Positions 1 to 64,000 of a stretch of 64,000 nucleotides of DNA are shown here, in pieces (position 1 is the first letter of the stretch; every line of letters starts with the position of its first letter). The notes under the pieces were generated by a model. It was given only the letters and a program-made list of their open reading frames with translations. It searched no databases and was not told the DNA's origin. Position numbers and translations under genes: made by a program. The stretch spans positions 744,001-808,000 of the forward strand of contig OZ005691.1 of the NCBI GenBank assembly GCA_963930775.1, written 5' to 3'. Source of the stretch: Cliona cf. orientalis (Eukaryota > Porifera > Demospongiae > Clionaida > Clionaidae).

Positions 1-2195
1 ATGATCTGCAGTTTCTCGATGTGTCCAAACGGCTCAAAGATGCTCTTGATGATGTTCTCTGTGATGTTGTAGTGGAGGGAGCCAATGTAGAGCTTCTTTG
101 GACCCTCCTTCTTCATCAGGTTCTGGGCCTGAGCCGCGAGACGATTCTTCTCGGCCATTGTCATCTGGACAATGATCGGAATTCCAAACAGTTTGGTACC
201 CGACAGAGCTAGAGCCTGCAAGAGTGTGCAAAAATGTGCATGTGGTTACAGCTTGTACTATTTGACGTCCTTTACCGAATTACACAACATAGTTAGGAAA
301 AGGTCATCACACGCGTATATAAGATTATGCTGGAATCACAATACTCGTTGACTTACGCCGGGAATACTCTTTTCATCGTGAAACTCGACATATGCGATGC
401 CCTTTGACCTCCGAGAGTTCTTGTCAGCGATCATCTTGACCTCCTTGACCTGGCCGACCTTCTGGAAGAACTCCTCGAGCTCTGAGGGCCCCACGTGAGC
501 GGAGAGCTGCATGCACATGACTGTGCGCTTGTCCCTCTCCTCTGAGGGAGGCTCAACGTCAGGAGAATGACCGCCAACTCGTCTACAATACAAAGAGAAA
601 TGAAAATACGGAGATATTATACAAGGGATGTGTATATGCCAGAACAAAGAGGGGATGCCCCTGCTCATTATAGCTCAATATCAGCACTACACTTGACAGC
701 CAGTCACATCAAAGCTAACTTACTTGTACATTGGTGGTGTTTTTGGTTGCTGGTCTCCTTCCGGTGACCTTTCACCTCGGTCTCTGCCTGGGGGTGATCG
801 GCTTCGTCCCCTGTCTCTCCTTCCCCCTCCCCTCCCCCCGTCCCTCCACCCTCCACCCCTGCTCCCCCCGTAGTAGTCTCTCCCTCTGTCCCTCCCTCGG
901 GAGTGGCTCCGTGATCGACTTCGCCTCCTCCTCTCATTCGACTTTCTTCCATGATCACGACTAAAAAAAAATTATCGGGAAAAAAAATTAATCATGGCTA
1001 ATTTTCACTGAAACATGTAGTACACACCTCTTTCGTCTTCGAGGAGACTTGCTTCTCGATCTGCTCCTACTCTTTGAGCGGCTGTAGCGACTAATGGTAG
1101 AGGAATCATGTGACATGTCATGTGACAGCTATACTCCTACAACATACCTTTTTCGTCGCCGTGGTGATTTGCTTCTGGAACGACTGCGGCTTCTTGATCT
1201 GCTACGGCGGCTGCGTCGATGATGCTTTGACCTGGAGGGGAGAAAAATGACTTAGACTTAAAGTGCATTCTTTTTTTTTCTCTTTCTAAACTGACTTTTT
1301 CTTCTTTCGGCTGCTTGAGGGTCTCTCCTCCCCCGATCCCGATCTCCGATCATCCACACCCTATAGAACAGACATAGTAAGGGAGAAAAGAAAATACATA
1401 AAATGTGCCAAATATTCTTCTTGAAAAGTGGGGCAAAACTATTCAATACACATCTACAGCTGCGTGTTCCATTAGAGCTGTGTCTAGAAAATGGTCTTGC
1501 CTTCTCCAAAAACTAGAAAGAAATGAAGCAAATATGAGTAAAAGAGAAAGGGAGAGAAAAGAGAAAGAGAGAGACATGCCAAAGGTTGGAGTACCATTAT
1601 GAGGGTCGGGGCGGGTACCGTAGGTACAAAGTGCACTGAGGGGGTTATCAACCACAAGCCAGCCCTGTGTGCAACAACAGGCCAACAGGCACTTACAGCA
1701 TAGTGCTAGGTTTGAGAGCGCCAAAGATCTAAGGAGTGAGGAAACACATACAAATACATTACGACGATCAGTGCATGTGTGTGTGCGCTGTATGTGCAGT
1801 GGTGGGTGAGTGAGCAAGGGGGTGTGGTCCTCCTGTGTGCGGAAAACATGATCTTCCAACAAACGCACCTATTGTGAGGTAACAAGGGGTCAGAGGTCAG
1901 TGACAGGGTAGACAGAGAAGGTGTGATTGTGTGGTGCTTGCTAGACTACAAAACTTCCCTCCCCTTCATAGATTAGATCTACACCAGCAAAAGCTAAGAA
2001 GCTAAAAAGCTTCTTTTCGGACACAGCAAAGCTAAGAAAAGCTATGTAATGGAGAAGGTCATGTGACACCTCAGTGCGTGGATAATATAACAACATGGCG
2101 GTCTGCCAAAGAAACATGTTTTAATATGTCCCTACCTCGGCTCCTTCTTTGAATGGCGCCTCGAGCATCGCTTCCACGTCAGAATCGTCAGACAT
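1..2195 (-). CDS. RBM39: RBM39 (CAPER-alpha)-like splicing factor, N-terminal part, runs off the left edge
   Basis: SR-type RNA-binding protein that acts with U2AF65-like factors in nuclear pre-mRNA splicing. Seven exons are visible on the minus strand: 2136-2195, 1296-1360, 1148-1231, 1028-1090, 724-960, 357-582 and 1-215. All join in frame, giving about 316 residues. The start at 2195 encodes MSDDSDVEAMLEAPFKEGAE, close to the human RBM39 start (MADDIDIEAMLEAPYK). An Arg-Ser domain follows, with runs such as RSRSRSRSK and SPRRRK, then a Gly/Arg-rich stretch, then RRM1 (SEERDKRTVMCMQL, KGIAYVEF). The leftmost exon carries the RRM1-RRM2 linker (IPIIVQMTMAEKNRLAAQ) and the first RRM2 strand (KKLYIGSLHYNIT). 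The rest of RRM2 and the UHM domain must lie left of the window. The gene is head-to-head with NFS1, 205 bp away. Visible parts are intact; family assignment is firm. Confidence 0.93.
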
Positions 2196-2400
2196 CTCTG
2201 CCAATGTAGACAATAAACGAAGAAATTCACTACGAAACACGTACTCTTCAAATCTCGATCACTGATAGCCTTCCAAGCTTTGGCGCGCGCCCACACGAGT
2301 CAACGTACGTTGATCGTTCTGCGCATGCGCGGAATCGCATCATACCAGATGTCACGTGGGTACAGATTGCAGAAATCAGCATAATCTTCTTGGGTACTCG
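2196..2400. promoter_or_regulatory. Shared bidirectional promoter of RBM39 and NFS1, with NRF-1-type palindrome
   Basis: The 205 bp between the two divergent start codons hold a perfect GCGCATGCGC palindrome at 2321-2330, the core of the NRF-1 (nuclear respiratory factor 1) consensus, and an E-box GTCACGTGGG at 2351-2360. No TATA box is evident near either start. NRF-1 sites are typical of divergent housekeeping and mitochondrial-gene promoters, which suits NFS1. The palindromes are seen directly; binding is inferred. Confidence 0.6.
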
Positions 2401-3339
2401 ATGCATACAGCGATGGTGTCTCGAGTGATCAACCCTAGCTTGCGCTTGCTGTGGGCTGCCAGGGGGCTAGGCTCCACGGGGAGGATGCATCTAGCCACCT
2501 CTGCCATCCTCGCACAACAAACAGCCATCCAAGGTACAAGATCATAGCATAGATTATATATTCCCCTCCCCTGATCATAGTGAACGAACTAATAACACTA
2601 TACTTGTATTGATGATAGTACCAATCAGTGCTAGCATAGCATGACTAAGTACAGCCACTGTACATGTATGTTATATAGGAATTGATTGATTTTATATTTG
2701 CTGTGTTTAGATGAAGAGGCTGGTATGGGAATGAGACCTCTCTATCTCGATAACCAAGCGACCACGCCTCTGGTAAGCACTGACTGACTGAACGCCCAAA
2801 ATCAGCATCCATAAACTATCACTTCTTTTGTGCTGATTAGGATCCTCGAGTTCTTGATGCGATGCTGCCGTACCTGTGCTCATACTATGGTAATCCTCAT
2901 TCTCGGACTCATGCCTACGGCTGGGAGAGCGAAGCGGCAGTGGAGAAAGCTAGGAAGGTAGATCATCACCATAACTATGGTCATCATGTTATTAGAAATA
3001 ATATTGATTAAAGGTGCTTGTTTATTTGAAGGATGTTTTTTTTTTTATTTTAGCAAGTAGCTGATCTAATTGGAGCTGACCCTAGGGAGATTGTGTTCAC
3101 CAGCGGAGCCACCGAGTCTAACAATGCCGCCATCAAGGTCAGCCAAGGTTGATACATCCATCGAGGGATGGGAATGGTGGACTGGGGAGGAGAGGGGGTC
3201 TTTGATGAGGCATAGTCATGGCTATACGTATTAATTTTTGTAGGGAGTTGCGAGATTCTACAAGGCCAAGAGGCGCCACATCATCACAACTCAAACGGTG
3301 AGAGGCTATCATAGTGTACCAGCTGCAGTGCTTACCCTC

Positions 3340-3387
<48 letters not shown>

Positions 3388-5637
3388 CCCCCCCCCCCCC
3401 CCCCTCTCTCTGTCTTGTGCAGGAGCACAAGTGTGTGCTGGACTCATGTCGGGCGATGGAGAACGAGGGCTTCAGGGTTACCTATCTACCAGTGCAGAAC
3501 AATGGAGTCATTAATCTAAACGTAAGTGCATGCTCTATGATAAAAACTATATTATACGATTTTCACAGATCAGATGATTTTTCCCTTAAGCATGATATCG
3601 TTATTGTGTGCCCGTCGTTGTAGGGTTGTCCCCATGACATCACAGCATTTTCGACATCACATGCATAAAATCAATCCTTACAGGAGCTGGAGGCTGCCCT
3701 CACTAGAGATACAGCAATAGTCTCCATCATGATGGTCAATAATGAAATAGGTGTCAGACAACCTGTCGAGGAAATAGGTAGGAAAGATATCGCCATTACA
3801 TGTGTGCCAACTTGTGTTTATCAAAATCTCTTTCCCTCTCTGCCTCCTCAGGTGAGCTCTGCAGATCAAAGAGAGTGTTCTTCCACACTGATGCTGCGCA
3901 GGTAACAATCACAGGCCATTCTGATTAATTTTTGCACGGTGATGATGTCGTTGGTAATTGTAGGCTATAGGGAAAATCCCTGTGAATGTTGATGCGATGA
4001 AGATAGATCTGATGTCGATCAGCGGCCACAAGATCTACGCCCCCAAGGGAGTGGGCGTGCTCTACGTCAGGAGGAGGCCAAGGGTCAGGATAGAACCAAT
4101 CATCAGCGGAGGGGGGCAGGAGAGGTGAGGGGGTCAGGATAGAACCAATTATCAGTGGAGGGGGGCAGGAGAGGTGAGGGGGTCAGGATAGAACCAATCA
4201 TCAGTTGAGGGGGGCAGGAGAGGTGAGGGGGTCAGGATAGAATTAATCATTAGCGGAGGGGGAGGAAAGGGAGTCTCTTTCACTGCCAAATTCATATTGT
4301 TGCTGATTAAAATTTCTCCCATTGATTTTATTTTTCAGAGGCATGCGTAGTGGTACGCTGCCACACCCCCTGGTGGTCGGAATCGGAGCAGCCTGTGAGA
4401 TTGCCAGCCAAGAGATGACCTATGACCTTGAACACGTCCGCAGACTTTCGAAGCGTCTCATTGATGGCATTACGTCACAGCTTGATTACGTCATTAGGAA
4501 TGGTGACCCTCAAATGACCTATGAAGGTAATGGAACTTCAAAATTTCAATAATGATCATCACACTAGAATTTGTTATAATATTAGAGTTTTCTAAATCAA
4601 ATCTTACGCAAACATTTCACTGTTATTATAATATGTGCTAAGCAAAAACTGACACTAGACAAAAAAAGGTTGTGGATTTCATGCATGTCAGAAATGTGTA
4701 TATAGATTATGGCAAAATTTTCTACACATTTCATTTGTTTTACAAAAATTCTGCCCTATCCTCTGACAAACAAGTGTAGGAAAGCTCATGGTTTGGTAAG
4801 CACAACATAAGGAAATCTTTAGTTTTAGTCCAGTGCAGTGTGAATTGCTGTATATACCTGTTCTCTGTATTGTAGGTTGTGTGAACCTCTCCTTTGCATA
4901 TGTGGAGGGGGAGAGTCTGCTCATGGCTATGAAAGACGTCGCCCTCTCTTCAGGAAGGTCAGCTAGTGCTATCACCATTAAATTTTTATATGTGTATTTG
5001 AGATTTTATCCCCTAACAGTGCGTGTACGTCAGCGTCACTTGAGCCCTCATATGTCCTCAGGGCCATTGGCGCAGATGACGACCTTGCACACTCATCGAT
5101 ACGGTTAGTCAAGCTCATGTCTTCTATAAAGAAATCATCTATATATTCTCTCTTTATTTCCATACTTGCAGGTTTGGTCTCGGCAGGTTCACCACTGAGG
5201 CAGAGGTGGACTACACTGTCGAAAAGTGTGTTAAAAGTGTCAAATCTCTCAGAGAGATGAGGTAAGAGAAGACTACAGCCTTACTATATTATATACATGT
5301 ATATACAATTATTTTAAAAGTACTCTGAAAATCAAAATACGAGTGGTTAGCTGCTGATAACATGAGCTTGAGTGGGACTATAATGTAATGAGGGTATTCT
5401 CATTACATCAGTTTCAGTGTGAAGTGCTTCAGAGTAGTTTTGATTTGTGAATAGCGTGCGTATCAGTAGCACAGTGTAGTGACAGTGTGTATTGTACTAG
5501 TACAAGTGAGAGCTGTGTTGACATTGTTCTTCCTCTGTGCGTTGCTTGCATTGATGCTTGTAGCCCGCTCTATGAGATGGTGCAGGATGGAATTGATCTC
5601 AAGTCAATACAATGGAGTCAGCACTAACAACAGAGCG
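2401..5637 (+). CDS. NFS1: Mitochondrial cysteine desulfurase NFS1
   Basis: PLP enzyme that removes sulfur from cysteine as an enzyme-bound persulfide for Fe-S cluster assembly on ISCU, with partners ISD11 and frataxin. Fourteen exons: 2401-2533, 2711-2772, 2841-2957, 3054-3137, 3244-3297, 3423-3521, 3684-3777, 3852-3901, 3964-4124, 4339-4526, 4876-4957, 5020-5103, 5172-5261, 5574-5637. They total 1362 nt, 453 aa (human 457). An Arg-rich N-terminus without acidic residues ([17 protein letters not shown]) looks like a mitochondrial presequence. [16 protein letters not shown] opens the catalytic domain. [14 protein letters not shown] carries the PLP lysine and [15 protein letters not shown] the catalytic cysteine. 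The end, [13 protein letters not shown], is the family's usual end. In-frame Met codons at 2356 and 2413 are alternative starts; 2401 or 2413 best fits the presequence. Exon 9 ends inside a minisatellite that copies its donor site. Confidence 0.96.
3346..3404 (+). repeat. (CT)n microsatellite followed by a C20 run, forming an NFS1 acceptor tract
   Basis: A CT dinucleotide run passes into about 20 C residues (3385-3404), 18 bp before the acceptor AG of NFS1 exon 6 at 3423. It therefore forms the polypyrimidine tract of that intron. Confidence 0.9.
4084..4275 (+). repeat. 49-bp minisatellite copying the end of NFS1 exon 9 and its splice donor
   Basis: Four consecutive units begin at 4084, 4133, 4182 and 4231, so the period is exactly 49 bp. 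The last unit is diverged. The first unit is coding sequence ([14 protein letters not shown]) plus the donor GTGAGG at 4125. The next two units repeat the coding part and donor almost exactly, with donor copies at 4174 and 4223. Because 49 is not a multiple of three, use of a downstream donor would shift the frame. Confidence 0.9.
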
Positions 5638-5995
5638 AACCGTGTCACATGACCAACTCGGCACACACTTGAACTACAAGCTGCAGCACATTGTCTTTCA
5701 TTGATCATCAAAAATCTATTATATGAAAACTTGTCTAAATGTCATAAAAATTGCATAACAGTATATTATACTATAATAATGATTATGTTATGTTCCAGCC
5801 TGTTTACAAAAATGATCCTTTTGTTGTTTTACTCTCTCTATTCTTGGAATAATATGGATCAACTAACTGTCAGTGCATTTATATTATATATACCGCATGA
5901 TCGAGAGAAAATTCACAAGACACGTATACATGTGTGTATGCATTATTTAATATAAATTAATATATAATTATATTATACACATTCAATGCTTAAGG
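5638..5995. other. AT-rich tail-to-tail spacer between NFS1 and GTPase 1
   Basis: The 358 bp between the NFS1 stop and the GTPase 1 stop are AT-rich and must hold both 3' UTRs. I see no RNA gene, repeat or clear canonical AATAAA signal in it. Confidence 0.5.
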
Positions 5996-6869
5996 TTATC
6001 GACCGCAACATGCTTTCTGAGTTTTCCCATCGTCCGTGAGCAGACTAATGTCTCTGTTGCTGCTGTCATGACCGTTGCCTAGGAAACGGTCGTCCACTTG
6101 TTCAGTGAGTACTCTCATTGCCTTCTCGATGGATCCCTGCTTTCGACTCGATACCTTGGCCTCCAGTTTCTTATCGATACCGTGTTTGTCCATGAAGGCG
6201 GCCACCGTCTCCTCCTTGACGCGGACAGTACCCTTCAGATCACACTTGTTTCCCCAGAGGGCAATGACCAGTCGCTCCGACCACCGGCTGTTTCTCCTCG
6301 CCTCCGCCACCCACTCGTTTAGCCGAATCAGCGAATCTTCATCTGTCATGTCGTAGACTAAGATGACGGCGTGGGCATTGCGGTAGTAGTTTGCAGTCAT
6401 GGAGTCATAGCGCTCCAGCCCTCCAGTGTCCCACAGCATAACCTACCAACAAATATATAACATCAAAGTCAATAAAAACAAAATTTGCTATACTTCACGG
6501 ATCAAAGATAAACGAAGTAATTTTTGGCGAAAATTAATTTTGCAAAGTCTCGATCGAAAGGGCCTTGAATGAGGCATAATGAGATTCTAATAGTAACACA
6601 AATTATATTTGATGGAATTATCGGTCTACGCCATAGTTAATCTGCACACCAAAGAAACAGATTATCTGAATACTTACACTCGCTTCTCTGTCGTTGACAG
6701 TGGTCTCGTAGGTCAAGTTCTCGAGGCCGTAGTCTTCGTTCCGCCTCCCGCTGGGCGATCCGATGTCGGCCGAGTGCTCGCTCGGCGTCATACCGTTCTT
6801 GATGTAGGCGAACAAGCTGCTCTTGCCAACGCCTTCCCGCCCCGCTAAAACAAAGCTGTACTCTGGCAT
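5996..6869 (-). CDS. Divergent Rab-like small GTPase 1 (catalytic Gln replaced by Leu)
   Basis: Ras-superfamily GTPase of 212 aa in two exons: 6678-6869 (start at 6869) and 5996-6442. P-loop GREGVGKSS lies near residue 10. G3 is DTGGLE instead of DTAGQE, so the position of Ras Gln61 (Rab Gln67) is Leu. G4 NKCD is canonical. The Switch I threonine is not obvious; the best alignment puts SADIG where Rabs have STIG. The WDTGG and DxxSLxxLxxW patterns and a terminal CCGR (a CCXX geranylgeranylation type) point to the Rab family. I cannot match it to a numbered Rab. The adjacent gene is a paralogue with the intron at the same place, just before G3. A Gln-to-Leu change normally blocks GTP hydrolysis, so this protein may be held in the GTP state or work as a scaffold; that is inference. 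Confidence 0.85.
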
Positions 6870-7082
6870 GGCTTCCTTCAACCTTTGAAACGAGCAAACT
6901 GATGAATCAGCAAAAACCCAACCCCCACCCCTGCTTATCGAAATGGGAGTGACCGAAATATTCACGCGTCATTGAATTTAATCATCATCGATACATCACG
7001 CCATTAATTATTAATGAAATTTTACCGAAGTACAATTCATATCAAAACACACACAAAATAATTAAAGTTTATAAATAGATGC

Positions 7083-8043
7083 TTAGCATCTAGATAATAT
7101 CATTTGCATACATGACGGTCGCTCATCTTCTCCTGTCTTAGGGTTCAAGACAATCGTAGGATTCTCTTGAGGTACAGGTACTCCCTTCATAGTTGTGTCA
7201 ATCTCTTTGATCTTGCTTTGTATGGTGCGCACTAGAGTCTCGTAATTATCAGCCACTGCCGTCTGATCCGTGCCATTGAACTTACACACAAGTTGCCGCT
7301 CGACTTGAATTGGCAAAATGTCTATTAGGTCCCTCAGGTTGTAGTCCTTGACCGGATTGGAGACACTCGAGTAGTGAGAACCTTTCTCGTTGCCCCATAT
7401 GGCATAGACAAGGTGATTTGAGTAGATACAAGCATCACGGGTAACGTCCACCCAAGTCTGGAGTTTATTCAGTGATTCAAGGTTGCTCGTATCATAGACC
7501 AGGATCACCCCAATGGCCTCTCTGAAGTAGCTACGAGTCATCGTCCGGACCCCTCCTTCCTTCTCCATACCAGCCGTGTCTTGCAACAGCAACTATAATA
7601 TATCATAATTATACAGTGTCAGAATCATTATGTATAACTGATCACAAGCTATTATTAAAATTTTATATTAAGTAGCAGGGGCATGGCTCAATCATAGATA
7701 GTAGAAAGGGTAAACCCTTTCTACTATCTATGGCTCAATTTACTCTGAAAACTGGCTCTGAAAAAGCATGATCATTCCCATTATTATACCAGCTAGTTGT
7801 TAGCGATCGATGTCTCACCCTCATTTCACCCTTATCCATGTACTTGTGGCGAAAGGACTCGAACTGAACGCCTTGTCTGCCCGATCTCCTATCCTCCGCC
7901 TTGAACTTGAAGGAATCTTCAAACTCTGTGACCAGCGTGTTGAAGATGGTGCTCTTGCCAGCATCGTGAGCACCGGCTAGGATGATGTGGTAGGGCTGCC
8001 GAATACCGCTAGAACTCGATCTCGAGGGATTCGCTGCTGCCAT
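7083..8043 (-). CDS. Divergent Rab-like small GTPase 2 (catalytic Gln replaced by Met, degenerate G4)
   Basis: Tandem paralogue of the preceding GTPase, 244 aa in two exons: 7819-8043 (start at 8043) and 7083-7592. The N-terminus adds about 20 Ser/Ala-rich residues before the P-loop GAHDAGKST. G3 is DTAGMEKEGG (Ras Gln61 position is Met). G4 is GNEKGS instead of NKxD, so guanine specificity may be lost. The GVILVYDTSNLESLNKLQTW block mirrors AVILVYDMTDEDSLIRLNEW of GTPase 1. The C-terminus ends MILSRC with no CC, CXC or CAAX motif, so prenylation is doubtful. The intron falls at the same codon as in GTPase 1, two to three residues before the G3 Asp, supporting tandem duplication. It may be a pseudo-GTPase. 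Both exons are open and correctly spliced, so it does not look like a dead gene. Confidence 0.82.
7683..7739. repeat. Perfect 18-bp-stem hairpin flanked by 10-bp direct repeats
   Basis: CATAGATAGTAGAAAGGG at 7693-7710 is followed by a TAAA loop and its exact reverse complement at 7715-7732. ATGGCTCAAT occurs on both sides, at 7683-7692 and 7730-7739. It lies in the intron of GTPase 2. It could be a tiny fold-back element with a target-site duplication or a template-switch product. Confidence 0.85.
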
Positions 8044-8315
8044 ATTATTGTACTGTATATTAAATCTCAGAGGGCGTGTGCGCACAGGGGAATCCCCAAT
8101 CAGGACATCGGTCACGTATCCCATATTACTATAATTATCATGTGCAAGATTAACGATTATTACCAAAAATTTTGACAACAAAAAATGAAAGATGCAGTGC
8201 AATAATAATAATGCACAATGTCATGATATTAATAAAAGATAACAAAGACTGTCGAACTATACAGGGATAATTTTAGAGCTCGACTGAGCTGGCTAGCTAG
8301 CTATAGGCTAAGCCT

Positions 8316-11300
8316 CTATGTATCATGCAGACTACTATCGTCAGCCTCATCGCTACTAGGTAGATTGGCAGTTCGAAGTCTCAACTTCTTACTAGCAGTT
8401 AATTTCACTAACAATTCCAGTACGCTGGCTACTACGAAGTCCAGAGGGTCCATAGCACCCCTCTGGATCCATTTAGGAATGGTTGTTCTGGCGTGTTTGA
8501 ATCCCAGCCGCTCGAGGACCCAGCTGATGTGAGGGTTGAACTGGCCGCTGACCGTGGAAAGGAGGAGAAGGTGAGGGTCTAGCTCCCAGCACACACACTC
8601 AAACTGTCTCCCCTGGTGACTACTGCCGCCGCTATCAGGGGAGGCAGAGCCAGAGGGAGAGGGAGAGGGAGAGACGGGGTGAGGCTCTGGACTTACTGAT
8701 GGCGAAGGAAGATCATAGCCAAGGCCACCCCCTGCAAGGAGAGGAAAAATAGCGCAATAAATGTACCATGATAATAATTATTGTTTTTCTGAAATCATAA
8801 TTAATTTTTTGAGAATTGAGCAGTACTTATTATAATACACCGTAGATCGGGAAATTCTCATCGTTAAAATTTTTTCATCAATGATCTTTTCCGATGAAAA
8901 TTAAATACGCGAAATATTTTGTACATGTTAGTTAATACAATGATGTATATGTATGCAATAGACTACGCGAATTTAACAAGTGAACTATTTTACCAGCGAA
9001 AATATCCCAATCTACGGTACATGCAGATGTACATGTGCTCACTTGCAGACATTATTCCAGTGGAGGAAGGTGCTTTGTGCTTCTCAAAATAATCGACATA
9101 TGCTTTCACAAGATCGTGAAGGAAGAGATAGTGATCCACAGTCGTTGTCACGGCGATGCCCGGCTGGTCAAAGGTCGAGATGAGGCTACACTCCACCCGT
9201 GGAGCCACACCCCCTTCACCACTGACATCATCCTGAAACAATCTCGGCCAAAAATGGTCGTTTATCAGCTCCACAGAGAAAGAGGGCATTATCAGCAGCG
9301 GATGGATGGTCAGCTTCTTACTCAGCCTCACCAGAGTCGAGTTATCAGTGCTGTACTTATCAGGATGAATATACGAGTCGATGCAAGCATATGAGAGCCA
9401 GTTCTGGATTGGAGTACTAGCCACGGGCGGGACTCTACTTCGACCAACCGACACTCTATAGATAGCAGCCAGCTCACTCTTGTTCGAAGGCTCTGAATCG
9501 CTCTGGTGACCCAGGATCAAATTGACAATCTGTTGGCAGGTTCTGATATGCGTCCCAATGTGCGGCACTCCCTCCTCCGCCTGTGCAAGGCTGCTCAGAC
9601 CAGGGATGGCCTGCGTCGAGAAGCTCGAGTGAACCTGGTCAATGTTAAAGACCACCCACTCATTCTCCCTGAAGGAGGGGCCATGGAAACAGACGATGCA
9701 AAGGTTTTGGCCCTGAATGGTGATCTTCCCTCCAAGGGAGACTCCGTGTTGGCTATCATCGGGGAAATGGATGCCAAGAGTCTTCATGAGCTCCACGCTG
9801 CCAACCTTCACAGCCCACAGCCAGTGGTGACGAACATCCGCTGCATAATACAAACACAAATACACATAATATTCAGGTACTTACCGGAAAATTTGGCGGG
9901 GAATTAAATTTGGTGGTTTGGTGGTCTATATTACAACCGCCAAATTAATATTTCCTACTCGCATATATACATACGTATGGCGATCCCGTACCGAACCGCC
10001 AAATTTAAATCTGCTAATATTCTTGCAATAGCGATTTTGGGTTCAACCGCCAAATTTTAATTGCCGCCAATATTTCCGACTATACGGTATCATCAAACAG
10101 ACTGTAATCCACTCCAATGTTGACTACAGACTTTATAATCCTCAAAAATTGTATGCATAATTTTCAACTGACCAAGACACACAGGCACCCCAGCTCACCG
10201 TTCTGTGCAGTCTTTTGTTCCTCTGCCCTCCTCTGTTCCTCCCTGTATGCCTGGAGGGCCTTAGAGGCAGCCGATCCCGTGGGCAGCATCAGGCTGATCG
10301 TCCTCTCACTACGCCTCTTCTGCTGCATGACAAAGTCATACAACTTCTGGACAATGTTGAAGGCGTTCTTTGTCGTTGATCGGTTGATGGCTATCTGTAG
10401 CCCGTCCCAAGTGAAGTCGGCGTTGACTTGAACGTTAGCTAGCTGAGACTTCACGTCTCTCGGCGGATCGCTGGTGAACTGTAGCCCCTCCCACTCATCG
10501 TAGAGTTCAACAGAGAGGTGCGTGGCTCGAGCAAGAACGATCGCTGAACTCATGTACTCCACACGACCTTCAACGAGACCTATGGAGGCAGCTCCCCTGT
10601 GCTCCGGAATACGATCCTGCTCACTGTGCGTCACAACTGAACATGTGCGGTGAGGGGGGGGGGGAAGGGGAGAATAATTACAAGGGGTAGTAGCCACAAC
10701 ACGTACATATATTGCTATTCTATTACATTGTGCATGCATCCAGTAATTAATTATTAATTTTTCTCTTTTCTCTCACCATGAGCCTGAATGTTCTCTACGA
10801 GCATAGCGCCAGCGATGACCCCTCCCCTGGCGTCCAGTTCACCCTTGTCCAGTTTGGTGTCCACTTGAAGCAGCACTAGCTCATTGTGGCTAATGTCAGC
10901 ATGACCCTCCAGCTTAAGGTGCGTCACCAAAAGACTGAAAACAGAAAAAAAATTATGACAAATATCACGAGGGAAATATCCCAAAAAGTGTCTAATAATA
11001 GCAAAATGATCAAAATTTAATGCCACTTTTACTTGATGCATATTGTACAAGGTATATATCTTGCTATGCTTAATTGGCGATGTACCAAAACACTACATAA
11101 TACTAATTTTGTGGGACATTATCCTACATTTATTATTAGTCTAATTTTGTAGGATAGTGTCCTGCATAAAATAGCATCACTCACTCCGCGTGTCCCATGA
11201 CTTGAGCGAAGTTGGCAGCCACTCTGAAGTCAGCCACATTGGCCGCCACGGCAATGGTGGCTGATATAGTGTTATCAATGTCTACCATTGACTCATCTTC

Positions 11301-14300
11301 ACTGATACTGCCAGTCGATGGACTCTTGACCTCCGAGGTGGGTGTGGCCGTCATCGAGTCGTCCCCTGGCTTGGACTTTGACCCTATGAAGAGTGTTTCC
11401 ACGAGGCTGGTGCTGTACCAGTATCGACGGAAGGCGGTGATGTCATTCAGACGCCTCATGTCGTAACCCAGCACCAGGCTAGCAATGTGAGTAATCACTG
11501 AAACAGAAAGAAAATTATGACATAAGAGACTATTTTTAAGTTTTAGCTGCTATTTTATGAAATTCCTATAATTATTACACAGGTACATGTACATACACAA
11601 AAAATTTGATGTTAATCATATGAATCATACCTGATACTTGTAGCTTATTGTGCAGCTTATAGTCGTCCACGCTCCTTGCCCCGCCTCTTCCGGCCACGCC
11701 CCTTCCTGCTCCGGGCATCATTGCCAGTACACTCTTCCTGCTGAGGTGGATGAATGCCTGACCGAGCGTCAAGCTCAAAGCCTCCTTCTTCTCGACGGCT
11801 GGCTCCCTCAAAGGTTGCTTCAGCGTTGAGACCTGGGGGCTGTAGAGCTCAAGAACGAAGGTGCTCATGCACCCGGTGATGTAGAGATTGTTGAAAGCCA
11901 CGATGTTCGCCTTAGACTGCTGGAGAGAGGTGCTGTGGATACTGAGGCTGTCTGGGGGACTGCCCCCAGTCGTTGTCATGGCACCCTCCAGGCCTTGAGG
12001 ACAAAAGAGAGAAAACGAGATGACAAAGTTGACGTCAGGACTCTGGATGATACACTCAACTCGAGAGTGTGGCCGACAAGTGAGGTAGACGGTCGAGGGC
12101 TGGATCTGGAAGGCTAGAGTCACATGAACGGGAAATGAGATTGGCCAAGACTCTGCCGTCTGCTGTTGAGGGGCGTGGTCTCCTCCCCCTCCTCCTCCCT
12201 CTTCCCCTCCACTCTCCCCTTCAGAATCACTGCTAGAACTGCTTGTCACAACTGTGGCCGCTATGGTAGGTGTGGCTACACGCTCGATGAATTCCAGGAG
12301 GCTAGGAGTTAACTTTATATCCTCCGGTAGTGAGGCCACAACGGCAGAGACAGAGAGAATCCCCTTTTTCACTGGAAGGGCCGGCTTAGTGTCATCAGTA
12401 GCCTCCTGAGTAGGAGCAGATTGTGCTGATGTCAGCATTTGGTGGGGTGTGGGGATGGTTGCCATGGGAGCTGGTGATCGTCTTGGAGAGGTAGGGGGTG
12501 GAGCATTGTGGGTGGAGTAGCTCCGCCCCACAATGGACTGGTAGTGTGCTTTGACCGTGAGTGCTGGTATTAGTATGACTGTCTCGACACTGGCTGGTTT
12601 GGAGGGGTAGAGCTTGCTGCTGTAGGCCTCGTAGGAGGGAATGATGGTAAGTCTAGTGTGGGAGCCATGCTCCGACGACGTGGGAATGGAGAATCGACGA
12701 CCACCAACGTCACTGCAACAGTGTGTGTGTGTGTGTGCGCATGTAGCAACATCATGTTATGTTTGAAAGGCCTGGCATGTAATTCCTACGTAAATATTCG
12801 TAAGCCTCCCCACTTAATTTTTAGTAATTATATGTAATAATATTATGTCTATGTAATTTTTATGTAAGTTTCATATAACAGGGCTCCCTTGTACATGTAA
12901 GTGAAACCTACGTAAAAATATTACATAGCTTGCATGTAACATATATACTTATAATCACAATTATACACAATGTCATGTAAAAGTTTTATAATTACATATA
13001 AGAGGAGGCATACGTACATGTATAGTTACATAATTTATTAGTGGTCCCCTTACATTCACGTAATCTCCAAATTACACGTAAGGGTCCCCCCTTGTGTCAT
13101 AAACAGCTTACACCAGCTTACCAATTACATCATTAAATGTTACATGTATACTATTTTTGTTATATATACTATATACAAAGAAAAATAAATTTTGCTGGAT
13201 ATTGTCCGGTAGATAGAATTTTTCAATATTTTGCTGGATATTGTCCGGCAGAAAGAATTTTTCAATATTTTTCTGGACATTGTCTGGCAGAGAGAAATTT
13301 TGCTGGACATTGTCCGAGTATTTTTTTATTTTGCTGGACATTGTCCGGCAGAAAGAATTTTTGCTGGATATTGTCCGGCAGAAAGAATTTTTCAATATTT
13401 TGCTGGACATTGTCCAGCAGAAAGAATTTTTCAGTATTTGCTGGATATTGTCCAGCAGAAAGAATTTTTCAATATTTTGCTGGATATTGTCCGGCAGAAA
13501 GAATTTTTCAATATTTTGCTGGACATTGTCTGGCAGAGAGAAATTTTGCTGGACATTGTCCGAGTATTTTTTTATTTTGCTGGACATTGTCCGGCAGAAA
13601 GAATTTTTGCTGGATATTGTCCGGCAGAAAGAATTTTTCAATATTTTGCTGGATATTGTCCAGCAGAAAGAATTTTTCAGTATTTGCTGGATATTGTCCA
13701 GCAGAAAGAATTTTTCAATATTTTGCTGGATATTGTCCGGCAGAAAGAATTTTTCAATATTTTTCTGGACATTGTCTGGCAGAGAGAAATTTTGCTGGAC
13801 ATTGTCCGAGTATTTTTTTATTTTGCTGGACATTGTCCGGCAGAAAGAATTTTTGCTGGATATTGTCCGGCAGAAAGAATTTTTCAATATTTTGCTGGAC
13901 ACTGTTCAGCATAGAGATATTTTGCTGGACATTGTCCGGCTGAAAATATTTCAAAATTTTGCTGGACATTGTCTGGCAGAGAATTTCTTTTTTGGTGGAC
14001 ATTGTCTAGCACAGTAATTTTTTAACCTACTGTAACCTACTGTAACCTCACAATTACAATGTCAGACACTAACATTACTAACTTGTAATTATAATAATAA
14101 TAATAATAATTAAGCCTCCCTGCTTATATGTAATTGTAATTATTATATAATTATATTATTGTAGGTCTCATCTGTAAGCCTCTCCCCTCTTGTAATACTG
14201 CATACATTTTTTTACCTTTCTTCAGTCTGCAGTTTGATGGTTCCGTACTCCACACTGATGGTGATGTCTATCTCCACGTCAATGCTTGGAAAGATGAATC

Positions 14301-17300
14301 CACTCTCCTCTTCCTCTTGCCCTCTCCCTCCCCCTCCCCCCACTGCTGTCTCTCCCCCTCCTTCTCTACCACCAACATCTCCTCCAGATTGGCTAGAGGA
14401 AGGTCTGTCGTCTTCCTTCGAGGCCACACCCCCTTCTCCTCCTTCGAAAGCTCCATCCTCCCACGGCGGTGGTGTGGGGCATGGGCTGATGCTCGGGCTT
14501 GTGGATGACTGAGGGGAAATCCCCGGAGGTAGCAGTCCTGTGATGTCGGACTTTATTCTCTTGTGAGCAGACGGTCGAGTGGCCATGGACTGCGTTCTTC
14601 TTCTCTTGTGGCTCGGGGAGAGAGTTGCTGACTTAGCACTTTGATCCAGACTGGCCACACCCATTTCTCCTCCCTCTCCTCCCATTTCCTCTGTTAAACT
14701 GAAGAGCCTTTTCTTGACGGCCGTGGAGAGCCTCTTCATCGATCCACCTCTCTCTTTAGTAGTCATCGATCGAGGGGAGAATATCTGATTGATCTGATGT
14801 AGGGAAAGCCCCTCTCTCGGATGTCGAAACAGTCTATGCACCTTTTTCGATAATTCTTGTTCTGTTTTTCTCAACCGCTCCTCTTCCGATTTCAAACTGT
14901 CTCCTGTAGCACCAGAAGACTTCAGCTTCTGCACCTTCCTTGTCTGCCTAGCCAGTTCTTGCTCGAGTGCTAGCGTCTGGGGGTCATTTCCCAGACCCCC
15001 TCTCGTATGGTGCACTAACGAGTGAGCCCTGCGATGGTGAACTCTACTTGGAGCGGATCCTTTCCTCGACGCTCTAGCTTGGGGCGGCTTTGGTGAAGAG
15101 ACAGTTGCAGCCGACTTGATCTTTCTCAGCGTTCCAGTATTGTCCATATCACTACCGATGGTAGTCACCGTTCTAACCAGCGTGGACATGTGCCGTCCAA
15201 TATCTGTGCTAGCATTGACGTCAATTCCCGACATGTTCCACTGAAAGGCCCAAAGTAGCTTCTCCCCCACCTCCCTCTCAGGCTCTGTCTCAGAGTACCT
15301 CTTCTTGTTGGCTATGCAAAGTCGAAACGTACCCTGGTTGATGATGGCATAGTTGATGAATTTGTGTCTCTTTGGGTCAAGGGTCCACGTTTTTTGTCGA
15401 AGGTAGAACTGCTCGGCAAATCGTATACAGAATGTTTGGAATCGCCCCATGCTGGCTACCTTCCGACTCAGGTTGAGAAGAAAGTGCATTTCCTTGATTG
15501 TGACTACCAGCGCAGGGAAGCTCTTCTGCTGACTGTGGAGGGTCACAGCCTAGATGGAAAAAAACACATCCCATGATTATCAGTCAGTGCAATGTGTGGA
15601 GAAAGTTATGAGAGAAATAATGATAAATTTGCTTATGCACATGCACTGATGGACAGGCAGGGAACACATTTCAAATAAGTCCAAAATTTTACCAAAATAC
15701 TGCACAGAGATGCATGCCCACATGTAGCACACAAAATGATGCACTGAATTATTATTATTTCCCCTCACCTTCGGCTGTAGTGGCATGCAGGCTCCCACGT
15801 CAGTGACGGTGATCTGCACGAGGCGTGGCTTAGAGAAGTCAATGGAGGGAGTCTGCAGCTGTGTAGGTCGCTGGATCTTCTCCATGAGTGCCTCAGTGGC
15901 TGCCTGGACCTACAGGGAAGGAGAGGGGAGAAAGTGACGTGAAATCATTCATAAAATTAATATAGTCCATGTTTGACATTAACGTAGTTATAACCAAAGC
16001 ACGTCTTACCTCAGCTGTGAGTTGCTTTCTCTCATTCTGCCAGTAGGTGTAGACGCTCTTACAGTTGAGCCAGAAGAGAATGGCCTGCTCCACTGCTGTC
16101 GACTGGATGTAAAGGTGAGGAGAGAGAATGTTGATCAGAAATGTATCCACCTCGACGGTAGGCTCCGCCCCTTCACCACTAGACCACTCCATCCCATTTG
16201 CTGCGTCGTCCCCGGCAACGGGTATTGATGATCGAGCAATGTTCTCAAATGTGTTTCGGATGGAAATCCTTGTCTTAAAGTGAGCCAGCTCACAGAGTTC
16301 GTCTACAACATCAGGCCCTGTGTCCTGGAGGTACCCCAGGGCTAGCGTCACATCAATCTCAACTCTACCAACCAGGGAGAACTGTGTCTTAGGGGTCAAA
16401 GGTCCAATGGGCGTGGTCTTGACAGGGTGGGAGGTATTTGTGAGGTGCATTTCAATCTTTCCAGTTGAGAATCTTATGGCTGTACCGAGGGGGGTGGAGA
16501 CTGTGATGGCAATGCCAGACAGGGAGAATTGGAATGAGTCTAGGAAGGAGACAAGTTCCATTCCATTCCCGGCCACAGCCTCTGGTTTGATGTTCTTTAG
16601 CCTATCTCTGTGAGGAATGGACTCCCCTATTCCCAGCAGGGTCTGGAGAAGGTCGTTCAACTCCTATGTAAGTAAAGGAAGGGAACTATGAATGATGAGA
16701 TGCAAATTCATGCACATGTACATGTATTTAGAGCCATCGTCAAAAAATTACAAAATTCGTCCTATGGTAGCATGTAAAATGCATTGTAGATTCTATTCAT
16801 GCGCCAAATCTAGAGTCACGGAAGTCCACGCCTCACCTTGATGAAACTGTTTTGTAAGATGAGCAGCTGGTTCAGTACATCAGTGGTAAGGTCAATATTG
16901 ATCACCTTGACGGCTAGCTCGATGGCAACCTGAGGTGTCTTTGTCACATGCTTTCTCTTCACCTCTCCCTTGAGGTTGACAACAGGGAGGGTGAGCGAGC
17001 GAAGTGATAGCTCATTCTTATACTGCTCCTTGGGACTAAAACGAAGCTTGTGCTCACCGACTCCAAGCTGGAAGCCAATCACATGGCTGGTCTCCACCTG
17101 TGCCATCACTGGCGACACCTGCAGCACAAAGAAGGGAGAGAGACAGTAAGACAAACGATTTATTTAGAGGCACCCTGAGGTTCATTTCTCTTCCCTAGAA
17201 CACTACATATAAAGAATAGTGCAGTATATAATCTTACTGAGTAAGTGACAGTGAGTGAAGTGAGTGGAGCCATGATGAGGTTGGTTCGATCGATCTTGAA

Positions 17301-20300
17301 GTGTACGACCCCCCTCGGCAGGTGAGAGGGAAGCTTGAGGCTTGTGATTTTGCTGATGCTAGTGGTTGTCTCGATCACAGGAGTGTCAGCCATGGCCGAC
17401 TCACTGGCCACACCCCCCACACTCTCCTCCCCACTGCTGGCAAACACATCGTTGTATATTTTAGTGAAGGCAGGCAGAAGCTGCTGGTAGCGCCTGTGCA
17501 CTCGTACCGGAGACTGCTTGATGTCGACATCAAAACCAGCAAATTTTAACAGGCAGCGGTAAATTGGGAGCTTCTGGTGGGTGTGGTTGACCACACCCAC
17601 TGATCCATACACAGGTAGAGCAGAGAAGAGCAGAATGTCGCTATCGGGTAATCCCCTGTCGTTAACACGGATCAAAGATTTCCTCAATGTTGCCGACACG
17701 GAGAGATATGTTGGGAGAAGGTCAAAGTGCAGCAGCTGGTCCAGCTCATCGACGGAGGGCGTGCGCTGCTGATGGAGAGGAAGTGGGTGTGGCTTTGTCG
17801 TGGGGAGGGACTTTCGTACGTCGACAGCAGCACTGATGGCGTTGAGCTCGAGAGAAAGCCTGGTAGTTTCAATTTGAACATCACATCCGATTCTATTGAT
17901 CCTGAGCAAGCCAAACACACTGTAGAGCAGCTCACCCTCGGACAGACGGAACACCTTCAAGGGGGAGTGGTGATGGGTGTGGTCTACACCACTAGGGATT
18001 TTCCCTGATGATGAATCTTCAGCGCGTACTCTGACCTTGACTCTCTGCTGCCTGTGTTTGTCTGTGTCACCTTGCTCAACGTCAGAGCTAAGGAGGTCAG
18101 TCGTGTCCTCGCCATACGTGTCCTGAGTAGATAGTACCTCCTCTGGACTGGTATTGTTGTGGGCGTGGTCAGGGGGCGTGTCCACTCCCTCTATAGTTAC
18201 GGCAACATCTTCCCTCGAGCTCTTTGATGTGTTAGAAGCAGTTGAGAGTCTCCTTTGACCGGAGAATCTGATTGGTCGTCCACCTCCGCTCCCATCCGAT
18301 AATGGATAGCCAATCGGAATGCTCAATTTTGCTGGGTCCTGCGGTGGCGTCACAGCCTGAGATTTGGAAACCTTCGGGCTTCGTGCATAATTGACATTGG
18401 TGCTGGTGGGCGTGGCACTTCCTGAATCTTTGGCCTGGGGCAATATCATCATATCCTGCTCGATACGCACAAACTTGTGGACGAGATTCTGAGCAAATCT
18501 GACAGCCATTGGCGGTCCTACCGCTTGTTGTGGTGAGTACACTCCAAGGCTGTCTTCAACGTTAACCACGGGCACTCGGCTGTCGATCTCGTCGTCCCCA
18601 AGGGGAGGTCGAGGGGTCGGCACCAAATCCTCCGCCCTCATCTTAGCTTCTTTCCTCAGCTTAGCACGAAATCTAGCCGTCTCTGTCATGTGACGGGTCA
18701 GCTTCAAAAGGGGTGTGGTTATCGTGCTTGCTAAGTTGTCGAGACTGATGCAACACTTGCACGATATGTTTGTCTTGATATTGTCTCCTCCTTCCTCCCC
18801 CTCCCTTTGGCCAGTAGAGCCCTCTCTCACTCCACCTCCCTCTTGGTAGGCCAACGACGGTTTCAATAGGGTGATGCGCTTTGACCTCCGAGCGTACCCC
18901 AGCTGGGGACTGGTGCAGTAGCGGACACACCCACTCACTGCCAGCTGTTCTCCAATCAGAGAGGGGTTGCTACTGATCAGCTGTGACGTCATAATGGGAC
19001 TCTCAGATGTCGAAACTTTGACTGGATCGATATTTTTACAGACAAACACCGTGACCTCACGAACCTCGACCATTACATCGACAAAGTACTCTGCGCTGTT
19101 GTGGCAGAGTGTTCTCAGCTGGGGATCAACCTGGAGACCAGACGCAACGTAGAAAGGTAGCAGAGCCTCGCGTAAGATGACCAAGCTGCTGAACTGAAGC
19201 TTGGTGAGGATCGGAGAATAATCGATTTCACTATCAAGAAGATTATCACGACTCGAGTAGATGGTGTTAGGTAGCGCCAGATCAGAAGGGGAGGGGCTTA
19301 TGCTCACGTAACCAACGGTAACCTCAGAAGCTGTATCTGAGTTAGTGGCGGGGGAGGCTGGACGAGGGGAGAGGGGACCACAAGAGGAACAATCGACGCC
19401 ACGAGAAGGCTCAATGACCGACTGTTTCAGGCGCTTCTTCTTTATGATGGACTGTTCTTGCTGAAGGAAGGAGCGAGCAGAGAGAGCCAATATGGCCGCT
19501 AGTAGCTGGAGCTCTAGGTCACCTGTCTCTTCCTCCTCTGTTCCCCTCTCTCCCTCCTGGTTGGCTGTGGTCGATGGCAGCTGCTCCTCAGAGAAGAGAG
19601 GTAAGCTCTTCCAAAGTTGGTGAATGCAGCAGTAGATGACTGTCTGACGCATAGTGGAGGAAATGTTGGAGTGAACTGGATTACCGCTCTAGAGAGAGAG
19701 AGAGAGAGAAATAAAAATTAATGACAGCAACGAAATAAAATATATGGTATGCTATTACATACTGTAGATCGGATATTTTCCCTGGTAAATATTTCGCTTG
19801 TTAAATTTTCACGTAATCTAATTTTCGTCGCATACAACAACGTATGTAATACATCATTGTATTAATTAATGCACACAAAATATTTCACTATCTAATTTTC
19901 GTCGGGAAAGATCGTTGACAAAAAATTGTTAACGACAAAAATTTCTCAATCAGCGTTATACATGTACACGTTTATGTACTGTACAAGGCATCAAATAATT
20001 TTTTGGTGCTGTTTAGCGCTTACCTTTTTCATCAGAGGCAACTTTGCAGCATTAGCAATGAGAGTCAGCAGCACTTGCTTCTCCCGCAGAGCCTTACTGG
20101 ACATCAGGGACTGGGCGGAGCTTATCAACTGTTCCACGCCCCTTTGCCACGCCTCCATTGCCTCTAGGAGTATGAGCATGTCAATTCCTCCAGTGCTGGA
20201 GGAGGCAATGCCAGTGTGGGGGGAGGTCAGCTGAGACCAAAACAGAGGCAGAGAGGCTGAAAACACAACACGATTCTTCTTCTCTTGGCAGTCATCTGAA

Positions 20301-23300
20301 GTTGGGCACTTTCTCACATCCTGAAGCTGGTAGCCCTGAACATTTCGCCAAGTCAGCACAATTTCTTCACTGAGTTCAGAGTGCACTATCTCTGCGACAC
20401 ATGTTGCCGTGGATTCCCTAATCCCTGCCTCCAGTAGAACACAGACAGCCGCTGACCTGGCCTCTTCACCCTCTGCTGTGATTGGTGGTAAGTTACTGAG
20501 CTGAAAGTTGAGTTGGCTCTGAGCTTGTGAGAGAGAAGGCAGTGTTGATCTCTTGGTTCTCTCCTCCCCCTCCTCTGGTACGAGGGCACACACTGCCAGC
20601 TGAACAATGGGTAGCTTCACATCTGCAGAAACCTTGAAGCTATCAATCTTTGTCTTGGCTTTAGTTCCCTCTTCCCCCTCTCCTTCTCCTCCTTCTCTCT
20701 CTCCGTCTTCTTTAGCTCTCTCCTTTCTCTCTTCTCCCCGACTCTTATTGTGAACAGTATCTTGAAACTCTGATGCAGTTTCCAGCAAAGCATCACAGCC
20801 AACTCCTGAAGCATAGCAGACTAGTAGAGAGCTGTGCCTAGCCATCTTCTTCAAACTGATGTTAGAGGTGGTACCGTTCCTTGATGGATTCAGCGTCAAT
20901 TGCTTGGGAGTCTGTAGAAGTTGAATGGTGGCGAATGCAGCCGGCGCCATAGCAACGGTGAGGTGTAGGAGTGGGTGTGGTTTATCCTGGGGCTGGTTGA
21001 AGGAATGTTCCTTGATGAGTTGAACTAGATGGCTGTTGACAGCTGCACTGGAGTCGTGGGAGACTGTGTCCAGAACAAATAATGCACTACGTTCACTGAA
21101 GAACCTCCCGGCAGCATTCACAACTCTGCAGTGAAATAATTTCATCATGCATGTACATGTAAATTGATCCTTAAAACTTGCAACATTAACAATATTTAGC
21201 AGTCCACTAATTTAATTTGCTACATGCATATAATTAATTAGCAACTCCCCATCAGAACAAATTGACTCACTTGTCAAAGAAGCTGATCATGAGTGGAGTG
21301 AGAGAGAGGCTGATCCTTCCATTAATGTGCACACCAAGAGACACCGTAGACAGCTTACTCCCATCCCCCTCTCCCTCTCCATCAGGGACGGGGCTAAATC
21401 GACCACGCCTCTTCCTCTCTCTCGGTCTAGCGGAATCTCTGTGCACAACAGCCGGGACACACCCACTGGAATGTGATCTCAGGACTGGAATCACCAATTT
21501 CAGGGAATTCTTTGGATCCAGGAATGAGCTTCTGCCGATGGTCAGAGTGGGGTGGTTCTTTTGGTCAATGTTGGTGTGACTATAGAGCCGGTGGTAGGGG
21601 GAGGAGCCAGCAGAGGCAACCTCGGGTGCCGACCGCATACGGAAAACGGCAGGGTGTATTGGTGGGCGGAGCTCACTGTCAGATCCTGCCCTCCCTCCCT
21701 TCTTCTGAAGTGGCACTAACAAAGTGACTGGTCTGAGAGTCTGAGATGGCAAGATCTCATCATACTCAGCTCGATCATCTTTCTCTTCCATCTCAGCTGT
21801 GTCTGGCTCATCTTTGGTAGGGATGAGGAGAGGTCGAAGGTCAGCACTTGGCTTCTTTTTGTGTTTGGTAGCTGGGACGCCCTCCAAGCTCCACCCACTA
21901 GCTGCCACACCCACTTCATTAATATTTGGTATACTCATGAATTGTTCCTCTTCTAGGAAGGAGGTGAGGCTTGATCGAGCTGACACGAATGATCCATCTG
22001 AAGTCAGGGAGACACTCTGACGCGACTCGGAAGACCCTTCCCGTGGACTCGCTTCAACTGAACTCTGAACTTCGACCTTCACCCCATACCTGAGGTGCGT
22101 AATAATACATTGGTAGCCACAGATCATGAGATACTAAACTATCAACAAAAAGAGAGCCTCACCTTAAGCTGTAGTGTTCCAGTAGTCCCCTATGTATGTT
22201 GCGAATGCAGTCGACCTCACTAGCCTTGCTCAGCAGCAGTGCCTTCTTGAGCGGCTGGAGGCCCAGGTGACGGGAGAGGGTGTTGTCATGAAGGGAGGGG
22301 AACAGCTGACCGTAGACGGCCGACTGGATCTTCTCTTTGGGCAGCTGTCTCTCAATGGATCCATCGAGGAAGACACAGCCTCCACAGCATCCACAGAGAG
22401 CAACGTCACTCGATCCCTTGTCTCTCCAGAGGAACCACAGCCTCCTAGTAGAGGCATCAGCTCGCTCTAGGAACGCCAGCTGCCTCTCGGGGACACACTC
22501 CAGCTGCTCCCGGAGGTGAAGGTCTCCCTGGATGTTACCAATGTCCAAATGACCCACCTCCAGCATGTGGCAGGGGTCAGAGGTCAGCGGGGCATAGGAG
22601 GTGGCGGTGAGGCCCTGCAGCTGCAGCGAGAGGCCGAGGGTCTCCGCCTCAGAGTGCAAAGTGCAAACACCAAGGTCAAAACCCGGACTCTGGAAGGACA
22701 GAGAGAAGTTAGAGAGTGAGGGGATCTTCCAATTCAGCAAAAAATTATTTCAGGAGAAAAATTGAAAAAATTACACATAAGTTTCTGCTACATTGCACCA
22801 TTGAGTCATTCAGCATATTATCGCTAGAACATGATGTACACTATAATTATTAGACTAACCTGTAGCCTTGTGATGGTCGAGTCCTCCGTTATATGAATGT
22901 CAGCTTCAGTGATGTGAAGGTCAAAAAGCTTGTACTTGATGACCTCTGAAAATTCATCGACCTTTGGCTCGATAAGCTCGGCTCCCGGAGCCTCTCGAAA
23001 TCCATCACCGAGGGAAGAGATGTGAATGAAACTAGTGTACAGCCAGTCTACGGCAGAGAGGAGCTATGGAGAGAAAAAACATCAAGTACAAGGTAAAATT
23101 TAATGTAATAATATTTATTGGTTCTCTCATTTCTCACCTGTTGAGTTGAGAATGCCCCTCCAATTCTCCCGACAACGAGCTGCATGAGCCAGGCATACTC
23201 CACTCTCTCTCCATACAGATACTCTGTGAATCCATGGCAACGAAAATCAACACCATTCAGAACTGCATGGCCCATCTCAAACTGGGAATCAGACACCTGG

Positions 23301-26300
23301 TGGAATGGGAATGGGACAGATCAATCCTCTATACCGTGGTCTATCAATGTTGTCATACCATAGAGGGTAGATGAATGGTTGCCGGGTCGACGCGGAGCCA
23401 CACCTTCGTCTCTCGATCCATGTACTCCACGTAGATCTTGAAGAGGTCAGTGCTGGCAGAGGGAAGGGGGAAATCCCTTGGATACCTCGCTGGAACGTGC
23501 TGGAGATCAATAAAAACACAAGAATGACTAATTCCATACACCACTCAGAACTACACTGACAAATTTGGACAAAAAGGTTGATTCTTTGAGGCCCAGAAAG
23601 ATGGCTCCCCTTGCCCCAGCATAACTAACAATATGGGGGCTTAAGTATCTGTCAAAAATTAGCACTTATTTTGGCAGTGAAAAATTTTCTCATCCAGTAA
23701 AACTACGGATACATGTACATGTACATGTACCTATGCATGTGCATGTACATGTACATATATGGCTTATACATGTATATAGCTTTGTCTCGTATTACGTACC
23801 ATAGGGAACTCGGCTGTGATGTTGCTCAGTTGAAAGGTACATGTGACATTGAGTGTTCTCTCTGTGGGGGCGTCTGGGACGTCAGGAGGATTAGGGGGTG
23901 GGGCTTCAATGAGGGGCGGGGCCTGGGATCGCTCTGGCGACGGCTGGGATGGTATATCTGAGTTGAACACTGTCAGATTTATGTACTCTCCGGGATAGTT
24001 CTCCTGTACAGCACAGCGACAAAAATGATGATAATTACATTGCAGGGCCTCATGCAAAAAATATGTAAAAATTTCTACACCATTTGATATTGCATGTAAG
24101 CGTCGCACCCCACACAGCCTTTACAAGTAAAATTGCAATCACAATACATAATTACAATTAAAATTACACAATTACACCCTAGCTAGCGTTGTCTAAAAAT
24201 TAATAGAAATTTATCTTACCTTGAGTCCGAGCAGGTCTCTACCGAGGCAGCCAAACACTCGCAGCAGAACAATAGGGGCATCAATATCAATGTTGAGCAG
24301 ATTGGGCTTGAGGGGGGTGGAGTCACCACGCCCCACGTCATGGTTGTGGCTGCTGTAGTTGATGGAGATGGATATACTCGGTCCACAGGCCAAGTCAACC
24401 CAGCCTACATCGCGCCTAGTCACACTACAGTAACCCATGGGAAACAGCTCGTTATCCTGTAGACCACCAGGGGCTGCCCCTTCTCCAAGGAGCTCGTTAT
24501 CCTCCTCTCCTCCTCTTTCACCTGCTTCCCCCTCAGTGGACCCCTGCCCCTCCAATAATGATCCACTCCCCCCGAGGCTCGTCTCCACGGTGATGGCCGA
24601 CACAATCTGATGTCTTCCCCCTCCGGTGGCCCCTCCCCCTCGTCCCAGCTTTGGCGTTGGTTCCTGAGAAGGGGAGAGCAGCACAGGAGCTGTGATGACA
24701 TGCTCCGAAGACTGAGTTGCCTCTTTGTCGAGAGTTCTCTCAGAGCCAGCTAGACTGCTGCCCTTTGACACAGTCACCTTTGAACGCTGAGAGGGGCTTG
24801 AGGATTTCGATTTGGATGGAGAGGCTTTTTTCTTGGTGGGCGGAGAAATGGGTGGGGCTAAGACTCTCCAGCGATGCTTGTTCTCTGAGGAGAGGGATAA
24901 AATGCTGTCTCTAGTTGAGCTGGAGGGAGGGAGGTAGTGACGAACGACGATATTCTGACCCTGCATTCAAAGAAAGTGGCCACAGTACACAGTATAGTCA
25001 CATGATAGTCACATGATTCCTCTAACCTTGGCGGTGAAGTGTATCTTTTGATCTGGTGGAAGGAATTCTGTGAATGGGAAGTGGAGAGTAATTTGGCCAG
25101 TGGTGCCACAGAAAGCCAGCCGACCTGAAAATAAAAACCCAACATCATTTAGTTTCTCGCCACACTAAGGATGAGCGTGGTGACATACTGTTTTCAATTC
25201 CCTCAGGGGCAATGTCCACCCAGTTGTAGCGATTGGTGTACAGGAAGATCTCATAGTTGAGAAGATCCACGTTGACACGCCAGTCGTAGGGTACAAAGTT
25301 CAACAAGTCAGCCTGTTCATCTCCCAACCAATCATCTAACAGAGCTGCACACACACAATCGGAGTAGGTAGTTAAAAGATCACAGACTAGTTAAAATTTG
25401 AGCATCAGAAATATTTATAGATAAGTTCATTAAATTTATGAAGATCACTTCACCTAAAGCACACAGTTAATGGCCGTATGTATCTAAACCACCATGATGT
25501 ACATGTACACAGCAACAGTTGAACATGCTTACCATTGACATAGTCGATGTATGAGAATAGGATGTTGACTTGAGCGTTTCTCCCTGTGAACCTCATGTCC
25601 CATGTCTGGGTGGCATTCCACACTCGAGGAAAGTGTAGATCGACAAGGAACGAGATGGAGTCCGCCTGACCCAGCGCGGGAAAGTCAAGCGATGAGCAAA
25701 CTTTGACCCCTGAGAGATCCCCCTGAATGGTGGAGGAATAGCCATCAGTGCTTGTGGTGAGGGGGGTATGGATGATCAGCTTTGACGGGGGGCCAACGGA
25801 GATTTTCAGATGTTGAGGGGTCCCCTTGTCGCTGAAGAGTAGGTAGAACTCGGCCTCTGACGAGAGAGAGAACGAAACATCAAATCTCGTGAAGATTCTC
25901 TTCTCGCCAGGCCCGGGGGCAGAGGTCACTGCCTTGACAACATAATCGTTAGGGAAAAAAAATTGCTGTAGGCGTGGCCGAATACGGTTGGCATAGCAAC
26001 CATAGTTAATGACAGAGTTGTCCCCTAAGACGACATCGAAGGCAAACTTGGGAGGCTGAGTTTCACCGAGAGGGACAAGGCCTGTAAGGTGGCAAAATTT
26101 AATAATCAGCCACAGAAATAAGTGGACATTTTTAGACAATATATTATGCACTTTATTACTTGCATTATGCAGCCACATACAGTGTAAGTGTTGATCTAAG
26201 CTCATAAAGAATGGGATAACGATAATGATATGAATTCATAGCCTCAGGCTATGCGTAACAAGATTTGAATGTAATTACTTGCATTATGCAGCCACATACA

Positions 26301-28928
26301 GTGTAAGTGTTGATCTAAGCTCATAAAGAATGGGATAACGATAATGATATGAATTCATAGCCTCAGGCTATGCGTAACAAGATTTGAATGTAATTAGCTA
26401 ATGGACACAAAAGGAGAGGGATATGAATTTTAATAGAATGGTATGCAAAATATGACAAACCAGGAGGGGTGGGGTCAAGATAAAAAGAATTACATATAAT
26501 AGCCCCCCCAGAGTTCTCCCTCTCCCTCTCTCAACATAATTATGTGAATGTTAAGAGCCTCAGAAACTATATTGACTAATTAAGAACAAATTGCATTAAT
26601 CAAGAATCATAGTTGTGGTGAGGATATTGGCTGCGCCTGAGCAGACAGCAAATTGACCCAATTACCTAAACCAATCAAGAAAAGTGTTTTGACTAAAAGA
26701 TTAACTACATGCTGGCAAGGAATTCTAGTTAATTCTCTCTTCTCCCTCTCCTTACCTGGTGAGTCCAGGGAGTATCTGACGTGTGCTGAGTCTGTCTTGA
26801 GAAAGAGATATGAATCATCCGTTCCTTCGCACACAACAGGAGGTCTGAAATACAAGATATTGAATTATACTTCATGACAAGAACACCAACAGAGAGAGAG
26901 AGAGGGAGAGAGAGGTTGGCTTACTCTTCATCCATTTTAGTTCCCTTGTATCCATGGCTCCTCTCTGCCACTACCTTGATACTGTCGCCATAGCAGTCCA
27001 CCACATGCATGAGTTCATCATAGGGGGTGGAGCCCTGCATCAAGAGACGGCAGCTGCTTCAACAGGAGCTGTACCGCTAATGACTAGGGGCTTACCTGTG
27101 TAGTTGAATAATGTGCCTCAGCCTTTGTGAAGTAGAGTACCAGACTGTACTCCGTAAGATGGTTGCCCAGCAAAACACGTCCCTATCAATAAAAAACATC
27201 GTGTACAGCATTGGATGTCTGGATGATGACATTCTTCAATTTTTGTTGATTTTACCTTCTTTATAGAGAAGTGGAGTGAAGGCTGAGTCTTCTTCCACCA
27301 TCTCCAGAGAGAGCTAGATAACAAAATTAGATCACTTTCACTATACAATGCACCCAAACATATAAATATTTCTAGGGCAACTATCTTTCACCGTAACATG
27401 GGATGGAGAACCTATACAGCAAAGTTGAGTGTAGCTAGTATGCACATGTGCATGTACCAGACACCTGGGAAATTTTTTTTGCTAATCTCAGTAAAATTTG
27501 GATTTATTTTGATATGATTTAGCTTAGAGGTGGCGTGGTACTGAGTGATTACCTCTCTTCCTGGTCTTGAGTAGATTCCAAGTCTGTAAAGGAATTAATA
27601 TAAAATCGTTAGATGATTGAGTTGAGGCACAGGTGGACAAAAATTAAATGCTAACTCACTTTCATTGGTCGTTGATTTACCCCAGTTATCATAAACATCA
27701 CTCCTGGAGAGAGAGAGAGAGGAGAGAGAGAGAGAGGGGGGGGGGGGGTCAAATTATAATAATTATTATACATTTTCCATAGCTATTCAGATCATACCTA
27801 TTGTACCAGTGATACTCCAGCCCATTCAGTTGGAAAAATAAGACTGGTGACCTTCGCTGTAGAGTGCCTTTGGAAGCTGATGCACATTTGGAACAATCTG
27901 CACCAAAACAGAGAAAGATGTGAAATTATTGAGTGTGGTTGAAGGAATGTGATATGATGGTGGAATAATGTTGGGGTACAAGCTGGTGGCTTCTGATGGC
28001 ATTCCCTGCTAAGTGTTGTGTGGGAGAATGCCAATGAACCACGAGGCTATGCCAACCACCAACCGCCAACCGCCATCCAAGAGATAAGCCCAGCAAACAA
28101 GGAATGCATCACTGAGTGACCGCCATCTTAGCAACAACTGAACCAGCTGACACAATCAAACTATACACCAAACATACTAATGTAGTAGGTCAATACACTG
28201 GAATGCTATTAGTACTTTGAAGTTTGTTGCAACTGCTGTGCTGAAACAGTGGGCGTGGCCTGGAGATGAGGCTAGCATCAATGCATTACGTTCATAGCTA
28301 CTTGCGGAGGTTGCTTGTTAGTTTATACTTTTTAGAGTGTATCTTTTTGCAAATAGCATACCACCAAAGACGACGCCAGTGTGTTGACCTTCACCTAACT
28401 GACTGTGTACCATTCCAAAGCTAGCACTATCAACAAACGTCAACAAAACTCAACGACAGCTAAAATTTAGTACCTTTATTCTTGTTGAAGCAAGAGGCAC
28501 ACCACCGCACACTGACATAGCCATCAGTGATTCTGAGGGAGAGAGAGAGAGTGATCAACAAGGTGCAGATAACAGTAAGCTAGAAGAGGACACTGGACTG
28601 GCTTACCTGACAGAGTAGTCTCTGCAATAGTAGTGAACATCCTTGAAGAGCACACGCCCGGTCAGTAGGTTAATGTGCACTGATCCTGTGTTTAAATAAA
28701 TGATCAGTAGCAACTCTAGCATATCTGGCGTTAGAGAGCATCGGCACGACTGTCATTCACTCTCTCTCTCTCTCTCTCACCTAAGTGGATCCCACTGTCC
28801 TTCATGAATAGATTGGCCAGCAGCTGAATGGTAGCTGCGAGGAGACGAGACGCGTAGAACAGTAGAAAGATGATCCATAGCGTAGAGAGAATCACGGGGA
28901 CTACTAGCAATGGATCTGGCTCGGCCAT
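8316..28928 (-). CDS. BLTP1: Bridge-like lipid transfer protein BLTP1 (KIAA1109/Tweek/Csf1 family), complete
   Basis: Very long rod-like protein of the VPS13/ATG2 (repeating beta-groove) superfamily that moves lipids between the ER and other membranes. Thirty-two exons, 13,572 nt, 4523 aa (human about 5000). Exon ranges, 5' to 3': 28781-28928, 28607-28685, 28474-28532, 27798-27897, 27660-27703, 27553-27583, 27256-27313, 27096-27182, 26925-27034, 26756-26844, 25533-26081, 25189-25344, 25027-25124, 24220-24960, 23800-24003, 23359-23499, 23138-23296, 22860-23063, 22163-22689, 21271-22089, 20024-21125, 17238-19688, 16837-17118, 16010-16663, 15769-15909, 14216-15549, 11631-12712, 11185-11497, 10777-10934, 10199-10636, 9043-9840, 8316-8731. 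An N-terminal membrane anchor (VVPVILSTLWIIFLLFYASR) is followed by YHWYNRSDVY. The C-terminal signature HARTTIPKWIQRGAMDPLD is nearly identical to human. Ser/Gly/Pro-rich low-complexity inserts sit in the large middle exons. Several introns carry MITE-like elements and a minisatellite. Confidence 0.96.
8838..9019 (-). mobile_element. MITE family A, copy 1 (in BLTP1 last intron)
   Basis: A non-coding element of about 182 bp with terminal inverted repeats: ACCGTAGATCGGGAAATT at the left and the reverse complement of TACCGTAGATTGGGATATTT at the right. Its reverse complement aligns along its whole length with the elements at 19760-19958 and 57746-57920. It ends about 17 bp from the donor of BLTP1 exon 31. 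No transposase is encoded; this is a miniature inverted-repeat element. Confidence 0.8.
9882..10089. mobile_element. MITE-like element B, rich in CCGCCAAATTT motifs
   Basis: About 208 bp in a BLTP1 intron. It opens TACCGGAAAATTTGGCGG and closes with CCGCCAATATTTCCGACTA followed by TACGGTA. The ends are imperfect inverted repeats (a 7-base insert in one arm), and ACCGCCAAATT recurs internally in both orientations. It encodes no protein. Only one copy is seen here, so its family status is inferred. Confidence 0.6.
12713..14215. other. Large BLTP1 intron holding satellite 1 and flanking GTAAGCCTCCC-type sequence
   Basis: The 1.5-kb intron between BLTP1 exons 27 and 26 (reading right to left) contains the satellite at 13180-14020. 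Either side is AT-rich sequence peppered with TTACGTAA-, ACATGTAA- and TAAGCCTCCC-like motifs (for example 12800-12811 and 14112-14122). This suggests that the array sits inside a larger repetitive insertion. Confidence 0.5.
13180..14020. repeat. Satellite 1: 39-bp palindromic-core monomers in a 246-bp higher-order repeat
   Basis: The monomer of about 39 bp runs TTTTGCTGGATATTGTCC then GGCAGAAAGAATTTTTCAAT. Its core TGCTGGAC-ATT-GTCCAGCA is a perfect palindrome around a 3-base spacer in some copies and near-perfect in others. Monomers differ in spacing, and the whole pattern repeats every 246 bp: the marker GTCCGAGTATTTT occurs at 13312, 13558 and 13804. Since 246 is divisible by three, long open frames exist on both strands (over 250 codons), but they are a by-product of the repeat. 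Confidence 0.92.
19691..19711. repeat. (AG)n microsatellite next to a BLTP1 acceptor
   Basis: A short AG run lies directly beside the acceptor of the 2.45-kb BLTP1 exon. On the coding strand it reads CT, so it serves as that intron's pyrimidine tract. Confidence 0.8.
19760..19958 (+). mobile_element. MITE family A, copy 2
   Basis: About 199 bp starting TACTGTAGATCGGATATTTTC. It then shares GCTTGTTAAATTTTC-, ACATCATTGTATTAATTAA- and GTCGGGAAAGATCGTTGA-like blocks with the reverse complement of copy 1. The right terminus is degraded. It lies in a BLTP1 intron. Confidence 0.78.
26155..26392. repeat. Perfect 119-bp tandem duplication in a BLTP1 intron
   Basis: Positions 26155-26273 are repeated without a visible difference at 26274-26392. 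The unit includes GAATTCATAGCCTCAGGCTATG, whose GCCTCAGGC centre is a short palindrome. Identity this high means a very recent duplication or an assembly artefact. Confidence 0.9.
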
Positions 28929-29083
28929 GGCGCTACTCTAGCCCCCGATCACCGATCGCTGCATGCACAGATCAGTAGCTTCTTGCGGGATTTATATTTT
29001 GTACAGGAAAGAAATGACAAGTTCAATATTTCTTAGTTAAAATATGTTCGTTAAATTAGAGCACAAAATACATAAAACTCTAG

Positions 29084-29506
29084 CTATTCTTCTGTCTTCT
29101 TTTCTGGTTTTCTGTATCGTGCACTGTTCCTCTTCTCTATGGTCATGTGTTCTCTGACGTCTCTCTTTCCCAGCATTATCGCATACACGGACCCGACCAT
29201 TGAGAACGCCATCATCGCGAACATGATTCCGATTCTGAACCTCGAGTTCGCCTTCTCCATTTTTTCAATGCTACAGAATGGACAGTACGCAGATTATAAA
29301 GCTTTAATAGCAACACTAATAACATCTCGATTCATTATTTACCTAACTTCAGAGACAGGTTGTTTCACGGTGCCCGTGACTCGAAGCACGAAGTGATCAT
29401 AGGCCGAGACGCGGTGTTGAGGTGTGATTCCAGCCCCTCCACCGTGAGATCGGCTCGCCCTCACCATGGCTCTTGCAGATGACGAAAACAGCAGTCTTCT
29501 GAACAT
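29084..29506 (-). CDS. FAM162 (UPF0389)-like mitochondrial membrane protein
   Basis: Small protein of 116 aa in two exons: 29343-29506 (start at 29506) and 29084-29270. It opens MFRRLLFSSSARAMVRASR, a typical mitochondrial presequence. The middle reads QHRVSAYDHFVLRVTG, then IEKMEKANSRFRIG, then a single membrane segment (IMFAMMAFSMVGSVYAIML), then a Lys/Arg/Glu-rich tail (REHMTIEKRNSARYRKP). This order, a motif similar to TRVTxFDRWVL, a VSxEExxxARNKxR-like block, one TM and a charged tail, is that of FAM162A/B; the human proteins are linked to hypoxia-induced apoptosis at mitochondria. The start was chosen from the presequence; the longer open frame across the same bases in another register is a shadow. 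Identification rests on remembered family patterns and is moderately sure. It is head-to-head with ENY2 (306 bp) and 155 bp downstream of the BLTP1 start on the same strand. Confidence 0.72.
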
Positions 29507-29812
29507 TGTGCGCAGCTACAAACTGGCTTTCTGTGGCTGAACGTGACCGGTTTACAGATTTATGTGGGGACTCGGATGCTTGAACTAGGATGTGTTTACG
29601 TCCTAAGTTCAAAGGTTCGTGTGCTGAACCGGACGATGCGCGTAGCTAATCGATAAATTTGCGAATGGACGCGCTATACCTCTATACAGAGATGTACCGC
29701 TGAGTACTCGAGTGCGCACTCGCGATTATTCTACATTCACGTAGTGCCGATCTGCTTACTCAGCAATAATATTAAATTTAACCTGATCGTGACTGCTTTT
29801 CGCTTGAGGAAG
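29507..29812. promoter_or_regulatory. Shared promoter region of FAM162-like gene and ENY2
   Basis: The 306-bp divergent spacer has scattered half-sites resembling NRF-1 (GATGCGCGTAG near 29635, GAGTGCGCACTCGCG near 29711) but no perfect palindrome. Its direction-sharing role is inferred from the geometry. Confidence 0.45.
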
Positions 29813-30296
29813 ATGGCAGAGTAAGTATCAGATTTGTAACTTATTACTATCATTGACTGTAGCTGTGTACCCCTTGTAGGTTTTCTACGGATCGTAAGAG
29901 ACGAGAAATTCAAATGAGAACCCAAATAGGACAAAAATTGGAGGAGGGAGGAGAGAGAGAAAGGTTGAAGGAGCTGCTAAGAATAAGACTGAAGGAGTGT
30001 GGCTGGAGAGATCAGCTAAAGGAACACTGTAGAGGTACATTATTAGTACAATGTCCACGTAACATGTATGTACATACCCAACCGTCCGTCCCTGCAGAGG
30101 TGATAGCGCAGAAGGGTCTGAGTAATGTGACTGTGGACACACTAGTGCAGGAGATGACGCCTAAAGCCAGGAGTAAGGGAAAATTAATGCTCATCTTTAT
30201 TGACAAGTATGATGGTGTATGTGTGTAGGTTCAGTACCAGACTACGTCAAGAAGGAGCTACTGCAGCAAATCAAAGAATATCTAGAAAAGACATAA
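29813..30296 (+). CDS. ENY2: ENY2/Sus1, SAGA and TREX-2 subunit
   Basis: Small helical protein that belongs to both the SAGA deubiquitinase module (transcription) and TREX-2 (mRNA export at nuclear pores). Four exons: 29813-29820 (only ATGGCAGA), 29880-30034, 30098-30172, 30229-30296. They total 306 nt, 101 aa, exactly the human length. The core [20 protein letters not shown] then [11 protein letters not shown] matches ENY2, as do [20 protein letters not shown] and [18 protein letters not shown]. The tiny first exon of eight bases was chosen because GTAAGT follows immediately and the frame joins exactly. Tail-to-tail with NSMAF, 298 bp apart. Confidence 0.95.
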
Positions 30297-30594
30297 AGAA
30301 CTATATCATAGGCAATAACAATAGTAATTATGAGCCATCTTTGTGTACCAAAATTATATAACCTGATCACATCAAACAACTGTACACGTACGGATCCAGT
30401 TAAGAGTTATCGTAAAATGTCGTACAGAACGATAATTATTAGAAGATTCAGAGAAAAATAATAATTAATGACAATAATAATTATTATTGACCTGCGTAAT
30501 TATGACAGTTGTGTGCTACAGAGGCTGTACTGCATGGATACAATAATTATGCTAGTGACTCCTAGTACTATAATAGGCGCGCCGGGGTCAGAGG

Positions 30595-38071
<7,477 letters not shown>

Positions 38072-38224
38072 CTTCTTCCAGCTAGCTAGCTTCACAGTGT
38101 CACGTGACCAACATCAACGACCTTTACCAAACGACCTCGTAACCGTCAACAAAAGTCGTTCACAGCTGTATATATATCATGTTCGCTAATTGATCGATCG
38201 CTGGATCTGCGAAGAAGTACAGTT
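38072..38224. promoter_or_regulatory. Shared 153-bp promoter of NSMAF and RhoGAP with E-box palindrome
   Basis: The spacer between the divergent starts contains GTCACGTGAC at 38099-38108, a perfect palindrome of the USF/MITF/TFEB (CLEAR-like) E-box class. No TATA box is seen. Factor identity is inferred from the consensus only. Confidence 0.55.
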
Positions 38225-41200
38225 ATGTCGTGCCGATCTAAGATGCGAGGGGTGAGTCAATCGACGTGCAGTATCAGTGCTTTAATGTTAATATAAAGTA
38301 TTTCGGTGTTTGGCCGAAGCTGTCGGTATTTTTGTGTGTTGGTATGACTAAGTGGATAAGTGGCGTTTCTTGCGCGGCTTCTCTTTTGTCGTTGTAGGCT
38401 CGACGGAGCGGCTGGCTGAGCAAGAGGGGAGGAAGGATTCACACCTGGCACAAGAGATGGTTTGTCCTCACTGGAGATCTGCTCTTCTATTACAAATCCC
38501 CCCAGGTACTCAATATCACCCCGATCATAGATAATCTATGCCCCAATCCCTTTATTTAATACACTAACTACAAATTAACTAAGTAGGAGAACTGTAGCTG
38601 CATTTTTCAATTGAGAGAATCACATCAGTGAGACAAATTTCTACAATAGAACTTATACTGCACACTATTGATAACTTAATTAATCTGAGAAAACTTTTGT
38701 GTGTGCCTTTGCCAATTAGCACTGTTGTGTATGTCTCTCTCTCTTGCAGTACGTGTATTAGGAGGTTGTTAGTAGGTTGGCTGTTTATGTGTTGGGAGGG
38801 GTGCTGGCTAATAATTGTCACTATGCAACGGCTATTCACTCCCAACCAGGCCTCTAGTATCATGTTGCTTGTTGTATGAATCAGTGGAGATAATACACTC
38901 CTTCCTTCATCTCCTCACTGTCTTCATTCTCCCCCTCCAATACATTTACTTACAGGACAGCAGACCCACTGGCACCATACCTCTAGCTAGCAACAAAGTG
39001 GTGAGACACCCAGATGACTCAAAGCAGCCTTCAACATTCAAGTTTGAGATTGTCTGTAAGTCTCTCTCTCCCTGCCTCTCTCCCTCCCTAGCCCTATCGT
39101 TGAGTGTGTATGTCTTTCTTTGTGTATTCAGTTGGTATGTCAACATACATGTTAAGAAAATCAACAATATAGATGTTTGCGTAGTAATGTTCGTGTTTTT
39201 GAAGTGAGAGATATCTATGTGCTTTGCCTGTTCAGTTCATGTCTGTTTATGAATGCCCACATACCTCCGTCCTCTCATCTCCCCTCCCCTTCCCTCCCCC
39301 TCCCTTCCCGTAGCCGGGAGCGCAGGTCAGGTGATCACAGGAAATCATGAGACTTATCTAATAAGTGCAGACTCAGCAGAATCTGCCGACAGTTGGGTCG
39401 CTGCTATAAGGCGAGTCATGCACGAGGTAAGCAGCCACTCCTCAACGTACAAAGAGGTTTTTAAGAGTTTCATTCATTTTTCAGCCGTATGGTGGCGGTA
39501 TGTTTGGGCGGAGCTTGGAGGAGACGATCCAGGTTGAAGGTCGGCTGGGGGGCAGCTTCGTACCTGTCCTCGTCCACAGGTGTGTCAAATTCATCAGAGA
39601 TCACGGTGAGTAACCAGGAGATGTAGCTAGCTACCTGTGAGCGGCCGGGGGCTGTAGCCAAGGCTCTCCTGGCTGCCTCTGTGCGAATGTTAAGCTAGTG
39701 ACGTTGCGATTGTGTACTATAGATGTTGCATGCTGTCATGGTTTGTCAAATATGGTGGCGCTAAGTGTGTTAGCTGCTGTGCAGATGTGCTATAAAGACA
39801 GTTAAACTGAGCTCTGCCAGTCTGAGGTCGATTCATCTACTGGTTTTAGTTGAGGATACCTTTGAATTGAGTAGTTCCATATAATATTATATACATGTAT
39901 ATGTACATGCATCGCATGCCTGGTGTGGTCTGGTGCGGCCACAGTCTGGTGGTTGGTTTGTTAGTGTGTTGCTGTGTGGCAAACTGTCCCATTGACAGGT
40001 GATAGTTCATTCCATATTTGGTGTCAGTTATGTGTGTCATTTGAATGCTGGAATGCTTGAATTCAATTTGTAATTAATCACTTCTCTGTGCTCCCTCCCT
40101 CACACATGCACTTTGACTGCCCCCAGGTCTCAAGGAGGTTGGGATATTTCGTTTGCCGGGTAAGGCCAGTCGGATTCAGTTGCTGAAGGAGCAGTACGAC
40201 GCAGGGTCCCAGGAGGACTTTCCTCCGAATGAGGACATTCACACGGTAGCCTCTCTCCTCAAGCTCTACCTCAAGGAGTTACCCGAACCGGTCGTGCCCT
40301 TTGCACTCTACACCCCCTGCACTGCCGCTATCAAGAGTAAGTATTCATCTACAGGGTTCAAATGGTGTACACTTTACGTACATAATATGATGGCAGCAAC
40401 TATTCTGTGCTTTAATTAATGCTCATTGTGTTTAATGTTGGCCAGTGTTTGACAGCAGCACCCCAGAGGGCATTGAGGCTATGAAAAGGTTTTTACTGCA
40501 GCTACCAAAAGTTAATTTTGATGTGCTGAAATACATTTGGTGAGCAGAAATTAGTTTGTCTTGCATAGAAAGTCGACTTAGAAGCCATTGGTACTTATAT
40601 CAGTCTTGATGAAACATTCAACATTTCCTGCCATAATATTGTTAATCATTTTGTTGATCCATGACAGTCGATTTCTCTGTGAAGTCAATGAGTTTTCAGA
40701 GGAAAACAAGATGAATACAGTCAATCTTGGCACAATATTTGGACCACACTTACTCAGACCTAACGTAAGCATCCCCCCTTCTCTTGATGCCACTCTCAAT
40801 ATTCTTATTCCCCCCAGACGGAGGACCCCCATGTGCTAATGGAGTGTAACAATTCATCAACTGATTTTGTTAGACATCTTTTGACGAATAAGTTTGATCT
40901 GTTTCCGCTGACGGCAGACGAACGACCCCCTAACAGGCTGAGTGTAGTTGTCCCTGCCGGAGAGGTCGCCCCCTGGATAGATGCCCCCAAGGCAATCAAA
41001 GTTCAGCAGAGGTCACTCTATACACCACACTCAAAGTCAAGGAGAGCTGGATTTCGACCGCGACAGAACTCAGCCCCTCCCGAGCACCAGAAGAGAAAAT
41101 GTGAGCCTCTCTCTCCTTCCTCCATCTTTTCTTATTTTACTTCCTAATCTTCTATTTTAGCCGGTAGTAAGAACAAGGTAATGTCAATGGTGGAGCAGTT

Positions 41201-42212
41201 TAACCTTCGATCATCAAAGAACGTTGACTCACAGCAGAGATTCTCCGCGAGGGACGTAACGATCACTGCCCCTGTAATTACCCTTCCTGTTGAGAGGCTG
41301 TCTAATGGCCACACCTCCTCCCCACCCCCTCCCGACAGTACCTGGAAGAAGAGCCCACTGTACCAGTCCTCAGACTCGGAGGACGAGGATGTCCCTGAGA
41401 TGATTAAACGTCTGTCAGACAGTACATTCCTGGGCCAGCGAAGTTCAGATACTCTCTCTTCAGATATCATCGTTAATTCAATCAGTACAGGTAAGGTACA
41501 TGTAGAGATTGACCCAGTGAAATTGTGATATCTCTCTCTCCCTGTCTTTCATTCAGAGCTTGAAGGTTTAGAGCAGCAGTTAGCCTTGGCCCGTGAGGAG
41601 GTTCAGCGCTACAAGAAGGCAGCCAGGCTCTGGAAGAACAGATATGAGCAAGAGCACAGGGCTAGGTGAGGCAGGTTGTGTGTTGAATCATGGATTTATA
41701 CGGAGTAGCTTTCGGTGCCTGGTACAACACGTCCAAAAGTGTTGCATTTAGTTACTGTTTTTGGTTAAGTTATTGTGCTCTGTTGACAATTGCGGCACAC
41801 GCCATGCCTCTCTCTACAACAACTACCAAACGCTCAAGTAATACACTCCTCTCTCTCTCTCTCTCTCTCATGCAGGGTGGCTGGTGAACATCAAATTCGT
41901 GAACTTCGGCAAATGATTGACGACACGTTTCAGCAGTTTGCTCTGGATGATAGTGAAGATGACTTTGATGTCGAGGATTGTAGCACCAGCCTAGGGGGCG
42001 GGGCTGACTCCACCCACAGTGTGGTCCTACCCAGCTTGTCCACTTCATCAGTTGGAAATTTGAGGGATATTTCTGACTCGGATGTGATAGCTCCCTTGAC
42101 CATTTCACCGAGTTTGGCAATCGGTCGCGGCCCTGGACTCACAAATTCATCAAGCCTAGTGGGCAGTGGCTTAACTGCTCCGACTCGACCTAGCAGACAC
42201 TCCTTTGCCTGA
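38225..42212 (+). CDS. RhoGAP of the ARHGAP22/24/25 (FilGAP) type: PH, RhoGAP, coiled coil
   Basis: GTPase-activating protein for Rac/Rho-type GTPases. Twelve exons: 38225-38251, 38398-38505, 38956-39055, 39314-39426, 39485-39605, 40127-40336, 40446-40539, 40668-40764, 40818-41100, 41161-41490, 41557-41665, 41876-42212. They total 1929 nt, 642 aa. The PH domain starts at residue 10 (SGWLSKRGGRIHTWHKRWFV) and ends SWVAAIRRVMHEP. A linker YGGGMFGRSLEETI, diagnostic of this subfamily, leads into RhoGAP: VLVHRCVKFIRDHG, then the arginine finger in GIFRLPG, then VASLLKLYLKELPEPVVPF, then NTVNLGTIFGPHLLRP. A Ser/Pro-rich middle and a short coiled coil (ALAREEVQRYKKAARLWKNR) follow, as in FilGAP. 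The C-terminal 100 residues are acidic then Ser-rich. Which of the three vertebrate paralogues it represents cannot be decided; it is probably pre-duplication. Confidence 0.93.
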
Positions 42213-42417
42213 CTCCGCCTACTGATATTATATCATGCAAAACTTAAAATTATTTAATCACCTTTTTTTTAATTATCCTGTGGCAATAATTAATTTTAGC
42301 TCAACAATGATTAGCATTATAAGGATGCTATAATTATTATTAATTTTTGTGTGACCATAATTATAAAATTTTAATATTATTTTTTTGTGTGTGATAATCA
42401 TCATAAAAAATCAAGCT

Positions 42418-49099
<6,682 letters not shown>

Positions 49100-49664
49100 C
49101 TTCCCCCAGCCCAGCTGTGGCTCACAAAGAGAAACTGAAAGACTGAACAATTTTGATAAAAATATTATTTTCTAGTTGTGTTGAATCATTTTCCCTTTTG
49201 TGGCTTTAGAGAGTTGATTTTCTGAACATGTTGAGGTTACAGGTGGTGCTGCATGTGGTAGCTAATAGATAACTACACTTCCGCTACACGGTGACCTAGT
49301 ACCTATCTTTAGTTGTGGTCAGCATGTGCCCTTACAGATGTGTGCTGTATGGAATTACCTAATGGGGTGATAATGGAGACAGGTGGGAGAGAAAGGAATG
49401 GTGACCAGGCAGTGATTGTGGTGATAGAGTGCTTGCTTATTCATGTTTCCTCTCACAATAGCAGTGTATAGTGGCAGGAGTAAAACGATAACAAGGCAAC
49501 AAATGACTACAGTACATTAACAAAATACTAAGGAAATTGCTGCTGCAAACTTGATAATATTAAATAATAAAGCTAGTACATTGTAAACTGAGTCAAAAAA
49601 AAGAGACAATGGAAAGAGCCCAGAAAAATAAAATAAAATTGTGAATGTCACTGCTTTTTGAGAT
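49100..49664. other. Tail-to-tail spacer of tubulin and PAR-6; tubulin poly(A) signal
   Basis: The 565 bp hold the 3' UTRs of both genes. AATAAA at 49566-49571 is in the right orientation for tubulin, 467 bp after its stop. I see no gene or repeat here. Confidence 0.6.
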
Positions 49665-51047
49665 CTAAGTTGAGTCCAGTACTCCTGATACCGAATGCCT
49701 CTTTAACGAGCGATCTTCCTCGTACTTCTCGGCTTGCTCTGGCTTTTGCCCATTAGCAGTCGATACAGATGCCAGTCGGCCATGAGAGGAAGGGGGCGTG
49801 GCCCCCACAGAGGGGAGATCTCCCATGCTCTTAGCCCCGATGCTTCCGATTGGTTTTGCTGTTGTCCCTGCCGCACTGCCGGGTGATGCCATTGCCCCAC
49901 CTCCTCCGAGGGATTTGGTCATCTTTCTAGACTGTGAGCTAGTCCTTGGAGTGGAGGGAGGCTGAGAAGCTGGCTTCACTGTGATGATGAGGTTCTGGCT
50001 GTTGGCGACCATCATGTCGGTCACCTGATCTAGGCTCTTCCCCAGCACCTCAATAGCGTTCACCTCTAATATCTCATCGTTGACAGCAAGAAGGCCCGTC
50101 CCTTCGGCAAGACCACCTGGAACCAACCGGGAGATGAATATTCCAGGCACTTTTTCAAGGCCATAGGGAGTGACTCGAACACTCATGCCATCTCTAATGT
50201 AGAATCCAAGGGGCCTGTCTGATGAATGCTTGAGCAGTTTGACTCTCCGTACCGTATCAGGAAGCATGTCTGCGTCCACAATCGATGAAACAACTCTAAA
50301 ATCTTTTGGGGCACTAATGAGTTGGTTGACTGGCCGATTCTTCTGCTTCTTGTTCATATCTTGGAGCATGAGATCTGAAAATAGCGGAGATAACGTACAT
50401 AACAACAGCCCATTAGTGTCCATTACAGTAATAACACACTATGTCAACATACATATGCTACCATACACACACGCACACAGGTACATGTAATGACACACAC
50501 CTTGTTTTCGATAGATGACCAGCCGGAGTAGGGGCATGGCTGTTGTGTATGCACGAAGAAGATTGTCACTGTTAGTAATTGGCAGGAGATCTCCATTGCG
50601 AGGGTCTGTGTAGGACACGGTGAATGGCATGTCCCCAGGAAGGTGGTGAGAATCTTTCACCAAAGAGTAGAATGCATCAAACTGACTGGTCTGTGTTCGA
50701 TCAATACTAAACCGACGGAATTCACATTCAAACTGCACATGTGTGTGTGTGCGTGTGTGTGGGGGGAGAGAGAGTTAGAGCATTGTATGAGCTCTAATTA
50801 GAATACACAATAGGATTACCCCACCCATGGCCAGTTATACTTGATAATTGTCACTACTTGTACTTGATCCTGCACAGCGACAACCAATACGTATCGAGAA
50901 ATCGCTAAATTATGCCCCCTATAGACTATAGTACATAGCTGTTTCTTTTTATATTATATTAAATACCTTGGACTTCACTTCGACGATGCTGGGGTCGTAA
51001 GATGGCGATGGTTTGGCGGCAGCTTTGTGTTGGTTCGAGGTCGACAT
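49665..51047 (-). CDS. PAR-6 cell-polarity adaptor: PB1, semi-CRIB, PDZ
   Basis: Scaffold of the PAR complex that links Cdc42-GTP to atypical PKC and PAR-3 in apical-basal polarity. Three exons: 50967-51047 (start at 51047), 50501-50732, 49665-50374; 1023 nt, 340 aa. The PB1 domain covers residues 25-105 ([32 protein letters not shown]). The semi-CRIB is [20 protein letters not shown]. The PDZ domain follows at once ([52 protein letters not shown]), nearly identical to human PAR6. The C-terminal 110 residues are Ser/Gly/Ala-rich and do not end in the hydrophobic PDZ-ligand-like tail of vertebrate PAR6B. Divergent from MROH1. Confidence 0.96.
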
Positions 51048-51301
51048 GGCCCCAGTTCCCTCTCTATCGTAGATCACTTTCCTTAGAGACAGTGTACAAC
51101 CAACGATCGATCGATCGATCGAGAGAGACAGATAAAGAGAGGGAGCGCTCTGTTACGTCGAAGTGGGAGGCGAAGCGGGTAAACACGTCCCACGAATGAA
51201 CTCTGAACTTTGTCCGTGGGAGGCGGAGTCAGCTCTTGTCATGTGACACTGAACTACACTGCACTCGATCGTTTGAGAGCTCTAAGAGTGGGCGAGAAGC
51301 C
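51048..51301. promoter_or_regulatory. Shared promoter region of PAR-6 and MROH1
   Basis: 254-bp divergent spacer with a short (GATC)n run at about 51106-51121 and an imperfect E-box GTCATGTGAC at 51238-51247. No TATA box evident. Confidence 0.45.
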
Positions 51302-54300
51302 ATGTCGGGGACTGCTAGGCAAGTGGGCAAATCTCAGCTTGAAGGTGAGATCCATCGCGAGATCTACTGGGCCAGTGGAATGCACCGATCAAGGATAATT
51401 TGCGTTGCATGCATAATTTGCATATGTCCTCTGAAGCTTGTTAGAGGTTTATTCCAAGGGAGAGCCTGCACACTGATTCTTTATTATGATTGATTAAATA
51501 AATTTTGTGAGTATAGGTTTAGTGGAAGCACTTGTGGATGGAGCATGCGATCGAGAGGCGTTGGCCAGAGATGCTATCTTCAAGAGTCTGGAGGACATTG
51601 GCCGGAGGAAGTTCAGCACAGTGTTGGATATAGCTCATGGCTACCTCACTAAGCACAATAAGGTAGGAAGACAGTCCCGTCACCAGCTACACCTAATGAT
51701 TATGAACTTTTTTTTTCCAAAGCTTGGCCGTCAACATCGTATCATTCTTCTTACATTGATGGAGAAGATAAGTAAAGAACACATTGACCAGCTGTCGGAG
51801 GATCTGGTCTCGAAGCTCATCACCCTCGGCTCTCTGGAGCTGACGCTGACGCAGGAGGTGGAGCCAGAGTGGCAGGGTGCCGCCTCCAACCTGCTCAGCA
51901 CACTTGGGCTCAGACACGCCCAACTCGTCATGAAGGAACTGTTAACGAAGTTTCAACCAGGGGGCTCCCCTCACTTCTTTGTCGTCAAAACGCTTGGTCA
52001 GCTAGCTACCTCAAATGGTATGATACTCTATCTGTCAGTTGAGTGAGGTGTGTATAGCGTTATCTCGATCCAGCCATACACAGTAGATTATTGTTGGTAT
52101 GAGAATTGTCTGTCGGGAGTAGATCTACTCCTGGCATTGTGGAGGGTACCTATTATGTTAGTGTGTCATTGTTGTGTGTTCAGCCGGTGAGGTGGTGCCG
52201 CTGCTCAACACTGTGCTCGGGAGAATGATTCCAATGCTTGGAGCTACCAAACTGGACAACATGCAATGGGTATTTGCATATGGTAAGACTGAGGCCATCT
52301 TAAGTCTACCTGATGCAGCAACTTTCTCTCTCTGTAGCTACCTCCAGATTTTGTGAGGCAATATTGGACTTTCTTGCTGACCATAAGCGTGCCAGTGAAG
52401 CCCACATTAGGGCAGAGGACTTTGAGGGAGAAGCTTACTCCATTTATGAGCTCTTCTCTACTGTCTGGCTGCAGTCAAAGGAGGCGAAGGTGAACATACA
52501 TGTATCTTCATGTGCTGGTATAAATATCATATGCTGTGGTCCTTATTCTACAGCTTCGTTTGGTGGTTGCCGAGGCGATAGGTTACACTGTACACCTTGT
52601 GTCTGCTTCTCAGCTTGACTCACAGCTGCCCAGACTCATTCCAACCATCCAGCAGCTCTACAAGAAACACCAGGAACATTACTATCTATCTCAGGTGAGT
52701 AGTCACTCCACCTTATAGTAGTGTGTATTATTATGCCAGCTGGTTTGTTTGCTATATGCAGTGTTTGTGTATGGTAGTTGATGCGGCTTGCAAAAAGAAC
52801 TGTGAGACCTTCCAAACACTTTTGGACAATCTTCTACTTATGCTACACACCTATGTGAGTGGCTATGATTATCGATCACCTGCTGCTCTGTGAGTGTATG
52901 TGTTGTGAATGTAGGCATGTGCTCCAGTCGATGTCAACAATCCTGTCACCATCAAGAACAACAATGAACTACTGAGATGCTTTGCTGTTGCCAGTATGTA
53001 CGCACTTTTATTCAAAATACCATGTTGAATGCCACCCTCTCTCTCTCCCCTCCTCTAGCTAAGTCTCACTCCAACCGTGTGGTTGCGTTTCTTCTTCAGA
53101 AGTTGGAAGTTAGCCAGGAGAAAGTTCGTTTAGCTACACTGAATGTTATCAAGCACTTGATCAATTCTTGTGATGCTGAGCTTGAGGACAAGAAGCCTCT
53201 TCTCATCAGTGGACTCAACATCATCCTGCTAGAGCAGAGCCTAAAGGTAGGGCTGCAAAAATGCTGACTCAACACTTGCTGTTGTGGATGCACCTCCTTG
53301 CATGTAAAAGTCAGATGCCACGCCCACACATGTAGAAGCATTGGTATATATTTTTGATGCGTTAGGTTCGTCGAGTGTTCAATCAGGTTGTGATAGCGAT
53401 GGCTAGTCATGGCTACCTTGGTCTTGAGGGAGGTCAGCTGATGATCGAGTTTGTCGTGTCTCAGTGTGCCCTGAACATTGATGACAAGGCTCTTGCCAAG
53501 CTGTCCAGTGAGGATGTCACTCCAACGTCTCTGAGGGACATGAGCTGCAAAAGCCTCTTGCTCATCACTACAACCATTGAAAACATGGACACAGTAAGAT
53601 AGCTCCTTATGCCCTCTAGTCCTGTACCAGTTAAAGGTTGCCTCTTTTCTCTTTGTCAGGTTCTGTGGCCGTACCTGTTGGAATTCATTGTACCAGTTGG
53701 CTACACACGCTCGCTAGGCATTGTGTGTCGGTGTGTGGCTGACATCGCTGCTCAAAAGAGAGAGAATGATGCTGAAGATTACAACCTTGACTTTGAGGAG
53801 CTGGGTATGTTTGTTCCCCTGTACATGTGCATGCACTTCATTTGATCCGCTGCAGTCAACTTGCCTAAGCCTCCAGAACTGCTGAGTCGGCTGATTGTGA
53901 TGTGTGGTAATCCCCATGCTGGAGGTGGTAGGGGGGAGTATGTCCTTGCAGCAATGAAGGCTCTTTCCCCGAACCTCAGAGAGGAGCTGGTGGAACTCTG
54001 GGATGCAGTCATCTCCAAACTACTCTCCTATCTTTCTGGTCAGTGATAATTAATTTTGAGGTATTGTACAAGTTGTATTTTAGCCACAATGCACTGCCCC
54101 TGTGCACCCATAATAGTGTAAAATGTGTACTCTGTAGATCACTCTGTGAGTGCTGGTAACTGGGACCAGAGGCACTGGGAGGACCTAATGCTCAAGGTAA
54201 CTCACTCTAGCACTATTCCTCTTCTTATTATGATTCTTTCTTCCCTTAGTTTTTGTCTCGGAGTCTTGATGATGTTGACAATGAGGAGTGGCTTATGGAG

Positions 54301-57300
54301 GTGGGCAATGCCATGGGTGACAAGGAGAAGCTAGTTCAAACCTACAGCAGCTTTCCAGAGGACAAGGGTTTCCTCTTCAAATGCCTGGGGGTCATATTGA
54401 GAAAGTCATCGCATAAGGAATTTGTTAAGAAGCACCTAGACACCATGTTTGCCACGGTCAAGCACACTAGTCAAGTAGAGAGAGAGGTGAACAATACACA
54501 GATTATGTTGTGTTCAGCTTTGCATTGTTATTTGTTGCAGGGTTGTGCCATAGGTACGGGATTCTGTGCTGCCTCTCATCTGGACACTGTCGTTCTCAAG
54601 TTGGAGCAGGTTGCACGAGAAGACATGGTGAGAAAATCCAAGGGATTCTTTGGCCTGAGCAAGGTAGGCTCCCAGCCATGGTAAGAATTATGACTGACTT
54701 TGCCTAATTCTGCATTCTAGGACAAAAGTGAAGCAGATGTGGAGAGGATCAAGGCTACAGTCATGCTCTGCTATGGATATGTCACCTTCCACTCCCCACC
54801 AAAGTATGCCCAGCTGCTTTAGTGTGTGTGTATTAGGTTTACTGCCTTCATCTAACTGCAGCCTGATAACTTCAAGAGTAGAAGTGAACATACTGAGGTC
54901 CATCAACCCCCACTTTGCCAAAGTCAAGGTATGTACTTCAAGGTCCTAAATATACTTCTGTGCACCTGGTGCTCTTGTGTAAACTCAGACACTAGGGCGT
55001 GTTTTCCCAACCACAAAAATCCGCTGCACTACATGTGTAGATTATTATCTTGCTCTCTCATCACATTATTGATGCCTCTAGCTCTGGAGTACTCAGCTCT
55101 TTCACAACATACACCCAGCCCAAACCAAACCCAAACCCAGCACATGTGCAGAGTACCCTATGCTTCCCATTTACCATAACCCATGGTGACACAGTAATCA
55201 TTTTCCCTAGCTACTTCCTGATTCCTACTGACCCTCAACATGTGCTTGTCTGTTTCTGATATTATACATGTAGGATAACACAGTGAAGCAAAACCTAATT
55301 CGAACCATTGATCTGATTGGTCGTGCCTTACACCCAGATCACCTGAAAAATAATGAGTTTGTCTTTTCGAAGCGAGCTGATTTGATCAACCATCTTTTAG
55401 GATACATCCGAGCAGAGCCTATCAACATGCCTGTTTCCACGGAAACCAGAGCATTAGCCATCAGTGCTCTTGCTACATTGTCGTAAGTCATTCAATAGAT
55501 AGACACCAATGCATGTAGTGTATTGTACGTACATGTAAATTAAAATTATACTCATGCATGCACATGCATGTACATGTACATATACATGTACATGTGCTAC
55601 TCTCTCTCTCCAGTAAACTGAACCCGAAGCTGACACCTGCTGATCAGTTTGACATCATCAAGGCATCTACTGACTCAGTGTACCCTCTTCCTTCTCCCTC
55701 AGCTGTCGTCCTCAATGGAGGAAAGAAAAAGCCAGAGCCTCTCTTGGTGAGTCTCATAATACACTCTCTACATTCAATCCATTATCAGTTTCTTCGTCGT
55801 TCAGAATGTTGATGGTTTACATAGCCTGCTTGATCAGGCTGTAGCTGAGGTTTCCTCATTGCTGGTAACACTTCTGCAGAAAGAGTTCTCTTCAGACAAC
55901 TTGGAGTCTATTTTCAAAGTGAGCTAGCCGCTGCATGTGCTCAGATGTCGTGGCTCACATCATGTGATGTGCTTGTGTAGCATCTCGAGCCTTGGATCCA
56001 GTCCAGTGATGAGCTGGAGAGAGAGCGAGCAATGGCTGCCCTATTGCAGCTGCTTAAGGCCTACCAGGCTCACTCTGATGAGAATGAGCCGTCCCGACAC
56101 CTCCCACTCCAGGGCCAGATCCTTGGGCGCATGGTCCCTCGCTGTTCAGATCCCAACCTCTACATCAGACAGACATCCGTTGACTGCATTCAGATCACAC
56201 TGAGGATAGCCACCTGTATGCCAGGTCGGTGTGCATGGTATAATATCTCCCTCACTCCTCCAACTTTACAATGTGATAATTTTTTCCTAACAATTTGATT
56301 CATACATGTACATGTAGTTGTGTATGAATCAAACAATAGTTGATGTAGGTGTGTCATATTATACTTGTATGAATCAAACGTTGAGCTCAATAGTGTGTTT
56401 CTTTGTGTGTTTGTGTTGATGTAGGTGTGGCTGATCAGCTTGTGGAGGCAGTGAGTCTTCTGAGGGAAAGAGCAGAAAAGGATGAGCCAAACACTCTCTT
56501 CTCTCTTGTCAATGACCTCTCCAAGGTGCTCTGCAAGAAGATCAGCGCAGACAACTTGTGGCTGCTGGTCGTCCATCTGCTAGAGGGCCTTCTGGACTTT
56601 CAAGGTCATAGTTCAAGTGGTGCATGTGTTGTTCTCAACCAAATAGTGAAGCTACGAGGCTCCACCCTCTCTGATCATGTGAGCACCCCACTTACTCTAA
56701 ATATACGTACATACATTGTATCCTAGTTCATTCCACCCCTTTCTCTATTCAGATTCCTGACCTTATTGACCTCCTTCATGAGAAGCTGCTACTTATTAGT
56801 AATCCTCAGACTAGAACTGGCACTCTTCGCTGCATGAGAACACTCTGCCACCAGTATCTCAGCACCGCCCTGACTCACCTCCTCAACAAACCACTCCCCT
56901 GGGACGAGTGAGTCAACTTGCCCCGCCCCGCCCCGCCCCCTCTCCTCATCTTTATCCATGCACTATCAATAATAATAATATTATACAGGCAATTGGTTGC
57001 TATGTGGCAGGTGCTTGTTAGTGATGAGGGTACGATCACTCAAGTTTTCCAGCACATTCTTGAGGTTCTCTCCTTCAGCCTGCCCTACCAAGAGAAGACA
57101 AAGGGAAACAAGGTCGTCAGGACAGAAACGGATGTGCCTAAAGCTGTAAGTCACCTGAAATTAAGATATCTGTAGCAATGTTTTTTATAGCCCTGTATAT
57201 ATGTGTGTGTGTATGTGTATGTGTGTGTGTGTGTGTGCTTAGGCCAGTCAAGCCATTGCTGTGTTGTGTGCTGTACCAGAAACTGGAGAAGTGGCAAAGA

Positions 57301-59310
57301 AGCTTTATCCAAAAGTGTTCACTGCCTTGCTGTTGAGAGTGGGAGTTAGTTCAACCATTGATGGTAATGGAAAGACACAACCAACCTGTATTAGGTGAGA
57401 CATGGACACAGCATGGCTTCATGTGGAAATACCTCAACCACCATGTTCAGTGTAGTGTACACTATCCCTACAGTGTTGCCATAGAGGCATTGCAGAAGTT
57501 TCTGGCATGCACTGAGAGTCTGGTGATGGTGGAGCACTTAGAGCAGCAGAATTGCTGGACTCTGTTGGAGAAAGAGGAAACATGTGCCCATGGTATGTTG
57601 ATTTTGGCGAGGGCTCTGGCAGAGGAGCACTGGGACCTTGTCCAACCAACTGTTGAGACACTCGGAGCTAATTTGATGTCCGTTTATGACAGCCATAGGA
57701 TCACTGTCGTTGCATTCTACTCTGAGGTAGTTCAATTCTCAAGCATACTGTAGATCAGGATATTTTCGCCAGTAAACTATTTTGCTTGTAAATTTTTTGT
57801 GTAGTCTAAATTTCGTCACCAGACTTTAGTGACCAAAATAGGTATAGGTCATATTTTGCGTGTTTAATTTCGTTGAAAAAAGTCATCAATGAAAAGGTGA
57901 AAATTTTGTGATCTACGATAGTTATTCTACTTACATGTATGATACATAATATTAATTTTGTGAGGTATGTGAATACACACAATACATACGTACATAGTGT
58001 GCATTAGTAGTTTCATAGAGTTTTCTTCTTATCACTGCAGCTTGTGTGCACTCTGGCAGGGCGTGATGATTGCCGGCCCCTCGCTGAACAGATCATGAAT
58101 AATATGTTAGGACGACAAGTTGATTCTAATTACATGGTAAGAATGTACTGCATCCGAGGCCTCGGAAACATGGCTGACATTGGAGGCAACCAGGTATGAA
58201 CAGATGTATACATAGTCTGTCGATCAATCATGACTGGCATCTGCGGTGCTACAGGTATCTACCTTCTCCACGACAATTCTCAGTGCAATGCTGGCAGGAA
58301 TGGATGACAGAGAAGACCCAGAAGACCTCATCACAATGGAGGCCATGTCTGGACTGGCTAGAATATTTGCTCAGATCGATGAGGGACATGTGCGACCCAT
58401 TTTGATCAACATTGCCCTGCGTATTCGTCCATGCTTTGAGAAGGTGAGTTTGCTCTATTATCAGAGTGAGAGAGAGAGAGAGGTGAGACTATTTGTTTGG
58501 TTTCAGCCAACCCCTGCAGTCCGAGCAGCTGCATTCACATTGTTTGGCAGTTTGTCTCGCTTTGGGAATGGACCAAGTGAGGGGCCTTTCCTGGAGCAAA
58601 TTCAGACCAATTTTGTGAGTCTGCTGGTTCATCTCAATGAGGCAGATCCTACTGTTGTTGAGGTGAGGGAGCACAGATCACTGTAGCTGCTGATCAGTAG
58701 GTACTGTTCTGTGTATAGGCATGCAAGGGTGCTCTGCAGAAGCTAGGACCACTCATTAAGTCACAACGTATCAATGAGATGTTTCAGAGGCATTTGAAGC
58801 CTGAAGACTCTCTGCTATATCCAGACTTTCTCAATGATCTCTGCAAATTCATGGTGAGTATGAGCCCAGTATCTGGCTTGACTGAGTGTCAAGTTGCTAG
58901 CTCAGAGGCTTTCTCTTAATTTTACAGGTGACAGATTTCACTGACAAGGTCAACTCTTATGTTATGAATGCTGTCATGTTCTTCAAGTCCATGTGGTCTG
59001 AGGTCAAGTGCAATGCTGCCCTTTTTGTGGGTAAGTCCCTCTAATTACACCTCATCCACTAGCCACTATTTTTATGTGGCATCTATATATGCAGGTTTTA
59101 TGCTAGGCAACCTTCCCAAAGATAAAGCTGGTCTCATATCTAAGGAGCACATCTGTGAAGGTGGGTCACAATGCCATGTCATGGAATAAACACTAATGCA
59201 ATGTATACAATTTTTTCTGTTAATTAGCACTGACCCTTCTCCTCCGAGACCCCTCACCCTCTGTTCGAGCTAGCACAGCTGAGGCCATGAGTTTATTATG
59301 TGACTATTAA
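51302..59310 (+). CDS. MROH1: MROH1-like maestro HEAT-repeat protein
   Basis: Large HEAT-repeat scaffold; vertebrate MROH1 has been linked to lysosomes, but its molecular role is poorly defined. Thirty-three exons, 4917 nt, 1638 aa (human about 1640): 51302-51344, 51517-51662, 51723-52017, 52184-52282, 52338-52489, 52554-52694, 52762-52854, 52915-52993, 53059-53246, 53366-53593, 53660-53804, 53856-54038, 54138-54196, 54250-54486, 54541-54663, 54721-54803, 54862-54928, 55274-55482, 55614-55746, 55805-55918, 55981-56224, 56425-56678, 56753-56907, 56989-57145, 57243-57394, 57474-57726, 58041-58193, 58255-58443, 58507-58662, 58719-58853, 58928-59030, 59095-59160, 59228-59310. All phases agree. 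Start at 51302 (MSGTARQVGKSQ). The whole chain is helical repeats (for example LVVAEAIGYTVHLVS, AFTLFGSLSRFG, and a final HEAT, LLLRDPSPSVRASTAEAMSL). No signal peptide or membrane segment. AATAAA at 59391-59396 is its likely poly(A) signal. Confidence 0.92.
57746..57920 (+). mobile_element. MITE family A, copy 3 (in an MROH1 intron)
   Basis: About 175 bp. Left end TACTGTAGATCAGGATATTT, right end the reverse complement TGTGATCTACGATA. The interior (TTTGCTTGTAAATTTT, GTGTAGTCTAAATTTCGTC) aligns with copies 1 and 2. No coding capacity. Confidence 0.78.
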
Positions 59311-59430
59311 TTATTCTAATATTTACACAGGTGTTTATAAGATATTATTTACAGCGTGTTGTGCAATTTCTTTTGAACTTTTTTCATTGTAATAAAAGAG
59401 GTGAATAAAATAAATAAAAACGAGATTTCA

Positions 59431-62023
59431 TCAAATACTGCAGTCTGAGCTGCTTTGAAGTGGGATTTGCATGAATGCCGGCTTTTTTCTTAACCTGCGA
59501 CGTTTTCGCCGACTTGGTGGTTGTCTAGTTCTATGGTGGCTCATGGTGAGGTGACTTGTGTAGTATCTCCTCTGGCAATACCAACACACTAACAAGTGAG
59601 CAACAACACTACTAATACCAGTTACAATCACCATGGCAACACTAAGTGTTTTCAAAGAATCATCACGATCTATGGATGGCTCTTTATCTTCAGTAGATAA
59701 TATGCTGTCTGGAGTAGTAGAGTTGGTCACATCTCCATTGGTGGAGCCAGTCACAGCTCCATTGTCTGGAGTTATCAAACCACTATCTGTGCTGTTTTCA
59801 CTGTCACTAAAACCACTGGTTGGTGTAGGGTCTGTGGTAGTCAGAGAATTGTTGCAAGTGGGTCCCTCCCATCCAGCTTCACACAAACAAGAACCACTGA
59901 TAGCAGAGCAGCTACCATGCTCAGAACAATCACACCTAGGCAATATCAACATAGACAATCATGCTCATCACACACATATTCAACAAGACAGACAGTGTAG
60001 TTACTTGTATTTGCAGTCCTGTCCAAAGTAGCCAGCCTGGCATTCTGCATGGTGAAAACAGGATACAAAATACTTGAGATGCTCTGCTTTGTGATAAGTA
60101 GTTCTAATTATGGCCTAGTGGAAGAAGCAGGGGAAGGCACCAGGCTATAACTATTGTGTGGCGATATTATTATCATTATTATTATGTAGACCCTGTATTA
60201 TTACAGCACTCCCGGGGCGGGGACAACTGACCAGCAAACTAACCACGGACCTAGTACCTTGCCAGCAGCCATAACCATGGTAACCAGGAGGACAGATGCA
60301 AGAGCCTGTGATGTGATTACACTTTGACCTCCCATAGCAGTAGCACGTCAGTTTGCAGTTGGTCCCATAGCGACCTGGAGGACATGCTGAAACAAAACAT
60401 ATGCACATTGTTAAAGTACACATACACTCTTGATAGCGTACACTTACTTTGGTTGCAGAGCTCTCCTGTCCACCCAGCAGCACAGTGACAAACACCTACA
60501 TATACCACATTCAAAATAATGAGGAGCCTTCTAAAGCTGTGTCACCCACCATCTGAACAATTTCCATGGTCAGAGCAATCCGTGAGGCTGCAGTTGACTC
60601 GCTCGCAGCCTTCGCCTATCCAGGGTGAGTCACATGAGCACATACCCACGTCACATGACCCGTGGCCATTACACTGTGGATCAAGGCACTGAACATCGTG
60701 GATACATACAATAGTTGAGACACGCCTCTCGCAACGATACTCTGGGGTGCCATGGCTAGATAGCAAAGAATAGATCAGTTAACAGAGCAGAGAGCTATTA
60801 CATATTAAGAATGTTTCTCAGCCGACAAGAAAATTTGCTATGCTCTGTGGACAGGCAGTTAGGAGCTTTGCTAATCTCAAGATATTTGGGGCAACACAGT
60901 AAACTGCTCTTTGGGGACTTACCAGTGATCTGATGGATAATTAATGAGAATGTGATCTTGGACGAAGGTACTGGATCCACCTCCATCCAGGTTAATAGCA
61001 TTCACAACTCCATGACGTACAAGAAGGTCAGCAAATTCGTGAAGGTTAGCCCCTCTCTTGTGAGTCTGCCCGTTTACCTGAAAACAATGCTTACATTAAC
61101 TTACACGAGTGCTATAGCAGTGCGTATGTATACCTGAGCGACAACTATTCTTCCCTGTGCATCATGACCTAACGCAGTACGTGCTGATATTACATTAACA
61201 AATGTCTCCATTCGTCCGGTGTCTTCATGAGAACTGCACTCTAGCTCCATACTCTCATTGACAAAGTTAGTGCTGTTTCGTACTAGCCAGATGACTCCGG
61301 CCACAAGCTGTCGAAACGGGTTAGTAGAGTTTAATATCTCCTCATCAGGAATGTAGCCCACTGTTAGTGTTCCATCTTGGCGTATACCAAAATTGGAGTT
61401 TTGCTCATCATTGCTGGTCTGAACAATGCGTCCATCAGAAACAATGTTTCCTAGGCAGCGACCATTCCGCACATTGAAATAGCCAGCGTTAATGGCCAGT
61501 CTGCAGCCTCCATAACGATGAGAAGCAGTGTCTCGGACGGTACTTCTAGTAGCAGACCAATACTGGACCTCACATCCACCCTGGTGGCCTGGCTCTAACA
61601 CGGAGAATGTGTAGTAGGGTTGCTCAACGTAGGCTATGGAACCGATGAGATAGCGTTTGTTCAGCAAGCCCTCTCCACCACCCACTGTATCCGCGAATTG
61701 GTGAAGCTCAAACTGTTATAAAATGGTATTTCAAGCGACATACAAAGTACATACAGATAATTATTAAATACCTGAGCTTTTACGCTCGATACTTCACTGG
61801 GACGAGGAACTAGCAACTCTTCAAAAGTTCTGTTGTCCCACTTGACGTGCTGACAGTCAGAGACTTCGCGAGGGATTCGTCGAGAGCCATCCTTTACTTC
61901 TGAGTAAGGTGTTAGGTGATCTTGAAAAAAATAAGCTTCGTTCCCCCCGTTGATATACTCAGCTGTAGAAAATCCCAGAAAGAAGACCACCGTAGAAAAC
62001 CAGAGTGCCATGGTTACAACCAT
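59431..62023 (-). CDS. NAGPA: NAGPA (uncovering enzyme) with EGF repeats and a membrane anchor
   Basis: N-acetylglucosamine-1-phosphodiester alpha-N-acetylglucosaminidase removes the covering GlcNAc to expose mannose-6-phosphate on lysosomal enzymes in the trans-Golgi. Eight exons: 61772-62023, 61134-61712, 60923-61077, 60550-60755, 60448-60495, 60258-60386, 60005-60044, 59431-59935; 1914 nt, 637 aa (human 515). A signal peptide (MALWFSTVVFFLGFSTAEY; an upstream Met at 62023 is in frame) is followed by the catalytic domain: GGCRLAINAGYFNVRNGRC and NAINLDGGGSSTFV, the family's hallmark. About five EGF-like modules follow (CNGHGSCDVGMCSC, CHCAAGWTGELC, CICPPGYHGYGC, CEAGWEGPTC). Then comes a Ser/Thr/Asp-rich stem, one TM (VAMVIVTGISSVVAHLLVCW) and a strongly basic tail (RRKRRRLRKK). 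It has more EGF modules than human NAGPA. Tail-to-tail with MROH1, 120 bp apart. Confidence 0.93.
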
Positions 62024-62142
62024 GTTTCTATTTAAAGCACAGCATACTGGGGTCTGGGGACGAGACTATGGATGGCTATATAGGCTCAAGCTCAGTGGCC
62101 GTGCATGGGGCGTGGGGAATTCTGTAGACGAGTGGCTCGCCC

Positions 62143-62152
62143 GCGCATGCGC
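62143..62152. promoter_or_regulatory. NRF-1-type palindrome upstream of NAGPA
   Basis: A perfect GCGCATGCGC lies 120 bp upstream of the NAGPA start, identical to the site between RBM39 and NFS1. Another alternating purine-pyrimidine GCGC block, ATGCGCGCAT, lies near 62375. Function is inferred from the consensus. Confidence 0.55.
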
Positions 62153-62643
62153 TAATTATTCGGGTGCGTGCTAGGAATTGGAAGGAGGACAACTGTAGGT
62201 CACCAATCCATACATGTAACTGGAATCCGATACGCGAGTACAGGTATTGCAACACTGGGCTCGGGGTGGCCGTGGACTGGGAATGAGGCTCTAGTATGTA
62301 CGCAAAGCACACTGATACGCAAATAATTTTTAATAGCGCTCATAGGCATTGCGCGTTGACAATAATAATTAGCGTATGCGCGCATGTATAGCAATGATCT
62401 GCGTGCGCTCGCGAAGAAATTCGATGTAAAATGTCTAGGGCCTAAGAGATGGACTTGGAGCTGGTGGTACTACTAGAATAATAATAACAGCAGAGTGATC
62501 GACCTACACCTAATGTTATGGAACGAAGAGTTTGAAACTTACAATGTAAGTCACATGGGGCTGTAGATACATCCGCGATCACGCGCAAAGAGCCCTGCCA
62601 CGAGCATCAAGTTAGCGTTTATATTATGACCTTGGTGTAGCTA

Positions 62644-62735
62644 GATGCCAAACACTGTACCATCATTAGAAACGCCTGAGGGGGGTATATTTATGAAAGC
62701 GCCTGGCCCTGTATGTAGCTACTCTATCAATAATA
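62644..62735 (+). repeat. Dispersed repeat F, copy 1
   Basis: GATGCCAAACACTGTACCAT and what follows, ending in GTAGCTACTCTATCAATAAT, matches 63857-63959 at nearly every base outside the G run. Confidence 0.85.
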
Positions 62736-63856
62736 GAAGCACTTACTAATACTAGACTTAGTATTACAAATTTATTATTTTCTTTTGAGTTTTTGTTCAT
62801 CCTAATGTCATGCATGCTGTTTGCAGGTCGATTTTAAATGCAGTTGGTGATGTAGATGCTGTGACCAGACGATGATACACCTACGGGAAGGTGAGGGTGA
62901 TTATTAAATAATAGCTAAAAGTGACTGTGGCTTAGCCTCGTCCCCAGACCCTCTCACCTTTTCATTGTTACACACAAAAATGGGAGGACCTTGGATCACA
63001 CGAGAAGTGTCACATAATGCCATTGATTAATGCGGGCTGCTTGAATGCTGAAAATCGGCTGTTTTCATATTATGTTTTTCATATTATGTGCCTTCAAGTG
63101 TAGTAGCATGCTATACACTACCACTCCAGAGCGAAACATCGAAGGTACATGTACCTTATGTACCGTAAACGATTGTACATAATATACTGTGGTGGTAACA
63201 AACCATGCTTTTATTGACTACTGAACTCCACAGTAGTTTCTCATGTTTCTGTTAGAAAATCTTATTGGTGATATATACTTTTACAGACTTGTGTCTGAAA
63301 GCTTCATAGATAGTAGCTAGCAAAGTATGCATCTGACATTAATTTTATCTCCCAGTGTTTGAGTCTGTGGGTAACATTGAAAATCCTTGGGATAAGGCTA
63401 ATAAAGACAGCCAATTGTATCATATATTTTATACATTGAGTACTAAGAGGGTGGATGTGTCCTTATGTATGCAGTAGAGAACAATTATTGTAGGATTATG
63501 CTGTTTTGGGTCGAGTCTTATAAATTACCATACTCACTCTAATTATTTGAACATTCTAATAGCCTGAATAATAAGTTTAATTTCCTTTGTAATTCATTGA
63601 ACATCCAAACTTTCAAGTTTTCTCACCCATTCTATTCAACTGAATGACCACGCGGTACACAGCATGATAGGAGCTCGAGACAACTCTTACGTTCATTGCA
63701 GAGTATGGCTACCACATTTTGGACAGCATCTATGAGCGGAAAGATATCATAGAATTTTAATGCATTTTTAAGGTTCTGGACACAATAGGATCAAAACTTT
63801 TCGCGCGCAGTTGTCACAAAGCCCCCCTACTTTCAAAATTGTGTCTACGCCCTTGA

Positions 63857-63959
63857 GATGCCAAACGCTCTACCATCATTAGAAACGCCTGGGGGGGGGG
63901 GGGGGGGGGTATATTTATGAAAGCGCCTGGCCCTGTACGTAGCTACTCTATCAATAATA
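63857..63959 (+). repeat. Dispersed repeat F, copy 2, with expanded G run
   Basis: Same sequence as copy 1, in direct orientation 1.2 kb away, but the internal G run has grown to about 19 bases (63891-63909). A further partial match (TACCCTATCATTAGAAAAGC) begins at about 63978 and is cut by the window end. Confidence 0.85.
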
Positions 63960-64000
63960 ATATTATTATGCTAAATGTACCCTATCATTAGAAAAGCATT

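Follow-up and report, generated by a model that had tools for sequence, protein, structure and literature searches.

Two neighboring Rab-like GTPase genes without the catalytic glutamine, and a wider set of such loci, in the genome of the sponge Cliona cf. orientalis

Introduction

The catalytic glutamine of Rab GTPases positions the water molecule for GTP hydrolysis. Rab24 and Rab25 are vertebrate Rabs in which this glutamine is replaced, with one fixed replacement each. TBC-type RabGAPs are said, in work attributed to Pan in 2006, to use a dual-finger mechanism and to bring their own glutamine. Very low GTPase activity is reported for Rab24 (PMC4756281). Glutamine mutants of Rab5 and Rab33B are described as retaining near-normal GAP-stimulated hydrolysis, whereas those of Rab1 and Rab35 largely do not (PMC3919270, section 13).

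Rab-like proteins with more extensively altered G motifs have been described in protists. They include EhRabX10 and EhRabX3 of Entamoeba, and such proteins have been termed pseudo-Rabs (PMC8514894). Trypanosome RabX2 is reported to lack detectable GTPase activity (PMC2748683). A further study notes lineage-specific Rabs whose placement is difficult and describes two animal groups that vertebrates have lost, RabX4 and RabX6; it reports RabX4 from Amphimedon and assigns RabX6, along with Rab30, to the animal groups derived from Rab1 (PMC3425129).

The sponge Cliona cf. orientalis harbors intracellular dinoflagellates and erodes carbonate; its assembly odCliOrie1.1 has a published QV of 58.0 (PMC12639293). 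The genome analyzed here comprises 216.79 Mb in 149 contigs. The window, i.e., the whole stretch of 64,000 nucleotides from which the analysis started, corresponds to positions 744 to 808 kb of contig C3. It contains two adjacent Rab-like genes, designated gene 1 and gene 2, which turned out to belong to 14 Rab-like loci without the glutamine. Like Rab24 and Rab25, these are natural Rab-type genes with the catalytic glutamine replaced. They differ from them in that the replacing residue is T, V, G, L, M, I, or R, and in one locus the motif is lost, in contrast to one replacement each in Rab24 and Rab25. In a comparison by description, they share with the protist RabX proteins named above a Rab-like, probably lineage-specific character and altered G motifs, but the organisms and the motif changes are others.

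Results

Analysis of the window revealed that the two genes occupy positions 5996 to 8043, which extend exactly from the stop codon of gene 1 to the start codon of gene 2, and that both are encoded on the minus strand. Each consists of two coding exons separated by a phase-0 GT-AG intron; the splice sites were picked by eye. Exon 1 of gene 1 (6678..6869) contains the start codon, the P-loop GREGVGKSS, and a switch I region without threonine. It is followed by the intron (6443..6677) and by exon 2 (5996..6442), which encodes DTGGLE, NKCD, and a CCGR end and closes with the stop codon; the deduced product has 212 amino acids. In gene 2, exon 1 (7819..8043) carries the start codon and the P-loop GAHDAGKST, the intron covers 7593..7818, and exon 2 (7083..7592) encodes DTAGME, a broken G4 motif, no SAK motif, and an SRC end before the stop codon, giving a product of 244 amino acids. 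The intron directly precedes the beta-3 strand carrying G3 in both genes (VMLWDTGG in gene 1 and LLLQDTAG in gene 2). Within the gene 2 intron, positions 7693 to 7732 form a perfect hairpin, an inverted repeat with 19-base arms and 2 bases between them; no second copy of it was found in the window at up to three mismatches. The neighbor of gene 2 on the same strand is a BLTP1-type lipid-transfer gene, and beyond gene 1 there is a plus-strand gene encoding a class V aminotransferase, probably NFS1. At about 13100 to 14000 of the window, both strands carry repetitive open frames in more than one reading frame, which suggests a tandem repeat array.

Both deduced proteins matched the Pfam Ras family (PF00071; cutoff, 21.6 bits), gene 1 with 96 bits and gene 2 with 42.7 bits. 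Gene 2 scored 31.1 bits against the NCBIfam model small_GTP, which is under the cutoff of 42.5. Alignment with other Rabs of the same genome placed an aspartate (gene 1) and an arginine (gene 2) at the position of the switch I threonine. Gene 2 has a three-residue insertion after DTAGME, lacks the G4 motif NKxD (it reads GNEKG), and has no G5 SAK motif in the aligned place; at the position where ordinary Rabs have SAK, gene 1 has SSR. The C terminus of gene 1 (ACCGR) is a predicted double-cysteine prenylation-type motif, and that of gene 2 (ILSRC) is not a prenylatable end. These results bear out the original prediction that both genes are Rab-like and lack the catalytic glutamine, that gene 1 has also lost the switch I threonine but keeps NKCD and CCGR, and that gene 2 has a broken G4 and no prenylation cysteines. 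The consensus RabF motifs are IGVDF, KLQIW, RFRSIT, YYRGA, and LVYDIT. Comparison by eye revealed two close counterparts in gene 1 (YYRNA and LVYDMT) and two partial ones (VMLW and RYDSMT); IGVDF is absent.

Searching the Protein Data Bank (PDB) yielded Rab5, Rab2, Rab27, and Rab1 as the best matches of gene 1 (60 chains listed of 736) and RASEF, Rab2, Rab4, and Rab18 as those of gene 2 (60 chains listed of 164). This spread over several subfamilies agrees with the earlier observation that the two proteins could not be matched to a single named Rab. Neither Rab24 nor Rab25 was present among the 60 chains listed for either gene. The top listed match of gene 1 is a Rab5A chain printed with DTAGLE, presumably an engineered mutant.

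The missing glutamine had been open to explanation by a local sequencing error. This is very unlikely because the residues at this site differ across 14 loci, and it is further countered by the published QV and by ordinary, glutamine-bearing Rabs in the same assembly. GC at third codon positions is 0.695 in gene 1 and 0.576 in gene 2 (GC of the window, 0.455), and the chance that a random frame of the genes' own base composition would be open is about 2e-3 for gene 1 and 3e-4 for gene 2.

Beyond the window, four further Rab-like genes without the glutamine (R1 to R4) are located at C3:730.3-735.1 kb, about 15 to 20 kb from genes 1 and 2. Their G3 motifs read DTGSTE (R1), DTAGVE (R2), DTGGGE (R3), and DTAGGE (R4). 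Six such genes are thus found within about 22 kb (C3:730-752 kb), with T, V, G, G, L, and M in place of the glutamine. This cluster consists of a group of four and a group of two about 15 kb apart; at least one RRM gene and the aminotransferase gene intervene, so it is not one unbroken tandem array. Elsewhere on C3, DTAGME was read in R7 (9235 kb), R8 (9287 kb), and R9 (L064; 9241 kb, 9240600-9241800), and DTAGIE in R10 (9420 kb). R11 and R12 (C17:6524 and 6531 kb) also have DTAGME, R13 (C8:5468 kb) has DTGSRE, and R14 (C18:6648 kb) has lost the motif. With genes 1 and 2, this brings the loci read genome-wide to 14, with seven different replacing residues in the recognizable motifs. Thirteen of the 14 loci keep the Asp-Thr and the Glu of DTxGxE and 11 keep the Gly, but none has the Gln; R1 and R13 lack the G3 Gly as well, and R14 lacks the whole motif. 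A cysteine end of the Rab or CAAX type is present in 10 of the 13 loci in which the C terminus was read, gene 2 being one of those without it.

The genome contains 64 DT[AG]GQ sites, compared with 4 for the reversed pattern; 19 of the 64 fall outside the listed Ras-family matches. Among the 150 Ras-family matches listed (of 157), 45 have a DT[AG]GQ site, 39 cover G3 without one, and 54 do not cover G3; 12 long frames (400 amino acids or more) were set aside. The 39 matches comprise 12 of the glutamine-less Rab-like loci, 2 Rap genes, 1 Rho gene in which an intron interrupts the motif, and 24 unread matches, which may be other variants or intron-cut motifs. Gene 2, which is absent from the list, and R14, whose match begins after G3, lack the glutamine and stand outside the 39. 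Threonine at this position is normal for Rap, and the two Rap-like genes (C3:3049 kb and C14:1195 kb; DTAGTE) were excluded from the count. Four other loci were read and not counted: L078 (Rho-like), L079 and L080 (glutamine present), and L081 (Ras-like).

Several other GTPase loci were observed in the course of this survey. Five very similar G3 exons, which we take to be Ran-like, lie at C6:10.691-10.743 Mb (L058 to L062); all five carry the glutamine, and this array was ruled out as a source of extra members. On C4 (G000:C4:8918213-8926585), four weak Ras-like matches follow in series, with one open frame each and no DT[AG]GQ site. Frames of ~1400 to 1700 amino acids with a partial Ras-family match are found at C16:402-953 kb and 5516 kb, C10:7090 kb, C18:3063 kb, and C5:9545 kb; these frames, several of them along C16, possibly encode Roc-type multidomain proteins. 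Two Rab genes about 140 kb apart (L006 and L007; C1:14424 kb and 14564 kb) are identical over the compared stretch, representing either a recent duplication or an assembly duplicate. In C1 Rabs (L018, L019, and L006) and others, G4 reads GNKIE, in which the last Asp of NKxD is changed to Glu, and the glutamine is kept.

The original prediction regarded genes 1 and 2 as tandem duplicates on the basis of a common intron position and a similar block between G3 and G4. Both features were found: the phase-0 intron precedes beta-3 in each gene, and identity is 43 to 44% across 67 to 69 residues around G3-G4 (31% over the whole beta3-alpha5 region). Genes 1 and 2, R1 to R4, and R10 each have one intron, located before G3, and an exon 2 that stays open as far as the stop codon; in R1 to R4 the intron is of phase 0 and in the same place. 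R7, R8, and R13 were seen with acceptor and exon 2 only; the sequence examined did not reveal an exon 1 for R7, R8, R12, or R13. The first intron of R11 and the acceptor of R12 coincide with those of the other loci, and each of these two genes has a second intron after G4. The position also occurs in Rab genes with the glutamine intact. A Rab30-like gene (C17:6331 kb), whose exon 2 has human Rab30 as its best PDB match, 5 bits ahead of Rab1, resembles genes 1 and 2 in its two exons, its phase-0 intron before G3, and its Rab-type block after G3. It differs from them in having DTAGQE, the switch I threonine, NKSD, and SAK, and its identity over beta3-alpha5 is 29% to gene 1 and 22% to gene 2. 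The acceptor is at the same place in a further gene that we assume to be Rab43-like. The intron was therefore rejected as proof of tandem duplication; it indicates a Rab background common to these genes.

By pairwise score, neither gene has the other as its best match: ordinary Rabs score higher with both. The best other match of gene 1 in its own genome is an ordinary Rab at C18:4489 kb (68.1 bits, versus 40.0 to gene 2); those of gene 2 are ordinary C1 Rabs (39.7 bits, versus 38.2 to gene 1). Phylogenetic analysis was based on rows bearing names such as Rab1-like and Rab5-like, which are our presumed assignments. A 29-row tree placed the ten glutamine-less loci used from C3 and C8 in one group (support, 93/96), with R11 and R12 from C17 outside it; genes 1 and 2 were sisters (85/84), joined by R1 (82/85). 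After removal of the six G3 columns, the group persisted (93/85), as did the sister relationship (99/91) and the position of R1 (96/84). The kinship of the pair stood in both trees that included the two genes, but their description as a simple tandem pair is too strong, given the nondiagnostic intron, the six nearby genes, and the pairwise scores. The placement of gene 2 is unsure because its branch is very long (2.98 and 2.97 in the two trees).

With the G3 columns removed, holding all twelve glutamine-less rows together was not rejected (p-AU, 0.323), and neither was holding the six nearby C3 genes together (p-AU, 0.425), although the best tree does otherwise in both cases. A further tree included R14 and omitted gene 2, R13, and two short rows; the glutamine-less group was again part of the best tree, with a support of only 58/68; R3 with R4, R7 with R8, R10, and R14, and R11 with R12 were starred subgroups there. 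The Rab30-like gene stood apart from the glutamine-less rows in the best tree, and grouping it with them was not rejected (p-AU, 0.22; gene 2 absent). Several glutamine-less lineages are firmly indicated. A single origin of the set is possible from these alignments; the glutamine was perhaps lost more than once because two C17 loci fall outside the group and the support drops to 58/68.

To describe constraint, recent copies on C3 were compared. The recent pair R7 and R8 has a dN of 0.041 and a dS of 0.177 (dN/dS, about 0.23). R9 is a third recent copy of the gene at C3:9235 kb; its match is lost after about 70 residues, an N stretch lies upstream, and it looks broken. Over 210 nucleotides, dN and dS are 0.068 and 0.176 for R7 and R9, and 0.055 and 0.052, i.e., about equal, for R8 and R9. 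Constraint is not evident in every recent pair, and some members of the set may be decaying, given the values for R8 and R9 and the broken copy; these figures concern the C3 copies R7 to R9, not genes 1 and 2.

Discussion

The reading that we prefer, with a probability of roughly 55%, is that genes 1 and 2 belong to a lineage-specific divergent Rab-like set in which gene 1 encodes a slowly hydrolyzing membrane Rab and gene 2 a soluble pseudo-GTPase; "lineage-specific" is judged here against the genome itself and the PDB chains and, for RabX4 and RabX6, against published descriptions. Gene 1 is probably membrane anchored: the retained P-loop, the Asp and Gly of G3, NKxD, and the CCxx end would permit GTP binding, prenylation, and a membrane location. 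Lack of the glutamine would slow its own hydrolysis and prolong the GTP-bound state, and switching off would depend on a TBC-type GAP that supplies its own glutamine. RabGAP-TBC domains are represented in this genome by 36 exon-level matches. The original prediction suggested a GTP-locked protein. That conclusion is not warranted, since some glutamine-mutant Rabs still respond to GAPs, Rab5 and Rab33B keeping near-normal stimulated hydrolysis (PMC3919270); a long GTP lifetime rather than a lock is most likely for gene 1 on the basis of its motifs. Gene 2 is probably a soluble pseudo-GTPase. It keeps the P-loop and DTAG, and with the switch I threonine, G4, G5, and the lipid site gone, it would bind guanine nucleotides poorly or without base specificity. 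Its role would be to bind, or to act as a decoy for, the effectors of the membrane-bound gene 1 product. Because the residues of DTxGxE are mostly retained across the set and the glutamine in no locus, gene 1 and most of the other loci appear to have preserved GTP sensing and weakened self-inactivation.

The boundary between the two predicted roles may be drawn differently. The missing switch I threonine of gene 1 could weaken Mg2+/GTP binding and make gene 1 a pseudo-GTPase too. Both proteins would then keep the fold and bind partners without cycling between GTP and GDP, gene 1 as a permanently membrane-bound scaffold and gene 2 in solution. The loss of both the glutamine and the threonine and the replacement of SAK by SSR in gene 1 are consistent with this, as is the use of the term pseudo-Rab for protist Rab-like proteins whose motifs are altered (PMC8514894). 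We consider it unlikely, since gene 1 retains the P-loop, DTxG, and NKCD, motifs that serve nucleotide binding. More doubtful is the view that loss of the glutamine reflects relaxed constraint in redundant duplicates on their way to pseudogenes. It would account for a residue that differs in most members, for the long branches (such as that of gene 2), for the one broken copy, and for the pair with dN close to dS. Against it stand the uninterrupted frames, canonical splice sites, and elevated GC3 of genes 1 and 2, together with the dN/dS of R7 and R8 and the cysteine-type ends in most of the loci read.

It is similarly improbable that the two are members of an already named group of animal Rabs, for example RabX4 or RabX6, which vertebrates have lost; the family would in that case be older than this sponge lineage. 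The report of RabX4 in Amphimedon and the derivation of RabX6 from Rab1 together with Rab30 (PMC3425129) would fit this origin, and so would the shared two-exon structure of the Rab30-like gene found here. On the other side, the listed PDB matches of genes 1 and 2 indicate no one subfamily, RabX4 and RabX6 being compared by description. Compared with these alternatives, the divergent set with a slowly hydrolyzing gene 1 and a soluble gene 2 remains our preferred reading.

What looks new here is the scale and the pattern: 14 Rab-like loci without the glutamine in one animal genome, six of them clustered, with seven different residues at one site. Among the matches listed in literature searches on glutamine-less or atypical Rabs, pseudo-GTPases, sponges, and symbiosome Rabs, which covered few subscription journals, no title or abstract addressed such a set. 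Experimenters commonly engineer Rabs that lack the glutamine in order to keep a traffic step active. A natural set with varied residues at this one site would test the need for the glutamine in an animal and its replacement by GAPs, and also how a switch becomes a pseudo-GTPase. A far less probable idea is that the GTP-biased Rabs and their soluble paralogue mark a long-lived membrane compartment that is not turned over; candidates would be the vacuoles holding the dinoflagellates or the vesicles of bioerosion. In a host with intracellular algae and a chromosome-level genome, expression by compartment and by symbiont state would be directly testable.
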